NCBI RefSeq assembly: GCF_030678875.1 | Contig: NZ_JAUUDS010000001.1 | Span: forward strand, 434,001-498,000 | Source of the DNA: Sphingomonas aurea | Lineage (GTDB): Bacteria > Pseudomonadota > Alphaproteobacteria > Sphingomonadales > Sphingomonadaceae | Direction: 5' to 3' | Length of the DNA: 64,000 nucleotides | Part shown: positions 1 to 64,000 of the stretch, piece by piece | Layout: each line of letters begins with the position of its first letter | Position numbering within the stretch: the first letter of the stretch is position 1 | The notes under the pieces: model-generated | Database searches by the model: none | What the model saw: only the letters and a program-made list of their open reading frames with translations | What the model was told of the DNA's origin: nothing | Translations under genes and position numbers: made by a program

Positions 1-1598
1 CGGATGTCGAGCTGGACCGCGAGCTGGTCGAGCTGCTGCGAGACCCCCTGGTCCATATCATCCGCAACGCCGTCGACCACGGCATCGAAACGCCGGCGGA
101 GCGTCGTGCGGCGGGCAAGCGCGTGGCCGGGCAGCTGATCGTGTCGGCGCGCCAGACCGGCAACCAGATCGTCCTGGGGATCAGCGACGACGGCCGCGGC
201 ATCGACGAGTCGCGGCTGGTCGCCAAGGCGGCGGCATCGGGGCTGCGTACCGACCGGCAGCTGGCGATGATGACCGACGCCGAGCGGCTGGAGCTGATCT
301 TCGAGCCGGGGCTGTCGAGCCGCGACGTCGTCACCAGCATATCCGGCCGCGGGGTCGGCATGGACGTGGTCCGCGCCAATATTGAGCGGATCGGCGGGCG
401 GGTGGCGCTGCGCAATCGGCCCGGATGCGGGCTGACGATCGAGCTGCAGGTGCCCCTGACGCTGTCGATCATCCCGACCATCATCGTCGCGATCGGCGGT
501 GAGAAATTCGCCTTGCCGCGCCAGTCGATCGAGGAGATCGTCGCGCTTCGCGGGGCGGCGGTGCGGCTCGACATGCTGGGCGGCACGACCGTCGCAACCG
601 TGCGCGGACGGCGACTGCCGATGGTGGAGCTCGGCTCACTCCTCAACATTCCCGACGCAAAGGTCACCGCACTCGCGATCGTCGCCACCCGCGACGGGCA
701 ATATGCGCTCGGGATCGACGAAGTTCTGGATACCGAGGAGCTGGTCGTCAAACCAGTCTCACCCGCGATCATGGCGACGGGCCTCTATGCAGGGCAGACG
801 CTGCCCGACAGCGGCGATCCCCTGCTACTGCTGGATGGTACCGGCATCGCCGCGGCGGCGGGCCTGCATTTCACGCCCGCCAGCGAGGACCGGACCGAAG
901 CACCCGTCGAGGAGGCGCGCGGGATTGCCGCGCTGCTGTTCGACGATCTGGACGGCATGCGCCGTGCCCTGCCTCTGATCGCGGTCGACCGGGTCGAGAC
1001 GGTGCCGCGCGCCGCCATCCGCCGCACCGGCGGGCGGCTGCATCTCTCGCTGGATACGGGAGTGATCCCGGTCTTCGCCAACGGCGACCTGCCGGACACG
1101 AACCAGGTCGCGGTGGTCCGCCTGACCGATGGCGCCAGCGAATATGGCTATCTGATCGGCGACGCGCAGGAGATCGTCAGCCTGCCGGCCCAAGCCGCAC
1201 CGGCGGCCGGACGGGCAGGGGTCGCCGCGGTGTTGATGATCGCGGGCGAGCAGGTCGAACTCGTCGACGTCCACGCCCTGTTCGCTGGTGAACTGGCACC
1301 GCCGGCCGATCGGCCGCTCTGCCTGTTGCGCTGCGACGGTTCGGGCTGGATGGATACCTTCCTTCGCCCAGTGCTTGAAGCATCGGGCTATCGCTGCACT
1401 AGCCAGATGAGAGACGACGACATCGCCGATGTCACGCTGGCAATGGCCGATGCCGCTCCGCAGCGCGACGTCGCGGCCGGCTCTCCGGTCGTCTATCTCA
1501 GCCGTCAGCCTGTGGCCGGCGCCGACGCCATCTATCGCTACGACCGTGCCGCGCTGATCGCCGCGGTCGCCGCCAGTGCCGGGAGCAGGCGCGCATGA
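1..1598 (+). CDS. cheA: Chemotaxis histidine kinase CheA, 3' part (start lies outside the window)
   Basis: The reading frame is open from base 3, so the gene begins upstream and the GTG at 123 is internal. Visible parts in order: the HATPase domain with its N box (RNAVDHG near 66-86) and G boxes (DDGRGID near 186, GRGVGMD near 349); a CheW-like regulatory domain at about 450-870; a second CheW-like stretch at about 920-1300; and an alpha/beta tail at about 1315-1590 that resembles a receiver fold but shows no clear phosphoacceptor Asp. CheA autophosphorylates and passes phosphate to CheY and CheB in the receptor array. The stop overlaps the cheW start (ATGA), so the two are translationally coupled. 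Kinase identity is certain. The call of the second CheW-like and receiver-like parts is inference from pattern only. Confidence 0.93.
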   Translation, partial: DVELDRELVELLRDPLVHIIRNAVDHGIETPAERRAAGKRVAGQLIVSARQTGNQIVLGISDDGRGIDESRLVAKAAASGLRTDRQLAMMTDAERLELIFEPGLSSRDVVTSISGRGVGMDVVRANIERIGGRVALRNRPGCGLTIELQVPLTLSIIPTIIVAIGGEKFALPRQSIEEIVALRGAAVRLDMLGGTTVATVRGRRLPMVELGSLLNIPDAKVTALAIVATRDGQYALGIDEVLDTEELVVKPVSPAIMATGLYAGQTLPDSGDPLLLLDGTGIAAAAGLHFTPASEDRTEAPVEEARGIAALLFDDLDGMRRALPLIAVDRVETVPRAAIRRTGGRLHLSLDTGVIPVFANGDLPDTNQVAVVRLTDGASEYGYLIGDAQEIVSLPAQAAPAAGRAGVAAVLMIAGEQVELVDVHALFAGELAPPADRPLCLLRCDGSGWMDTFLRPVLEASGYRCTSQMRDDDIADVTLAMADAAPQRDVAAGSPVVYLSRQPVAGADAIYRYDRAALIAAVAASAGSRRA

Positions 1599-2023
1599 CC
1601 GAATTGTTCCTGATCGTCCAGATCGCCGCACGCTGGGTCGCGGTACCCGCGACCGAGGTCGAGTCCGCCGTCGATATCGGCGCCATCGTCGCCGTGCCGC
1701 ATGCACCGTCGACGATCCGTGGCCTCGCCGCGCTGCGCAGCCGGGTGGTGACCGTCATCGACACCTGCACCGCATTGGGGCTGCCGCCGTGCACCGAGGC
1801 GAAGCGAGCCGTGATCGCGCAGGTGCAGGGTCACCATTACGCGCTGCTCGTCGACGCGCTGGACGATGTCTTCGCGCTCGAACGACTGCCGCTGTCGTCG
1901 GGGTTGCCGCTCGATGGGCAATGGGCAGCCTGCGCGTCGGGCATGGTCGATCGCGACGGCGAGCCGCTCCTGATCTTGGACCTGTCGCGCCTGGTGCCGG
2001 GTGCCGTGGCAATCGCCGCCTGA
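1595..2023 (+). CDS. cheW: Chemotaxis coupling protein CheW
   Basis: A 142-residue protein of the CheW fold that links chemoreceptors to CheA at the inner face of the membrane. The beta-rich pattern is visible: LFLIVQIAARWVAVPA near the N-terminus, then IRGLAALRSRVVTVID, which is the conserved hydrophobic core strand of the family, and GEPLLILDLSRLV near the end. It overlaps the cheA stop by four bases. The length is slightly short compared with the usual 150-170 residues. A 72-base gap separates it from cheY; that gap holds a small TAAGC/GCTTA inverted repeat and the cheY ribosome site. Confidence 0.88.
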   Translation: MTELFLIVQIAARWVAVPATEVESAVDIGAIVAVPHAPSTIRGLAALRSRVVTVIDTCTALGLPPCTEAKRAVIAQVQGHHYALLVDALDDVFALERLPLSSGLPLDGQWAACASGMVDRDGEPLLILDLSRLVPGAVAIAA

Positions 2024-2095
2024 TCGAGCACCGCGGTTAAGCATACGCTTACTCCTCCATGACAGAGGGGAGGCGACGTTAAGGAAGGCAGTTCG

Positions 2096-2461
2096 ATGAA
2101 GACGTGTCTGGTGGTCGACGACTCGAAGGTGATCCGGAAGGTCGCCCGCCACATCCTGGAAACGCTGGACTTCGAGGTCCGCGAGGCATGCGACGGCCGC
2201 GAGGCGCTCGACTCCTGCCTCGCCGCGGCGCCCGACGTCATCCTGCTCGACTGGAATATGCCCGTCATGAGCGGGATGGATTTCCTGCTCGCGCTGAAGG
2301 AATCGGAGGTCGCGTCAAAGCCCAAGGTCGTGTTCTGCACCACCGAGAGCGGCATGGCCTATATCCGCGCCGCGATCGAGGCTGGGGCGGACGAGTACGT
2401 GATGAAGCCGTTCGATCGGGACACGCTGGAGAGCAAGCTCCAGATTGTGGGAATGGCCTGA
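2096..2461 (+). CDS. cheY: Chemotaxis response regulator CheY (single receiver domain)
   Basis: A 121-residue stand-alone receiver domain. The acidic pocket (VVDDS, residues 7-9), the phosphoacceptor Asp52 (LLDWNMP), Thr82 and Lys104 (VMKPF) are all present, so it should be phosphorylated by CheA and act on the flagellar switch or as a phosphate sink. The start is preceded by AAGGAAGG. Its place between cheW and cheB in an intact che operon supports the chemotaxis role. Alphaproteobacteria often carry several CheY paralogues, so motor binding itself cannot be read from sequence. Confidence 0.92.
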   Translation: MKTCLVVDDSKVIRKVARHILETLDFEVREACDGREALDSCLAAAPDVILLDWNMPVMSGMDFLLALKESEVASKPKVVFCTTESGMAYIRAAIEAGADEYVMKPFDRDTLESKLQIVGMA

Positions 2462-2489
2462 TCTTCCACGGTATTCCAGGCATTTACCC

Positions 2490-3551
2490 ATGCTTGCCCG
2501 CTCATTCGCCATCGATGCGAGCGCGCCGCGCGTCCTGATCGTCGACGATTCGGTTGTCGCGCGGACGGTGATCGCCCGTGTGGTCGAGTCATGTGGTCGC
2601 TTCGCCATCGCCGGGGTCGTGGGAACGGCACAGGCCGCGCTGGACTTCGTCGCGGACGAGCGGGTCGACCTGATCCTGCTCGACATCGCGATGCCCGGGA
2701 TGGATGGGCTGACCGCCTTGCCGGACCTGCTGGCCATCGGCCACGGCGCACGCATCATCATCGTCTCGACCTCGGCGGTGCGCGGTGCCAGCGAAACGGT
2801 GCGGGCGCTGGCGCTCGGCGCCGCCGATACGGTCGAGAAGCCGGCGGCCGCCCATATGTCGGGCGAGTTCGCGCGGGCGCTGATCGGCAGCATGGACCGG
2901 CTCGTGGCCGGTCGGCTCCCCGAGCCGCTCGCGCCCGTCTTGCGGCCGGTGATCCGCCAGCCGGTAGACGCCGGCGCGTTCGACGTCGTGCTGATCGGCG
3001 CATCGACCGGCGGCATCCACGCCCTGAGCATCGTGTTGCGCGACCTGCCGGTGACGCTGAGCCAGCCGATCGTCATCACCCAGCATCTGCCGGCCGCGTT
3101 CATGCCCTATTTCACGGCCCAGCTGGCGACGATCACCGGACGCCCCTGCACGATCGCGACTGACTGCATGCGATTGAAGCCACGCCATATCCTCGTCGCT
3201 CCTGGCGACGCGCATATCCGCTGCGTATCGACGGGGGAGGGTGCCGGTGCGGTGCGCCTGACTCGCGAGCGGGCGCCGACCGGTTGCCTGCCCGCCGTCG
3301 ACCCGATGTTCGCGTCTGCCGCCGAGGCATTCGGCGCACGCACGCTGGCGATCGTGTTGAGCGGCATGGGCAAGGACGGAGCGGAGGGTGCGCGCCTGAT
3401 CCACGAGGCGGGGGGATGCGTGGTCGTGCAGGATGAGCAGAGTTCGGTCGTCTGGGGCATGCCGGGCGCAGTCGTCGGAATGGGACTGGCCGATGCGGTC
3501 ATGCCGCCCGAGGGAATTGCCCGCTTGCTTATGACCGGACGCCGCGCATGA
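2490..3551 (+). CDS. cheB: Chemotaxis protein-glutamate methylesterase/glutaminase CheB
   Basis: I use the ATG at 2490 (353 residues) instead of the GTG at 2445, which would overlap cheY and add non-conserved residues. The N-terminal receiver has VDDS and phosphoacceptor Asp65 (LLDIAMPGMDG). The C-terminal esterase domain carries the triad Ser172 (GASTGG), His199 (QHLPAAF) and Asp296 (GMGKDGAEG). CheB removes methyl groups from chemoreceptors when phosphorylated by CheA, giving adaptation together with CheR. The stop overlaps the cheR ATG (ATGA). Confidence 0.95.
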   Translation: MLARSFAIDASAPRVLIVDDSVVARTVIARVVESCGRFAIAGVVGTAQAALDFVADERVDLILLDIAMPGMDGLTALPDLLAIGHGARIIIVSTSAVRGASETVRALALGAADTVEKPAAAHMSGEFARALIGSMDRLVAGRLPEPLAPVLRPVIRQPVDAGAFDVVLIGASTGGIHALSIVLRDLPVTLSQPIVITQHLPAAFMPYFTAQLATITGRPCTIATDCMRLKPRHILVAPGDAHIRCVSTGEGAGAVRLTRERAPTGCLPAVDPMFASAAEAFGARTLAIVLSGMGKDGAEGARLIHEAGGCVVVQDEQSSVVWGMPGAVVGMGLADAVMPPEGIARLLMTGRRA

Positions 3552-4411
3552 CCGTGACGGTCGCCATACCCGCCGTATCAACCCGTGCGATGACGGTCCT
3601 GTCGGCGCTCCTGGAGGCGCGGACGGGGCAGCAGCTCGCCAGCTATCGGTCGTGGCGGCTCGACATGGCGCTGAAGCCGCTGCTGCGCGAGCGCGAGATC
3701 GACACGCTCGACCAGCTCGTCGCGCTGCTGCTCGACGGGCGCGACGCGACGATCGGCGACCGCATCGTCGAGGCGCTGGTGAATGGCGAAAGCTCCTTCT
3801 TCCGCGACCAGCCGGTCTTCGGCCTGATCGGCAAGGCGCTGGTCGCCCGTGCCGAGGCATCGGGGCAACATGGACAGCGGCTGCGGATCTGGTGCGCCGG
3901 CTGCGCCACCGGGCAGGAGCCCTTGTCGCTGGCGATGCTGTTCGCCGACCTGGCCGAGAGCAGCGGGATCGCCATGCCCGAGATCGTCGCGACCGACGTG
4001 TCGGAGGGCGCACTCGCCCGTGCCCGCAGCGGCCGCTACACCCAGTTCGAGATCCAGCGGGGGCTGCCGATCCGTACCGCGATGCGCTGGTTTAACGGCG
4101 ACCGGGGCGACTGGGTCGCCAAGCCGGAGCTGGTGCGAATGATCCAGTTCCGCCGGCAGAACCTGGTGAGTGAGGCGCCCCCGCCCGGCCGGTTCGATGC
4201 GGTGCTGTGTCGCAACGTCCTTCTCTATCTGGCGCCGGCCATCAAGGCGCGCGTGTTCCTGAGCGTCGCCGACGCGCTGGCACCGGGCGGGGTGCTGGTG
4301 CTGGGGGCGGGAGAGACGGTGATCGGCCAGACCGGTCTGTTCGAGCCGAGCCGCGCCTATCGCGGCCTCTATCAGCGCGTCGCTGCCGGCATGACCCGCA
4401 ACGCGGCGTGA
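3548..4411 (+). CDS. cheR: Chemoreceptor glutamate methyltransferase CheR
   Basis: A 287-residue SAM-dependent methyltransferase that methylates receptor glutamates, opposing CheB. The SAM-binding motif CAGCATG lies at residues 116-122, and RNVLLYL follows later as in the family. The N-terminal helical domain (residues about 20-85, with NGESSFFRD) is typical of CheR. It is the last gene of the che operon and overlaps cheB by four bases. The next gene (an amidase) is separated by 54 bases and looks unrelated. Confidence 0.94.
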   Translation: MTVTVAIPAVSTRAMTVLSALLEARTGQQLASYRSWRLDMALKPLLREREIDTLDQLVALLLDGRDATIGDRIVEALVNGESSFFRDQPVFGLIGKALVARAEASGQHGQRLRIWCAGCATGQEPLSLAMLFADLAESSGIAMPEIVATDVSEGALARARSGRYTQFEIQRGLPIRTAMRWFNGDRGDWVAKPELVRMIQFRRQNLVSEAPPPGRFDAVLCRNVLLYLAPAIKARVFLSVADALAPGGVLVLGAGETVIGQTGLFEPSRAYRGLYQRVAAGMTRNAA

Positions 4412-4465
4412 CGCTGCCGTCATGACTTGCGACGGCGCGCGACATCGGCCAACGACCACGGCGCC

Positions 4466-5155
4466 ATGACCCTCATCGAGACCCCGTCGCCCAACTGGGA
4501 CGCGCGAACGCTGCCGATCTCGATGATCGTCCTTCATTACACCGGCATGCCGACCGCCGGAGACGCGATCGGCCGATTATGCGATCCCGACGCCAAGGTG
4601 TCGTGCCATTATGTCGTCGACGAAGATGGCAGCACGCACCGGCTGGTCGCCGAGGAGCATCGCGCCTGGCACGCGGGCCGATCGCACTGGCGCGACATCG
4701 ACGACGTCAACTCGGCGAGCATCGGTGTCGAGATCGTCAATCCTGGCCATGACTGGGGCTATCGCGCCTTTCCCGACGCGCAGATGGCGGCGGTGATCCG
4801 GCTGGTCGCGATGGTCAAGGACCGGTACGAGATCACCCGCGGCAACGTCGTCGGCCATTCCGACGTCGCGCCGGCGCGCAAGCGCGATCCCGGCGAACTG
4901 TTCCCCTGGCACAGCCTGGCGCGGCTGCGCCTTGCCCTGCCGCGCCCGACCAAGAACCTGATGGACCCGCAATGGACCGAGGCGGGCTTCTGCCTCGCGC
5001 TGGAGCGGTTCGGCTATGACGTCACAGACCGCATGGCGGCGATCATGGCATTCCAGCGCCGCTTCCGCCCCGAGTTGATCGATGGCGAGATCGATGCCGA
5101 GTGCCGCATGATCCTACTCGCATTGCTGCTTCCCAAACCGCAGGGTGACGACTAG
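4466..5155 (+). CDS. N-acetylmuramoyl-L-alanine amidase (AmiD-like, amidase_2 plus C-terminal PG-binding region)
   Basis: The ATG at 4466 gives 229 residues; an in-frame TTG at 4427 is possible but has no support. The N-terminal half matches the zinc amidase_2 fold: IVLHYTG, then CHYVVDEDG, HAGRSHW, NSASIGVEIVNPGHD, and NVVGHSDVAPARKRDPG, which carries the second metal-site His. The C-terminal 70 residues (ALERFGYD...AIMAFQRRFRPE) look like a peptidoglycan-binding domain. The enzyme would cut the amide between MurNAc and the stem peptide, in cell-wall recycling. No signal peptide is visible at this start, so location (cytosol as AmpD, or envelope as AmiD) is open. Confidence 0.85.
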   Translation: MTLIETPSPNWDARTLPISMIVLHYTGMPTAGDAIGRLCDPDAKVSCHYVVDEDGSTHRLVAEEHRAWHAGRSHWRDIDDVNSASIGVEIVNPGHDWGYRAFPDAQMAAVIRLVAMVKDRYEITRGNVVGHSDVAPARKRDPGELFPWHSLARLRLALPRPTKNLMDPQWTEAGFCLALERFGYDVTDRMAAIMAFQRRFRPELIDGEIDAECRMILLALLLPKPQGDD

Positions 5156-5163
5156 GGCGGCCG

Positions 5164-5550
5164 GGCCAGAGGATCGGGCGACCGCGGCCCCCGCGTGAGT
5201 GGGGGGCGAGGAAAGTCCGGGCTCCATGGAACGACGGTGCCGGGTAACGCCCGGCGGGGGCGACCCCAGGGACAGTGCCACAGAGAGCAGACGGCGACGG
5301 CTTCGGCCCCGCCATGGTGAAAGGGTGCGGTAAGAGCGCACCGCGCGACCGGTAACGGAAGCGGCATGGTAAACCCCACCGGGAGCAAGATCGAATAGGG
5401 GTGGCACGGGGCTTACGTCCCAGGGCGCGTTCCCGCCCGCTACCCGGGTTGATTGCTGCAGGCGGCGCGCAAGCGTCGTCGTAGAGGAATGGTCGCCCAT
5501 TTCCGCGATAAAGCGGAAAGGACAGAACCCGGCTTACAGATCCTCTGGCC
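5164..5550 (+). ncRNA. rnpB: RNase P RNA (bacterial type A)
   Basis: The catalytic RNA of RNase P, which matures tRNA 5' ends. The conserved 5' core GAGGAAAGTCCGGGCTCC (from about 5208) and the 3' core ACAGAACCCGGCTTACA (from about 5522) are both present. The ends are fixed by helix P1: bases 5164-5175 are perfectly complementary to 5539-5550. A short TTTT follows directly and may serve in termination. The RNA begins only nine bases after the amidase stop codon. Confidence 0.97.
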
Positions 5551-5606
5551 TTTTCCTGCCCGCCATCGCACCCTGGCCGCGGACTAGGGTGAGCGGAGGG
5601 AAGATG

Positions 5607-7562
5607 ATGGCGGGTGTCGTGTGGTGGTCCGTCGCGGCGGCTGCGGCCGTGGCGACACAGGCGCCCGAGCGCACGGTTCAGCAGGACTTCGATGCCGCCA
5701 CCGCGCTCGACGCGGCGCCGGATGCCGGACCTGCGCTCGCCGCGTGGGAAGCGCTTGGCAAACGCGTGCGGCCGGGATCGCGCAGTGCCGCCATCGTGCT
5801 GGTGCGCAAGGGCGACGCGCTGTTCCGGCTGGGGCGGATGGAAGAGGCGTCGGCAGCACTGCAGGCGGGCCTCGCCGCGCTGCCCGCAAGCGATGCCACG
5901 TTGCGGCAGGATCGCAGCCGCGCCGCCCTGCTGCTGGGTGCGCTGTCGCGTGAGACGCTGGACTATGCCGGTGCCGCACGCCGGTTCACCGAGGCCGAGG
6001 CGCTGGCCGACGAACCGGGGGACAAGCTGTCGGTGCTGGTGTCGCTGGCGCAGGTCCAGACCTTCGTCGATCCGGCGGCGGCGGGGCGGACGCTCGCGCG
6101 GATCGACACGCTGGCCGCGCCGATGAAGCTGAACGCCAGCGACAAGGCGATCATCGCCCGGCGCCACGCGACGCTGATGCTCAACACCGGCGATATCGGC
6201 GGTGCGAAGACGCAGGCGAGCTATGCGGTCAACGCGCTGGGCGGGCTGACCGATCGCACCAAGCTGGACGACGTCCCTGCGCGGGCGGACGCCGCACTCG
6301 CCTATCTGCTCGCCGGCGACCGGGACAAGGCCCGCGAGTATATGGCGATGACGGGGGCGGGGCGGCTATCGAAGGGTGAATTCAACCCGGCCGCCGAGAT
6401 GCAGCCGCCGGACTGCGGTGGCGAGGCGGGGCTGAAGCCGGCGGACGTCGCCGTGGTCGAGTTCACCATCGGTGCCGATGGCCGGGTGACCGGCGTGCAG
6501 CCGATCTACGCGGCAGGCGGCGGCGGCGTCGCGCTCGAGTTCGCACGCGCGGTGCGACGCTGGTCCTGGCCGGTGAAGGACGTCGCGGCGATCCCGCCCT
6601 TCTTCCGCTATGGCGTGCGGGTCGAGATGCGCTGTTCGACCGCGTTCGCGCGGCCGTCGATCGCGGACAGCATGGATGCCCGGCTGGAACAATGGCTGGT
6701 CGATCAGGGCGTGCCGGCCCCGCCGGTCGCGGAGGACGGCGATGCCGCGGCGGTGGAGGGGCAGCGCAAGGCGCTCGCCGCGGCGGCGACGCACTCTCCC
6801 GATTCGCTGGAAACGCTGGGTGCCGCCTACCGGCTGGCGAGCAACCGCGTGGTCCCGCGCGAGGAGAGCGCCGCGCTCTACGCGCGTGCCGCGGCGATCG
6901 CGGTGAAGAAGGATGCGCCACCGCTCGCCCGGCTGGCCTTGGACCTGCCCAGCCGGACGCGGGCGCTGGTCGACGAGTGGCGGGACGGCGCCTTCGCGCG
7001 GGTCGCAACGCCGCTGTCGCGCGAGCCGGGCTATGCCGCCGATCCGCAGGCCCAGGCGGCGATCGCGCTGATGACCGCCGATCAGCTGCACGGCAAGCGC
7101 GACGACGCGGCACTCGCGCTGCTGCGCCCGGTCGGCGCGGACGCGCGCCTGGCCGCGAGCGACCCGTTCCGCGTCGGCGCGCTGATCCGCATCGCCTCGA
7201 TCGAGCAGCGGCGCGGCGCGGCGGACGCGGCGCGCACCACCTTCGCCGCGACGGGCCTGGCCGCCGACCAGTGCGCGATCCTGGACGCGCCGCCCAAGAT
7301 GACCAGCATGCCGGGTTCGGAAGCATTTCCGATGGAGGCGATGCGCTGGGGGTTCGAGGGCTGGACCATGCTCCAGTACGACATCACCGCCAGCGGGCGG
7401 ACCGGCAATGCCCGCACGCTGCTGAGTTATCCGCCCTTCATCTTCTCCCAGGCAGGAACCGATTTCGCCGGCAGGGCGCGTTTCGCCAAGACCTTCCGTC
7501 CCGACGGGCAGCTGGGATGCGGCGGCACGATCAGCCGCATCGTCTTCAAGATGCCGGGCTGA
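5607..7562 (+). CDS. Exported protein with TPR-like helices and two TonB-C-like segments, function unknown
   Basis: About 651 residues. I choose the ATG at 5607 because GGAGGG at 5595-5600 is six bases upstream; GTG 5589 and ATG 5604 are alternatives. The N-terminus (WWSVAAAAAVATQA) is a short signal peptide. Residues about 20-250 are Ala/Leu-rich helices of TPR type. Near 6440-6660 the pattern VVEFTIGADGRVTGVQ...RRWSWPV resembles a TonB C-terminal fold, and a second similar stretch (MLQYDITASGRTGNARTL) occurs at the C-terminus near 7370-7550. Such proteins occur in sphingomonads as uncharacterised energy-transducer-like proteins. There is no TonB transmembrane/Pro-rich linker, so I do not call it TonB. 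Role unknown; probably periplasmic. Confidence 0.7.
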   Translation: MAGVVWWSVAAAAAVATQAPERTVQQDFDAATALDAAPDAGPALAAWEALGKRVRPGSRSAAIVLVRKGDALFRLGRMEEASAALQAGLAALPASDATLRQDRSRAALLLGALSRETLDYAGAARRFTEAEALADEPGDKLSVLVSLAQVQTFVDPAAAGRTLARIDTLAAPMKLNASDKAIIARRHATLMLNTGDIGGAKTQASYAVNALGGLTDRTKLDDVPARADAALAYLLAGDRDKAREYMAMTGAGRLSKGEFNPAAEMQPPDCGGEAGLKPADVAVVEFTIGADGRVTGVQPIYAAGGGGVALEFARAVRRWSWPVKDVAAIPPFFRYGVRVEMRCSTAFARPSIADSMDARLEQWLVDQGVPAPPVAEDGDAAAVEGQRKALAAAATHSPDSLETLGAAYRLASNRVVPREESAALYARAAAIAVKKDAPPLARLALDLPSRTRALVDEWRDGAFARVATPLSREPGYAADPQAQAAIALMTADQLHGKRDDAALALLRPVGADARLAASDPFRVGALIRIASIEQRRGAADAARTTFAATGLAADQCAILDAPPKMTSMPGSEAFPMEAMRWGFEGWTMLQYDITASGRTGNARTLLSYPPFIFSQAGTDFAGRARFAKTFRPDGQLGCGGTISRIVFKMPG

Positions 7563-7598
7563 GCGGCGGGCGGGGGAGAGCCGTCCCCCGCCGGGCGA

Positions 7599-8234
7599 TC
7601 ACACCAGCACCGGCTCCGGCCGGCCGACCTCGTCCAGGCGGGTATGCCGGTCGATTTCCATCAGCGGCTTCAGCAGGCCGTCGCGAATGTCGTAGACCCA
7701 GCCGTGCAGCGTCAGGTCTCGGCCCGCGGCGAATGCGGTTCGCACCGTCTCGGTATGGGCGAGGTTGATGAGCTGGTCGCGGACGTTCATCTCGACCAGC
7801 CGGTCCACCTTCTGCGCGTCGTCGAGGGGGGCCAACTCGTCGGCATGGGCGTGCTTCACCGCGCGCGCCGCTTCCAGCCAGGTGTCGACCGGACCGGTGA
7901 CGCCGCCCGCCAGCGCCGCCTTGATCCCGCCGCAGCCGTGATGGCCGCAGATGACGATGTTCGGCACCTCCAGCACGTCGACCGCATATTGCAGCACCGA
8001 CAGCAGGTTCAGGTCGTCGGCATGGACCAGATTGGCGATGTTGCGGTGGATGAACATCAGGCCGGGCAGCGACTGCGTCTTCTGCTCGGGGCTGACGCGG
8101 CTGTCGGAGCAGCCGATCCACAGGAACTGCGGCCGCTGCCCCGCCACCTGGCGGCTGAAGAAGTCGGCATTCTCGTCGGTCAGCTCCGCCGCCCAGGCCC
8201 GGTTGGCGAGCAGGAGTTGCTTGTGCTGTCTCAT
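7599..8234 (-). CDS. can: Beta-class carbonic anhydrase
   Basis: A 211-residue zinc enzyme interconverting CO2 and bicarbonate. The ligands are visible as Cys42-x-Asp44-x-Arg46 (GCSDSR), His98 and Cys101 (CGHHGCGG), with spacing and numbering like Escherichia coli Can. The start overlaps the stop of the upstream SulP transporter gene by four bases (ATGA), so the two are translationally coupled. This context suggests that the enzyme supplies or consumes bicarbonate moved by the transporter. Confidence 0.95.
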   Translation of the reverse strand: MRQHKQLLLANRAWAAELTDENADFFSRQVAGQRPQFLWIGCSDSRVSPEQKTQSLPGLMFIHRNIANLVHADDLNLLSVLQYAVDVLEVPNIVICGHHGCGGIKAALAGGVTGPVDTWLEAARAVKHAHADELAPLDDAQKVDRLVEMNVRDQLINLAHTETVRTAFAAGRDLTLHGWVYDIRDGLLKPLMEIDRHTRLDEVGRPEPVLV

Positions 8235-9811
8235 GTGTAGCGGACCTCGGTCAGGGGGGCGTCGATCATCGGCGCCGTCTTCTGCGCGATGTCGCCGCGG
8301 ATGATGACGTTGATGTCGCGATACTGCGCGTTCTTGATGAAGGCGTTGATGATGTCGACATTGTCCAGGTCGACATAGTTGGTCGAGGTCAGGTCGATCA
8401 TCAGGTTGGCACCGTCCGGCACCAGACCCAGATCCTTCTGCAGCTCGTATTTGTGGATGAAGTACAGGTTACGCCGGGCGCGGACCAGCCAGTCGTTGCC
8501 ATCGTGCGCGACGGTGATCGCGGTGCGGAAGTTGCGAGCGACCACGAAGACGAAGCCAACCGCCATGCCGATCATGATCCCCTCCAGCAGGTCGGTGAAC
8601 AGGATGGCGACGACCGTGACCACCAGCGGCACGAACTGGGTCCAGCCCTGCTTGAAGCGCTCGGCGAACAGCTTGGGCTTGGTCAGCTTGTAGCCGGTGG
8701 CGATCAGTACCGCGGCCAGCGCCGACAGCGGGATCAGGTTCAGCACCGCCGGGATCAGCGCCACCGACAGGAGCAGCCAGGTGCCGTGGAGGAGGGTCGA
8801 GAGCTTGCTCTCCGCGCCCGCATCGACGTTGGCCGACGAGCGGACGATCACCGACGTCACCGGCAGGCCGCCGACCAGGCCGGAGACGATATTGCCGCCG
8901 CCCTGCGCCATCAGCTCCCAGTTCTTGTCGGTGGTGCGGCGCTGCGGATCGATCTCGTCGATCGCCTTGACGCTGAGCAGCGATTCCAGGCTGGCGACGA
9001 TCGCCAGTGTCACGGCGGTGGTCCAGACCGCGCCCATGCCGATCGCCGAGAAGTCGGGCAGCGAGAACAGGTTGACGAACTCGGACGGGCTGCGCGCGAT
9101 CGGCACCTGGACCAGATGACGGTCGAGCAGCTTCCACTCGGGCTTCAGCAGGCCAAGCAGCAGATTGCCGCCCACGCCGATGATGACCACGACGAGCGGG
9201 CCGGGCACGAAGCGCAGCGGCCCCTGCTTGGGACGGGCGCCGTCCCACCAGAACAGAAAGGCGAGGCTGACGCCGGCGATCAGGATCGCGCCGGGGGTGA
9301 CCGACCCGGTGATGCTGTTCCACAGGCGTGAGAAGGTGTTGACGCCGTCGCCGGTGGTGAACTCGAAGATGCCCTCCGCCTCTGAATCATAGCCGACCGC
9401 GTGGGGCACCTGCTTCAGGATCAGGATCAGCCCGATCGCGGCAAGCATCCCGGTGATGACCGAGGACGGCACGAACTCGGCCAGGATACCGGCCCTGGTC
9501 AAGGAAAAGGCGAGCTGCATGACGCCGGCCAGCATCACCGCCAGGGTAAAGACCTGGAAGCTCGGCAGGCTCTCGATCGCGGCCAGCACGATCACGGTCA
9601 GCCCGGCGGCGGGGCCGCTGACCGAAAGCGGCGACTTCGACAGGCCGCCGACGACCAACCCGCCACAGACGCCGGCGATGATCCCGGCGAACAGCGGCGC
9701 CCCCGATGCGAGCGCAACGCCCAGGCACAACGGCAACGCGACCAGGAACACCACGATCGACGAGGGAATGTCGGACCTAGCGGTGGCGAGTAGGGATCTG
9801 GGAGCGGTCAC
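8231..9811 (-). CDS. SulP-family anion (probably bicarbonate) transporter with C-terminal STAS-like region
   Basis: The open frame extends to 9877, but the GTG at 9811 is preceded by AGAGGA at good distance and begins close to the first membrane segment (SSIVVFLVALPLCLGVA), giving 526 residues. Several hydrophobic helices with the SulP signature (SGPAAGLTVIV, NIVSGLVGGLPVTSVIVRSSAN) are followed by a STAS-like cytoplasmic tail (LMIDLTSTNYVDLDNVDIINAFI). The family includes sulfate, dicarboxylate and bicarbonate carriers. The overlapping carbonic anhydrase gene points to bicarbonate. Substrate is inference; family is clear. Confidence 0.9.
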   Translation of the reverse strand: MTAPRSLLATARSDIPSSIVVFLVALPLCLGVALASGAPLFAGIIAGVCGGLVVGGLSKSPLSVSGPAAGLTVIVLAAIESLPSFQVFTLAVMLAGVMQLAFSLTRAGILAEFVPSSVITGMLAAIGLILILKQVPHAVGYDSEAEGIFEFTTGDGVNTFSRLWNSITGSVTPGAILIAGVSLAFLFWWDGARPKQGPLRFVPGPLVVVIIGVGGNLLLGLLKPEWKLLDRHLVQVPIARSPSEFVNLFSLPDFSAIGMGAVWTTAVTLAIVASLESLLSVKAIDEIDPQRRTTDKNWELMAQGGGNIVSGLVGGLPVTSVIVRSSANVDAGAESKLSTLLHGTWLLLSVALIPAVLNLIPLSALAAVLIATGYKLTKPKLFAERFKQGWTQFVPLVVTVVAILFTDLLEGIMIGMAVGFVFVVARNFRTAITVAHDGNDWLVRARRNLYFIHKYELQKDLGLVPDGANLMIDLTSTNYVDLDNVDIINAFIKNAQYRDINVIIRGDIAQKTAPMIDAPLTEVRYT

Positions 9812-9980
9812 CGGGGTTCCTCTGGCTTCACAGCGGCTCACTAGTCCCGGATCGGACGTGAACGCAACATGACACATTCGTCATGTCGCATGATCTATCC
9901 TGCGGCTTTCGCAGGTGCAACGGAGAACCATGGTGGTCAGTGACGGTTGCACCGGCGGCGGACCGGCCTATGTCGCCACG

Positions 9981-10511
9981 ATGGCGTACCGCCCGACACG
10001 ATCGAACGACTGGGGTTTCCCTCGCTGGCGCGGCTATGGCAGCGGCCGTGAGGCGAGGCCGGTGCGGCTGTGCGACCGTGACGGCTGCGAGGAGCCGGGC
10101 GACTGTCCCGCACCGAAATCGCCCAACAACCCGGACCGCTGGTATTTCTGCCGCGAGCACGCCGCGGAGTATAATCGCGGCTGGGACTATTTTCAGGGCC
10201 TGTCCGCCGAGGAAGCCGCCGCGCGCGAGGCGGACGAGCAGCGCGGCGCCAACGGCTATGAACGGTCACGCCATTATGCCTGGAGCGGCCCGGGCGACGG
10301 CAGCCGCTCGCGCGACGAGATGCGCGCGCTGGCGGCGCTGGGGCTGGAGGACGACGCCGATTTCGAGGCGGTCCGCGCGGCGTGGCGGCGGCTGGCCAAG
10401 GAGAACCACCCCGACGTTCGGCCCGGCGACCCCGACGCTGCCGTCCGTTTTCAGGCGGTACAGGCCGCCTACGAGGTGCTGCGCACCGCCGAGGAGCGCC
10501 GCGCGGCGTGA
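9981..10511 (+). CDS. J-domain protein with N-terminal Cys/His-containing region
   Basis: A protein of 176 residues from the ATG at 9981. An ATG at 9930 with a GGAGA upstream is a real alternative and would add 17 residues. The N-terminal half contains a C-x4-C-x4-C cluster (LCDRDGCEEPGDCPAP) and a later FCREH, possibly a metal site. The C-terminal 55 residues are a J domain with the HPD motif (KENHPDV) and the following helix (FQAVQAAYEVL), so it should stimulate a DnaK-type chaperone. The stop overlaps the GTG of the next gene (GTGA). Confidence 0.8.
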   Translation: MAYRPTRSNDWGFPRWRGYGSGREARPVRLCDRDGCEEPGDCPAPKSPNNPDRWYFCREHAAEYNRGWDYFQGLSAEEAAAREADEQRGANGYERSRHYAWSGPGDGSRSRDEMRALAALGLEDDADFEAVRAAWRRLAKENHPDVRPGDPDAAVRFQAVQAAYEVLRTAEERRAA

Positions 10512-10810
10512 CGAAGCGGGCGAAGAGCGAGTGGATCGGCGTGGTGCTGGTCTGCGCGAAATGTTCGAAAAAGGTTGGTGCCTGCTTCGGTCGCGATGGC
10601 GACGAGCCGCTCGCCAAGGCGCTGCGCCGCTACGCTGGCAAGGGACGCAAGGCGAAGGTCGGCGTGGTCGAGACACGCTGCCTGAAACTCTGTCCCAAGC
10701 GGGCGGTGACGGTGGTCGATGCACGCCGTCCGGCCGAATGGCTGGTGGTGGCACCCGGCGAGCCGATCGACGCGCTCGCCGAGCGGCTGGGGATCACGCC
10801 TCAGGCGTAA
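10508..10810 (+). CDS. Thioredoxin-like (2Fe-2S) ferredoxin domain protein
   Basis: A 100-residue protein starting at a GTG that overlaps the stop of the J-domain gene. Four cysteines are arranged as VCAKCSKKVGACFG and, after about 40 residues, RCLKLCPKRAV, which resembles the thioredoxin-fold 2Fe-2S ferredoxins. It may be an electron carrier or a cluster-binding accessory protein. Its 3' end overlaps the convergent sufE gene by ten bases, so an iron-sulfur theme is shared between the neighbours. Confidence 0.72.
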   Translation: MTKRAKSEWIGVVLVCAKCSKKVGACFGRDGDEPLAKALRRYAGKGRKAKVGVVETRCLKLCPKRAVTVVDARRPAEWLVVAPGEPIDALAERLGITPQA

Positions 10811-11208
10811 CGGGCGGCGGTCTCGCGGATCAGGGCGATCATGTTGGGAATGCCCTGCGTCCGGTTGGACGTGAGGTGCCGTTCAATCTCAAAGGGAGAT
10901 AGTTGGGCTTTGATATCGATGGCCAGAACGTCGCAGGGCGGCTGATCTTGGACGAGCTTAAGGATCAAGGCAATGATCCCTTTGGTTATGGCTGAATTGG
11001 AGTCCGCCTTAAAATGTAGAGTTCCGTCAGAGTTAACTGTCGGATATGCCCATACCTGCGAAAGGCAGCCTTTTACTTGAGTTCGCTCTGTTTTCAGAGC
11101 TTCTTCCATTGGCTCAAGCTCGCGGCCCAGGTCAATTATTAGCCGATAACGGTCATCTCGTTCATCGAGAAACTCGTAATCCTCGCGAATGTCGTTGAAG
11201 CTTTGCAT
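10801..11208 (-). CDS. sufE: Cysteine desulfurase sulfur acceptor SufE
   Basis: I use the ATG at 11208 (135 residues); an upstream ATG at 11244 adds a non-conserved leader. The sulfur-accepting cysteine is in VKGCLSQVW (Cys48), followed by the family pattern DSNSAITKGIIALI and HLTSNRTQGIPNM. SufE takes persulfide from SufS for Fe-S cluster assembly. The gene is clearly richer in A and T than its surroundings (for example 10990-11060 and 11090-11200), unlike the GC-rich codon use next to it. It stands alone on the minus strand, without other suf genes in the window. Confidence 0.88.
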   Translation of the reverse strand: MQSFNDIREDYEFLDERDDRYRLIIDLGRELEPMEEALKTERTQVKGCLSQVWAYPTVNSDGTLHFKADSNSAITKGIIALILKLVQDQPPCDVLAIDIKAQLSPFEIERHLTSNRTQGIPNMIALIRETAARYA

Positions 11209-11316
11209 GGTCAACGCGGTATATAGGTCACTTGGCGGCGGCAAGCGTAGACCGCTTGTGCTGAGTGGAGGTGAAGCACAGTACCTTGGCTTAGCGTCTG
11301 CCTCCGCTCAGGTCGT

Positions 11317-11553
11317 TCAGAGGTCCACGCCCGCCGCGATCGCCTCCAGCTTGCGGATCCGCTCCTTCAGGTCGGCAATCTCGATGCGGGCGCCGGCCTG
11401 CGGCACCCCGACCGGGTCGACGCTGCGATCCATCTCGCTGCGCTTCAGCTGCAGCCAGCCGCGCCATCCGGCGAGGCCGCCTGCGACGACCATGCCCAAG
11501 CCGGCCAGGCCCGACAGCGACAGGGTAACGGTGGTGAAGGGATCGGGGGTCAT
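11317..11553 (-). CDS. Small membrane protein with C-terminal coiled coil, last gene of the extended psp operon
   Basis: A 78-residue protein with a hydrophobic segment at residues about 8-30 (TLSLSGLAGLGMVVAGGLAG) and a charged helix at the end (ADLKERIRKLEAIAAG). It has a strong ribosome site (AAGGAGG, seven to eight bases before ATG). The same layout, one membrane helix then a coiled coil with an R-x-x-x-LE-x-I core, is seen in PspB and the next three genes. I know no function. As the fifth such protein in a row it most likely joins the envelope-stress complex. Confidence 0.72.
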   Translation of the reverse strand: MTPDPFTTVTLSLSGLAGLGMVVAGGLAGWRGWLQLKRSEMDRSVDPVGVPQAGARIEIADLKERIRKLEAIAAGVDL

Positions 11554-11567
11554 CGGTCCGCCTCCTT

Positions 11568-11810
11568 TCAGCGGTCGCGCAGCCGCTCGATCTCGCGATC
11601 GAGCCCGAGGCTGCCGTGGTTGTCGGTGATGACGCGCTCCAGCACGGCGACGCGTTCCTTCAGTTGCCGGACCTCGTCCTGCGCGCGCATCGCGTCGGCG
11701 CTCTGGACGGCGTTGCCCTGGCTATGCGCCTTGGCGGTCAGATAGCGCGAGATGATCTTGCTGACCGAGACGATCAGGATGATCGCGACGACCATCGAAA
11801 AGGGATTCAT
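11568..11810 (-). CDS. PspB-like small membrane protein
   Basis: An 80-residue protein: membrane helix at residues about 4-20 (FSMVVAIILIVSVSKII), a short linker, then a coiled coil QLKERVAVLERVITD and the terminal REIERLR. The ribosome site GGGGAG lies about eight bases before the ATG. The coiled coil closely matches those of PspB (RLEDRLNTVERIV) and of the next gene upstream (RLEQRVRVLERIV). Spacing to neighbours is short (14 and 27 bases), in keeping with one transcript. Confidence 0.75.
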   Translation of the reverse strand: MNPFSMVVAIILIVSVSKIISRYLTAKAHSQGNAVQSADAMRAQDEVRQLKERVAVLERVITDNHGSLGLDREIERLRDR

Positions 11811-11837
11811 GTTATCCGCTCCCCAGATTGATGAGGT

Positions 11838-12122
11838 TCAGTTGATTTGTGGCGTCGCCGCAGGGCCGCGCAGCCGTTCGATTTCGTTGGACAGGTCGTG
11901 ACCCTTGTCGGTCACGATCCGCTCCAGCACCCGCACCCGCTGCTCCAGCCGCTCGGTCTGGGCGGCATATTGCGCCGCCTTTTCCGCCGTCTGCGCCGTC
12001 AGGGCGTCGGCCATCGTCTCTTTGTGCTTCAGCCACCGCTTGAAGGCGTCGCCGCCGACCCCGACGATCACCGGCAAGCCGACGACGATCAGGAAGAAGC
12101 TGAGTATGAACCAGGCGTCCAT
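11838..12122 (-). CDS. PspB-like small membrane protein
   Basis: A 94-residue protein with a strongly hydrophobic N-terminus (AWFILSFFLIVVGLPVIVGVGG; compare PspB FIFVGLPWIIL), a Lys/Arg-rich turn (KRWLKHKE) and a coiled coil (TERLEQRVRVLERIVTD) ending in NEIERLR. This is the clearest PspB resemblance in the group: the membrane part shares the VGLP motif as well as the coiled coil. It is preceded by GAGGG. Function unknown; a second PspB in the stress complex is a reasonable inference. Confidence 0.77.
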   Translation of the reverse strand: MDAWFILSFFLIVVGLPVIVGVGGDAFKRWLKHKETMADALTAQTAEKAAQYAAQTERLEQRVRVLERIVTDKGHDLSNEIERLRGPAATPQIN

Positions 12123-12148
12123 GATCGCGATCCCTCAGAACAGTGGGT

Positions 12149-12439
12149 TCAGCGCAGCGCGTCGATGGCGCGGGCGGTGCGTTCGGCGGGGTCGGTGGCG
12201 ATGCGTTCCAGGACCGCGATCCGCTCCTCCAGCCGGCTCACCTGGCCGTTCAGCTTGTCGTTCTCCGCGGTCAGCAGCTGCATCTTGCGACTGTCGTCGA
12301 TCCGGCCGCTGCCGTCGGTCGTGCCCCAGTCGTTGGTCGGCGCGTAGCCGTGCTTGGCGCGGATCCAGTTGTTGATGATCCAACCGCCGGTCGACATCGC
12401 GATGATCGCGAGGACGAAGAAAGGTCCACCCCATTCCAT
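12149..12439 (-). CDS. PspB-like small membrane protein with longer coiled coil
   Basis: A 96-residue protein from the ATG at 12439 (GGGAG upstream). The membrane helix spans residues about 5-25 (GPFFVLAIIAMSTGGWIIN). A polar linker with Gly, Asn and Asp follows, then a helix starting MQLLTAENDKLNGQV and the shared core RLEERIAVLERIATD, ending in AIDALR. The end of the protein copies that of PspC (NEIDALR), encoded just upstream. Gap to pspC is 31 bases. Confidence 0.75.
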   Translation of the reverse strand: MEWGGPFFVLAIIAMSTGGWIINNWIRAKHGYAPTNDWGTTDGSGRIDDSRKMQLLTAENDKLNGQVSRLEERIAVLERIATDPAERTARAIDALR

Positions 12440-12470
12440 TGCGATAACTCCCCTGTGATGCCGTTGCGCC

Positions 12471-12848
12471 TCAGCGCAGCGCGTCGATCTCGTTGGCCAG
12501 CTGTGTGTTGCGGCTGGTGAAATGGGTTTCCATGTCGGCCAGGCGCCGGTCGATGTCGCGCAGCTTGCTGCGCACCTCGGCACTGGACCGCTTGGGATTG
12601 GAGCGGACGCCCTGCCAGAACTTGGCATCGTCCTGCGTCTCATAGAGGCCGACCGGCTTGGGATCGACGATCCACGCGACGACCATATAGGCCACCACCA
12701 GCCACCATTGCTGGGCGATCACGGTCATGCCCGTGATGCCGAGCCGGACCCAGAGGACGTCGATGCCGGTATAGTCGGCGATCCCGGCGCAGACGCCCTT
12801 CCACTTGGCGTCCTGCTTGTTCAGGTAGAATTGGGTACGGGCGGCCAT
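12471..12848 (-). CDS. pspC: Phage-shock protein C (PspC domain) with C-terminal coiled coil
   Basis: The ATG at 12848 sits one base after the pspB stop, giving 125 residues; an ATG at 12866 inside pspB is less likely. The PspC domain is at the N-terminus: KWKGVCAGIADYTGIDVLWVRL, then a membrane segment (ITGMTVIAQQWWLVVAYMVVAWIV). The C-terminal third is a predicted coiled coil (KLRDIDRRLADMETHF) ending in NEIDALR, the same type of tail as in the small downstream proteins. PspC with PspB senses inner-membrane stress and binds PspA. Confidence 0.9.
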   Translation of the reverse strand: MAARTQFYLNKQDAKWKGVCAGIADYTGIDVLWVRLGITGMTVIAQQWWLVVAYMVVAWIVDPKPVGLYETQDDAKFWQGVRSNPKRSSAEVRSKLRDIDRRLADMETHFTSRNTQLANEIDALR

Positions 12849-12849
12849 C

Positions 12850-13161
12850 TCAGTTGCTCCGGTCAAGGTTGCGGTCGAGGCGATATTGCGGCTGGTCCTG
12901 CGGGGCGTTCAGCCCGGGCTTCCAGTTGGGCCCAGGGGTGCCAAGCCCCGGCTTCCAGTCGGGATTGTCGGCGGCGACGATGCGCTCGACGGTGTTCAGG
13001 CGATCCTCCAGGCGGCGGGCGAGATTGTACATCTCATCGAGCATCCGCTCGTCCTCCTCGGTGATCTTCGGCGCCCGCTTCCACTGCGAGACATAGTGGA
13101 GGATGATCCAGGGCAGGCCGACGAAGATGAAGCCGCACACAAAGACGGTGGTCAGGTCCAT
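12850..13161 (-). CDS. pspB: Phage-shock protein B (PspB)
   Basis: A 103-residue protein with a membrane helix (VFVCGFIFVGLPWIILHYV) and the PspB coiled coil (LARRLEDRLNTVERIVAADNPDW). The C-terminus is extended by a Pro/Gly/Trp-containing tail with two similar units (DWKPGLGTPG and NWKPGLNAPQ). It lies two bases from pspA, with GGAGGG before the ATG. PspB works with PspC in the inner membrane to relieve PspA inhibition of PspF. Confidence 0.93.
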   Translation of the reverse strand: MDLTTVFVCGFIFVGLPWIILHYVSQWKRAPKITEEDERMLDEMYNLARRLEDRLNTVERIVAADNPDWKPGLGTPGPNWKPGLNAPQDQPQYRLDRNLDRSN

Positions 13162-13162
13162 G

Positions 13163-13831
13163 TCAGCCCTCCGTCTTGTTCAGGCGCGCCTTCAGCGCGG
13201 CCAGTTCGGCATCCACCCGGTCGCTCTGGCGCAGCTCGGCAATCTCGTCCTCCAGGCTCTTGGTCACACCCAGGCCCATCGCCTCGGCGCGTCCCTCCGC
13301 CTCGTCGGCGCGGCGCTCCAGCTCGCCGAAGCGGCTGAACGCCTCCTGCGTCTTCGGCCCGGCATACATGTCGCGCAGGCGATAGCGGTTGTTGGCGCTC
13401 TCCAGACGGGTCTGGATCGACGACTGCTTGTTGCGCGCCTCGCGCAGGCGACCCTGCAGCTTGGCGATGTCCTCTTCCGACGCGCGCAGCGCATCGTCGA
13501 GCACCTGGATCTCGGCCTTTAGCTGGTCGGCCATGTCGGTCGCCTTCTGGCGCTCGACCAGGGCCGCCTTGGCCAGGTCCTCGCGGTCCTTGGACAGGGC
13601 CAGTTCCGCCTTCTCGGTCCAGTTCGCCTGAAGCTGTTCCAGCTTCGTGATGTGGCGGCGCATTTCCTTCTGGTCGGCGATGGTGCGGGCCGCAGAGGCG
13701 CGAACCTCGACCAGCGTTTCCTCCATCTCGAGGATAATCATCCGGATCATCTTGGCCGGGTCTTCCGCCTTGTCGAGCAGGTCGGCGAAATTGGCGGCGA
13801 CGATGTCGCGGGTTCGGCTGAAGATTCCCAT
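13163..13831 (-). CDS. pspA: Phage-shock protein A (PspA/IM30 family)
   Basis: The start at 13831 (222 residues) is set by AGGAG six bases upstream and by the conserved MGIFSRTRDIVAANFADLLDKAEDP N-terminus; an ATG three bases earlier is also possible. The rest is an almost continuous coiled coil, as in all ESCRT-III-like PspA proteins. PspA coats and stabilises damaged membrane and inhibits the activator PspF. It is followed by pspB, pspC and four small membrane genes on the same strand. Confidence 0.95.
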   Translation of the reverse strand: MGIFSRTRDIVAANFADLLDKAEDPAKMIRMIILEMEETLVEVRASAARTIADQKEMRRHITKLEQLQANWTEKAELALSKDREDLAKAALVERQKATDMADQLKAEIQVLDDALRASEEDIAKLQGRLREARNKQSSIQTRLESANNRYRLRDMYAGPKTQEAFSRFGELERRADEAEGRAEAMGLGVTKSLEDEIAELRQSDRVDAELAALKARLNKTEG

Positions 13832-13868
13832 CATGAACTCCTGAGGGGCGGAAATGGCATTCATCGGC

Positions 13869-14012
13869 TTATGCCATGAAGCGGGTGGTGCTGGCGACAG
13901 CGCCGTTGCCACCGTGCGCGGTCGCCGGGCCGACCGCGCTGACGATCAGCGTGGCGCTGGTCACGACGGTCAGGGCGAGGGCGGCGAGCTTGCGGGCGAA
14001 ATCGTTGAACAT
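13869..14012 (-). CDS. 47-residue small protein, first ORF of the psp transcript
   Basis: An ORF of 47 codons between the sigma54-type promoter and pspA. It starts MFNDFARKLAALALTVV, continues as one hydrophobic helix (to about residue 30, ending VGPATAHG) and ends in a short polar tail. GGAGG lies five bases before the ATG, which is one of the best ribosome sites in the region. The pattern could be a single-pass membrane peptide or a signal peptide with a tiny mature part (cleavage near ATA-HGG). No function known. Confidence 0.65.
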   Translation of the reverse strand: MFNDFARKLAALALTVVTSATLIVSAVGPATAHGGNGAVASTTRFMA

Positions 14013-14064
14013 GGGGTCCTCCGTGATGCTGTGTGTGTCCGCCGAGGCGGTATGCCGACAGCAT

Positions 14065-14080
14065 TGCAGGTGGCGTGCCA
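14065..14080 (-). promoter_or_regulatory. Sigma54-type (-24/-12) promoter of the psp operon
   Basis: On the minus strand the bases read TGGCACG-CCAC-CTGCA, matching the sigma54 consensus TGGCACG-N4-TTGCA at all but one position. The expected start of transcription is near 14054, about 42 bases before the 47-residue ORF and in front of pspA. The divergent pspF encodes a sigma54 activator, which fits exactly. Confidence 0.87.
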
Positions 14081-14094
14081 GTTTTTAAAACGAC

Positions 14095-14122
14095 GATTTT
14101 ACAACGGGATATGAGATTTTAC
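14095..14122. promoter_or_regulatory. Candidate PspF upstream activating sites (two GATTTTAC repeats)
   Basis: The octamer GATTTTAC occurs at 14095-14102 and again at 14115-14122, 20 bases apart (about two helical turns), between the sigma54 promoter and pspF. This would be a natural place for PspF to bind and to control both its own gene and the psp operon. It is only a repeat-based guess; the sites lie closer to the promoter than in Escherichia coli. Confidence 0.35.
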
Positions 14123-14180
14123 CGTCGGCGAAGAGGCGGGCGACTTGCGCAGGATTGGGATTTTGCGCCAATCATTGGGA

Positions 14181-15215
14181 ATGGAACGGACTAGCCAGGT
14201 GATCGGCCAGTCGGGGGCGTTCCTCGATGCCCTCGAACGCGCCAGCCGTGCGGCGGCACTCGACCGTCCCGTGCTCGTCATCGGCGAGCGGGGGACGGGC
14301 AAGGAACTCGTGGCCGAGCGGCTCCACCGCCTGAGCCCACGCTGGGATCAGCCGCTGGTCGTGATGAACTGCGCCGCGCTGCCCGAGACGCTGATCGAGG
14401 CCGAGCTGTTCGGGCACGAGGCGGGCGCCTTCACCGGCGCAACCAAGGCGCGGACGGGGCGGTTCGAGGAGGCGGACGGCGGTACGTTGTTTCTCGACGA
14501 GCTGGGCACCCTGTCGATGGGCGCGCAGGAGCGGCTGCTGCGCGCGGTCGAATATGGCGAGATCACCCGGATCGGCTCGTCGCGGCCGGTGCGGGTCGAT
14601 GTCCGCATCGTCGCTGCCACCAACGAGCATCTGCCCGACAAGGTCGACGCGCACGAATTCCGCGCCGACCTACTCGACCGGCTGTCGTTCGAGGTCGTGA
14701 CGCTGCCACCGTTGCGCAGCCGCGCCGGCGATATCCACGTCCTGGCGGATCATTTCGGGCGACGGATGGCGGCCGAACTGGGACGCGAGCGCTGGCTGGG
14801 CTTCGGTCCCGCGGCAGTCGAGCAGCTGACCCGCTATCGCTGGCCCGGCAATGTCCGCGAACTGCGGAACGTCGTCGAGCGCGCGGTCTATCGCTGGGAG
14901 GAGCGGGGGGCGATCGACCATATCGAGATCGATCCGTTCGCCTCACCCTATCGCCCGCAGACCCGCGCCGCTGCCCGGCCAGAGGCGCCCGCGGCGGCTC
15001 CGCCACCCGTGACGGACGACGAGGAAGTGACCGCGTGCGAGGTCGGCCCGTCCGACTTCAAGTCGCGCGTCGCCGCCTTCGAGCGCGACCTGCTCGCCCG
15101 CAGCCTGGCCGAGCATCGCTTCAACCAGCGCCAGACCGCCGAGGCGCTCGGCCTGTCCTACGACCAGCTGCGCCACGCCTTGCGGCGACACGATCTCATC
15201 GGAACGGTTGCGTAA
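14181..15215 (+). CDS. pspF: Psp operon transcriptional activator PspF (sigma54-dependent AAA+)
   Basis: I use the ATG at 14181 (344 residues); a TTG at 14145 is an in-frame alternative. There is no N-terminal sensory domain, as usual for PspF. The AAA+ core begins at once, with Walker A GERGTGKE (residues 35-42), the sigma54-contact loop GAFTGA (82-87), Walker B GGTLFLDEL and RYRWPGNVRELRN. A Pro/Ala-rich linker leads to a Fis-type helix-turn-helix (NQRQTAEALGLSYDQLRHAL). It drives the divergent psp operon and is held inactive by PspA. Confidence 0.94.
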   Translation: MERTSQVIGQSGAFLDALERASRAAALDRPVLVIGERGTGKELVAERLHRLSPRWDQPLVVMNCAALPETLIEAELFGHEAGAFTGATKARTGRFEEADGGTLFLDELGTLSMGAQERLLRAVEYGEITRIGSSRPVRVDVRIVAATNEHLPDKVDAHEFRADLLDRLSFEVVTLPPLRSRAGDIHVLADHFGRRMAAELGRERWLGFGPAAVEQLTRYRWPGNVRELRNVVERAVYRWEERGAIDHIEIDPFASPYRPQTRAAARPEAPAAAPPPVTDDEEVTACEVGPSDFKSRVAAFERDLLARSLAEHRFNQRQTAEALGLSYDQLRHALRRHDLIGTVA

Positions 15216-15279
15216 CGCCGCGCCTCGGACCAATTGAGGGCCCCACGCGTTTGCCGTGCGACCAATCAGGAGAAGCCAG

Positions 15280-15891
15280 ATGGCGTTCGAACTGCCGCCC
15301 CTTCCTTATGCCTATGACGCGCTGGAGCCGACCATCTCGAAAGAGACGATGACGTTCCACCATGACAAGCATCACGCCGCCTATACCAACAAGCTGAACG
15401 AGTTCGTCGCCGCCGATGACAAGCTTGCCGGCAAGTCGATCGAGGACATCCTCGGCATGATCTCGACGCTGCCCGCGGGTATCCGCAACAATGGCGGCGG
15501 CTACTGGAACCACGACTTCTTCTGGAAGACGATGAAGCAGGGCGGTGGCCAGCCGTCGGGCAAGCTGGCCGAGGCGATCGACCGCGATTTCGGCGGACTC
15601 GACAAGCTGAAGGAAGAGTTCAACACCAAGGGCGCGGGCCAGTTCGGCTCCGGCTGGGCGTGGCTGATCGCCGACGACAGCGGCAAGCTGAAGGTCACGA
15701 GCACGCCCAACCAGGACAATCCCCTGATGGACGATGCCAAGGACAAGGGCACGCCGCTCCTCGGCAACGACGTGTGGGAACACGCCTATTACCTGACCTA
15801 CATGAACGATCGCCCCGGCTATCTGAAGGCGTGGTGGGACGTGGTCGACTGGGACACGGTCGGCCAGCGTTATGAGGCCGTGGCGAAGTAA
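15280..15891 (+). CDS. sodB: Superoxide dismutase, Fe/Mn family
   Basis: A 203-residue enzyme converting superoxide to peroxide and oxygen. AGGAGAAG precedes the ATG. Metal ligands are His27, His78, Asp164 and His168 (LGNDVWEHAYY). The metal cannot be stated firmly: NNGGGYWNHDFFW mixes the Gly-Gly seen in Mn enzymes with the Trp-Asn-His seen in Fe enzymes, so a cambialistic enzyme is possible. The symbol follows the usual alphaproteobacterial naming. It is followed by two hairpins and a short dispersed repeat. Confidence 0.93.
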   Translation: MAFELPPLPYAYDALEPTISKETMTFHHDKHHAAYTNKLNEFVAADDKLAGKSIEDILGMISTLPAGIRNNGGGYWNHDFFWKTMKQGGGQPSGKLAEAIDRDFGGLDKLKEEFNTKGAGQFGSGWAWLIADDSGKLKVTSTPNQDNPLMDDAKDKGTPLLGNDVWEHAYYLTYMNDRPGYLKAWWDVVDWDTVGQRYEAVAK

Positions 15892-15902
15892 TCGCCACTT
15901 AC

Positions 15903-15930
15903 GTCGCCCCTGCGCAGGCAGGGGTATCCC
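15903..15930. repeat. 28-base intergenic repeat, copy 1 (second copy at 21252-21279)
   Basis: The 28 bases differ from 21252-21279 at one position only. Each contains the hairpin CCCCTGC-GCAG-GCAGGGG. Both copies sit just after a gene on the plus strand (sodB and ffh), so they may act as transcript ends. Confidence 0.75.
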
Positions 15931-15959
15931 CGTGGCGGCGCGCAAAGCTCGCCACGGGG
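15928..15959 (+). terminator. Hairpin after sodB
   Basis: CCCCGTGGCG (15928-15937) pairs perfectly with CGCCACGGGG (15950-15959), loop of 12 bases. There is no T run, so Rho-independent action is uncertain; it lies between convergent sodB and yciB. Confidence 0.45.
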
Positions 15960-15988
15960 AGACGCAAGCCTCCACTGGCGTGATGGGG

Positions 15989-16675
15989 TTATTCGGGCGG
16001 CAATTCCTTCGTAACCGCGTCGCCGCCCTCTGCCTGCAGCCCGTGGCGCAGCAGCATCGGCAGGTTGGCCACCGCGAAGCCCAAGGTCAGCGGGATGGCG
16101 CCCCACAGCTTGAACCCGACCCAGAAGTTCCAGCCGGTGTTCCGCCACACCAGTTCGTTGAGCACCGCCATGGCGGCGAAGAACAGCGCCCAGTTCCGCG
16201 TCAACTTGCGCCAGCCGAGCGCGCTCAGCCCCGGATAGGCGGTGCCGAGCAGCCCCTGGAGCAGCGGCTTGCCAGTCGCCAGGCCGAACGCCAGCACTGC
16301 CGCGAAGGTCGCGTAGACGATGGTAGGCTTCATCTGAATAAAGCGCGGGTCGTGGAAATAGATGGTCAGCCCGCCGAACACGACCACCAGCACGCCCGAG
16401 ATCCACAGCATCGGCGACACATGGCCGAGCTTCACCCGAGACACGACGATCGCCGCGACCGTGGCGATCACGAACGCCGCGGTCGCGCAGATCACCCGCG
16501 CGATCACCACTGCGCCGAGCCGGTCCATGTCGGACAGGATGCCGCTGAACGCCGCGACCAGGCGCATCATCGGCTCGGCCGGGGCAAGGAAGTTGACGAG
16601 GAAGAAGACGACCAGCGGCGCATAGTCGACCGCTATGCGCAGGCCGGGTGCGTCGGTCTTGGTGGGGGCGGTCAT
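15989..16675 (-). CDS. yciB: Inner membrane septation protein A family (YciB)
   Basis: A 228-residue membrane protein from the ATG at 16675; the frame upstream to 16849 runs through a repeat element and is not real coding. Several hydrophobic helices are visible, and the family pattern KPTIVYATFAAVLAFG, then GWRKLTRNWALFFAAMAVLNELVWRN...WVGFKLWG, is clear. YciB proteins affect septation and envelope synthesis, though their biochemical role is not settled. It stands apart from ftsY by the 140-base repeat. Confidence 0.9.
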   Translation of the reverse strand: MTAPTKTDAPGLRIAVDYAPLVVFFLVNFLAPAEPMMRLVAAFSGILSDMDRLGAVVIARVICATAAFVIATVAAIVVSRVKLGHVSPMLWISGVLVVVFGGLTIYFHDPRFIQMKPTIVYATFAAVLAFGLATGKPLLQGLLGTAYPGLSALGWRKLTRNWALFFAAMAVLNELVWRNTGWNFWVGFKLWGAIPLTLGFAVANLPMLLRHGLQAEGGDAVTKELPPE

Positions 16676-16677
16676 CA

Positions 16678-16817
16678 AAATCCTCCCCGGCATGGGGAGG
16701 GGGACCGCCGCGCCCCGGCGCGGTGGTGAAGGGGGTTCGCCGCGAACGGAGTGTTGGTGGAGGCCCCCCTGCACCATGCCTTCGGCAAGGTCGCCCTCCC
16801 CGTGGCGGGGAGGATTT
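16678..16817. repeat. 140-base MITE-like inverted-repeat element
   Basis: The ends AAATCCTCCCC (16678-16688) and GGGGAGGATTT (16807-16817) are perfect 11-base inverted repeats, with further internal hairpins (CCTCCCC...GGGGAGG, CCGCGCCCCGGCGCGG). Elements of this form are common between genes in sphingomonads. It carries no transposase and lies between yciB and ftsY. Confidence 0.8.
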
Positions 16818-16826
16818 GCGTGGCCA

Positions 16827-17762
16827 TCACTTCCGCACCCCTTCCACACCGGCGATGATCCGGCTGACCTCGTTCGCGTCGAACGGCCGCAGGTCCGTCA
16901 TGCCTTCGCCCACACCGATCGCGTGGATGGGCAGGCCGTACCGCTCCGCCGCCGCCACCAGCACGCCGCCGCGCGCGGTGCCGTCCAGCTTGGTCATTAC
17001 CAGTCCCGTCACGCCCGCCACGTCGCGGAACACCTCGATCTGGTTCAGCGCGTTCTGGCCGGTAGTGGCGTCGAGCACCAGCACGACGTCGTGTGGCGCC
17101 TCCGGGTTGAGCCGCCCCAGTACGCGGCGGATCTTGGACAGTTCGTCCATCAGCTCCCGCTTGTTCTGGAGGCGCCCGGCGGTGTCGACGATCAGCACGT
17201 CGATGCCGGTCGCGGTCGCCTGCTTCACCGCCTCGAACACGATGCCGGCGGCGTCGCCGCCTTCCTTGCCGGTGACGATCGGCACGCCGACCCGGTCCGC
17301 CCAGGTCTTCAGCTGCCCGATCGCGGCGGCGCGGAAGGTATCGCCGGCGGCGAGCATGACGCCGTAATCCTGCTCCATGAACAGGTGCGCCAGCTTGGCG
17401 ATCGTCGTCGTCTTGCCCGATCCGTTCACGCCGATGACCAGGATCACCTGGGGCCGCGGAAAGGCGTCGATCTCCAGCGGGGTCGCCACCCTCGCCAGTG
17501 CCTTCTCGACCTCCTCGGCGACGACCAGACGGATGCCGAGTTCCTCCATGTCGCGCCCGAACGTGCCCTCCGCCAGCCGGGTGCGGATGTGCCCCGCGGT
17601 TTCCGGACCCAGATCGGACGCGATCAGCGCCTCCTCGATCTCGTCGAGCGTATCGTCGCCCAGTCGCGCGCCGCTCAGACCGGCGAGATTGCCGACCAGC
17701 CGGTCCGATGTCCGCCGGAAGCCGCCCAGCAGCTTCTCGTGCCAGGAAGGTGTCGTGCTCAT
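16827..17762 (-). CDS. ftsY: Signal recognition particle receptor FtsY
   Basis: A 311-residue SRP GTPase that docks ribosome-SRP complexes at the membrane. The N domain (residues about 1-100) is followed by the G domain with GVNGSGKTTT, the insertion box with DTFRAAA, DTAGRLQN, TKLDGTARGG and the closing GVGEGMTDLRPFDA. The acidic A domain of Escherichia coli is absent, as in many alphaproteobacteria. The start overlaps the mtaB stop (ATGA). Its partner ffh lies 2 kb away on the other strand. Confidence 0.96.
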   Translation of the reverse strand: MSTTPSWHEKLLGGFRRTSDRLVGNLAGLSGARLGDDTLDEIEEALIASDLGPETAGHIRTRLAEGTFGRDMEELGIRLVVAEEVEKALARVATPLEIDAFPRPQVILVIGVNGSGKTTTIAKLAHLFMEQDYGVMLAAGDTFRAAAIGQLKTWADRVGVPIVTGKEGGDAAGIVFEAVKQATATGIDVLIVDTAGRLQNKRELMDELSKIRRVLGRLNPEAPHDVVLVLDATTGQNALNQIEVFRDVAGVTGLVMTKLDGTARGGVLVAAAERYGLPIHAIGVGEGMTDLRPFDANEVSRIIAGVEGVRK

Positions 17763-18952
17763 GTCATTGATCCGATCAGGCCGGTGTCGGTGGTGCCGGT
17801 GATCCGAACGTCTCGGACGCTGCCCGGCTCCGCCACGGCGTCGCAGGTGATGGAGGCGAAATTAGGGGCGTGGCCGCGGTCGCCCGGCCGTTCGACCAGC
17901 ATCGCCTGTCGCGTGCCGACCAGCGAGGCCAGCCACGCCCGCCGCGCCGCGTTCGCTGCCGCGCGCAGCCGCCCGGCCCGCTCGCGCCGGAGCTCGGGCG
18001 CGACCTGCGGCATCCGCGCGGCGGGCGTGCCGGTCCGGGCCGAGTAGGGAAAGATATGGGCATGGACGATGTGCGCGTCGGCGATCAGCGCCAGCGTGTC
18101 GGCGAACATGCCCTCGTCCTCGGTCGGGAAGCCGGCGATCAGGTCGGCGCCGATCGCGATGTCCGGACGGACCGCCAACAGCCGCTCGACCAGAGCGACG
18201 GACTGCGCACGGGTGTGGCGGCGCTTCATCCGCTTCAGGATCAGGTCGCTGCCCGCCTGCAATGACAAATGGAGGTGCGGCATCACCCGCGGCTCCTGCG
18301 TCACGATCGCGAACAGCCGGTCGTCGATCTCGACCGAATCGAGCGACGACAGCCGCAGCCGCTCCAGAGCGGGGACATGGTGCAGGATGCGCTCGACGAG
18401 CAGCCCCAGCGTCGGCGCGCCCGGCAGATCGGGGCCGTAGCTGGTCAGATCGACCCCGGTCAGTACGACCTCGCGGTGCCCTGCCTCGACCAGTGCGCGG
18501 ACCCGCTCGATCACCGCCCCCGCCGGTGACGAGCGGCTGGCCCCCCGTCCCTGCGGAATGATGCAGAAGGTGCAGCTATGGTCGCAGCCGTTCTGCACCT
18601 CCACGAACGCGCGGGCGTGGCCGGCGAAGGACGCGGGCGGCGGCGCGGAGGTCTGCCACGCGGCAGGGGCGAGCTTGTCGGCATTGGGCACGACCCGCGC
18701 GACCTCTGCCATGGCGGTAAAGCCGGCAGGGTCGATCGTCGCGGCGCAGCCGGTGACGACGATCTCCGCGCCCGGTCGCTCGCGGGCGGCGCGGCGGATC
18801 GCGGCGCGGGTCTGCTTCACCGCCTCGTTGGTCACGGCGCAGCTATTGACCACGACCATGTCCCGCCCCGCCACCATCGCGCGGATCGTTTCGCTCTCGG
18901 CGATGTTGAGCCGGCAGCCGAGGCTGACGACCTCGGCGACAGGAGGTGACAT
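17759..18952 (-). CDS. mtaB: tRNA t6A37 methylthiotransferase MtaB (radical SAM)
   Basis: The ATG at 18952 gives 397 residues and the expected N-terminus (VVSLGCRLNIAESE). The frame extends further upstream, but that part is the antisense of the DUF924 gene. The N-terminal UPF0004 domain carries its cysteines (SLGC, NSCAVTN, TGCAA), and the radical SAM site is CDHSCTFC. The product adds a methylthio group to t6A37 of tRNAs that read ANN codons. The stop overlaps the ftsY ATG. Its start codon overlaps the start codon of the divergent gene, and no ribosome site is visible upstream. Confidence 0.92.
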   Translation of the reverse strand: MSPPVAEVVSLGCRLNIAESETIRAMVAGRDMVVVNSCAVTNEAVKQTRAAIRRAARERPGAEIVVTGCAATIDPAGFTAMAEVARVVPNADKLAPAAWQTSAPPPASFAGHARAFVEVQNGCDHSCTFCIIPQGRGASRSSPAGAVIERVRALVEAGHREVVLTGVDLTSYGPDLPGAPTLGLLVERILHHVPALERLRLSSLDSVEIDDRLFAIVTQEPRVMPHLHLSLQAGSDLILKRMKRRHTRAQSVALVERLLAVRPDIAIGADLIAGFPTEDEGMFADTLALIADAHIVHAHIFPYSARTGTPAARMPQVAPELRRERAGRLRAAANAARRAWLASLVGTRQAMLVERPGDRGHAPNFASITCDAVAEPGSVRDVRITGTTDTGLIGSMT

Positions 18953-19520
18953 GGCAGGCGATCTAGGGGCGGATGCGATCCAAGTCCACGCACGCGAGGT
19001 GCTGGATTTCTGGTTCGGCCTGACGACCGAACAGCAGTTCATGCGCGACGACGCGCTCGACCGCCAGATCGCCGAGCGGTTCGGCGCGCTGCGTGAGACG
19101 GTGCTGGCGACCCGTGCGGAAGGGTGGCGCGACCATCCCGACACGATGCTGGCGGCAATCATTCTGCTCGACCAGTTCTCGCGCAACCTGTTCCGGAGGC
19201 AGGCAGAGGCGTTCGCCGCCGACGACCTCGCCGCCGGACTGACGCTGGAGGCGATCGATCGCGGCTATGATTCACGCCTGCCGCCGGAACGCCGCGTGTT
19301 CCTCTACATGCCGCTGATGCATGCCGAGGACGGGCCATTGCAGGATCGGTCGGTTGCATTGTTCGAGGCGCTGGGCATCGAGGAGAACGCCGCCTATGCC
19401 CGCGATCACCGCGACGTGTTCCGCCGGTTCGGGCGCTTTCCCGGCCGCAATGCCGCGTTGGGCCGCGAGACGACGGCGGAGGAGCAGGCGTGGCTCGAAG
19501 AGACGGGCGGCGGATGGTAG
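18951..19520 (+). CDS. DUF924 family protein
   Basis: A 189-residue protein with a very strong ribosome site (AGGAGGTGAC directly before ATG). The family pattern is clear: EVLDFWFG, then DDALDRQIAERFG, MLAAIILLDQFSRNLFR and YMPLMHAEDGPLQDRSV. The fold is alpha-helical, TPR-like; the function is unknown. Divergent from mtaB with overlapping start codons. A shorter start inside the reading frame is not supported. Confidence 0.9.
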   Translation: MAGDLGADAIQVHAREVLDFWFGLTTEQQFMRDDALDRQIAERFGALRETVLATRAEGWRDHPDTMLAAIILLDQFSRNLFRRQAEAFAADDLAAGLTLEAIDRGYDSRLPPERRVFLYMPLMHAEDGPLQDRSVALFEALGIEENAAYARDHRDVFRRFGRFPGRNAALGRETTAEEQAWLEETGGGW

Positions 19521-19530
19521 CCCCTTCCAT

Positions 19531-19559
19531 CGTCATCCCGGATCAAGCCGGGGGTGGCG
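19531..19559. repeat. Short dispersed CGTCATCCCGG-type palindromic repeat
   Basis: CGTCATCCCGG followed by a GATCAAG spacer and CCGGGGGTGGCG forms an imperfect hairpin of the same type as those at 31648 and 59476. It lies between the DUF924 gene and ffh. Confidence 0.5.
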
Positions 19560-19572
19560 AGGGGCGGCAGGG

Positions 19573-19601
19573 TTGTGTGTCAGGTCACATTCTCCTATAG
19601 C
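19573..19601 (+). promoter_or_regulatory. Likely sigma70 promoter of ffh
   Basis: TTGTGT at 19573-19578 and TATAGC at 19596-19601 are separated by exactly 17 bases, upstream of ffh and after the repeat. The rest of the 206-base gap between the DUF924 gene and ffh holds nothing else I can identify. Confidence 0.5.
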
Positions 19602-19726
19602 GCCGCCCACGTTCGTTTAGCCGAACGCTGAAGATCAGCACGACCGCCTGGTGCGGCGTGCCCGCTGGCTGGCGAGTTTCGCCCGCCGGCGCTTTTGCGT
19701 TTGGCGGTATTGAGGCTGGATAGGCG

Positions 19727-21235
19727 ATGTTCGAGAGCTTGAGCGACCGGCTTGGCGGCGTCTTCGACCGGCTGCGCGGTCGCGGTGCGCTGACCGAGGC
19801 CGATGTGCGCGGCGCGATGCGCGAGGTGCGCGTCGCGCTGCTCGAAGCCGATGTCGCTCTGCCGGTCGCGCGCGATTTCGTCGACAAGGTCACCGAACAG
19901 GCGATCGGCCACAACGTCCTGCGCTCGGTCACGCCGGGGCAGCAGGTCGTCAAGATCGTCCATGATGCGCTGGTCGCGATGCTGGGCGCGGACGAGAGCG
20001 CGCTGCTGCTCGACGTCACGCCGCCGGCCGTCGTGATGATGGTCGGCCTGCAGGGTTCGGGCAAGACGACCACGACAGCCAAGATCGCCAAGCGGCTTTC
20101 CACGGGGTCTTTGGCCGGCCGCGAGCGCAAGAAGGTGCTGATGGCGTCGCTCGACGTCAATCGCCCGGCCGCGCAGGAGCAGCTGGCGACGTTGGGTACG
20201 CAGGTCGAGGTGGCGACGCTGCCGATCGTTGCGGGTCAGCAGCCGGTCGAGATCGCGCGCCGCGCGCTGCAAGCGGCGAAGCTGCAGGGCTATGACGTCC
20301 TGATGCTCGACACCGCGGGTCGCCTGCATGTCGACCAGGCGCTGATGGACGAGATGAAGGCGGTGGCCGACATCGCCCGTCCGGCCGAGATCCTGCTGGT
20401 CGTCGACTCGCTGACCGGGCAGGATGCGGTCAACGTCGCGCAGAACTTCTCGGATCAGGTGCCGCTGACCGGCGTCGTGCTGACCCGGATGGACGGCGAC
20501 GCGCGTGGCGGTGCGGCGCTGTCGATGCGCAGCGTCACCGGCAAGCCGATCAAGTTCGCCGGCACCGGCGAGAAGATGGACGCGCTGGAGGCGTTCCATC
20601 CGGAGCGCGTCGCCGGCCGCATCCTGGGCATGGGCGATGTGGTGTCGCTGGTCGAGCGCGCCGCGGAGTCGATCCAGGTCGAAGATGCCGAGCGGATGGC
20701 CGCCAAGATGGCCAAGGGTCAGTTCGACATGAACGACCTGCGCGGCCAACTGGCGCAGATGCGGCGTATGGGCGGGCTCGGCGCGCTGGCAGGCATGATG
20801 CCCGGCATGAAGAAGGCGCAGGGTGCGCTGGCCCAGGCCGGTGGCGACAAGGTTCTGATCCACATGGACGCGATGATCGGGTCGATGACGGTCAAGGAAC
20901 GCGGCAAGCCCGAACTCATCAACGCCAAGCGCAAGATCCGCATCGCCAAGGGTTCCGGCACGACGGTGCAGGAGGTGAACAAGCTCCTGAAGATGCACCA
21001 GGAAATGTCGACCGCCATGAAGAAGATCAAGAAGATGGGCGGGCTGAAGGGCATGATGGCGATGCTGGGCAAGGGCGGTCCGGCGGGCGGCATGGCCGGT
21101 ATCGGCAACGCGCTGGGCGGCCCGGGCCTGGGCGACATGATGGGCAAGGCCGGTGGCGCCGGCCTGCCCGGTCTGGGTGGCGGCGGTGCGCCGCAGCTGC
21201 CGCCCGGCTTCGAGAACTTCATCAAGAAGAAGTGA
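19727..21235 (+). CDS. ffh: Signal recognition particle protein Ffh
   Basis: A 502-residue SRP54 homologue. NG domain: [53 protein letters not shown]. The methionine-rich M domain begins near residue 325 ([22 protein letters not shown]) and binds 4.5S RNA and signal peptides. It ends in a long Gly/Met-rich tail ([17 protein letters not shown] and similar), longer than in Escherichia coli (453 residues). It heads the classic ffh-rpsP-rimM-trmD-rplS cluster. Confidence 0.97.
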
Positions 21236-21251
21236 CGACACGGCCCGACCC

Positions 21252-21279
21252 GTCGCCCCTGCGCAGGCAGGGGCATCCC
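21252..21279. repeat. 28-base intergenic repeat, copy 2
   Basis: One mismatch to 15903-15930, with the same CCCCTGC/GCAGGGG hairpin. It lies between ffh and rpsP. A further hairpin, CCCCGG-CCTTCG-CCGGGG, followed by TGACG, lies at about 21309-21330. Confidence 0.75.
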
Positions 21280-21354
21280 GCGGCAGGGCACAACACCAAC
21301 CAGAAAGACCCCGGCCTTCGCCGGGGTGACGATCAGAAGGCAAGGACTAAGACT

Positions 21355-21783
21355 ATGGCACTCAGCATCCGACTGTCGCGTGGCGGCTCCAAGAAGCGTC
21401 CGTACTACCGCATCGTCGTCGCCGACGCGCGCAGCCCCCGCGACGGCAAGTTCATCGAGAAGATCGGCAACTACAACCCGCTGCTGGGCAAGGACGACGA
21501 GAAGCGCGTCGTGCTCGACGGTGAGCGCGCCAAGCACTGGCTGTCGAACGGTGCGCAGCCGACCGACCGCGTCGCCCGCTTCCTCGACCAGGCTGGCGTG
21601 CGTGAGCGTCCGGCCCGCAGCAACCCCAACAAGGGCAAGCCGGGCGAGAAGGCGACCGAGCGCGCCGAGGAGCGGGCCGAGAAGCTGAAGGCGCAGGAAG
21701 AGGCCGCTGCGGCCGCTGCCGCCGCGCCGGCCCCCGCTGCCGAGGAGGCCCCGGCCGCCGAGGCCGAGACGGCCGAGCAGTAA
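21355..21783 (+). CDS. rpsP: 30S ribosomal protein S16 with Ala-rich C-terminal tail
   Basis: The ATG at 21355 gives 142 residues; the frame upstream covers repeats. The S16 core (residues 1-85) is canonical: [22 protein letters not shown], then [12 protein letters not shown]. The C-terminal half is a charged helix ([20 protein letters not shown]) and an Ala/Pro/Glu tail, absent in Escherichia coli S16 (82 residues). Long tails on S16 are known in alphaproteobacteria. Confidence 0.95.
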
Positions 21784-21874
21784 GACGCTGCCCGCGAGGA
21801 CGGTCGCATGACGTCCTCGCGCAGCCGATCCGGGTCTGGTGCGTTGCCGTCTTTCGCTCGAGCGAAGGATAGGC

Positions 21875-22012
21875 ATGATGACACAAGACCCGGACCCACG
21901 CACCGCGCCCGACGATCTGGAGGACGCGAGCAACCAGGGGCAATCGGCCGATGATCCGGCCGAGGGCGCCGACGACGCGTCCACGGAGAATGATGGCTCC
22001 CCCCAAGGCTGA
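21875..22012 (+). CDS. Small acidic ORF between rpsP and rimM (45 residues)
   Basis: This ORF starts at ATGATG (21875) five bases after AAGGA and ends at 22012, overlapping the start of rimM by 20 bases. The product is very acidic and polar (MMTQDPDPRTAPDDLEDASN, later SADDPAEGADDAST), with no hydrophobic core, so it would be disordered. It could be a leader that couples rimM translation to rpsP, or simply an intergenic artefact. I rate it a little more likely real than not because of the ribosome site and coupling. Confidence 0.45.
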   Translation: MMTQDPDPRTAPDDLEDASNQGQSADDPAEGADDASTENDGSPQG

Positions 22013-22487
22013 ACGATCCGCATCCCCCGTCACGCTGGCGGCCGTCATCGGCGCGCACGGCGTGGCGGGCGAGGTGCGGCTGAAGGTGTTTGCCGACGAC
22101 CTGTCGGCGCACCGCGTCTTCAACGAGGGCGCATTGACCATCACTGCGCTGCGCGCCGGCACCAACGGCGCCATCGCCCGCTTCGCCGAGGTCAGGGATC
22201 GCACCGCGGCAGAGGCAATGCGCGGTACGGTGCTGACCGTTCCCCGCTCGGCGCTGCCGCCGCTGGCGGAGGGTGAATATTACCATGCAGACCTGCTCGG
22301 CCTGCCGGCAGAGACGCCGCAGGGAGACGCGGTCGGCACCGTGGTCGCGATCGACAATTTCGGTGCCGGCGACGTGATCGAGATCGAGCGCGCGACCGGC
22401 AAGCGCTTCATGGTGCCGATGCGCCCGGAGGCGGTGCCCGAGTGGAATGCCGAGCGGCTGGTGGTCGACCCCGCCTATATCGACTGA
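21993..22487 (+). CDS. rimM: Ribosome maturation factor RimM
   Basis: The ATG at 21993 (164 residues) has GGAG five bases upstream. The N-terminal RimM domain begins at VTLAAVIGAHGVAGEVRLKVFADD. The PRC-barrel half follows with EGEYYHADLLGLPAETPQGDAVGTV and ends FMVPMRPEAVPEWNAERLVVDP. RimM assists 16S processing and S19 assembly in the 30S head. It belongs with rpsP and trmD, but here trmD is 2.5 kb further on. Confidence 0.93.
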   Translation: MAPPKAERSASPVTLAAVIGAHGVAGEVRLKVFADDLSAHRVFNEGALTITALRAGTNGAIARFAEVRDRTAAEAMRGTVLTVPRSALPPLAEGEYYHADLLGLPAETPQGDAVGTVVAIDNFGAGDVIEIERATGKRFMVPMRPEAVPEWNAERLVVDPAYID

Positions 22488-22492
22488 CGGCG

Positions 22493-23398
22493 TTATCGGC
22501 GGATCGGCTGCTGCTCGTTCAGCATGTTGCGGATCGTGGTCGCCGCAACTCCCGCCTCGCCCATCGCGTGGCTGATCTGGTCGAGTCCCTTCACCACGTC
22601 CCCTGCCGCGAACAGGCCCGGTATGGTGGTGCGCTGATGATCGTCCACCTCCAGGCAGCCATCCTCCGTCGCCCGTGCGCCTGCCTCGACCGCCAGGCTG
22701 GAGCGGATCACCGATCCCATCGCCGGATAGACGCTGTCGAAGGCCATCCGCCCGTCTGCGGTGTCGAAGGCGAAGCGATCGTCCTCGATGGCGAATGCGC
22801 CGCACGGGCCCTGCACCCGCACCACGCCCGCGGCGTCCAGCGCTGCCTCGCACGTCGCGTCCAGCGCCAGATCGGCATCGGGGCTGACCAGCGTCACGTC
22901 GCGCGTGTAGCTGCGCAGGAACAGCGCCTCCTTCGTGCCATGCTGCCCGCGGCCGATCACGCCCACCCGCTTGTCGGTCACCTCATATCCGTCGCAGATC
23001 GGGCAGTAGCGCAGCAGGCCCCGCTGCAACGCGCGGCTATGCAGGTCGACGTCCATCTTTGGCCGGTTATTGACCACGCCAGTCGCCAGCAGGACCGATC
23101 GTGTCAGCGCCGCTCGTTCGCCGATCCGTACCGCAAAGCCGCCCGCTACCGGTTCGATCGCGGTCACCTCCGCCTCTTCGCGCACCGCGCCGAAACGTGC
23201 CGCCTGCGCCTGCATCCGTGCGAGCAACTCGCTGCCCGGAATACCATCCGGATAGCCGGCATGGTTGTTGGTCCGGGGGATCCAGGCCGCGCGGCTGTCA
23301 CCCGAATCGAACAGGCGGATATCGAGGCGGAACCGCGCCAGATAGATCGCCGCGGTCAGCCCCGCCGGTCCCGCGCCAATGATGATGCAATCGTCCAT
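22493..23398 (-). CDS. Thioredoxin-reductase-like NAD(P)/FAD-dependent oxidoreductase
   Basis: A 301-residue flavoprotein from the ATG at 23398, with GGAGG five bases upstream. The FAD motif is [18 protein letters not shown] at residues 5-22. A CxxC pair, Cys132-Pro-Ile-Cys135 ([10 protein letters not shown]), replaces the CATC of true Trx[11 protein letters not shown] marks the NAD(P)H domain (its GxGxxG is altered), and [15 protein letters not shown] is the second FAD contact. The substrate is unknown. It lies on the opposite strand inside the ffh-rplS cluster. Confidence 0.85.
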
Positions 23399-23470
23399 GC
23401 GGCCTCCAAGCGCCTGTCGGGCGATTTGGGTTCCTGATGCAATCGTCGGCAGGCGCGCTATGGATGCCCG

Positions 23471-24970
23471 ATGATCCGCTCGCTTGCCTTTGCCGCCGCG
23501 CTCCTCATGGTTCAGCCGCAGACCACGGCCGCGCAGTCGGCGCCTCCGTCCGCCAGCGTAGATGCCCTCGCTCCGGCCCTGACCGCCTTTTTCGAGGCGG
23601 ACATGCGCGAGCGGCATATTCCCGGCCTGGTCTTCGGCGTGGTCAAGGCCGGGCGGCTGGTGCTGGTGCGCGGTCTGGGCGTGCAGGACATCGCTACGAA
23701 GCGCCCCGTCACCGCGGACACGCGCTTCCGCATCGCCTCCATGTCCAAGGCGTTCACGGCGCTGTCGATCCTGGCGCTGCGCGACGCCGGTAAATTATCG
23801 CTGGACGCACCGGCCGAGCGCTACCTGCCGGAAATGGCGGGCTGGCGCTATCCGACCAGCGACGCGCCGCGCATCCGGGTCGCCGACCTGCTCCACCACA
23901 GCGCCGGCTTTGTCGAGGACAATCCCTGGGGCGATCGGCAGCAGCCGCTGACCGAACCGGCCTTCACCACAATGCTGAGGGCCGGGGTGCCCTTCGCCAA
24001 CGCGCCGGGGGTGGGCATGGAATATTCGAACCTCGGCTATGCGATGCTCGGACGGATCGTTTCGAATGTCGGCGGACTGCCCTATCAGCAGTGGATCGGC
24101 CGGCATCTTCTGGCCCCGCTCGGCATGACGTCGACCGGCTACGACGTGCTCGCCGGGCCGCAGCAGGTCCGCGCGCTTGGCTATCGCTGGCAGGACGGCG
24201 CCTGGCTGCGCGAACCGGACATGGCCGATGGCGCGTTCGGGGCGATGGGCGGGCTCCAGACCAGTGCCAACGACTATGCGCGCTGGGTCGCGTTCCTGTT
24301 ATCGGGCTGGCCTGCACGCGACGGACCCGATGCGGAGCCGGTTCGCCGCGCAACCGTGCGCGAAATCGTTGAGGGGGCGAATTTCGTCGACGTCCGCGAT
24401 CGCCACGCGGCACTGGGGCAAGCCTGCCGCCAGCCGGTCGCCTACGCCAAGGGCTGGTCGGTGGTCGGGGACTGCGACCTCGGGCGGGTCGTCACCCACA
24501 CCGGCGGTTATCCCGGCTATGGCTCGGTCGTGGCGCTGTTGCCGGATGCGGGGGTCGGCGTCTTCGCCTTCGCCAACCGCACCTATGCTGCGCCGTCCGT
24601 GCCGGCAATGCAGGCGCTGCTGGCACTGCGCGCCGCCGGGCTGGCGCCCGATCGCCGCACACCGGTGTCGAGCGGGCTCGCCGCTGCCTATGCGGCGGCG
24701 CAGGCCGCATGGCGGAAGGGCGATGCGACCGTGGCACCACTCGCGATCAACGTCTTGCTCGACCGCGATGCCGACCGCCGTCGCGCCGAGATCGCCGGTC
24801 TGAAGCGCGCCGTTGGCGACTGCGGCATGGACGAACCGATCGCACCCGTCTCCGCGATGGAGGGGCACTTCGTCTGGACCTGCGCGACCGGCCGCATTGC
24901 CGGCCGGATACAGCGTGCGCCGACCCCGGCGCTCAGCCTGCAGGTGCTCGACTTCCAGGCAGCGCCGTGA
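23471..24970 (+). CDS. Exported serine hydrolase, class C beta-lactamase family
   Basis: A 499-residue protein with a signal peptide (residues 1-22, cleaved near AAQS). The catalytic Ser90-x-x-Lys93 (SMSK), the Tyr-x-Asn box (YSNLGYAML) and a HTGG box near 24498-24509 are present. Family members include esterases, D-amino acid peptidases and true beta-lactamases; the substrate cannot be given. The C-terminus carries about 130 extra residues. The stop shares one base with the trmD start (TGATG), so it is now the upstream partner of trmD. Confidence 0.88.
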
Positions 24971-25695
24971 TGCCGTTTCGTGCCACCGTCCTGACGCTGT
25001 ATCCCGAGATGTTTCCCGGTCCGCTCGGGCACAGCCTGGCCGGGCGGGCGCTGCGAGAGGAGCGCTGGGCGATCGACCTCGTCCAGATCCGTGATTTCGC
25101 GACCGACCGGCATCGTTCCGTCGACGATACGCCGGCGGGGGGTGGTGCGGGCATGGTGCTGCGCGCCGACGTGGTCGCCGCCGCACTCGACAGCGTCGCC
25201 GATGCGCGGCCGGTCGTGGCGATGACTCCGCGCGGACGGCCGCTGACCCAGCCGCGCGTCCGCGCGCTCGCGGCGGGGGGGGGGGTCACGATCCTGTGCG
25301 GCCGGTTCGAGGGGTTCGACGAGCGGCTGTTCGAGGGGCGCGACATCGAGGAGGTGGCGATCGGCGACTATGTCCTGTCGGGGGGAGAGATGGGTGCGCT
25401 GGTGCTGCTCGACGCTTGCGTTCGGCTGCTTCCCGGCGTAATGGGCGCGGCTTCCAGCGGGGATGAAGAGAGCTTCGAAAGCGGCCTTCTCGAATATCCG
25501 CATTATACCCGACCAGTCACATGGGAAGGGCGCACGATCCCCGAAGTGCTGCGATCGGGGGATCATGCGAGGATCGCGGCCTGGCGCAAGTCGATGGCCG
25601 AGACCGATACACGGCTAAGGCGGCCGGACCTTTGGGAGCGCCACGAGGGCGCTCGGGTCCAGCCGCCCTCTGGCGCGCGGCGAACGAAGGACTGA
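24970..25695 (+). CDS. trmD: tRNA (guanine37-N1)-methyltransferase TrmD
   Basis: The ATG at 24970 overlaps the previous stop (TGATG) and gives 241 residues; GTG at 24967 is an alternative. The SPOUT core is conserved: [40 protein letters not shown] and EYPHYTRP. It methylates G37 in tRNAs with G36 to prevent frameshifts. A run of eleven G (25275-25285) codes for part of the residue stretch before ILCGRF; the frame is intact here. Confidence 0.95.
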
Positions 25696-25698
25696 GAC

Positions 25699-26091
25699 AT
25701 GAACCTGATCCAGCAGCTCGAAGCCGAGCAGATCCAGAAGCTGACCGAGAAGCGCGCGATCCCTGAATTCCGTCCCGGCGACACGCTGAAGGTCGGCGTG
25801 AAGGTGGTCGAGGGCGAGCGCACCCGCGTCCAGGCCTATGAGGGCGTGTGCATCGCGCGCTCGAACAAGGGCATGGGGTCGAGCTTCACCGTCCGCAAGA
25901 TCAGCTTCGGCGAGGGCGTCGAGCGTGTCTTCCCGCTCTATTCGCCGAACATTGATTCGATCGAGGTGGTTCGCAAGGGTGCGGTGCGTCGCGCCAAGCT
26001 CTATTACCTGCGCGGCCGTACCGGCAAGTCGGCCCGCATCGCCGAGCGCCGCGACACGCGCCCGGCCAAGGGCACTGCCGCCGCCGAGTAA
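25699..26091 (+). CDS. rplS: 50S ribosomal protein L19
   Basis: A 130-residue ribosomal protein at the 30S-50S interface. The L19 pattern is plain: [29 protein letters not shown], then [17 protein letters not shown] and [17 protein letters not shown]. It follows trmD by three bases, with AAGGACTGAG upstream. It is the last gene of the ffh cluster and is followed by a hairpin. Confidence 0.97.
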
Positions 26092-26112
26092 GCGGTCGTC
26101 CGGATCGGATGC

Positions 26113-26156
26113 ACGAGAAGGGGCGCGGAACTCAGGGTTTCGCGTCCCTTTCTCGT
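26113..26156 (+). terminator. Transcription terminator hairpin after rplS (bidirectional)
   Basis: ACGAGAAGGGGCGCG (26113-26127) pairs with CGCGTCCCTTTCTCGT (26141-26156) with one bulge. The T and A runs are within the stem, so it could act for both rplS and the convergent methyltransferase gene. Confidence 0.65.
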
Positions 26157-26166
26157 ATACGGAACG

Positions 26167-27651
26167 TCAGGGCTTGCGGCACCACAGGTGGTACATGCCG
26201 GCAAACAGCTGAGGCCAGTGCGCCTCCACTCGCTGCCAGCCGGTGAAATCCGTCAGGTCCACGGGCTTGCCGAGCAGCTCGGCATAGCGCCGGGCGGCGT
26301 CGCCATCGACGTCGAGTGCGAGGGGCAGGAGCCCGGCACCGCGCGCGGTTTGCAGCAGGTCGGGCAGATCGAAGGTCCGTTCGTACCGGTGGAACAGCAG
26401 GTCGCGACACCCGCTGGCACTGTAGAAATCGTCGCTGTCGCGCAGCGCCGCCAGCGGTGCCTCGGCGGGCAGCGCGAGGATATGGGCGCGTAGCGCGCGG
26501 ATGCCGGTGAGGTCCGGCTGCCATCCCTGTTCGGCGATCAGCGCATGGGCCTGCGCCACCAATGTGCGTGCGCGGCGGCTGTAGACGGCAACCCGCACCA
26601 CGCCGCCGGGTCGCACGGCGGCAGCGACCGCCGCCAGCCCCGCCGCCGGATCGGCCATGTGATGGATGACGCCGGTACTGGTCGCGACATCGGACTGACC
26701 CGTGAGCGCGGGCAGCGCCAGAATGTCGCCGCACAGCCAGCGGATCGTCGCTATGCCGGCATCCTCCGCCTTGCTGGCGGCATGGCCCAGCGCGGTCGCA
26801 CTCAGGTCGAGCGCCACGATCTCGGCCGTCGGACAGGCGCCGGCCAAGTCGATCGCCTCATACCCCGTGCCGCAGCCGGCCACCAAGAGGCGGGCGGGAT
26901 CGGCAAAGTCGCTCAGGCCGGGCAGGGTGCGGATGTGGGCGATCAGCGCGCCCGGCCGGGGGGCGGGTAGCGCTTGCCAGCGGGGATAGGGGTTGTCGTC
27001 GTAATGCTCGCGCACCGCTCCGGACACCGCGTCGCCGGTAGAGCCAAGGTGCGGGATCATCGCTGCCAGCGCGGCACGGCGGGCGGGCTCGGCGAACAGC
27101 CGGTCAGCCAGCGAGGGTGGTAAGCCCTTGGGGGACGAGGGCCGGGCGAACATTGCGGAAACCAGCGGGCTATTGACGGCAGCGGGCCGGTCGTTCGGCC
27201 ATACATACTCGTTCGCCTCCGCCTGCAGGGCCAAAGCGGTCATCAGCGCGTCATCGCGCGTCTTGGCGCGTAGCTTCAGCAACTGACGCTCCATCGCCGG
27301 ATCGACGTTGATGCAATGGCTGAGGAACGTCGTCAGCAGCACGTCACCTGACGCGCCCGACCAGCCGTTCCGATATTTATGGAGCAGGAGCCGGGCGGTA
27401 GTGCGGGCCAGCAACTGGTGGTCGGCCGGCAGCGCGAAGCAGGCGAGCAGGTCCGTTTCGAAGCGCGGGTGATAGCCGGGCGGATCGATCGCGCCGAGCG
27501 TGCGGGCGAGGAGCGGCGCCAGCGCCGGCCGGTCGCCCGCATCGATCCGGCCGAGCGCCCCGGTGAGGAGTTGCGCCGCCTCGCCGAGCCGCCCGGCGGC
27601 GAGCAGGCGCTCTGCCGCGTCCCGGATCTTCGCGACGGGCGCGATGGTCAT
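26167..27651 (-). CDS. SAM-dependent methyltransferase with N-terminal helical region
   Basis: A 494-residue protein. The first 200 residues are helical and repeat-like ([22 protein letters not shown]), perhaps [17 protein letters not shown] leads into a class I methyltransferase domain with motif [17 protein letters not shown], motif II VALDLS and [11 protein letters not shown]. Similar TPR plus methyltransferase proteins are found in alphaproteobacteria without a known substrate. Convergent with rplS and 40 bases downstream of rpoD on the same strand. Confidence 0.82.
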
Positions 27652-27691
27652 CCGAGCGGGCCGCGGCAGGACGATCGCCGCGGCCGAACGA

Positions 27692-29718
<2,027 letters not shown>

Positions 29719-29719
<1 letters not shown>

Positions 29720-31590
29720 CAATTACCCTCGGGTCCCAACGCTCGCGCGTCTTCATGTGCCTGACATAGGTTTGCAAGCCGCAATTCCAACGCCTGTTTC
29801 TCTCTGACCAGTGCCACCTGCCGCTCGAACGCCTCGTCCGTGAAGCGCGCCTGCATCGCCTGCGTCGCCGTGGCAAGCTGGGCATCAACCTCGGGCCGGG
29901 CGATCAGGATGGCGATCGCCTCGTCCAGATCCTCGCGGGCGCGAGTGGGATCGCCGGATTTCTGCGTGAACGTATAAGGCATGGCATCGGCGCGGAGCAG
30001 GTCGCTGGCGATCGGCTCGAAACCGGATCGTGCCAATATGGTAACGAGCCGCTCACTATCAAGCGCCGATCCCGCGCGCCGCCCGTCCTCCAGCGCGACG
30101 TCGACCACCGCTTCGAACAGGCGGCCGAGCGCGCCCTCCGCCATCCGCAGGCTGCCGAGCACCTCCATGTGGCGCGCGATCTCGGCCGGGTGGCGGATCA
30201 GGCCGGCGAGCACCGCTTTCGCCAGCACCCGGTCGATCCCGGCGGCGCGGAACGCCTTGGCGTCCTCGGTGACGGGGGCGGGGGGGCGCCAGGGCTGCTT
30301 CCCGTTGCCCATCGGGCGGAATGGGCGGCGCTGCGGCGTGAAATGCGCGTCGAAGCGGCGGCGGAACTCGGACTGATATTCGGTGCGGACGCCCGTGTCG
30401 GCGATCGTCCCGGCCAGCTCCTGCAGGCGGCTCTTGAGCCCGGCACGCTGCTCGGGTGTGTCGAGCGCCTCCGCGGCAAGCTCCGCTGCCCAGAGCCGGT
30501 CGACCAGCGGCTCCGGCGTGCGCAGCAGCGTCTCCATCGCGACGGCGCCGCCGCCCTTCACCACGTCGTCCGGGTCTTGCCCAGCCGGCAGGGTGACGAA
30601 CGCCAGGCTGCGGCCCGGCGCCAGCATCGGCAGCGCACGGTGCGCGGCGCGCAACGCCGCCTTCTGCCCGGCCGCGTCGCCGTCGAAGCACAGGATCGGC
30701 ACGTCGACCATCCGCCACAGCCGCTCCAGCTGATGCTCGGTCAGCGCGGTGCCGAGCGGTGCGACCGCCTCGTGGATGCCCGCCTGCGACAGGGCGATCA
30801 CGTCCATATAGCCCTCGACCACCAGCACGCGCTTCGCCTTGCGCGCCGCCGGCGCGGCACGGTCGAGATTGTAGAGCGTGCGGCCCTTGTCGAAGAGCGG
30901 CGTGTCGGGCGAGTTCAGATATTTGGGCTCGCCCTGGTCGAGGATGCGACCGCCGAACGCGATCGTCCGCCCGCGTGCGTCGCGGATCGGGATCATCAGC
31001 CGGCCGCGGAACCGGTCATAGGGGTCCTTGCCCTCGACCTGGATCAGCAGCCCCGCCTCGACCAGCATCGGATCGCCATAATCGGCGAGCGCGGTCTTCA
31101 GCCGGCCGCGCGAGTCGGGCGCGAAGCCCATGCCGAAGGTCCGCGCCGTCTCCGCACTGATCCCCCGCCGGTCGAGCAGCGCGCGCGCGTCGTTGCCGGA
31201 CAGGCCGCCCAGCTGCTCGGCGAACCAGGCGGCGGCGTCCGCCATTGCCTCGTGCAGACCCTTGGCCCGCTCCGCCTTCTCGGCGGCGCGGCGGTCCATC
31301 GCCGGCATCTCCATGCCCGCCGCCTGCGCGAGTTCCTTGACCGCGTCGATGAAGGGCAGGCCGCGCTGGTCGGTCATCCAGCGGATCGCGTCGCCGTGCG
31401 CCGAACAGCCGAAACAGTGATAGAAGCCCTTGTCGTCGTTGACGTAGAAGCTCGGCGTCTTCTCGTTATGGAACGGACAACAGCCGCGCATCTCGCGGCC
31501 GGCCTTTTGCAGCTTGGTTGTCTTGCCGATCAGCGCCGACAGCGAGGTGCGGGCGCGCAACTCGTCGAGGAAGGCGGGCGAGAGACTCAT
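29719..31590 (-). CDS. dnaG: DNA primase DnaG
   Basis: The ATG at 31590 gives 623 residues; the frame upstream to 31653 enters a repeat. The zinc-binding domain ([12 protein letters not shown], then FYHCFGC) is at residues 36-65. The TOPRIM core follows ([25 protein letters not shown]). The C-terminal helicase-binding domain covers about the last 130 residues. It primes replication. The dnaG-rpoD order is the conserved remnant of the macromolecular synthesis operon; rpsU is absent and yqeY lies just upstream. Confidence 0.96.
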
Positions 31591-31647
31591 CGCGCGATTA
31601 TATGTGCCATGGCGCGCGGTTCGCAGGAAGGCAATACCTACCATCTT

Positions 31648-31743
31648 CGTCATGCCGGGCTCGTTCCGGCATCCACCGTTCCGCAGAAGCCACGGCTCGG
31701 GAGTACGCGGCGCCGTGGATGCCGGGACGAGCCCGGCATGACG
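31648..31743. repeat. Large inverted repeat (29-base arms) between yqeY and dnaG
   Basis: The arms 31648-31676 and 31715-31743 are complementary in 28 of 29 positions, with a 38-base spacer. Each arm itself is a small palindrome of the CGTCATGCCGGGCTCG type. It belongs to the short dispersed repeat family seen elsewhere in the window and has no coding content. Confidence 0.8.
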
Positions 31744-31750
31744 GGAAAGT

Positions 31751-32203
31751 TCAGCTTAGCGCCGCCTTCACCAGCCCGCTCGCCTTGCTCATGTCGAGGC
31801 TCGACGCGTGGCGCGCCTTCAGCTCGGCCATCACCCGGCCCATGTCCTTCATGCCGGCCGCGCCCAGCTCCGCCTTGATCGCCTCGATCGCGGCGCGGGT
31901 CTCGTCCTCGCTCATCTGCTGCGGCAGGAAACGCTCGATCACCGCGACCTCGCGACCTTCCGCCTCCGCCAGCTCGGGGCGACCGCCCTGCTGGTACATG
32001 GCGATCGATTCGCGGCGCTGCTTGACCATTTTTTGCAGCACCTCGACGACGAGTGCATCGTCGTCGTCGGGCGCCTTGCCGGTGCGTGCCTCGATGTCGC
32101 GGTTTTTGATCGCGGCCTGGATCAGCGAGATAGCGGCGCGGGATTCCTTGTCGCCGGCCTTCATGGCGGCGACCTGGGCGGATTTGATGTCGTCTCGAAT
32201 CAT
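31751..32203 (-). CDS. yqeY: GatB/YqeY domain protein
   Basis: A 150-residue helical protein: MIRDDIKSAQVAAMKAGDKE, then LVVEVLQKMVKQRRESIAMYQ and ERFLPQQMSEDE, ending with MKDMGRVMAELKAR. The family resembles the tRNA-binding tail of GatB and is often linked to dnaG and rpoD, as here. Its function is not established. A GGC-rich 90-base gap separates it from divergent carA. Confidence 0.9.
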   Translation of the reverse strand: MIRDDIKSAQVAAMKAGDKESRAAISLIQAAIKNRDIEARTGKAPDDDDALVVEVLQKMVKQRRESIAMYQQGGRPELAEAEGREVAVIERFLPQQMSEDETRAAIEAIKAELGAAGMKDMGRVMAELKARHASSLDMSKASGLVKAALS

Positions 32204-32293
32204 GGCCGCTCTTATTGACGCGAGACGGGCCTAGGTCTAGCGGGCGGGCCTTAGCGACATCGCCGACAAACCATCAGGAGTGCCCGCCGCATC

Positions 32294-33466
32294 ATGGCCG
32301 ACGCCACCCATATTGCTGCGCCCGAAAAGCCTGAGGGAGCGACCGGCTGCCTCGTCCTCGCCAGTGGCGAGGTGATCTGGGGCCATGGCTTCGGCGCCGA
32401 GGGCGAGGCGGTGGGCGAGGTGTGCTTCCACACCGCGATGACCGGCTATCAGGAGATCATGACCGACCCGTCGTTCGCGGGCCAGATGATCGCCTTCACC
32501 TTCCCGCACATCGGCAATGTCGGTGCCAACCCCGACGACGTCGAGGCCGACGCGCCGCACGCGCTGGGCATGATCGTGCGCGAGGTGCCGACCGCGCCGT
32601 CGAGCTTCCGCGCGATGGAGAACCTCGACGGTTGGATGAAGCGCCACGCGCGCATCGGTCTGGCTGGCGTCGATACCCGCGCCCTGACCCGGCGCATCCG
32701 CGGCGGCGGCGCGCCGAACGGCGTGATCGCCCATTCGGCGGCAGGCGAGTTCGACCTCGACCTGCTGCGCGACATGGCGAAGAGCTGGCCTGGGCTGGAG
32801 GGGATGGACCTGGCGAAGACCGTGTCGACCGAGACGCATTATGGCTGGGCAGGCGGGCTGTGGCGGCTCGGCTTCGGCTATGACGAGAGCGTCGGCGAGG
32901 GCGAGCGTCCGCATGTCGTCGCGATCGATTACGGCAGCAAACGCAACATCTTCCGCAACCTTTCTCAGGCCGGATCGAAGGTATCGGTGCTGCCCGCGAC
33001 GGCGACGTTCGAGCAGGTGATGGCACTGAACCCGGACGGCGTGTTCCTGTCGAACGGCCCCGGCGATCCGGCGGCGACCGCGGAATATGCGGTGCCGGTG
33101 ATCCGGCAGGTGCTCGACGCCGGCGTGCCGCTGTTCGGCATCTGCCTGGGCCACCAGCTGCTGGCGCTGGCGGTGGGGGCACGGACGACCAAGATGTTCC
33201 AGGGCCATCGTGGTGCCAACCACCCGGTCAAGCGCCTGTCCGACGGCGCGGTCGAGATCACCAGCATGAACCACGGCTTCGCGGTCGAGCGGGATTCGCT
33301 GCCCGCGAATGCGCGCGAGACGCATGTGTCGCTGTTCGACGGGTCGAATGCGGGGCTGGAGCTGACCGATCGGCCGGCGTTCAGCGTGCAGTATCACCCG
33401 GAGGCGAGCCCGGGGCCGCAGGACAGCCTGTATCTGTTCGAACGGTTTGTAGGTTCGCTGCAGTGA
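32294..33466 (+). CDS. carA: Carbamoyl-phosphate synthase small (glutaminase) chain
   Basis: A 390-residue class I glutamine amidotransferase that supplies ammonia to CarB for pyrimidine and arginine synthesis. The N-terminal CPSase domain (GYQEIMTDPSFAGQ) is followed by the glutaminase with nucleophile Cys284 (FGICLGHQ) and the His/Glu pair in YHPEASPGP. AGGAG lies 13 bases before the ATG, a long spacing. The stop overlaps the start of a small inserted ORF (GTGA), not carB. Confidence 0.96.
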   Translation: MADATHIAAPEKPEGATGCLVLASGEVIWGHGFGAEGEAVGEVCFHTAMTGYQEIMTDPSFAGQMIAFTFPHIGNVGANPDDVEADAPHALGMIVREVPTAPSSFRAMENLDGWMKRHARIGLAGVDTRALTRRIRGGGAPNGVIAHSAAGEFDLDLLRDMAKSWPGLEGMDLAKTVSTETHYGWAGGLWRLGFGYDESVGEGERPHVVAIDYGSKRNIFRNLSQAGSKVSVLPATATFEQVMALNPDGVFLSNGPGDPAATAEYAVPVIRQVLDAGVPLFGICLGHQLLALAVGARTTKMFQGHRGANHPVKRLSDGAVEITSMNHGFAVERDSLPANARETHVSLFDGSNAGLELTDRPAFSVQYHPEASPGPQDSLYLFERFVGSLQ

Positions 33467-33817
33467 AGCTCTTTGCCCTAGGCGTGATCTGGACGATTTA
33501 CGCCCTCTTTGTTTGGGCGCAAGCAGATCGGCTTATACGTGAGATCCCAAATCGCTCGTTTTCGATAGCTTCGAGTGAATATTATAGAGCAGGTGGGGTG
33601 TCGCCAAGCGGTGCTAGGTATCTGGCGTCAATTAAAGCGCAATGTGCCAGTTGGACAAACCGCTCCCACATTTACGACTATACCGGCGGGGGTGCCACAT
33701 ATCGCACGACGTGCAGCTCGATGCCGCGGGCAATCGTAATTACCTTTGTAGCAGGCGCCATCTTATTTGGACCTGTTGTTGCGCTGATGATCTTTAGAAG
33801 AAGGCGGGCAAACTCTC

Positions 33818-33825
<8 letters not shown>
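33463..33825 (+). CDS. AT-rich small membrane protein between carA and carB, function unknown
   Basis: A 120-residue ORF starting at a GTG that overlaps the carA stop (GTGA) and ending eight bases inside carB. The N-terminus is hydrophobic ([18 protein letters not shown], residues about 4-20), and a second helix lies near the C-terminus ([21 protein letters not shown]), followed by RRRR. Between them is a polar, probably periplasmic loop with two Cys (QCASW and TTCSS). Base composition is far lower in GC than carA or carB. I recognise no family. Both ends being coupled to conserved genes suggests it is translated. Confidence 0.75.
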
Positions 33826-37144
<3,319 letters not shown>

Positions 37145-37170
37145 TCCCGACAGCATCGTGGACGATGCGG

Positions 37171-37190
37171 GCGGCCCGGTTCCGGGCCGC
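37171..37190 (+). terminator. GC-rich hairpin after carB
   Basis: GCGGCCCGG and CCGGGCCGC are perfect inverted repeats with a two-base loop. No T run follows, so it may be an attenuating hairpin in front of greA instead of a full terminator. Confidence 0.4.
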
Positions 37191-37220
37191 GTGGGTAGAA
37201 TGGAATTTGGGGACCGAGAC

Positions 37221-37697
37221 ATGGCCACCGTCGAGAAGATGCCGATGCTGCAAGAAGGGTACGAGACCCTCACTGCGTCGCTGAAGCGTCTGAAAGAGGA
37301 ACGGCCGCAGATCGTCGACGCGATCGAGGAAGCGCGCGCGCACGGCGATCTCTCGGAAAATGCCGAGTACCACGCCGCCAAGGAGCGTCAGGGCCAGATC
37401 GAGGCGTCGATCGCCGACATCGAGGACAAGCTGGCGCGCGCCCAGATCATCGATCCCAAGGATCTGTCGGGCGACAAGGTGGTGTTCGGCGCGACGGTGA
37501 CGCTGCTCGACGACGACGACAAGCCGGTCACCTATCAGATCGTCGGCCAGACCGAGGCGAATGCCAAGACGGGGCGGATCAGCTACAACTCGCCGCTGGG
37601 CCGGGCGCTGATCGGGCGCAAGGTCGATGACGAGGTCGAGGTGTCGGTGCCGGCCGGCGACCGGTATTACGTGGTCTCCAAGATCGCCTTCATCTGA
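37221..37697 (+). CDS. greA: Transcription elongation factor GreA
   Basis: The ATG at 37221 gives 158 residues. The N-terminal coiled coil that reaches into the polymerase channel has the acidic tip ([20 protein letters not shown]), and the C-terminal globular domain ends in [21 protein letters not shown]. GreA stimulates cleavage of backtracked RNA. It lies 76 bases after carB, a common alphaproteobacterial neighbourhood. Confidence 0.97.
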
Positions 37698-37698
37698 C

Positions 37699-38334
37699 GT
37701 GGAGGTGCTGCGCACCGCGCCGGTGACGACCGTCGTCGCGGCGCTGACCGCCACCGTGTCGCTGCTGCTGGTCATCACCGGCACATTGCCGGTCGCGGCC
37801 ATCGCGGCGGGCTTCGTGCCGGCGCGACTGACCGGTGCCGTGCCGATCGGCGTGCCGCTGCTGGTGCCCAGCGCGCTGACCCCGCTGACTGCCACGTTGA
37901 TCCATGGCGGGATCGCGCACCTGCTGCTCAACCTGGTCGTGCTGTGCTTCTGCGGGCCGCGTCTGGAACAGGCGCTGGGCGGACGGTCGATGGCGCTGCT
38001 CTACGTGCTCGGCGCTTACGCGGCGGCGGCGGCGCAGTACGGCACCGACCCGCTGTCGCCGCAGCCGATGATTGGGGCGAGCGGCGCAATCTCTGCGGTC
38101 ATCGGCGCGTATGCGCTGCTCTTCGCGGAGCGGCGGCCGCGGCGCTGGGGGCCGATCTCCGGCCACGCGCTCCACGTCGCCTGGTTGGCGGCGACATGGA
38201 TCGGTATCCAGCTTTTGACCGGCTATGCCGGAATGGGCGGCGTCGACATCGCGATCGGCGCGCATATTGGCGGCTTCGCGATCGGCCTGCTGCTTGCCCG
38301 GCCGCTGCTGCGCTGGCGCTACCGCCGCGCCTGA
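37699..38334 (+). CDS. Rhomboid family intramembrane serine protease
   Basis: A 211-residue membrane protein from the GTG at 37699, one base after the greA stop; GTG 37705 is an alternative. Six hydrophobic segments are visible. The catalytic serine is in GASGAISAVIG, with the histidine in GAHIGGFAIG, and the HGGIAHLLLNL motif lies in an earlier helix. It would cut substrates within the membrane; targets are unknown. Confidence 0.87.
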   Translation: MEVLRTAPVTTVVAALTATVSLLLVITGTLPVAAIAAGFVPARLTGAVPIGVPLLVPSALTPLTATLIHGGIAHLLLNLVVLCFCGPRLEQALGGRSMALLYVLGAYAAAAAQYGTDPLSPQPMIGASGAISAVIGAYALLFAERRPRRWGPISGHALHVAWLAATWIGIQLLTGYAGMGGVDIAIGAHIGGFAIGLLLARPLLRWRYRRA

Positions 38335-38339
38335 CGCGC

Positions 38340-38561
38340 TCAGGCGCCGGGAAGCGCCGGCTCGAGCAGACGGTGGAGATGGACCACCACGAATTTCATC
38401 TCGGCATCATCGACGGTCCGTTGCGCGGCGGCGCGCCATGCCTTTTCGGCGCTGGCATAGTCGGGGAAGATGCCGACCACGTCCAGCTTGCCGGGATCGA
38501 CCCAGTCCAGCGTTTGCGGATCGCGGACGCGGCCGCCGAATACGAGATGAAGTTTGCTCAT
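38340..38561 (-). CDS. DUF4170 family small protein
   Basis: A 73-residue protein with the pattern LHLVFGGRVRDPQTLDWVDPGKLDVVGIF and SAEKAWRAAAQRTVDDAEMKFVVVHLHRL. DUF4170 proteins are small alphaproteobacterial proteins of unknown function. It is convergent with the rhomboid gene (five bases apart). Confidence 0.82.
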   Translation of the reverse strand: MSKLHLVFGGRVRDPQTLDWVDPGKLDVVGIFPDYASAEKAWRAAAQRTVDDAEMKFVVVHLHRLLEPALPGA

Positions 38562-38651
38562 GATCCGGCCTTTTAAGGGCAGGCGAGGCGAGCGACAATC
38601 CTTCGCAGGCGCAGCATCGGGGCGCAGCGATTAGGCCGCGCCCCGAAAGGT

Positions 38652-39095
38652 TCAGGCGCCCGCGTTGCCCTTGTCCGACGCGCGCGTGCTGTGTGCCGCC
38701 GCCGAGCCGGCGCTCGCCAGCGCCTTGCCAACGCCATCGAGCAGCGACCGCCCCCGCTCGCGCGCGGCGTCCGGGGTCAGACCGGCATTGCCGAGTTCCT
38801 CTTTTCCGGCTTCGCGCGCGGCGGCCAAAGCCTGACGCGCCGTGTCGCCGAGCCGCTGGCCCAGCGGCGCGAGCAGCTCCCTCTCCTTCGCCGAGCGGGG
38901 CACCAGCGCGCCGGCGAGTGCGCCGATCGCGGCGCCGCCGACCAGGATGGCCAGGGGATTCGTCTCGATCGCAGCGGCGGTACGGCGTGCGACGTCAGAG
39001 GCCGTGTCGCGAGCGCCGTGATGCGACTTGGCGCCACCGTGCGCCTTGTGGTTGTTGGAGCCCGTAGCGGGATCAGCCTTTGGAGCGGTCATCAT
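38652..39095 (-). CDS. Hypothetical protein, YqjD-like (membrane-anchored helical)
   Basis: About 147 residues from the ATG at 39095 (AAGGA upstream); a second ATG follows at once. The polar His/Lys-rich N-terminus (NNHKAHGGAKSHHG) leads to a helix and one Gly/Ala membrane segment (LAILVGGAAIGALAGALV), then an amphipathic helix. It is the last gene of a four-gene set, overlapping the DUF3618 gene by 23 bases. Role unknown; ribosome or membrane association is only suggested by the similarity to YqjD/ElaB. Confidence 0.68.
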   Translation of the reverse strand: MMTAPKADPATGSNNHKAHGGAKSHHGARDTASDVARRTAAAIETNPLAILVGGAAIGALAGALVPRSAKERELLAPLGQRLGDTARQALAAAREAGKEELGNAGLTPDAARERGRSLLDGVGKALASAGSAAAHSTRASDKGNAGA

Positions 39096-39393
39096 GTCTT
39101 TCCTTCGAAGGGGGCGGAGGAGGGGATTTGCGGCCGCGGAACAGACCGGCGATGCGATGACGGGCGAGCAGCAGTCCCGCCGCCGCGAGCGCGCCCGCGA
39201 CGACACCGGGATTGCGGCGCGCACCGTTGACGCTGGCACGGGCGGCGGTCAGCCCGACCTGCCTGGCATCTTCGGCCAGCAGCTTGGGGTCGAGCCGGGC
39301 CTGGAGATTGTTTACCGTGTCCGACAGCCGTTGGCGCGCGGCGGCGGCCTCCAGTTCGGCGGCGGCGAGGTCGAGCTTGGCGGAGTCGCTCAT
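39073..39393 (-). CDS. DUF3618 family protein
   Basis: A 106-residue protein. The DUF3618 pattern of an N-terminal helix (LAAAELEAAAARQRLSDTVNNLQARLDP) and a single membrane segment (NPGVVAGALAAAGLLLARHRI) is clear, followed by a basic and Pro-rich tail. The start overlaps the stop of the DUF1469 gene (ATGA), showing translational coupling. Confidence 0.82.
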   Translation of the reverse strand: MSDSAKLDLAAAELEAAAARQRLSDTVNNLQARLDPKLLAEDARQVGLTAARASVNGARRNPGVVAGALAAAGLLLARHRIAGLFRGRKSPPPPPSKERHDDRSKG

Positions 39394-39722
39394 GCCAGCT
39401 TGCCCTTGCCGATCACCGCCAGCACGGCGGCGATCACCAGCACGACGCCGACCACGATCACCGTCGCCAGCAACGGCCCGACCAAGGTCGACAGCGAGAA
39501 GATCAGCCCGACCAGCAGCGCGACGAGCGCGGCCAGCGCCAGCACAGCCGCGACTGCGAAAAAGATCGCGGCAGACCTGAACGCGCCGATCCGCTCGGTC
39601 GCCTTGGCCTTGTAGAGCGCGACCTCGGCGGAGACGAGCGACCGGCTGTCGTCGACCAGTCGCCCGACCAGGGCGGCGACGCCCTCCTGTTCCGGGGGCA
39701 GGGGATCGAGCGTGGAGGCCAT
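39390..39722 (-). CDS. DUF1469 / phage-holin-like family membrane protein (YqjE-like)
   Basis: A 110-residue protein with an N-terminal amphipathic helix (VGRLVDDSRSLVSAEVALYKAKATERIG) and two long hydrophobic helices (AAIFFAVAAVLALAALVALLV and LLATVIVVGVVLVIAAVLAVI). The family is called putative Actinobacterial holin-X or YqjE. There is no evidence for phage here. It works presumably with the adjacent DUF3618 and YqjD-like proteins. Confidence 0.83.
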   Translation of the reverse strand: MASTLDPLPPEQEGVAALVGRLVDDSRSLVSAEVALYKAKATERIGAFRSAAIFFAVAAVLALAALVALLVGLIFSLSTLVGPLLATVIVVGVVLVIAAVLAVIGKGKLA

Positions 39723-39729
39723 CCGCCGA

Positions 39730-40248
39730 TCAGTCCCGCTGCGCGTCCACGCCGGACTGGACCAGCCGCGCGACCGCGAAGCCGAGCGCGGCGGCGATGC
39801 CGATCGCGACGGCGGGGCTCGCCTTCACGAAGCCGCGTGCGTCCTCGATCAGCTCATCGACATTCTTGTTCTTGATCGTGTCGGAGAAGCCCGACACCTG
39901 GTCGGCGGCGGTGCGGGCATATTGGCCGTACTGGCCGCCCAGCTTGTCATCGACCTGCCCGGCCGCGTCGGTCAGCAGCTGCGACAGCTGGTCGAGCGCC
40001 GATCCGGCGCGTGCCTTGCCGTCATCGGCGAAGGAACGCAGCTTCTCGCTGGCCTGCTGCCCGACCTTGCCGGCGCCGTCGCGGATCGCCTGCTTGGCAT
40101 CGGTCGTGCGACCACTGCCGGCGCTGGCGTCGGCGGGGGAAAAGTCGACGCCCTCGGTCTTCAGCGGCGTGGCAGGCTCGAACTGCGTGCTGGCGGGGGG
40201 CGGGGTGATGTCGCCGTCGGTCATCGGCGTGATGTCGTTGTCGGCCAT
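39730..40248 (-). CDS. YqjD/ElaB-like membrane-anchored protein (DUF883-like)
   Basis: A 172-residue protein. A disordered N-terminal 50 residues is followed by a long amphipathic helical region (AKQAIRDGAGKVGQQASEKLRSFADD and QYGQYARTAADQVSGFSDTIKN) and a C-terminal membrane segment (ASPAVAIGIAAALGFAVARLV). The C-terminal pattern is like YqjD/ElaB, which anchor ribosomes to the membrane in stationary phase in Escherichia coli. It heads a four-gene set divergent from eno. Confidence 0.75.
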   Translation of the reverse strand: MADNDITPMTDGDITPPPASTQFEPATPLKTEGVDFSPADASAGSGRTTDAKQAIRDGAGKVGQQASEKLRSFADDGKARAGSALDQLSQLLTDAAGQVDDKLGGQYGQYARTAADQVSGFSDTIKNKNVDELIEDARGFVKASPAVAIGIAAALGFAVARLVQSGVDAQRD

Positions 40249-40365
40249 GATTCGTGGTCCTCGGCTGTTCTGCGCCAGTCAACCAGTCTTAACGGCGACG
40301 GTTCCACTCGCGCAACGTCGTCCGGCGATTGCCCGGCACGCGCCCGCGTTATAGGAGGCGCGTGA

Positions 40366-41667
<1,302 letters not shown>

Positions 41668-41671
41668 CCGG

Positions 41672-41983
41672 GTGAAGAAGCCCTCGGCCTTCCAGCGCAC
41701 GCTGCGCCGCGCCGCCATCCCGGCGCTGGTGTTCACGGTCATGGCGTTCTTCGGCGCCTATGCGGTGCTGGGGCCGAACGGCGTGCTGGCGTACGGCGAC
41801 TATAAGCGCCAGCTGGCCAAGCGCGAGCAGGACTATGCGCTGCTCGACAAGAAGCGCGAGGTGCTGCGCAACCGGGTCGCGCTGCTCGATCCGGATCATG
41901 CCAACCCCGACATGGTCGACGAGATGGTGCGCAAGGAATTGAACGTGACGCATCCGGACGAGGTGATCGTCCCTCTCCGCTGA
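41672..41983 (+). CDS. ftsB: Septum formation initiator FtsB/DivIC family protein
   Basis: A 103-residue bitopic protein from a GTG at 41672. One membrane helix (AAIPALVFTVMAFFGAYAVLG, residues about 14-34) precedes a coiled coil (KRQLAKREQDYALLDKKREVLRNRVALL) and the family motif PDMVDEMVRKELNV. It belongs to the FtsQLB-like divisome link. The eno-ftsB pair is widely conserved in proteobacteria, which supports the call. Confidence 0.9.
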   Translation: MKKPSAFQRTLRRAAIPALVFTVMAFFGAYAVLGPNGVLAYGDYKRQLAKREQDYALLDKKREVLRNRVALLDPDHANPDMVDEMVRKELNVTHPDEVIVPLR

Positions 41984-41997
41984 TCCGCGGATCGGTT

Positions 41998-42031
41998 CCA
42001 CTGCTTCCCGGCATTTACCTGGAAGCAGTGG
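41998..42031 (+). terminator. Hairpin between ftsB and the convergent hydrolase gene
   Basis: CCACTGCTTCC (41998-42008) and GGAAGCAGTGG (42021-42031) form a perfect 11-base stem with a 12-base loop. No long T run follows on the plus strand. Position between convergent genes supports a shared terminator. Confidence 0.6.
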
Positions 42032-42052
42032 AAGTGATTTGGGTACCAGATC

Positions 42053-42916
42053 TCAGTCGTAAACCGGCCGATCGCCGCGATCGGCCTGGCCTGCTCCCAG
42101 GAATGTCAGAAGGTCCTGCGTCAGCCGGTCGGCATGGGTGACGTTCAGGCCGTGCGGTGCGCCGTCATATTCGACCAGCTGGCTGTTGGCGATACCGGCC
42201 GCGGCGGCGCGCCCGGCGGCGTCGATCGGCACGGTCTGGTCGCCGGTGCCATGGACGATCAGCGTCGGCACGCGGAACGCGGCCAGGTCGGGGCGGAAGT
42301 CGGTGTGGCTGAACGCCTGCGCGCAGGCCAGGGTCGGCTTCAGCCCCGCCATCATCGCCATCGCCGTCGACCAGTCGAGAACGTCGTCGCTGACCGGGCT
42401 GGTGATGTAGCCGACGCCGTAGAATTGCGGCGTGAAGGTGTGGCGGAAGAACTTCGCGCGGTCCTCTTGGATACCCTCGGCGATCTGGTCGAAGGTCGAT
42501 TGCGGCGTGCCGTCGGGATTGTCGTCGGTTTTCAGCATATAGGGTACGACCGACGAGATCAGCCCGGCGGCGATCACGCCCTGTCCCTGATGACGGCTCA
42601 TGTAGCGGGCGACTTCGCCCCCGCCCATCGAGAAGCCGACGATGGTCGCGTCGTGATCGGCGCCTGCCTCCTTCATCACATCGGCCAGGTCGTCCGACAG
42701 CGTATCATAGTCATAGCCGCTCCAGGGCTGGCCCGACCGGCCGAAGCCGCGCCGGTCATAGGCGATGGCGCGGAACCCCGCCTCTGCCAGCGCCATGGCC
42801 TGCACGTCCCAGCTGTCGGCGTTGAGCGGCCAGCCGTGGAGCAGGATCACCGGCCGGCCCGAGCCCCAGTCCTTGACGTAGATGTCGGTGCCGTCGCGCG
42901 TCTTGATATAGGGCAT
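42053..42916 (-). CDS. Alpha/beta hydrolase (chloroperoxidase/arylesterase-like)
   Basis: A 287-residue enzyme. The oxyanion motif HGWPLN (residues 27-32), the YDRRGFGRS turn, the nucleophile Ser96 (GFSMGGGEVARY) and the C-terminal HGTGDQTVP and APHGLNV (Asp and His of the triad) match the non-haem chloroperoxidase / arylesterase group. The natural substrate is unknown. It is divergent from the DUF885 gene. Confidence 0.88.
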   Translation of the reverse strand: MPYIKTRDGTDIYVKDWGSGRPVILLHGWPLNADSWDVQAMALAEAGFRAIAYDRRGFGRSGQPWSGYDYDTLSDDLADVMKEAGADHDATIVGFSMGGGEVARYMSRHQGQGVIAAGLISSVVPYMLKTDDNPDGTPQSTFDQIAEGIQEDRAKFFRHTFTPQFYGVGYITSPVSDDVLDWSTAMAMMAGLKPTLACAQAFSHTDFRPDLAAFRVPTLIVHGTGDQTVPIDAAGRAAAAGIANSQLVEYDGAPHGLNVTHADRLTQDLLTFLGAGQADRGDRPVYD

Positions 42917-43031
42917 GAAAGCTCTCCGTTACTGCGATGGCGCCAACGTGCGCCGGCCGCGCCCCGTTCCACTAGCGGCGGCGGCCATCCGCTGGCAGCA
43001 TCGACCGATGTGGCGAATCGGGGGAAGTGGC

Positions 43032-44750
43032 ATGAGGAAGCTGGTCTGTGCGGCGCTGCTGCTGGCGACGGGAACGGCGGACGCGCAGCAGGCGGCGCCC
43101 GCGACACCGTCCGCCTCTGCGGCAAAGACACGCTGGGCGCAGTTCCGCGACGCCTATATCGAGCAGCTGTTCCGGCTAGATCCCGGCTTCGCGGTCTATC
43201 AGGGTCGGCACGATTTCGACGGGCAGGTGCAGGACTGGAGCCCGGCGGGACTGAAACGGCTGGGCGATTTCTATCGCCGCTCGATCGCCGACGCGCGCCG
43301 CACCCCGGCCACGACGGCGGACGAGCGGTTCGAGCGCGACTATCTGGTCAAGGTGACCGAAGGACGGTTGTTCTGGCTAGAGGACGCCGACCAGCCGCAC
43401 GCCAATCCGCAATGGTACGTGTCCAACGGGCTGGACCCCAACGTCTATGTCGCGCGCGACTATGCCCCGGTCGCGGACCGGGCGCGGGCGCTGACCCGGT
43501 TCCTGCGCGCGGTGCCGGCGGCCGCGGCCAATATCCGCGCCAACCTGAAGACGCCGATGCCGCTGAGTTTCGCGCAGTTCGGCGCAGCGGCGTTCAACGG
43601 CTTCGCGGATTACTACGAGGGCGACGCGGTGCACGCCTTCGCCACTGTGCGGGACGACCGGATTCAGCGCGACCTGAAGGCGGCGGCGGCCAGCGCGGCG
43701 GCGGCGATGCGGTCGCTGGGCGGCTCGCTGGACGCAGCGCGTCGCTCTGCCAACGCCGCCTTTCCGCTGGGAGCTGCGCGGTTCCAGCGGATGCTGGCGG
43801 CGACCGAGGGCGTGACCACGCCGCTTGCGGCATTGGAGGCGGCGGGGCGGGCCGATCTGGCGCGCAACCGCGCGGCGCTGGTCGCTGCCTGCGCGCAGTT
43901 CGCGCCCGGCGCCACGGTGCCGGCGTGCGTCGACCGGATGAACGCCGACAAGCCGGCCAACGGTCCGGTGGCAGAGGCGCGGCGGCAGATCCCGGTGCTG
44001 CGCCAGTTCGTGCTCGACAAGGACCTGGTGACCATCCCGGGCACCGAGAAGGCGCTGGTGGAGGAGGCGCCCCCATACATGCGGCAGAACGCCGCCTATA
44101 TCGATCCGCCGGGACCGTTCGAGCACGGCATCCCGTCGATCTATTACATCGCGCCACCCGATCCGGCGTGGGACAAGGCGACGCGCGACGCCTTCGTCGT
44201 CGGGGTCGACAATCTGCTGTTCACCTCGGTGCACGAGGTGATGCCGGGGCATTTCCTGCAATTCCTGCACGCCAACCGATCGCCCTCGCTCTTCGGCCGG
44301 ATCTTCGTCGGCTATGCGTTCGCGGAAGGCTGGGCGCATTACAGCGAGGAGATGATGTGGGAGGCGGGGCTCGGTGCGGGCGATCCCAAGGTCCATATCG
44401 GCCAGCTGTCGAACGCGCTGCTGCGCGATTGCCGCTTCCTGTCGGCGATCGGGCTGCACGCACGCGGCTGGACCCAGGAGCAATCGCGGCAGATGTTCGT
44501 CGAGCAATGTTTCCAGGACGAGGGCACCGCGCGGCAGCAGTCGGCGCGCGGGACCTATGACCCCGCCTATCTGAACTACACGATGGGCAAGCTGATGATC
44601 CGGCGCCTGCGCGCCGACTGGACCGCGACACGCGGAGGGCGGGCAGGGTGGAAGGCGTTCCACGACGCGTTCCTTGGCTATGGTGGCCCGCCGATCCCGC
44701 TGGTGCGGCAGCGGATGATGGGGGAAGCGACCGCGCGAGCCATGTTCTAA
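43032..44750 (+). CDS. Exported DUF885 family protein (putative metallopeptidase-like)
   Basis: The ATG at 43032 gives 572 residues with a signal peptide (KLVCAALLLATGTADAQQ). The DUF885 hallmark HEVMPGH is at residues 401-407, with EGWAHYSEEM about 25 residues later and YTMGKLMIRRLR near the end. These resemble zinc peptidase sites (HExxxGH plus E). Members are widespread, membrane-associated or periplasmic, and mostly uncharacterised. It is followed by an S9 peptidase on the same strand. Confidence 0.87.
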   Translation: MRKLVCAALLLATGTADAQQAAPATPSASAAKTRWAQFRDAYIEQLFRLDPGFAVYQGRHDFDGQVQDWSPAGLKRLGDFYRRSIADARRTPATTADERFERDYLVKVTEGRLFWLEDADQPHANPQWYVSNGLDPNVYVARDYAPVADRARALTRFLRAVPAAAANIRANLKTPMPLSFAQFGAAAFNGFADYYEGDAVHAFATVRDDRIQRDLKAAAASAAAAMRSLGGSLDAARRSANAAFPLGAARFQRMLAATEGVTTPLAALEAAGRADLARNRAALVAACAQFAPGATVPACVDRMNADKPANGPVAEARRQIPVLRQFVLDKDLVTIPGTEKALVEEAPPYMRQNAAYIDPPGPFEHGIPSIYYIAPPDPAWDKATRDAFVVGVDNLLFTSVHEVMPGHFLQFLHANRSPSLFGRIFVGYAFAEGWAHYSEEMMWEAGLGAGDPKVHIGQLSNALLRDCRFLSAIGLHARGWTQEQSRQMFVEQCFQDEGTARQQSARGTYDPAYLNYTMGKLMIRRLRADWTATRGGRAGWKAFHDAFLGYGGPPIPLVRQRMMGEATARAMF

Positions 44751-44819
44751 GCGGGTCAGCCTGGCTTTCCTAAATCGCTGCGGCCGCTTAGGGATCGTTC
44801 CAATCCTTGGGAGATGAGC

Positions 44820-46934
44820 ATGCGTTCTGGATTACGCTGGGCTGCGACGATCGGTGCCGGCCTGCTTGCGGGAAGTAGCGCGCTGGCGCAGACGGCGCCG
44901 ATGACCGACGATCCCTATATCTGGCTGGAGGACAAGGACGGCGCCAAGCCGCTGGCGTGGGTGGAGGCGGAGAATGCCCGCACCCTGCCGCGGCTCCAGA
45001 ACGACCCGCGCTATGCCGGTTTCTACAAGGAGGCGCTGGCGATCGCGTCGGCCGAGGATCGCATCCCGATGCCGGAGCAGCTGTACGGCCGCATCTATAA
45101 TTTCTGGCGCGACGCGCAGCATCCGCGCGGAATCTGGCGCTGGACGACCGAGGCCGGCTACGCCGCCGCCACGCCGCAATGGACCACCGCGCTCGACATC
45201 GACGCGCTGGGCAAGGCCGAGGGCAAGCAGTGGGTGTGGAAGGGCAGCACCTGCCTCCAGCCCGAGGAGCGGTATTGCCTGGTCGAGCTGTCCGAGGGTG
45301 GCGAGGACGCGGTGACCCTGCGCGAGTTCGACCTGCAGACCGGCCAGTTCGTGAACGGCGGGTTCGACCTGCCCAAGAGCAAGCAGGGGGCGGCCTGGAT
45401 CGATCGCGACACGCTGCTGGTCAGCCGTGACTGGGGGCAGGGGACGCTGACCAACTCCAGCTATCCGTTCGTCGTCAAGCTGGTGAAGCGTGGCCAGCCG
45501 CTGGCCGCCGCGACCGAGGTGTTCCGCGGGGCGCCGACCGACCAACTCGGCAGCTATGCGCAGGTGATGACCGACGCCGCCGGCCACCGGCTGGTCCTGA
45601 TCGGCCGGCGGCAGCAGTTCTTTGGCGGCGACACGCTGGTGTGGACGCCCAAGGGCACGCGCAAGCTCGACATTCCCGGCCGCACCCAGCCGGTCGGCAT
45701 GGTCGACGGGCGGGTGATCTTCGAGACGAGCGATCCCTGGGGCGCGATCCCGGCGGGTGCGGTCGCCTGGGTACCGCTGGCCGAGGTGGAGAGCGGCCGG
45801 CTGAACCCGCGCGTCCTGTTCGCGCCGACTCCGCGCCAGGCGGTGCAGCAGGTCGCGACGACGAAGGACCGGGTGATCGTCACCTATACCGACAATGTCC
45901 GCGGGCGCGTGTCGGTTCTGGCGCCGTCCGCCGACGGCTGGTCGAGCCGCGCGGTGTCGGTGCCGGAGAATATCGCGGTCGGCGTCGCCAGTGCGACCGA
46001 TCGCAGCGACCTGGCCTATCTGACGATCACCGGCTTCGTCACGCCGACGACGCTCCAGTCGATCGACGTCGCGACGACCGCGGCGCCGAAGACGGTCAAG
46101 GCGTTGCCGGCGAAGTTCGATGCGACCGGGCAAGTGGTCGAGCAGTTCGAGGCGACGTCGTCGGACGGGACCAAGGTGCCGTATTTCGTTGTCCACCGCC
46201 GCGACCGGCCGCTGGATGGCAGCACGCCGACGATGATGACGGCTTATGGCGGGTTCGAGCTGTCGCGCCTGCCGACCTATCTGGGCGCGACCGGCAAGCT
46301 GTGGCTGGAGAATGGCGGCGCTTTCGTGCTCGCCAACATCCGCGGCGGCGGCGAGTTCGGCCCGGCGTGGCACGACGCCGGCCGCAAGACCAAGCGGCAG
46401 GTGATCTATGACGACTTCGCCGCAGTCGCGCGCGACCTGTTCGCGCGGAAGATCACCAGCGCGCAGAAGCTGGGTATCTATGGCGGCTCGAACGGCGGGC
46501 TGCTGATGGGCGTCGAGATGACGCAGCATCCCGAGCTGTGGAAGGCGGTGACCATCGCCGTGCCGCTGCTCGACATGGTCCGCTATCAGCAGATCGCTGC
46601 CGGTGCCTCGTGGGAGGACGAATATGGCTCGATCGACAAGCCGGACGAGGCGGCGTTCCTGCGCCGTATCTCGCCCTATGCGAACCTGAAGAAGGGCGCG
46701 ACCTATCCCGAGCCCTATATCTGGACGACCACCAAGGACGACCGGGTTGGGCCGCAGCACGCGCGCAAGTTCGCCGCGCGGATGAAGGAATATGGCCAGC
46801 CCTATCTTTTCTACGAAGATACTGCGGGCGGCCATTCGGGGGATGCGGACATCGAGCAGCAGGCGCGTATGACGGCGTTGCAGATGACCTATTTCGCCCA
46901 GAAGCTGATGGGCACGGGTGTCGTCAATAAGTAG
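44820..46934 (+). CDS. Exported prolyl oligopeptidase family (S9) serine peptidase
   Basis: I choose the ATG at 44820 (704 residues), as GGAG lies six bases before it; ATG 44814 is possible. A signal peptide (AATIGAGLLAGSSALAQ) is followed by the seven-bladed propeller and a C-terminal alpha/beta hydrolase domain with the nucleophile in GGSNGGLL, Asp in TKDDRVGP and His in GGHSGD. It would cut proline-containing oligopeptides in the periplasm. It is closed by a strong terminator. Confidence 0.9.
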   Translation: MRSGLRWAATIGAGLLAGSSALAQTAPMTDDPYIWLEDKDGAKPLAWVEAENARTLPRLQNDPRYAGFYKEALAIASAEDRIPMPEQLYGRIYNFWRDAQHPRGIWRWTTEAGYAAATPQWTTALDIDALGKAEGKQWVWKGSTCLQPEERYCLVELSEGGEDAVTLREFDLQTGQFVNGGFDLPKSKQGAAWIDRDTLLVSRDWGQGTLTNSSYPFVVKLVKRGQPLAAATEVFRGAPTDQLGSYAQVMTDAAGHRLVLIGRRQQFFGGDTLVWTPKGTRKLDIPGRTQPVGMVDGRVIFETSDPWGAIPAGAVAWVPLAEVESGRLNPRVLFAPTPRQAVQQVATTKDRVIVTYTDNVRGRVSVLAPSADGWSSRAVSVPENIAVGVASATDRSDLAYLTITGFVTPTTLQSIDVATTAAPKTVKALPAKFDATGQVVEQFEATSSDGTKVPYFVVHRRDRPLDGSTPTMMTAYGGFELSRLPTYLGATGKLWLENGGAFVLANIRGGGEFGPAWHDAGRKTKRQVIYDDFAAVARDLFARKITSAQKLGIYGGSNGGLLMGVEMTQHPELWKAVTIAVPLLDMVRYQQIAAGASWEDEYGSIDKPDEAAFLRRISPYANLKKGATYPEPYIWTTTKDDRVGPQHARKFAARMKEYGQPYLFYEDTAGGHSGDADIEQQARMTALQMTYFAQKLMGTGVVNK

Positions 46935-46941
46935 CATTTGA

Positions 46942-46978
46942 GCGGAGGCGCCGGGGATTACCGGCGCCTCCGCCTTTT
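46942..46978 (+). terminator. Rho-independent terminator after the S9 peptidase gene
   Basis: GCGGAGGCGCCGG (46942-46954) pairs perfectly with CCGGCGCCTCCGC (46961-46973) with a six-base loop and is followed by CTTTTGG. Confidence 0.85.
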
Positions 46979-47052
46979 GGTTCCGGTATGAAACGATCCG
47001 TTGCCCACAAAGGTTATTGCTGCAATGCGGCGAAAACGGCAGGATGGTCGGG

Positions 47053-47403
47053 ATGACTGACATGATTACCACGGCAGACCGCGCGGCCACGCTGCCGCCG
47101 CCGTCCCCGGCGATCGTCTTCGAGGCGATCGTGAAGCAGCTGGCGGTGGCCGCCAGCTACAACCGCGGCGAAGTTACGCTGGCGCCGCACGTCATCTACA
47201 CCCGCCACGACGAGATCTATGTCGATGCCGTGACGCTGGAGCGCGACGGCAAGCCGCCCAAGGAAGAGAAGATGGGGTCGTTCAAGCTCGCCGGACTGGC
47301 GGGCCTGCGCGTGACGCCCCGCCGCTTCTCGCCCCACTCGCTCTACAATCCCGGCGAAAAGCGTTACGCCGGCACCGTCCTGATGGCGGTCGAGATCGCC
47401 TGA
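47053..47403 (+). CDS. Hypothetical protein, possibly a stand-alone WYL-like module
   Basis: About 117 residues from ATG 47053 (47017 and 47062 are alternatives; none has a strong ribosome site). A helix is followed by AASYNRGEVTLAPHVIYTRHDEIYVDAVTLERDG and FKLAGLAGLRVTPRRFSPH. This strand order, with P-H-x-I-Y and a long insertion, looks like the small beta-barrel of WYL domains, but without the DNA-binding part. Function unknown; the WYL idea is my inference. Confidence 0.6.
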   Translation: MTDMITTADRAATLPPPSPAIVFEAIVKQLAVAASYNRGEVTLAPHVIYTRHDEIYVDAVTLERDGKPPKEEKMGSFKLAGLAGLRVTPRRFSPHSLYNPGEKRYAGTVLMAVEIA

Positions 47404-47445
47404 TCCTCGGTTGCCGCCTTGCGGCCTGCGCTCTACGCTGGCTGC

Positions 47446-48675
47446 ATGGTGGACGACACAACCCGCGCGGTCGAGCCGCATGACACGCCCGGCGACAACA
47501 TTCTGGGGCTGCCGGTCGGGGTAGGGGCCGACGACGCGGTGCGGATCGCGCTGCGTCGCGACCGGCTGCTCGCTGCCCTCACGCTGACGGCGGGGGCGGG
47601 GCTGGCGCTGGCAATGCCGTTCGCGCTGAAATCGGGGGCGGAATTCTTCCTGCCGCTGACCACCGCGCTGGTGATCGCGGTCGCGCTGGTGCCGGTGCTG
47701 GAATGGCTGGAGCGGCGACGGGTGCCCTCGCCGCTCGCCGCGCTGATGTGCCTGATCGCGTTCATCGTTGTCGCCAATGTCGCGCTGGCGGCGATCGTGG
47801 TGCCGGCGACCGACTTCTTCCGGCTGCTGCCGACCCGGCTCGACCGCATCCAGCACAATCTGGCGCCGCTGCTCGACCTCTATTCCAACCTCGAAGCCTA
47901 TGTGAACCGGGCGCTGCGCCAGGTCGCGTCGACCCCGATCCGGCGGCCGAGCACGGCGGCGGTGGCCGCGCCGGGATCGATCCTCGAACTCGCCGCCACC
48001 TCGGCGCCGGCGCTCATCATCCAGGTGCTGTTCGGCATCCTGATCGTCTTCTTCTTCCTGTCGGGCTGGACGCGGCTGCGCCAGCGGACGATCACCGGGC
48101 GAACCAGCTTCGACGGCGCGATGGCCACCGCGCGGGTGATCCAGGACGTGGTCGATGACGTGTCGGCCTATCTCGGCACCATCACCGTCATCAATTTAAT
48201 GCTGGGCGTGGTGACGGGCACGGCGCTGTGGGCGATCGGCATGCCCTATCCGGCGATGTGGGGCGGGATCGTCGCGCTGCTGAACTACATCCCCTATTTC
48301 GGGCCGGTGATCGGCGCGTTCCTGCTGGCGCTGGGCGGGTTGATGACCTTTTCCGACATCTGGGTCGCGCTGCTGCCCGCCGCGCTGATGTACGGCCTCC
48401 ACCTGATCGAGGCGAATGCGATCACGCCGCTGATCGTCGGCCATCGCCTGACGATCAGCCCGCTCCTGATCCTCATCTCGCTGAGCTTCTGGGGATGGGT
48501 GTGGGGGACGCTGGGCGCGCTCCTCGCGGTGCCGCTCCTCATCATCATCCAGACGGTGCTGGGCGCCGCCGGCAAGCCCGATATCGCCGGCTTCCTGTTC
48601 GAGCATGGCACGTTGGTGCAGCAGCAACGGGCCAAGCGCGGGCATGCCGGGAGCGAGGAAGAGGACCGCGGATGA
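47446..48675 (+). CDS. AI-2E family transporter (PerM-like membrane protein)
   Basis: A 409-residue membrane protein from the ATG at 47446. About eight helices are visible. The central amphipathic region is about 47800-48000, and the conserved block NYIPYFGPVIGAFLLALGG, then NAITPLIVGHRLTISPLLILISLSFWGWVWG, is diagnostic for the family. Despite the name, most members have an unknown cargo. No quorum-sensing gene is near it. Confidence 0.88.
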   Translation: MVDDTTRAVEPHDTPGDNILGLPVGVGADDAVRIALRRDRLLAALTLTAGAGLALAMPFALKSGAEFFLPLTTALVIAVALVPVLEWLERRRVPSPLAALMCLIAFIVVANVALAAIVVPATDFFRLLPTRLDRIQHNLAPLLDLYSNLEAYVNRALRQVASTPIRRPSTAAVAAPGSILELAATSAPALIIQVLFGILIVFFFLSGWTRLRQRTITGRTSFDGAMATARVIQDVVDDVSAYLGTITVINLMLGVVTGTALWAIGMPYPAMWGGIVALLNYIPYFGPVIGAFLLALGGLMTFSDIWVALLPAALMYGLHLIEANAITPLIVGHRLTISPLLILISLSFWGWVWGTLGALLAVPLLIIIQTVLGAAGKPDIAGFLFEHGTLVQQQRAKRGHAGSEEEDRG

Positions 48676-48694
48676 AAAAAGCGACGAAGGGTCG

Positions 48695-48723
48695 TTGACA
48701 GCCCCCGGACCCTCGCCTAGTTG
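48695..48723 (+). promoter_or_regulatory. Promoter of tRNA-Asp
   Basis: TTGACA at 48695-48700 and TAGTTG at 48718-48723 are spaced by 17 bases, with the tRNA starting 17 bases further on, which allows a short leader. Confidence 0.65.
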
Positions 48724-48740
48724 GCCGGCCTCGCTTCCAA

Positions 48741-48817
<77 letters not shown>

Positions 48818-48921
48818 CAGCGCAGTCGAAAAGACGCGCTGATGAAGTCATCGCGCATCTCTGTAAGCCTTGCCGGCCTCGCATTGCGAGGGCCGACGAC
48901 GCGGCGGTATGGGGTCGTGGT

Positions 48922-49149
48922 CTACCGCCAGCGCCCCGTTTCCATCCAGCTGAGCAGCGGCCGCATCGGCGTGATCCAGACGATGCCGGTCACGACGTAG
49001 AACAGCAGCTGAATTACCCAATGCCAGCCGCCGACCACGCCCGACAGGCTGGCGACCATCACCGTCCAGATCAGGATCAGCGCCAGGATGGCGAAGATGC
49101 CGGCGGGCTTGCGCCAGCTGGGGCCGGGCTCGGGTGCGTTGGGGGTCAT
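48922..49149 (-). CDS. DUF2842 family small membrane protein
   Basis: A 75-residue protein whose ATG at 49149 overlaps the stop of the cyclo-ligase gene (ATGA). Two hydrophobic helices (AGIFAILALILIWTVMVASL and WVIQLLFYVVTGIVWITPM) and the ending MRPLLSWMETGRW match DUF2842, a family of alphaproteobacterial membrane proteins with unknown role. Confidence 0.82.
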   Translation of the reverse strand: MTPNAPEPGPSWRKPAGIFAILALILIWTVMVASLSGVVGGWHWVIQLLFYVVTGIVWITPMRPLLSWMETGRWR

Positions 49150-49676
49150 GGCAAGATCCATTCACTTTCGGTGGCGATCGCGTGGAGCGGAACGTCCCAC
49201 GGATCGGGAGTAAGCGCCGGCACCTCCTGCACGCCGAGCGCGATGCCGACCCGCCAGGCGGAGGGATGCTGGGCAAAGGCGCGGTCGTAATGGCCGGCAC
49301 CTTGGCCCAGCCGGTTGCCGCGCCGGTCGAAGCCGACCAGCGGCGTCAGGATGATCTCCGGCACCAGCTCCGGTGCGGCGGCGGGGGGCTGACGCAGTCC
49401 GAAGGGGCCAGCGACCAGTTGTCCTTGCCAGTGCAGGAAGCGCAGCGGCGTCGGCCGGTCGACGACGAAGGGCAGGGCGAGCGTGCAGCCCATCGTCCGT
49501 GCAGCGTCGATGAACGCAGCCGGGTCCGCCTCTCCGGGGGTCGGCAGATAGGCAGCGACCACCATCCCCGGCCTCAGCCGCAAGACGAATGCCTCATCGA
49601 CGATCGGCTGGCGCCCGCCGGCTGCCGCGTCGCGGGCAGCGCGCAAGCGCGCGCGCAGAGGCGCCTTGTCGGTCAT
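49146..49676 (-). CDS. 5-formyltetrahydrofolate cyclo-ligase
   Basis: A 176-residue enzyme that converts 5-formyl-THF to 5,10-methenyl-THF with ATP. The signature is PLVGFDRRGNRLGQGAGHYDR near the C-terminus. A gene of this family directly downstream of 6S RNA and zapA is a well-known arrangement (ygfA/fau), and the candidate 6S RNA sits upstream here. It is translationally coupled to the DUF2842 gene. Confidence 0.92.
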   Translation of the reverse strand: MTDKAPLRARLRAARDAAAGGRQPIVDEAFVLRLRPGMVVAAYLPTPGEADPAAFIDAARTMGCTLALPFVVDRPTPLRFLHWQGQLVAGPFGLRQPPAAAPELVPEIILTPLVGFDRRGNRLGQGAGHYDRAFAQHPSAWRVGIALGVQEVPALTPDPWDVPLHAIATESEWILP

Positions 49677-49689
49677 GAGCGCAGGGGGC

Positions 49690-49858
49690 GGGTGACGGGA
49701 CCGCCTTGGCCGTGTGCCGGGTTATCCACTGACGCACGATACGTCAGGTGGGGACCATGTGCGTCGGACCAGGATCCGGGCAGGGACAGCCCCCATTGGA
49801 TGATGAATAGCCTCAGGGATAATAAAGGCTCGTACCGGGCAGAACCCGTCGTCCCTGA
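49690..49858 (-). ncRNA. ssrS: Candidate 6S RNA between zapA and the cyclo-ligase gene
   Basis: The zapA - 6S RNA - cyclo-ligase order is known from many proteobacteria. On the minus strand the ends of the interval pair: GGGAC (49855-49851) with GTCCC (49701-49697), and CGGGTT (49848-49843) with AACCCG (49723-49718). This gives the long closing stem typical of 6S RNA, around an open central region. 6S RNA binds sigma70 polymerase in stationary phase. Ends are approximate. The call rests on position and partial pairing, not on a covariance search. Confidence 0.5.
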
Positions 49859-49859
49859 T

Positions 49860-50165
49860 TTAGGAGGTTGCGGACGATTGCTCAAGGGCATCGGCCAGGC
49901 TTTCCAGTCGCTCGGCGATCCGCTCCAGCGCCGATTCGGCGATCGCGGCGCCGACCGGCGGGCGCGTCTCCGATTCCTCCAATGCGTCAGCCAGCATCAG
50001 CGCGACGAACAGCATCGCGCGCTCGGGCTGGCCGGCGGCGGCGCGGTCGGCCGCGGCCCAGCGCTCGTCGAGCATCCGGCCGAGCAGCTGGACGCGCGCC
50101 TCCTCGCCCGGCCGGCAGGCGACGGTGTGGGCGCGGCCGCCGATCTCCAGCGTCACCGAAGCCAT
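49860..50165 (-). CDS. zapA: Cell division protein ZapA
   Basis: A 101-residue protein from the ATG at 50165. VTLEIGGRAHTVACRPGEEARVQLLGRMLDERW is the conserved N-terminal domain of ZapA, followed by MLFVALMLADALEE and a C-terminal coiled coil. It bundles FtsZ filaments. Its start shares one base with the stop of a small coiled-coil gene (TGATG). Confidence 0.87.
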   Translation of the reverse strand: MASVTLEIGGRAHTVACRPGEEARVQLLGRMLDERWAAADRAAAGQPERAMLFVALMLADALEESETRPPVGAAIAESALERIAERLESLADALEQSSATS

Positions 50166-50362
50166 CAGCGGGTGCCCGTGCGCGCGATGACCTCGTCGAG
50201 CGCGGCGACCGCGTCGGCCATCCGTGCCTTCAGCGCGGCGTGGCGACGGGCGAGCGCGTCGGCACCGGCGGCACGCGCGGTCACCGCCGCCTCGATGCGG
50301 GCGATCGCCTGCTCGATACGGTCGACGGCGGGGCGTTCGCCGGCAAGAGGAGTCTCGGTCAT
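50165..50362 (-). CDS. Small coiled-coil protein upstream of zapA
   Basis: A 65-residue ORF from ATG 50362 whose stop overlaps the zapA ATG. The sequence is one long Ala-rich helix (AVDRIEQAIARIEAAVTARAAG and HAALKARMADAVAALDEVIAR) with heptad-like spacing. It may be a ZapB-like partner or a coiled-coil stabiliser, but I cannot place it in a family. Coupling to zapA is the best clue. Confidence 0.65.
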   Translation of the reverse strand: MTETPLAGERPAVDRIEQAIARIEAAVTARAAGADALARRHAALKARMADAVAALDEVIARTGTR

Positions 50363-50516
50363 CGCTTCCGGATAGGCAGGTGGCCGGGGTGCGGCAAGTG
50401 TCGCGTCGGCACGGCGGGGGCGTTTCCCGGCGGTTGACAGGCGGGCGTTCGACCCCGCAAAGGCCGCACCGTCCCGGCCCCACGTCCCCGAGGCCGCCAA
50501 TCACGGAGAGCCAGCG

Positions 50517-51527
50517 ATGACGGTCAAGGTAGCGATCAACGGTTTCGGTCGGATCGGCCGCCTGGTGGCGCGCGCGATGCTGGAGCGCGGCGGCGACGCT
50601 TTGGAACTGGTCGCGATCAACGATCTCGCCGACGCCAAGTCGAACGCCTGGCTGTTCAGCCGCGACAGCGTCCACGGCCGCTGGCCCGGCACGGTGACGG
50701 CCGAGGGCAACGACCTGGTCGTCGACGGCAAGCGCATCCGCGTGACCGCGGAGCGCGATCCCGCCAACCTGCCGCACAAGGAGCTGGGCGTCGACCTGGT
50801 GCTGGAGTGCACCGGTTTCTTCACCGACCGTACCTCGTGCCAGAAGCACATCGATGCCGGCGCCAAGAAGGTGCTGATCTCCGCGCCGGGCAAGGATGTC
50901 GACCTGACCGTCGTTTACGGCGTCAACCATGACAAGCTGGCGGCGGACCACATGATCGTGTCGAACGCGTCGTGCACCACCAACTGCCTGGCGCCGGTCG
51001 CCAAGGTGCTGAACGACACGGTCGGGATCGAGCGCGGGCTGATGACCACCGTCCACGCCTATACCAACGACCAGAAGATCCTCGACCAGATCCATCCCGA
51101 CCTGCGCCGCGCACGCGCCGCCGCCATGTCGATGATCCCGACCACCACCGGCGCCGCGCGCGCGGTGGGCGAGGTGCTGCCCGAGCTGAAGGGCCGCCTC
51201 GACGGTTCGGCGATCCGTGTGCCGGTGCCGGACGGCAGCCTGGTCGACCTGACCTTCACGCCCAAGCGCGACACGACCCGCGACGAGATCAACGCGATCC
51301 TGAAGGCCGCATCGGAGTCCGGTCCGCTGAAGGGCGTGCTGGAATATACCGACGAGCCGCTGGTTTCGATCGACATCCAGCACACGCCAGCGTCGTCGAC
51401 GGTCGACAGCCTGGAGACGGCGGTGCTCGACGGCAAGCTGGTCCGCGTGGTCAGCTGGTACGATAACGAGTGGGGCTTCTCGAACCGCATGGTCGACACC
51501 GCGACGGCGATGGCGAAGTTCCTCTGA
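50517..51527 (+). CDS. gap: Glyceraldehyde-3-phosphate dehydrogenase, type I
   Basis: A 336-residue enzyme. The NAD motif INGFGRIGR starts at residue 8; the catalytic Cys153 is in [24 protein letters not shown] closes the protein. Asn-Asp (INDLAD, residues 35-40) at the end of the second strand favours NAD over NADP. It converts glyceraldehyde-3-phosphate to 1,3-bisphosphoglycerate. The pgk gene follows after a MOSC gene, with ribosome site GGAGAG. Confidence 0.97.
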
Positions 51528-51528
51528 G

Positions 51529-51984
51529 GTGACGGGGACGCTCGCCGGCATCGCCCGCCACGCCTTTCCGAAGGCGGTGATGGAGACGGTCGACCATGTC
51601 GCCGTCACCGTCGACGGCGGCCTTGCCGGCGACTATCGCGGCGCGGTGAAGCCGGGCGGGCGCGGCCGGCGGCAGGTGACGCTGATGGAGCGGATCGACT
51701 GGCAGGCGGCGATGGCCGAGGTCGGTCACAACATCGCCTGGTCGGAACGGCGCGCCAACCTGCTGGTCGATGGCCTCGATCTGCCGCAGGTCCCCGGCGT
51801 CCGCCTGCGGATCGGCGCCGACGTGCTGCTGGAGGTAACCCGCGAGACTGATCCGTGCGAGCGGATGGAGGCGCTGGCCCCCGGCCTGCGCGCGGCGCTG
51901 ACCCCCGATTGGCGAGGCGGCGCCTGTACCCGAGTTCTGGCTGGCGGCATCATCGCCGTCGGCGACCCCATCAGGATCGAGTGA
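51529..51984 (+). CDS. MOSC domain protein
   Basis: A 151-residue protein from a GTG one base after the gap stop. The MOSC fold is visible as [22 protein letters not shown], then [12 protein letters not shown] and [22 protein letters not shown], with the conserved Cys in DPCERME. MOSC proteins bind sulfur carriers for molybdenum cofactor or act on N-hydroxylated substrates; which applies is unknown. It sits between gap and pgk with three bases to pgk. Confidence 0.85.
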
Positions 51985-51986
51985 AC

Positions 51987-53177
51987 ATGAGCAAGCCGTA
52001 CAAGACGCTCGACGACATGGGCGATATCCAGGGCAAGCGCGTGCTGGTCCGCGAGGACCTGAACGTGCCGATGCAGGACGGCGCGGTAACCGACGACACG
52101 CGGCTGCGCGCGACGGTAACGACCGTGGCCGAGCTGGCCGATCGCGGCGCGATCGTGCTGGTGCTGGCGCATTTCGGCCGGCCCAAGGGCCAGCCGAACC
52201 CCGATATGTCGCTGGCGCTGGTCACCAAGCCGTACGAGGCGGTGCTGGGCCGCCCGGTTCGCTTCATCGACTGGGAGGGGGCGGACGCCACGGTGGGAAC
52301 GCTCCAGCCCGGTGATATCGCGGTGCTGGAGAACACCCGCTTCTTCGGCGGCGAGGAGAAGAACGATCCGGCGGTGGTCGATCGCTTCGCCGCGCTCGGT
52401 GATATGTACGTCAACGACGCCTTCTCGGCCGCACACCGCGCCCACGCCTCGACCGAGGGGCTGGCGCACAGGCTGCCGGCATTCGCTGGACGCGCGATGG
52501 AGGCGGAACTCGCCGCGCTGGAAAAGGCGCTGGGCAATCCCGAGCATCCGGTCGCCGCGGTCGTCGGCGGGGCCAAGGTGTCGACCAAGCTCGACGTGCT
52601 GAAGCATCTGGTCGCGCGGGTCGACCACCTCATCATCGGCGGCGGCATGGCCAATACTTTCCTCGCCGCGCGCGGGGTCGATGTCGGCAAGTCGCTGTGC
52701 GAGCACGATCTGACCGGTACGGCAGAGGCGATCATGGATGCCGCCGACAAGGCCGGCTGCACCGTCCACCTGCCCTATGACGTGGTGGTCGCGAAGGAGT
52801 TCCGCGCCGACCCGCCGACCCGCACCGTCAACGTCCACGAGGTCGCGGCGGACGAAATGATCCTCGACGTCGGACCGGCCGCGGTCGAAGCGCTCGGCGA
52901 CGTGCTGAAGAACTGCCGCACTCTGGTGTGGAACGGACCGATGGGCGCGTTCGAGATGACGCCGTTCGATGCCGCGACCGTTGCCCTGGCGCGGACCGCG
53001 GCGGCGCTGACCGGCGACGGATCGCTGGTGTCGGTGGCGGGCGGCGGCGACACGGTCGCCGCGCTGAACCATGCCGGGGTGGCGAGCGACTTTACCTTCG
53101 TCTCGACCGCTGGCGGCGCCTTCCTGGAATGGATGGAAGGGCGCGAGCTGCCCGGCGTCGCGGCGCTGGCGGGCTGA
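51987..53177 (+). CDS. pgk: Phosphoglycerate kinase
   Basis: The ATG at 51987 (396 residues) follows the MOSC stop directly. [24 protein letters not shown] (N-terminal substrate site), [25 protein letters not shown] and GGGDTVAAL mark both domains. It makes ATP and 3-phosphoglycerate from 1,3-bisphosphoglycerate. The downstream 115-base gap contains a short imperfect repeat but no gene. Confidence 0.97.
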
Positions 53178-53292
53178 TCGGCACGGCTTTAGCGTTTCAT
53201 CGCCCGGGTTTGAGCCAAGCTCGATGCCTCCCCGGCGGGGGCCACGTTGGCCTTTCCACCTGGACACCGGCCTTTGCCGGAGAGGTGCTTCA

Positions 53293-53805
53293 TTACGGGT
53301 GAGCCACCCGTAAACCCGCGTCTTCCTTCAGCAACGGCACGATGAGGGCGTTCAGGTCGGCCAGGTCGAACGCGCCCGCCTTAGTGTGGCGGACGATCCC
53401 TGCGCGATCGATGACGTAGTTCGTCGGCACCGCAGGCATGTCGACCGACATGCCTTTCACCCGCCGTACCGCCGGTATGGCGAGGACCGAGAACAGCGGC
53501 TTCAGCTGTGACAGCGACACCGACCCTTCGGTCGTGATGGCGAAGACCCGCAGGCCGAACGGCTGCAGCTTGCGATAATAGGCGTCGAGCAGCGGCAGTT
53601 CCTGTCGGCACGGCACGCACCAGGTCGCCCAGAAGTTGAGGATCACGACCTGGCCCTTCAGATCGGCCAGATCGACCTTGGTGCCGTCCACCAGCGTCAG
53701 TTGCACGTTCGGCATCGGCTTGCCGACCTTCGGCGTTTCCGCGACCGCAGGCGACGCCATCGCCCATGCCGCCAGTGCCGCCACGCTACATGCCCCGTTC
53801 CTCAT
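53293..53805 (-). CDS. TlpA-like thiol:disulfide oxidoreductase
   Basis: A 170-residue exported protein from ATG 53805. The signal peptide ends near PAVAE. A thioredoxin fold with WATWCVPCRQELPLLD carries the redox pair, followed by VPTNYVIDRAGIVRH, including the cis-proline loop. It probably reduces periplasmic disulfides, for example in cytochrome c maturation. It is on the opposite strand from the glycolytic genes. Confidence 0.86.
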   Translation of the reverse strand: MRNGACSVAALAAWAMASPAVAETPKVGKPMPNVQLTLVDGTKVDLADLKGQVVILNFWATWCVPCRQELPLLDAYYRKLQPFGLRVFAITTEGSVSLSQLKPLFSVLAIPAVRRVKGMSVDMPAVPTNYVIDRAGIVRHTKAGAFDLADLNALIVPLLKEDAGLRVAHP

Positions 53806-53908
53806 CCCGTACCCCCCTGCCGCCAAGTTGCTCCCGTACCGCGGTCCTCGTCAATCGAGGTGATCCCGTATGACGGATGCAGTTGAAGCGATGAAAGCGT
53901 GCTGCTAT

Positions 53909-53924
53909 GTTTAACACGTTAAAC
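53909..53924. promoter_or_regulatory. Probable operator of the toxin-antitoxin pair
   Basis: GTTTAAC and GTTAAAC are perfect inverted repeats around a two-base centre, 10 bases before the antitoxin start. A ribbon-helix-helix antitoxin would be expected to bind such a palindrome and repress its own operon. Confidence 0.6.
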
Positions 53925-53934
53925 GGAGGAACGG

Positions 53935-54171
53935 GTGCTCGGCGTCAGGCTCGATACGGAACTGGAGGAACGGCTGGCAGCGGTCGCTCGCACCCAGGGC
54001 CGCAGCAAGAGCGACATCGCCCGTGAGGCCGTCCGCCGCTATGTCGACCTCCACGACGAGGCGTTCCGTCGCGAGGCGCGGCGCCAGTCGCTGCGCGCGT
54101 CGCGCCGCGATGTGACCGCCGACTATGCGTTTTGGGAAACGATCGAACGCGAGGATGCGGCGTGGAAATAG
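53935..54171 (+). CDS. Ribbon-helix-helix antitoxin (type II)
   Basis: A 78-residue protein from a GTG with GGAGGA five bases upstream. The N-terminal half is RHH: LGVRLDTELEERLAAVARTQGRSKSDIAREAVRRYVD. The C-terminal half is a charged helix that would wrap the toxin. The stop overlaps the toxin start by ten bases, as in many toxin-antitoxin operons. Confidence 0.83.
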   Translation: MLGVRLDTELEERLAAVARTQGRSKSDIAREAVRRYVDLHDEAFRREARRQSLRASRRDVTADYAFWETIEREDAAWK

Positions 54172-54491
54172 CCCATGGCGCCATCGTCCTCGTGGCACCG
54201 CCGACCGATGCCGGATCGGCGCGCGCGGCGGTGATCGTACAGGCAGACCTGTTCAATGCCGACCACGCGACCGTCACCGTCTGTCCGCTGACCAATGTCG
54301 TCGGTGGTGAGGCGTTGTTCCGCGTCGCCATCTCTCCGCAGGAACATACCGGCCTGACCGTCGAGTGCGAGGTGCAGGTCGATCGCATCACCTCGGTCCG
54401 TCGGGACCGGATTATTCGCGTGCTCGGTCACGCCTCCGCAACCCGGATGGAGCAGGTCGATCAGGCGCTGCGCCGCTGGCTCGCTCTTTGA
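54162..54491 (+). CDS. PemK/MazF-family toxin (putative endoribonuclease)
   Basis: A 109-residue protein from the GTG at 54162. The MazF pattern is: GAIVLVAPPTDAGSARAAVIVQADLFN, then VTVCPLTNVV and CEVQVDRITSVRRDRI. The usual Thr/Ser and Arg of the active site are in plausible places. It would cleave mRNA when not bound by the antitoxin. The pair lies between pgk/tlpA and the aldolase gene. Confidence 0.83.
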   Translation: MEIAHGAIVLVAPPTDAGSARAAVIVQADLFNADHATVTVCPLTNVVGGEALFRVAISPQEHTGLTVECEVQVDRITSVRRDRIIRVLGHASATRMEQVDQALRRWLAL

Positions 54492-54514
54492 CCATCACAC
54501 CACAGGAAACGCCC

Positions 54515-55435
54515 ATGACCTCCACAATGACGCCGATCGTGAAGACCATTCTCGACAAGTATGAAGGCACCAGCCCGGCCGTGAAGGCCAATCTGGCGCG
54601 CATCCTGATGCAGGGGCGCCTGGGCGGCACCGGCAAGCTGGTGATCCTGCCGGTCGACCAGGGGTTCGAACATGGTCCGGCGCGCAGCTTCGCGATCAAC
54701 CCGCCAGCCTATGATCCCCATTATCACTACCAGCTGGCGATCGATGCCGGCCTGTCGGCCTATGCCGCGCCGCTGGGTATGCTGGAGGCGGGTGCCGACA
54801 CCTTTGCCGGGCAGATCCCGACCATCCTGAAGGTCAACAGCTCGAACAGCTGGGCAACCTCCATCGCGCAGGCGCAGACCGGCAGCGTCGAGGATGCGCT
54901 GCGGCTGGGCTGCGCGGCGATCGGCTTCACCATCTATCCGGGGTCGGACGGCATCTTCGACGCGATGGAGCAGATCCGCGAGCTTCGCGAGGAGGCAGCG
55001 GCCGCCGGCCTCGCCACCGTGATCTGGAGCTATCCGCGCGGCGGCGACCTGTCGAAGGACGGCGAACTGGCGCTCGATGTCGGCGCCTATGCCGCACACA
55101 TGGCGGCGCTGCTCGGGGCGCACATCATCAAGGTCAAGCTGCCGACCGCGCATATCGAGCAGAAGGACGCGCAGAAGGCGTATGAGGGCACCGACTGGGC
55201 CAAGCAGTCCGACCGGGTGCGCCATGTCGTCCAGTCCAGCTTCGCCGGGCGCCGGATCGTCGTCTTCTCCGGCGGTGCGGCCAAGGGAGCGGACGCGGTC
55301 TATCAGGACGCGCGCGACATCCGCGACGGTGGCGGCAACGGCTCGATCATCGGGCGCAACACCTTTCAGCGGCCGCGCGACGAGGCGATCGCGATGCTCG
55401 ACCGGATCGTGTCGATCTACCAAGGCGGCGAGTAA
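54515..55435 (+). CDS. Class I fructose-bisphosphate aldolase (DhnA/FbaB type)
   Basis: A 306-residue enzyme. LPVDQGFEHGPARSF, KVNSSNSW, GFTIYPGSDGIFDAMEQI and AHIIKVKLPTAHIEQK (with the Schiff-base Lys) match the archaeal-type class I aldolase family. It cleaves fructose-1,6-bisphosphate and, in many bacteria, also works in gluconeogenesis. The neighbours gap and pgk support the glycolytic role. Confidence 0.92.
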   Translation: MTSTMTPIVKTILDKYEGTSPAVKANLARILMQGRLGGTGKLVILPVDQGFEHGPARSFAINPPAYDPHYHYQLAIDAGLSAYAAPLGMLEAGADTFAGQIPTILKVNSSNSWATSIAQAQTGSVEDALRLGCAAIGFTIYPGSDGIFDAMEQIRELREEAAAAGLATVIWSYPRGGDLSKDGELALDVGAYAAHMAALLGAHIIKVKLPTAHIEQKDAQKAYEGTDWAKQSDRVRHVVQSSFAGRRIVVFSGGAAKGADAVYQDARDIRDGGGNGSIIGRNTFQRPRDEAIAMLDRIVSIYQGGE

Positions 55436-55494
55436 CCGCGGGGCAGGCGGCGGGGGAGGTGACCCCCGCCGCCGATCGCGATAGAGGCGGGCGG

Positions 55495-56178
55495 ATGGAC
55501 ATGATCGATCCGCTCGGGCCGCTGGACCCCGACTTCGCCGCCTCGTTCAAGCGTGACGACCGCAGGCCGCCGTGCCAGCTCTATCTGGTGTCGCCGCTCG
55601 ACGTCACCGGCGGCTTTGCGGATCGGTTGGCGCGTGCCCTCGACGCCGGTCCGGTCGCGGCGTTCCAGTTCCGGGTGAAGGACGTCGACCAGCACGAGGC
55701 GGCGCGCCTCGCCGAGCCGCTCCAGCGCATCTGCGCCGACCGCGAGGTGGCGTTCATCGTCAACGACTCGGCGTCGCTCGCGAAGCGGCTAGGCGCCGAT
55801 GGCGTCCATCTGGGTCAGGAAGACGGTGACCCGCGCGAAGCACGCGCGATGCTCGGGCCGAACGCTCAGATCGGCGTCACCTGCCACGACAGCCGTCACC
55901 TGGCGATGGAGGCAGGCGAGGCGGGGGCGGACTATGTCGCGTTCGGCAGCTTCCACCCGACCACGACCAAGGCGGTGCGCCACCATGCGGAGCCGGTGCT
56001 GCTGTCCTGGTGGGCGGCGTTGTTCGAGATCCCGTCCGTCGCGATCGGCGGGATCACCCCGGCCAACGCCGCGCCGCTGGTAGCGGCGGGCGCCGATTTC
56101 CTCGCGGTGTCAGGCGTGGTGTGGAACGGGGACGAGGCAAGCGCCGTCCGCGCTTTCGGCGCAGTTCTGGGCAGATAG
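55495..56178 (+). CDS. thiE: Thiamine-phosphate synthase
   Basis: About 227 residues from ATG 55495 (GTG 55459 and ATG 55501 are possible). The TIM-barrel pattern is QLYLVSPLD, AFQFRVKD, VAFIVNDSASLAKRLGADGVHLGQEDGD, GVTCHDSRHLAMEAGEAGADYVAFGSFHPTTTK and IGGITPANAAPLVAAGADFLAVSG. The usual K in QxRxK is replaced by RVK spacing. It joins HMP-PP and THZ-P. No TPP riboswitch is visible upstream. Confidence 0.9.
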   Translation: MDMIDPLGPLDPDFAASFKRDDRRPPCQLYLVSPLDVTGGFADRLARALDAGPVAAFQFRVKDVDQHEAARLAEPLQRICADREVAFIVNDSASLAKRLGADGVHLGQEDGDPREARAMLGPNAQIGVTCHDSRHLAMEAGEAGADYVAFGSFHPTTTKAVRHHAEPVLLSWWAALFEIPSVAIGGITPANAAPLVAAGADFLAVSGVVWNGDEASAVRAFGAVLGR

Positions 56179-56242
56179 GCGGGAGCCAAGCGCGCCGATG
56201 CTCGTTTGATCCGACAGCGTAACAGTTTCGGATCGGAGCATC

Positions 56243-57268
56243 ATGCGTCGTCTTCTCACCCTGCTCGCCATCGGTGTCGCCGCCGTCGCCACGGCGCAGT
56301 CCCCGACGCCCCAGTCCCCAACGTCCCAGTCACCAACCTCCCAGTCACCGGGCATCGATCGCGAGCTGTTGAAGATGCAGGTGGTTCTCGACCGGCTGGG
56401 CTTCTCGCCCGGGGTGATCGACGGCAGGCCCGGCATGTCGCTGACCGCGGCGATCAAGGGTTTCCAGCAGAGCCGCGACTTGCCCGAGACGGGCAAACCC
56501 GACGCGGCGACGATGCAGGCGCTCGCCCCCTATTGGGGCACCGAGGCGACCAAGGTGCTGACGCTGAACGCGCGGGTGCTTGCCGGTCCCTATGTGAATC
56601 CGATCCCCAAGGACGAGGACCAGCAGGCCAGGCTGCCCGGCCTCTATTATCGCAGTCCGCTGGAGAAGCTGGCCGAGATGTTCCACACCACGCCGCAGGT
56701 GCTGGTGGCGTTGAACAGCCCGCAGACCTGGCTGCGGCCGGGTAGCAAAGTGGAGTTTCCCAATGTCCTGCCGTCCAGCCGCGCCTATGACTCCAAGCTG
56801 CGCGACGACTGGCGGGCGACGCTGAACGGGCTGAACGTCGATGCGGTGCAGCCGCAGGCGGCGAAGATCGTCGTCGACAAGTCGGACAAGGTGCTGCGCG
56901 TCTATGACGATGGCGGCAAGCTGGTCGCGCAGTTCGGGGTGACGACGGGGTCGGAGCATGATCCGCTGCCGCTGGGCAACTGGAAGATCAACGGCGCCGA
57001 CTATAATCCCAAGTTCCACTTCAACCCCGACCTGTTCTGGGATGCCAAGAAGGACGACGAGAAGGCGATGCTGCCGCCTGGGCCGAACGGGCCGGTGGGG
57101 GTGGTGTGGCTCGACCTGTCCAAGCCGCATTACGGCATCCACGGCACGCCCAATCCCGAACTGATTGGTCGGTCGGAAAGCCATGGCTGCGTGCGCCTGA
57201 CCAACTGGAATGCGGCACGGCTGGCGATGATGGTGAAGCCGGGAACGCCGGTCGTGTTCCAGGCGTGA
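56243..57268 (+). CDS. L,D-transpeptidase (YkuD) with peptidoglycan-binding domain
   Basis: A 341-residue exported protein. The signal peptide (LLTLLAIGVAAVATAQ) is followed by a short Gln-Ser-Pro-Thr repeat, a PG_binding domain (LDRLGFSPGVIDGRPGMSLTAAIKGFQQ), a middle region with LysM-like features (MFHTTPQVLVALN) and the YkuD domain with HGTPNP and the catalytic Cys316 in SHGCVRL. It would form 3-3 cross-links or attach lipoproteins to the wall. The M23 gene follows four bases on. Confidence 0.93.
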   Translation: MRRLLTLLAIGVAAVATAQSPTPQSPTSQSPTSQSPGIDRELLKMQVVLDRLGFSPGVIDGRPGMSLTAAIKGFQQSRDLPETGKPDAATMQALAPYWGTEATKVLTLNARVLAGPYVNPIPKDEDQQARLPGLYYRSPLEKLAEMFHTTPQVLVALNSPQTWLRPGSKVEFPNVLPSSRAYDSKLRDDWRATLNGLNVDAVQPQAAKIVVDKSDKVLRVYDDGGKLVAQFGVTTGSEHDPLPLGNWKINGADYNPKFHFNPDLFWDAKKDDEKAMLPPGPNGPVGVVWLDLSKPHYGIHGTPNPELIGRSESHGCVRLTNWNAARLAMMVKPGTPVVFQA

Positions 57269-57272
57269 GGGC

Positions 57273-57854
57273 GTGAGCCGGATCGGCTGGATCTTCCTGG
57301 CGCTGGTCGTCCTGGCGGCGCTGGCGTTTGGATCGATGCTGTCGTTCGGCGGCGGGCATGGGGCGCCGGTCCCGACCACCGAGCAGGCCGTGCCGGCCGA
57401 TCCGGCGGGCGATCTGCTCCCCGTGCCGGTTTCGGGCGTACCGCGATCGGCGATCGCCGACAGCTGGGGCGACGCGCGCGACGGGGGCGGGCGGGCGCAT
57501 CACGGCACCGACATCATGGCCCCGGGTGGTGCTCCGGTCATCGCCGCGGCGCCCGGCCGGGTCGAGAAGCTGTTCCACAGCGATGCCGGCGGGATCACCG
57601 CCTATGTCCGCTCCCTGGATGGCAGGTGGAGCTATTATTACGCGCACCTGTCGGGCTACGCACCCGGTCTGGCAGAGGGGCAGGCGGTACGAGCGGGCGA
57701 CCCGATTGGCTTCGTCGGCGATACCGGCAATGCCGGGGCCGGCAACACGCACCTGCATTTCGGCCTGTCGCGCATGGCCGCGGGCGAGAAATGGTGGGGT
57801 GGCGAGCCGGTCGATCCCTACCCCCTGCTTGCCGGACGCGCGGCACGTCGCTAG
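57273..57854 (+). CDS. M23-family metallopeptidase domain protein
   Basis: A 193-residue protein starting with GTG at 57273. An N-terminal membrane anchor ([18 protein letters not shown]) is followed by the LytM/M23 domain with HHGTDIMAP and THLHFGLS, containing the His and Asp zinc ligands. It probably cuts peptidoglycan stem peptides, or activates amidases if inactive. The pairing with an L,D-transpeptidase suggests wall remodelling. Confidence 0.9.
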
Positions 57855-57909
57855 ATCGCCTGCGCATCGGGGCCGCGGCCCCACGGCTCTTTCCAGCAGG
57901 GTTCTCCCC

Positions 57910-58473
57910 ATGAAGATCAGCGGCGTGGACATCCGTCCCGGCAACATCATCGAGTATGAAGGCGGCATTTGGCGCGCCGTGAAGATCCAGCACACGCAGC
58001 CCGGCAAGGGCGGTGCGTACATGCAGGTCGAGATGAAGAACCTGATCGACGGGCGCAAGAACAACGTCCGCTTCCGCTCGGCCGAGACGGTGGAGCGGGT
58101 GCGGCTGGATACCAAGGACTTCCAGTTCCTGTTCAAGGACGGCGAGCAGCTGACCTTCATGGACAAGGAAAACTACGAGCAGATCACGCTCGACGCGGGC
58201 ATCCTGGGCGACGCCGCGGCCTTCCTGCAGGACGGCATGGACGTGGTGCTCGAACTCTATGACGAGAAGCCGATCTCGGTCGAGCTGCCGAGCACGATCG
58301 AGGCGACGATCGTCGAGGCGGACGCGGTGGTGAAGGGGCAGACCGCCTCATCCAGCTACAAGCCCGCGATCCTCGACAATGGCGTGCGCGTGATGGTGCC
58401 GCCGCATATCGGTGCGGGTACGAAGATCGTCGTCGACGTGTACGAGCAGACGTACGTGCGGCGCGCCGACTGA
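57910..58473 (+). CDS. efp: Elongation factor P
   Basis: A 187-residue protein. The KOW-like N-domain carries Lys33 in the loop [10 protein letters not shown], where EF-P is post-translationally modified in other bacteria, and [11 protein letters not shown]. The OB domains are normal and end with [14 protein letters not shown]. It relieves ribosome stalling at polyproline. No epmA or epmB gene is in the window. Confidence 0.96.
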
Positions 58474-58561
58474 GACGAATAGCGCAGCTATCCGCACAGT
58501 CGGCCGCCCGGCCGGCGGGCGCAGCCCGACCGACGTCACGGGCTTGGCCCGTGACGCTTCC

Positions 58562-58640
58562 GAGGCCTGATTGCCCTCACCCTCCCACCGCCTGACGGCG
58601 GTGGACCCCTCCCTCTCCCCGATGGGAGAGGGGTATAGAG
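58562..58640. repeat. CCCTCACCCTCCC-type intergenic repeat
   Basis: A GC-rich segment with hairpins CCACCGCC/GGCGGTGG and CCTCTCCC/GGGAGAGG. It is similar in style to the 140-base element but lacks its ends. It lies between efp and the inositol monophosphatase gene. Confidence 0.6.
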
Positions 58641-58647
58641 ATTGCCC

Positions 58648-59460
58648 ATGCCCAGCCATTCCGGCCTCTTCACCGTCATCGAGCGTGCCGCCCGCAAGGC
58701 CGGCCCGCGGCTGCGCCGCGACTTCAACGAGGTCCAGCACCTGCAGGTGAGCCGCAAGGGGCCCGCCGACTTCGTCACCATCGCCGACCAGCGCGCCGAG
58801 CAGACACTGTACGAGGAACTGTCGCGCGCGCGCCCCGACTGGGGCTTCCTGATGGAAGAGCGCGGCGAGGTGGCGGGCGATCCGGACAAGCCGCGCTTCA
58901 TCGTCGATCCGCTCGATGGCACGTCGAATTTCCTCCACGGCATTCCGCATTTCGCCATCTCGATCGCGGTCGAGGAGCCGCTGCCCAGCGGCAAGCGCGA
59001 GATCACGACCGCGCTGGTCTATCAGCCGATGACCGACGAGAGCTTCTGGGCCGAGAAGGGGCGGGGCGCCTGGCACACCGACCAGCGGCTGCGCGTGTCG
59101 GCGCGGCGCGACCTGTCCGATGCGCTGATCGCGACGGGCATCCCGTTCCTGGGCCATGGCAATTTTGCCGAGTGGAGCCGCATCTTCGGTGCGGTCGCGC
59201 CGGAGGTTGCCGGCATCCGCCGCTTCGGCGCGGCGGCGCTCGACCTCGCCTGGGTCGCGGCGGGGCGCTTCGACGGGTTCTGGGAAACCGGGCTGAAGCC
59301 ATGGGACGTGGCCGCCGGCATGCTGCTGGTGAAGGAGGCCGGCGGCTTCGTCACCGACTATCGTGGCGGCGACCGGCCGATGGAACGCGGCGAGTTTCTC
59401 GCCGCGAACGACGGGCTGCATTCGAAGCTGCACAAGCTGGTGGCCGGCGCGCTGCGCTGA
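58648..59460 (+). CDS. suhB: Inositol monophosphatase family protein (SuhB)
   Basis: The ATG at 58648 gives 270 residues; TTG 58642 is in frame. Metal motifs are MEERGE (second Glu), IVDPLDGTSNFLHG and, near the end, GLKPWDVAAGMLLVKEAGG. The family hydrolyses inositol-1-phosphate; SuhB also takes part in rRNA antitermination. The symbol is a family-level name. A CGTCACCCCAGC repeat follows. Confidence 0.9.
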   Translation: MPSHSGLFTVIERAARKAGPRLRRDFNEVQHLQVSRKGPADFVTIADQRAEQTLYEELSRARPDWGFLMEERGEVAGDPDKPRFIVDPLDGTSNFLHGIPHFAISIAVEEPLPSGKREITTALVYQPMTDESFWAEKGRGAWHTDQRLRVSARRDLSDALIATGIPFLGHGNFAEWSRIFGAVAPEVAGIRRFGAAALDLAWVAAGRFDGFWETGLKPWDVAAGMLLVKEAGGFVTDYRGGDRPMERGEFLAANDGLHSKLHKLVAGALR

Positions 59461-59475
59461 ACGGACGACGCCCCT

Positions 59476-59503
59476 CGTCACCCCAGCCTGCGCTGGGGTG
59501 ACG
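59476..59503. repeat. Short palindromic repeat, 12-base stem
   Basis: CGTCACCCCAGC-CTGC-GCTGGGGTGACG is a perfect inverted repeat with a four-base loop. It may serve as the terminator of suhB and belongs to the CGTCA...TGACG type found elsewhere in the window. Confidence 0.65.
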
Positions 59504-59626
59504 TGATGCAGGTTATGCCGCGGGACGCGCCCTAGTTGCGAGTTATTCTCACAGCCCCAGAACCTTGCCCCTAAAGGGCCACGGGCCTAAAGCGTCCCCC
59601 ATCCGTTCGCACCTGCGAGAAAGCCT

Positions 59627-60001
59627 TTGGTCGACCTGTCGCAATATCTGCCGATCCTGCTCTTCCTGGGGGTGGCGATCATCCTGTCGTCGGCGTTCGT
59701 GTTCCTGCCGATGGCGGTGGGCCGCCTGACCGGCAGCCACAAGCCCAACGAGCAGAAGCTCGCCGAATATGAATGCGGCTTCCCCGCGTTCGAAGATCCG
59801 CGCAGCCAGTATGACGTGCGCTTCTATCTGGTCGCCATCCTGTTCATCGTGTTCGATCTGGAGGCGGCCTTCATCTACCCCTGGGCGGTGAGCGTCTTCT
59901 CGATCGGCTGGAGCGCCTGGATCGGGATGATGATCTTCATCGGCGAGCTTGCGCTCGGCTTGGCCTATGCATGGAAGAAGGGAGCGTTGGATTGGGAGTA
60001 G
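59627..60001 (+). CDS. nuoA: NADH-quinone oxidoreductase subunit A
   Basis: A 124-residue membrane subunit of complex I that starts with TTG (59627). Three helices are visible ([62 protein letters not shown]). The family pattern [36 protein letters not shown] is present in the middle. It heads the nuo operon. Confidence 0.95.
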
Positions 60002-60003
60002 AA

Positions 60004-60558
60004 ATGCACTCCGGTCCCGTCGAGCTCGATCGGTCTGCCGGCCCCACCTCGCTGGTGCCGCCCGATCAGGGGTTCTTCGACAGCCTGAACGGCGAGCTGA
60101 CCGACAAGGGCTTCCTGGTCACCTCGACCGAGGAGCTGTTCCAGTGGGCGCGCACCGGCTCGCTCTGGTGGATGACGTTCGGCCTGGCGTGCTGCGCCGT
60201 CGAGATGATCCACGTCAACATGCCGCGCTATGATCTGGAGCGGTTCGGCGCGGCGCCGCGCGCGTCTCCGCGCCAGTCGGACGTGATGATCGTCGCCGGT
60301 ACGCTGTGCAACAAGATGGCGCCGGCGCTGCGCCGGGTCTACGACCAGATGTCGGAGCCGAAATACGTGATCTCGATGGGTAGCTGCGCCAATGGCGGCG
60401 GTTACTATCATTACAGCTATTCGGTGGTGCGCGGCTGCGACCGGGTGGTGCCGGTTGATATCTACGTGCCCGGCTGTCCGCCGACCGCCGAGGCGCTGCT
60501 CTATGGCATCATGCAGCTACAGCGGAAGATCCGCCGCTCGGGGAGCATCGAACGGTGA
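60004..60558 (+). CDS. nuoB: NADH-quinone oxidoreductase subunit B
   Basis: I choose the ATG at 60004, five bases after GGGAG (184 residues); TTG 59992 with its own GGGAG is nearly as good. The N2 cluster ligands are in [16 protein letters not shown] and VPGCPPTAE. It contacts quinone with NuoD. The stop overlaps the start of an inserted ORF (GTGA), not nuoC. Confidence 0.96.
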
Positions 60559-60764
60559 TCCGCTTCAAGGGTATCATGAACCGAGTGGCTCCGGTGCTGG
60601 TCATCTGGGCGATAGCATTGCCGCAGGTCTTTCGAGCACGTCATGAGCTGGCGGGCATATTGCGGGATACCGCTCCCGTATTTGTGCCGATGCTGGGCAT
60701 CATCCTTTGCGGCATGCTGTTCGCACTGATTGCGGCCGGACTGGGGGCGATGCGTGATGCGTAG
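60555..60764 (+). CDS. Small membrane protein between nuoB and nuoC, function unknown
   Basis: A 69-residue ORF. Its GTG overlaps the nuoB stop (GTGA) and its end overlaps the nuoC start. Two hydrophobic helices ([16 protein letters not shown] and [26 protein letters not shown]) are separated by a charged loop ([12 protein letters not shown]). Its base composition is lower in GC than nuoB or nuoC. Complex I operons normally have nuoB directly followed by nuoC. No family recognised. Confidence 0.7.
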
Positions 60765-61608
60765 CGCCGCGCCCGCCTGGGCTTCCCACCTGAACGACGC
60801 GACCATCGATGCCGCACGCGCGGCGATCGGGCCGGCGCTGCTCGATGCGCAGGAGCGCGTCGGCGAGGTTCAGCTGTACGTCCATCGCAGCGGCATCGTC
60901 GGCGCGCTGACCGCGCTGCGCGATGCGCCGGGCCTCGAATATCAGCAGCTGATGGAGATCGCCGGGGTCGACTATCCGGAGCGGCCGGAGCGGTTCGACG
61001 TCGTCTACAACCTCCTGTCGCTGACGCGGAACCACCGCATCCAGGTGCACGTCGCCACCGACGAGGATCATCCGATCCCGTCGGTTACCGGCATCTGGCC
61101 GGTCGCCGGCTGGCTGGAGCGTGAGGTCTATGATCTGTACGGCGTGCTGTTCGACGGCAACAAGGACCTGCGCCGCATCCTGACCGACTATGGCTTCCGC
61201 GGCCATCCGCTGCGGAAGGACTTCCCGATGACGGGCTATACCGAGCTGCGCTACTCCGAGGAGGAGAAGCGGGTGGTGTATGAGCCGGTCAGCCTGGCGC
61301 AGGATTTCCGCACCTTCGATTTCCTCAGTCCGTGGGAGGGTGGCGCGTATGTGCTGCCCGGGGACGAAAAGGCGCCCGCCGCGGTGCCCGAGGCGAAGGG
61401 TGCGCAGACGCCGCTGAGCGCCGATGCGGTGAAGAAGGCCGATGCCGCCGAGAGCGGCAAGGATGCGCCCAAGGCGTCGAGCGAACCCTATGCCAAGACC
61501 ACGGCGGAGAGCACCGCCGACACCGGCAAGGGCGCGGCAGAGGCCGATGCGACGCCCAAGCCGGCCGATCCGGACGTGATCCCCTCAAAGGGAGGGCAAA
61601 ACCAGTGA
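60757..61608 (+). CDS. nuoC: NADH-quinone oxidoreductase subunit C with long C-terminal tail
   Basis: A 283-residue protein from ATG 60757 (GTG 60754 possible), with GGGGG upstream. The core matches the 30-kDa subunit: [66 protein letters not shown]. After about residue 200 it continues with an Ala/Lys/Asp-rich disordered tail of some 75 residues that is absent in Escherichia coli. The stop overlaps the nuoD start (GTGA). Confidence 0.95.
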
Positions 61609-62885
61609 GCGACACCGACGCGCCGACCGTGGCGCCCGCCACGACCGAGATGGACCCGCATGTCGAGGAAGTGCTCGGCATCGAGACGCCGTCGCACCCG
61701 ACCGAGGGCGACGTTACCATCCAGAACTACACGATCAACTTCGGGCCGCAGCATCCCGCCGCGCACGGCGTGCTGCGGCTGGTGATGGAGCTGGACGGCG
61801 AGATCGTCGAGCGGATCGACCCGCATGTTGGGCTGCTCCACCGCGGCACCGAGAAGCTGATCGAGTACAAGACCTACGCGCAGGCACTGCCCTATTTCGA
61901 CCGGCTCGACTATTGCTCGCCGCTCTGCATGGAGCACAGTTTCGTGCTGGCGATCGAGAAGCTGCTCGATCTGGAGGTGCCGATCCGCGCGCAGTATCTG
62001 CGCGTGTTCTTCGCCGAGCTGACCCGCATCTCTAACCACATGCTGAACCTGGGCTCGCACGTCATGGACGTCGGCGCGATGACGCCGAACCTGTGGCTGT
62101 TCGAGATCCGCGAAGACTGCATGAACTTCTTCGAGCGGATGTCGGGTGCGCGGATGCACCACAATTACCTGCGGCCGGGCGGCGTCCATCAGGACGTGCC
62201 GCTGAAGCTGCTGACCGACATCGCCGACTGGCTCGACACGCGCCTGCCGCGACTGTTCGAGGACGCGATCTCGCTGGTTGCGGACAATCGCATCTTCAAG
62301 CAGCGTAACGTCGACATCGCCACGGTGGCGCGCGACGATGCGATCGCCTGGGGCTTTTCGGGCCCGATGATCCGCGCGGCGGGCATCCCCTGGGACCTGC
62401 GCAAGCAGCAGCCCTATGACGTCTACGCCAAGATGGACTTCGACGTGCCGGTCGGCACGCGTGGCGACTGTTACGACCGGTTCATGGTGCGCGTGGAGGA
62501 GGTCCGCCAGTCGGCGCGGATCATGAAGCAGTGCCTGGCCGAGATGCCCGAGGGGCCGATCGCGTCCGACGACCGCAAGGTGGTGCCGCCCAAACGCAGC
62601 GACATGAAGCGGTCGATGGAAGCGCTGATCCACCACTTCAAGCTCTATACCGAGGGCTTCCACGTTCCCGCCGGCGAGGTCTATGTCGCGACCGAGAGCC
62701 CCAAGGGCGAGTTCGGCGTGTACCTGGTGTCGGACGGCACCAACAAGCCGTATCGCTGCAAGATCCGCCCGACCGCCTTCTCGCATCTCCAGGCGATGGA
62801 CTTCATGAGCCGCGGGCACATGCTGGCGGACACGACGGCGATCCTGGGCGCTATGGACATCGTTTTTGGTGAGTGTGACCGCTGA
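61605..62885 (+). CDS. nuoD: NADH-quinone oxidoreductase subunit D
   Basis: A 426-residue protein from the GTG at 61605, with GGGAGG about nine bases upstream. The 49-kDa pattern is: [58 protein letters not shown], and near the end [26 protein letters not shown]. It carries the quinone site with NuoB. It is separate from nuoC, not fused. Stop overlaps the nuoE ATG (TGATG). Confidence 0.97.
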
Positions 62886-63568
62886 TGGCTGACGCCGTAC
62901 ACATCCCCGACGAGGCGGAGACCCGCGCGCGTTGGGGCAATTTCGCCTGGACCGATGCGAATGCCGAGCAGGCGAAGGTCGTGCTGGGCCGCTATCCGGC
63001 CGGGCGCGAGCAGTCGGCCTCGATCCCGCTGCTCGACCTGGCGCAGCGCCAGGTGGGGGCGGAAACGCATACCCAGGGCTGGCTGCCGGTGCCAGTGATC
63101 GAGTTCGTCGCGCGCCAGATCGGCGTGCCCTACATGCGCGTGTACGAGGTCGCGACCTTCTACACGATGTTCAACCTGGCGCCGGTCGGCCGCTATCACG
63201 TCCAGGTGTGCGGCACGACGCCGTGCATGCTGGCCGGGTCCGACGACGTGCTCGCCGCCTGCAAGAACCGCGGGCTGGTGAAGGGCGGCACGACCCCGGA
63301 CGGGCTGTTCACCCTGACCGAGGTCGAGTGTCTGGGCACCTGCGCCAATGCGCCGATGGTCCAGATCAACGACGATAATTACGAAGACCTCGACTACGAC
63401 CGCACGGTCGCGGTGCTGGAGGCGCTGGCCAAGGGCGAGACGCCGACCCCCGGCTCCACCATCAGTCGCCGCGCGAGCTGTCCGGAAGGCGGCCCGACGA
63501 CGCTGAAGGCGATGGTCGACGAGAACCACGACTATCGTGGCGAGTGGGGGACGGCCCATGCTGGCTGA
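62885..63568 (+). CDS. nuoE: NADH-quinone oxidoreductase subunit E
   Basis: A 227-residue thioredoxin-like 2Fe-2S subunit of the NADH dehydrogenase module. The cluster cysteines are in [13 protein letters not shown] and [37 protein letters not shown] lies before them. The start shares one base with the nuoD stop, and the end overlaps nuoF by 11 bases. Confidence 0.96.
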
Positions 63569-64000
63569 CAAGGACCGCATCTTCACCAACGTCTACGGCT
63601 TCCAGCCCTGGACGCTGCAGGCGGCGCGCGCGCGTGGCGACTGGGACAATACCAAGGCGCTGCTGGAACTCGGCAACGACAAGATCATCGACGTCGTCAA
63701 GGCGTCGGGCCTGCGCGGACGCGGCGGGGCGGGCTTCCCCACCGGTACGAAATGGTCGTTCATGCCCAAGGAGCCGAAGGCGGATCGCCCGAACTTCCTG
63801 GTCATTAATGCCGACGAGTCCGAGCCTGGCAGCTGCAAGGATCGCGAGATCATCCGCCACGATCCGCACAAGCTGATCGAGGGCGCGCTGGTCGCGGGCT
63901 TCGCGATGCGCGCGCGGGCGGCATACATCTATATTCGCGGCGAATATATCCGCGAGGCGGAGACGCTGTTCGCGGCGGTCGCCGAGGCGTACGAGGCCGG
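63558..64000 (+). CDS. nuoF: NADH-quinone oxidoreductase subunit F, 5' part (runs off the window)
   Basis: The ATG at 63558 lies inside the end of nuoE with GGGGGA upstream. The visible 147 residues contain the FMN/NADH-binding motif [15 protein letters not shown], followed by [15 protein letters not shown] and AYIYIRGEY. The 4Fe-4S ligands would lie beyond the window edge. Confidence 0.95.

Follow-up and report, generated by a model that had tools for sequence, protein, structure and literature searches.

The coupling of membrane damage to the release of PspF through PspB and PspC has been argued mainly from enterobacteria. Passages of one study in Escherichia coli (PMC3068692) report that PspC40-119, a fragment comprising the membrane helix and the tail, interacts with PspA on its own and induces psp when strongly overexpressed, and that the leucine zipper is required for the contact of PspC with PspA. 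In Yersinia, passages of PMC5596341 describe an on-state in which the C-terminal cytoplasmic domain of PspC binds PspA, freeing PspF. PspB duplicates in psp operons have been in print since 2024, when Ravi et al. (PMC11237479), in the sections consulted, reported them with AOL22920.1 as an example and stated that PspC may end in a divergent PspB domain; the psp passages on Zymomonas name only ZMO1061-1065. The array considered here was nowhere described in the portions of the literature covered by our search.

The window, a stretch of 64,000 nucleotides from Sphingomonas aurea, carries a psp operon in which four additional small genes, p3 to p6, follow pspC. Comparison of these genes and their relatives suggests a stress sensor made up of many exchangeable parts, in which the extra proteins resemble detached PspC signalling tails.

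Organization and Control of the Locus

The operon lies on the minus strand and is headed by a sigma-54 (-24/-12) type promoter, TGGCACG-N4-(C)TGC, at 14066-14080, with one mismatch to TGGCACGNNNNTTGC; a pspF-like activator gene lies divergently on the plus strand (14181-15215, start codon inferred). Between the promoter and pspA, the list of open reading frames gives p0 (13869-14012), which encodes 47 amino acids with a hydrophobic N-terminus. Three products score above the cut-offs of their models: PspA (13163-13834; TIGR02977, 272 bits), the true PspB (12850-13161, 103 amino acids; PF06667, 85 bits, and TIGR02976, 81 bits) and PspC, which has a C-terminal coiled-coil tail (12471-12848; TIGR02978, 118 bits). 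Then come p3 (12149-12439, 96 amino acids), p4 (11838-12122, 94 amino acids) and p5 (11568-11810, 80 amino acids), assigned by clustering to protein families C3, C4 and C5 and each predicted to consist of a membrane helix, a coiled coil and a PspC-type tail; p5 aligns over its full length with the standalone relatives described below. The array ends with p6 (11317-11553, 78 amino acids, cluster C6), which has a membrane helix and, in the alignment, the conserved C-terminus ARIEIADLKERIRKLEAIAxGVDL.

A preliminary description of this locus had listed five consecutive genes for PspB-like proteins of 78-103 residues on one strand. The reading frames, sizes and strand are as it gave them, the coiled-coil core motifs that it quoted are all present in the proteins, and the gene order stands, except that pspC sits between pspB and the other four. 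The sequence VGLP does occur in both p4 and PspB, but in p4 it is distinct from the GLPW..HY motif of PspB. Good ribosome sites and short gaps were also borne out: the gaps from pspC through p3, p4 and p5 to p6 are 31, 26, 27 and 14 bp, and all four extra genes have an ATG start and a Shine-Dalgarno-like match, a feature that the start chooser used for them favours. When the window is compared with three near relatives, all six genes from pspB to p6 have pN/pS values of 0.25-0.77.

That the operon is an extended one was likewise upheld, with one strong shared promoter at its head. Within the bacterial family, pspF is divergent in 105/105 loci and a sigma-54 site precedes pspA in 94/105 with one mismatch allowed, a limit chosen because the scan is unspecific at three mismatches; at the same limit, the 176,743 bp of array interior, which served as the control, contain no sigma-54 site. 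This arrangement of divergent pspF, head promoter and interior without a strong site places the arrays in the PspF/sigma-54 regulon. A small open reading frame with a hydrophobic stretch and a Shine-Dalgarno match occupies the position of p0 in 70 of 94 loci.

Conservation of the Array

The survey of gene number that the preliminary description had proposed shows that the extra genes are kept across the bacterial family: the 101 psp loci hold 0-8 of them (median 4) in the four protein families, and just one locus has none. C3 comprises 128 members in 80 loci, C4 101 members in 75 and C5 97 members in 92, while C6 is found in 90 loci and is the last gene in 90/90. Among 415 extra genes with a called start, 387 lie within 60 bp of the preceding gene and 99 overlap by 1 or 4 bp, and no match to the family models was found opposite to the pspB strand in the 141 loci scanned.

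The 15 residues that follow the helix contain more lysine and arginine than those before it in 122/124 C3, 101/101 C4, 97/97 C5 and 90/90 C6 proteins. By the positive-inside rule, C3-C6 proteins are thus predicted to have one N-terminal membrane helix, with the N-terminus out and the C-terminus in, and the coiled coil of p3-p6 is probably cytoplasmic. AlphaFold models p4 as a single helix (residues 3-85, mean pLDDT 83) and the pspC product with low confidence, with tail helices at 89-113 and 115-124.

Similarity to PspB

In hhalign comparisons, C3, C4 and C5 score 92-120 against each other, and C3-C6 score at most 30.2 against three unrelated membrane-anchored coiled-coil families, which define the control range. 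The PspB profile rises above these controls with C3 (39.5) and C4 (37.6); its score of 28.5 with C5 was set aside as evidence because two controls, AtpB (30.2) and DivIC (28.9), score higher. When the PspB and PspC profiles of the bacterial family are compared with each other, the score is 24.6, which is not above the control range.

As a second test, PspB and PspC-tail models were trained solely on 36 outgroup loci and read at a threshold of 10 bits, which 0/79 control proteins and 0/324 shuffles exceeded. The PspB model passed this threshold in 91/101 C4, 49/126 C3 and 51/97 C5 proteins and the PspC-tail model in 66/101, 89/126 and 26/97, respectively, with the caveat that true PspB exceeds 10 bits with the PspC-tail model in 18/101 cases (PspC with the PspB model, 0/104). 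The PspB model outscores the PspC-tail model for 65/101 C4 and 65/97 C5 proteins. C6 gave 0/90 with either model.

A likeness to PspB beyond generic coiled coil is therefore found for C3 and C4 by both tests; for C5, the outgroup models indicate it, but the profile comparison stays inside the control range. The fourth protein, p6, does not bear out its description as PspB-like: C6 has no direct similarity to PspB or PspC detectable by hhalign or the outgroup models and is linked to them only through C4 and C5. Pfam and NCBIfam alone make a weak case, too weak to decide the identity of p3-p6: p4 (18.6 bits) and p5 (17.9 bits) stay below the Pfam PspB cut-off of 25.6 bits, the top Pfam match of p4 is an unrelated peptidase model with a score like that of its PspB match, and p3 and p6 have neither a Pfam PspB match nor any useful Pfam or NCBIfam match. 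Sequence searches of the PDB with PspB or C4 as query returned just unrelated proteins, most of them coiled coils, at weak scores.

The PspC-Type Tail

Aligned with the C-terminal half of PspC (TIGR02978), C3 matches columns 46-127 of PspC, the stretch that runs from its final membrane segment to its very end; with both C3 (54.7) and A4 (40.6), the alignment of the PspC profile reaches the terminal residue. A4 is a profile of nine standalone and five array C5 rows and itself scores 112.9 against C4. A looser tail pattern is present in 118/126 C3, 97/101 C4, 76/97 C5, 1/101 PspB and 12/90 C6 proteins, but because it undercounts PspC (60/104), a second, stricter pattern was used. This one finds 95/103 PspC, 92/124 C3, 59/97 C5 and, as an undercount, 46/101 C4 proteins, against 0/101 PspB and 0/90 C6; among the extra proteins, only the families of p3-p5 carry the tail module. 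Both tail patterns, like the PspB motif patterns below, were composed after the sequences had been seen. On these alignments, p3-p5 combine a PspB-like body of membrane helix and coiled coil with the PspC type of tail at the end, and they form a family of their own.

Are the Extra Genes Duplicates of pspB?

The preliminary description had explained p3-p6 by repeated duplication of pspB, with copies that could form mixed sensors of the PspB type. In favour of this are the size, topology and coiled-coil core, which are the same as in PspB, the C3 and C4 profile scores and the duplicates that Ravi et al. described. Near pspB, a further gene exceeds the Pfam PspB cut-off (26-33 bits) in five genomes of the bacterial family and is borderline in one more, and other lineages (L147, L161) do have genuine second PspB genes. 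However, 32 sampled PspB rows from the family and outgroups group together as a single clade (100/100) that takes in none of the 69 C3-C5 rows sampled, in a tree of 90 columns with C6 left out, a bootstrap that had not settled and no order among C3, C4, C5 and the standalone proteins. Moreover, the motifs GLPW..HY, HYxT.W/K and DE..L, derived from the family's own PspB and present in 82, 98 and 84 of its 101 members, each occur in 0/412 extra proteins; C3-C5 have PspC-type tails, and their nearest relatives beyond the operon are standalone proteins. Overall, an origin of p3-p6 by repeated duplication of pspB is not supported by these comparisons, and we consider the duplicate explanation very unlikely.

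Natural Variants of the Operon

Several genomes deviate from the usual arrangement. In G040, no pspB is found at the locus and none above cut-off in the genome, PspC has no tail, and one C4 and one C5 gene lie directly behind the tail-less pspC. Tail-less PspC copies occur in three loci of the window's own bacterial family, and in three loci of a neighbouring one they precede a C5-like gene. Three genomes of one genus have a second operon, pspA-pspC-C6, without pspB; in two of these genomes, it is known to lie away from the pspB locus. Among 12 genomes of the family in which no PspB exceeds the cut-off, 10 are without C6 and 11 without PspA above cut-off; two fragmented genomes have C6 with no PspB or PspA above cut-off.

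G040 and the pspA-pspC-C6 operons suggest free-standing subunits that resemble the PspC tail. G040 also bears on the idea that the extra proteins are buffers or silencers, PspB mimics that would bind to the tail of PspC and keep the sensor inactive, with a higher threshold of induction as copy number grows. The PspB-like body would suit such a role, and the title of a Yersinia paper, as cited in PMC5596341, has cytoplasmic contacts between PspB and PspC silence the response. Yet the extra proteins are without the juxtamembrane motifs of PspB and have the tail of the partner that binds PspA, and G040 retains them with neither pspB nor a PspC tail to silence; we regard silencing as unlikely.

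Standalone Relatives

Outside the bacterial family, C3-C5 have relatives in an unnamed and mostly standalone protein family of about 70-100 amino acids in other Proteobacteria (L343-L351 and 12 further loci). These proteins match the C3-C5 models at about 40-73 bits (about 25 for second genes in L350 and L353) and have the same tail, and C3-C5 probably belong with them to a protein family separate from PspB. No psp gene lies within 1.5-3 kb on each side in 21/21 distinct loci, so a tie between the C3-C5-like family and PspA need not hold in all bacteria, and no common partner was seen by eye near seven standalone loci. L343 and L351, which come from related genomes, have neighbours in common. 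Plasmid searches with p4 gave no match and those with standalone relatives returned the same two plasmid records; in a Pseudoalteromonas record, the gene is labelled "hypothetical protein".

Relatives without psp neighbours would fit a role as effectors, small helical membrane proteins that stabilise or organise the stressed membrane independently of contacts with PspA or PspC, as would the position of the extra genes behind the regulatory genes of a stress operon, their variable number and their diverse membrane helices. Against this, the most conserved columns in the alignments fall mainly in the coiled coil and tail and less in the membrane helix, and the extra genes are repeatedly associated with pspA-pspC in operons without pspB. 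We hold the effector role to be quite improbable.

A Possible Docking Role for the Array

The reading that we favour, at somewhat less than an even chance, is that p3-p6 extend the psp operon, under PspF/sigma-54 control, in a way that is specific to the bacterial family and variable in copy number, and act as free-standing PspC-tail-like (and PspB-like) subunits that dock PspA. Upon psp induction, they would pair through their coiled coils with PspB and PspC and provide extra membrane-anchored docking sites for PspA; docking would draw PspA off PspF and keep it at the membrane, and the differing membrane anchors may differ in sensitivity. For C6, a more specialised role as partner is proposed, in which its conserved C-terminus would contact PspA or PspC. 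Mixed coiled-coil assemblies that would tune stress detection, as the preliminary description had proposed, are plausible. In favour of docking are the operon context, the alignment of the PspC profile with C3 and A4, the natural variants, the joint losses of PspB with C6 and PspA, and the E. coli and Yersinia findings on the PspC tail. Against docking, passages of PMC3068692 report that PspC40-119 at low level fails to restore stress signalling, which only full-length PspC does. Also against it are the missing direct similarity of C6 to PspB and PspC, the more frequent preference of C4 and C5 for the PspB model, the PspB-PspC profile score within the control range, the standalone relatives without psp neighbours, the two fragmented genomes with C6 but no PspB or PspA above cut-off, the one locus with no extra gene and the low confidence of the PspC model.

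A wider version is possible but doubtful as a whole: the array might be a modular PspA receptor, tunable by copy number, of detached PspC-tail modules on interchangeable anchors that can replace PspB and the PspC tail, recruited from the unnamed proteobacterial family, in which the standalone proteins may act as orphan regulators of PspA or of membrane stress.

Comparison with Known Systems

The passages of Ravi et al. contain no array of up to eight genes, PspC-type tail, set of four families or standalone relatives. With as many as eight separate proteins that bear a PspC-type tail, the array offers natural constructs for telling the sensing from the PspA-binding parts of the system, to which the genome that has neither PspB nor a tail on PspC adds, and it draws attention to an unnamed family of small proteins elsewhere in the Proteobacteria.

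Like PspB (PF06667/TIGR02976), p3-p6 have a single N-terminal membrane helix, a C-terminus that is cytoplasmic by charge and a place in the same operon, and the extra proteins have in common with it the coiled-coil core R-L-x-x-R-h-x-x-h-E-R-I. Unlike PspB, p3-p6 fall below the Pfam and NCBIfam cut-offs, C3-C5 lie outside the PspB clade, and the PspB end P-x-W-R/K is missing from the window's p3-p6. With PspC, C3-C5 share the tail ...T-(D/S)....L..E-I..L-R; unlike PspC, p3-p6 have no match to its core domain of two membrane segments (PF04024) and bring an N-terminal membrane helix of their own.

The psp operon of Sphingomonas aurea and its regulation

The psp operon occupies positions 11317-14080 of the window on the minus strand and comprises, in order, a promoter, the small ORF p0, pspA, pspB, pspC and, behind these, the four small genes p3 to p6. 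The promoter at its head is of the sigma-54 type (14066-14080, minus strand), a pspF-like gene diverges from it on the plus strand, and sufE (10801-11208, minus strand) follows the array. Between the sigma-54 site and pspA lies p0 (13869-14012, minus strand), with a hydrophobic, signal-like N-terminus; similar small ORFs occupy that place in 70 of 94 loci. The pspA, pspB and pspC products pass their NCBIfam cut-offs, p4 and p5 reach a weak 18.6 and 17.9 bits against PspB, where the cut-off is 25.6, and in the same Pfam/NCBIfam comparison p3 and p6 have no PspB match. At E values up to 10, the Pfam PspB model finds three places in this genome, namely pspB, p4 and p5, and none elsewhere.

Regulatory features were compared across 105 loci of the same family, Sphingomonadaceae (a set of 101 and four more from the window's genus). 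A divergent pspF relative is present in all 105. In 94 of them pspA is preceded by a sigma-54 site that has no more than one mismatch; at the same stringency there is none in the 176,743 bp that the stretches from the end of pspB to the end of the array add up to. Allowing three mismatches raises the number of loci found to 104 of 105, about 35 of which would be expected by chance. Neither a sigma-70-like promoter nor a minus-strand terminator was found in window positions 11000-14300, searches that are little informative given that shuffled sequences average 0.5 and 2.6 hits, respectively. Of the genes behind pspC (hereafter extras), 415 have a called start; 387 of these begin within 60 bp of the preceding gene, and in 99 cases the two genes share 1 or 4 bp. 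sufE lies within 1.2 kb downstream of the array in 93 of the 105 loci.

Conservation and distribution of the array

PspB scores above its cut-off in 137 of 149 genomes of the family. From these genomes 100 loci were picked by hand, roughly one per genus with some second genomes, giving 101 with the window. The extended operon of the preliminary description is conserved across the family, and 100 of the 101 loci carry between one and eight extras. By family models, there are none in 1 locus, one in 4, two in 7, three in 15, four in 34, five in 25, six in 9, seven in 5 and eight in 1. Single-sequence searches yielded 416 extras, which cluster into four families named after the window's genes: C3 (p3 type, 128 members), C4 (p4, 101), C5 (p5, 97, including 15 initially scored as p3 or p4) and C6 (p6, 90). 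C6 is the final gene of the array in all 90 loci that possess it. Array size varies even inside one genus, since four more genomes of the window's genus carry 6, 5, 4 and 4 extras.

Among the best 80 of 521 C6 matches in named genomes, PspB is within reach in 79, most titles are Sphingomonas or Sphingobium, and Sphingomonas rubra has the same arrangement as the window. Two loci titled Microvirga sp. SRT01 and Arthrobacter sp. TPD3018 encode C6 proteins 79% and 68% identical to that of the window, and because of this closeness both records probably represent sphingomonads under a wrong name.

The comparison outside the family covered 36 psp loci, 22 belonging to other families of the order and 14 to the remainder of the class. 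In 31 of them pspC is followed by no additional gene of the PspB-like or C type; L147, L153, L155, L156 and L161 do have such genes, the last with one extra ending in a PspC-type tail (the C-terminal coiled-coil end of PspC) and one in a PspB-type tail. At 90 bits or more, C6 was found solely in the window's own family, in 34 genomes in an order-wide search of 118 and in 12 in a phylum-wide search of 299, all remaining matches reaching at most 27 bits; these searches scored the best first-look candidates per genome (up to 47 and 18, respectively), so the absences are not absolute.

Relationship of the extras to PspB and PspC

C3, C4 and C5 constitute one family, as their mutual profile scores of 92-120 indicate. 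The PspC profile scores 54 against C3, 42 against C5 and 36 against C4, and that of PspB scores 40 against C3, 38 against C4 and a lower 28.5 against C5; PspB and PspC score 24.6 against each other. Control proteins with a membrane helix and a coiled coil (DivIC/FtsB, LapA, AtpB) reach at most 30.2 against C3-C6. The C6 profile scores 41 against C5, 39 against C4 and just 26 against C3, and matches neither PspB nor PspC. The proposed kinship of all four proteins to PspB survives in part: C3 and C4 stand above the controls, C5 is supported by an outgroup-trained PspB model although its hhalign-type profile score falls below the control maximum, and C6 shows no direct similarity to PspB and is tied to it only through C4 and C5.

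Models of PspB and of the PspC tail trained on outgroups find C3-C5 similar to both; none of 79 control proteins and none of 324 shuffled sequences scored above 10 bits with them. The PspB model is preferred by 65 of 101 C4 and 65 of 97 C5 proteins and the PspC-tail model by 79 of 126 C3 proteins, so the body of these proteins is ambiguous between the two. The C-terminal end is clearer than the body, as most C3-C5 proteins have a PspC-type tail, and a motif scan found PspB motifs in none of them. Alignment of PspB with the profile of C5 and its standalone relatives stops at the E-R-I core, and alignments of PspC with this profile and with C3 extend to the last residue of PspC. By charge, the coiled coil of the extras is cytoplasmic. 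C6 (window 11317-11553, minus strand) and its relatives share a strongly conserved C-terminus, ARIEIADLKERIRKLEAIAxGVDL, which from its sequence could be a candidate binding peptide.

Origin and standalone relatives

The preliminary description attributed the array to repeated duplication of pspB. In a tree of 151 rows and 90 columns, from which C6 was left out and whose bootstrap had yet to settle, all 32 PspB rows sampled, nine outgroups among them, group in one 100/100 clade. None of the 69 C3-C5 rows in the sample falls inside this clade, and PspB of the family is a 99/98 clade nested within it. Because the PspB clade excludes them, it is unlikely that C3-C5 arose when pspB duplicated within the family.

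Proteins with this architecture also occur outside psp operons, matching C3-C5 models at roughly 40-73 bits (roughly 25 bits for the second gene in each of L350 and L353). A profile built from nine standalone and five array C5 rows, applied to at most 14 candidates from each genome, found matches at E 1e-6 or better in 46 of 398 genomes of the phylum: 19 in the family, 2 in the order, 4 in the class and 21 in the rest of the phylum. No psp gene lies near the standalone gene in any of the 21 distinct non-family loci viewed, nine with about 3 kb and twelve with about 1.5 kb on each side. Standalone proteins with a PspC-type tail were found in other Proteobacteria (L343-L351, L353, L354, L358, L360, L365, L367, L369-L371, L375, L377-L379, L381), with tandem pairs in L345, L350, L353 and L381; one relative, in a plasmid record of Pseudoalteromonas, is annotated as hypothetical. 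Judged by sequence, they are an unnamed family of small membrane/coiled-coil proteins outside psp operons.

Natural variants and possible function

Several operons depart from the usual composition. That of genome G040 (L374) has a p0-like ORF, pspA, a pspC whose product ends ahead of the tail, one C4 and one C5, and lacks pspB. A pspA-pspC-C6 operon without pspB occurs in three genomes of one genus (L340-L342), and in two of these, G077 and G145, it is separate from the pspB locus. Three loci of a neighbouring family have a tail-less second PspC followed by a C5-like gene, and in L037, L053 and L113 PspC copies that lack the tail and measure 62-64 aa stand between pspB and the full-length pspC. 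The 12 family genomes without PspB above the cut-off include two with C6, both assemblies of many contigs (120 and 360), and one with PspA above its cut-off.

Searches of the open-licence literature for sphingomonad psp operons, PspB paralogs and PspB-like proteins found no description of the array. Ravi et al. (2024; PMC11237479) report the occurrence of PspB duplicates in psp operons, and of PspC proteins that end in a divergent PspB. In Zymomonas, published reports describe pspA, pspB and pspC as stress-induced, two papers name the gene ahead of pspA (ZMO1062) pspD, and one gives ZMO1065 as PspC and ZMO1067 as SufE, so that a single gene number lies between them.

The E. coli fragment PspC40-119, membrane helix plus tail, is reported to contact PspA by itself and, when strongly overexpressed, to induce psp without PspB; the PspA contact of PspC requires its leucine zipper, and at low-level expression solely full-length PspC restored stress signalling (PMC3068692). 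The E. coli scheme placed the PspC tail in the periplasm, a contradiction noted by its authors (PMC3068692), and according to later work on Yersinia the tail lies in the cytoplasm and is the part that binds PspA in the on state (PMC5596341). It is plausible, at slightly less than even odds, that p3-p5 act as additional PspA-docking or PspC/PspB-partner subunits, since they share the architecture of E. coli PspC40-119 and have it as separate proteins.
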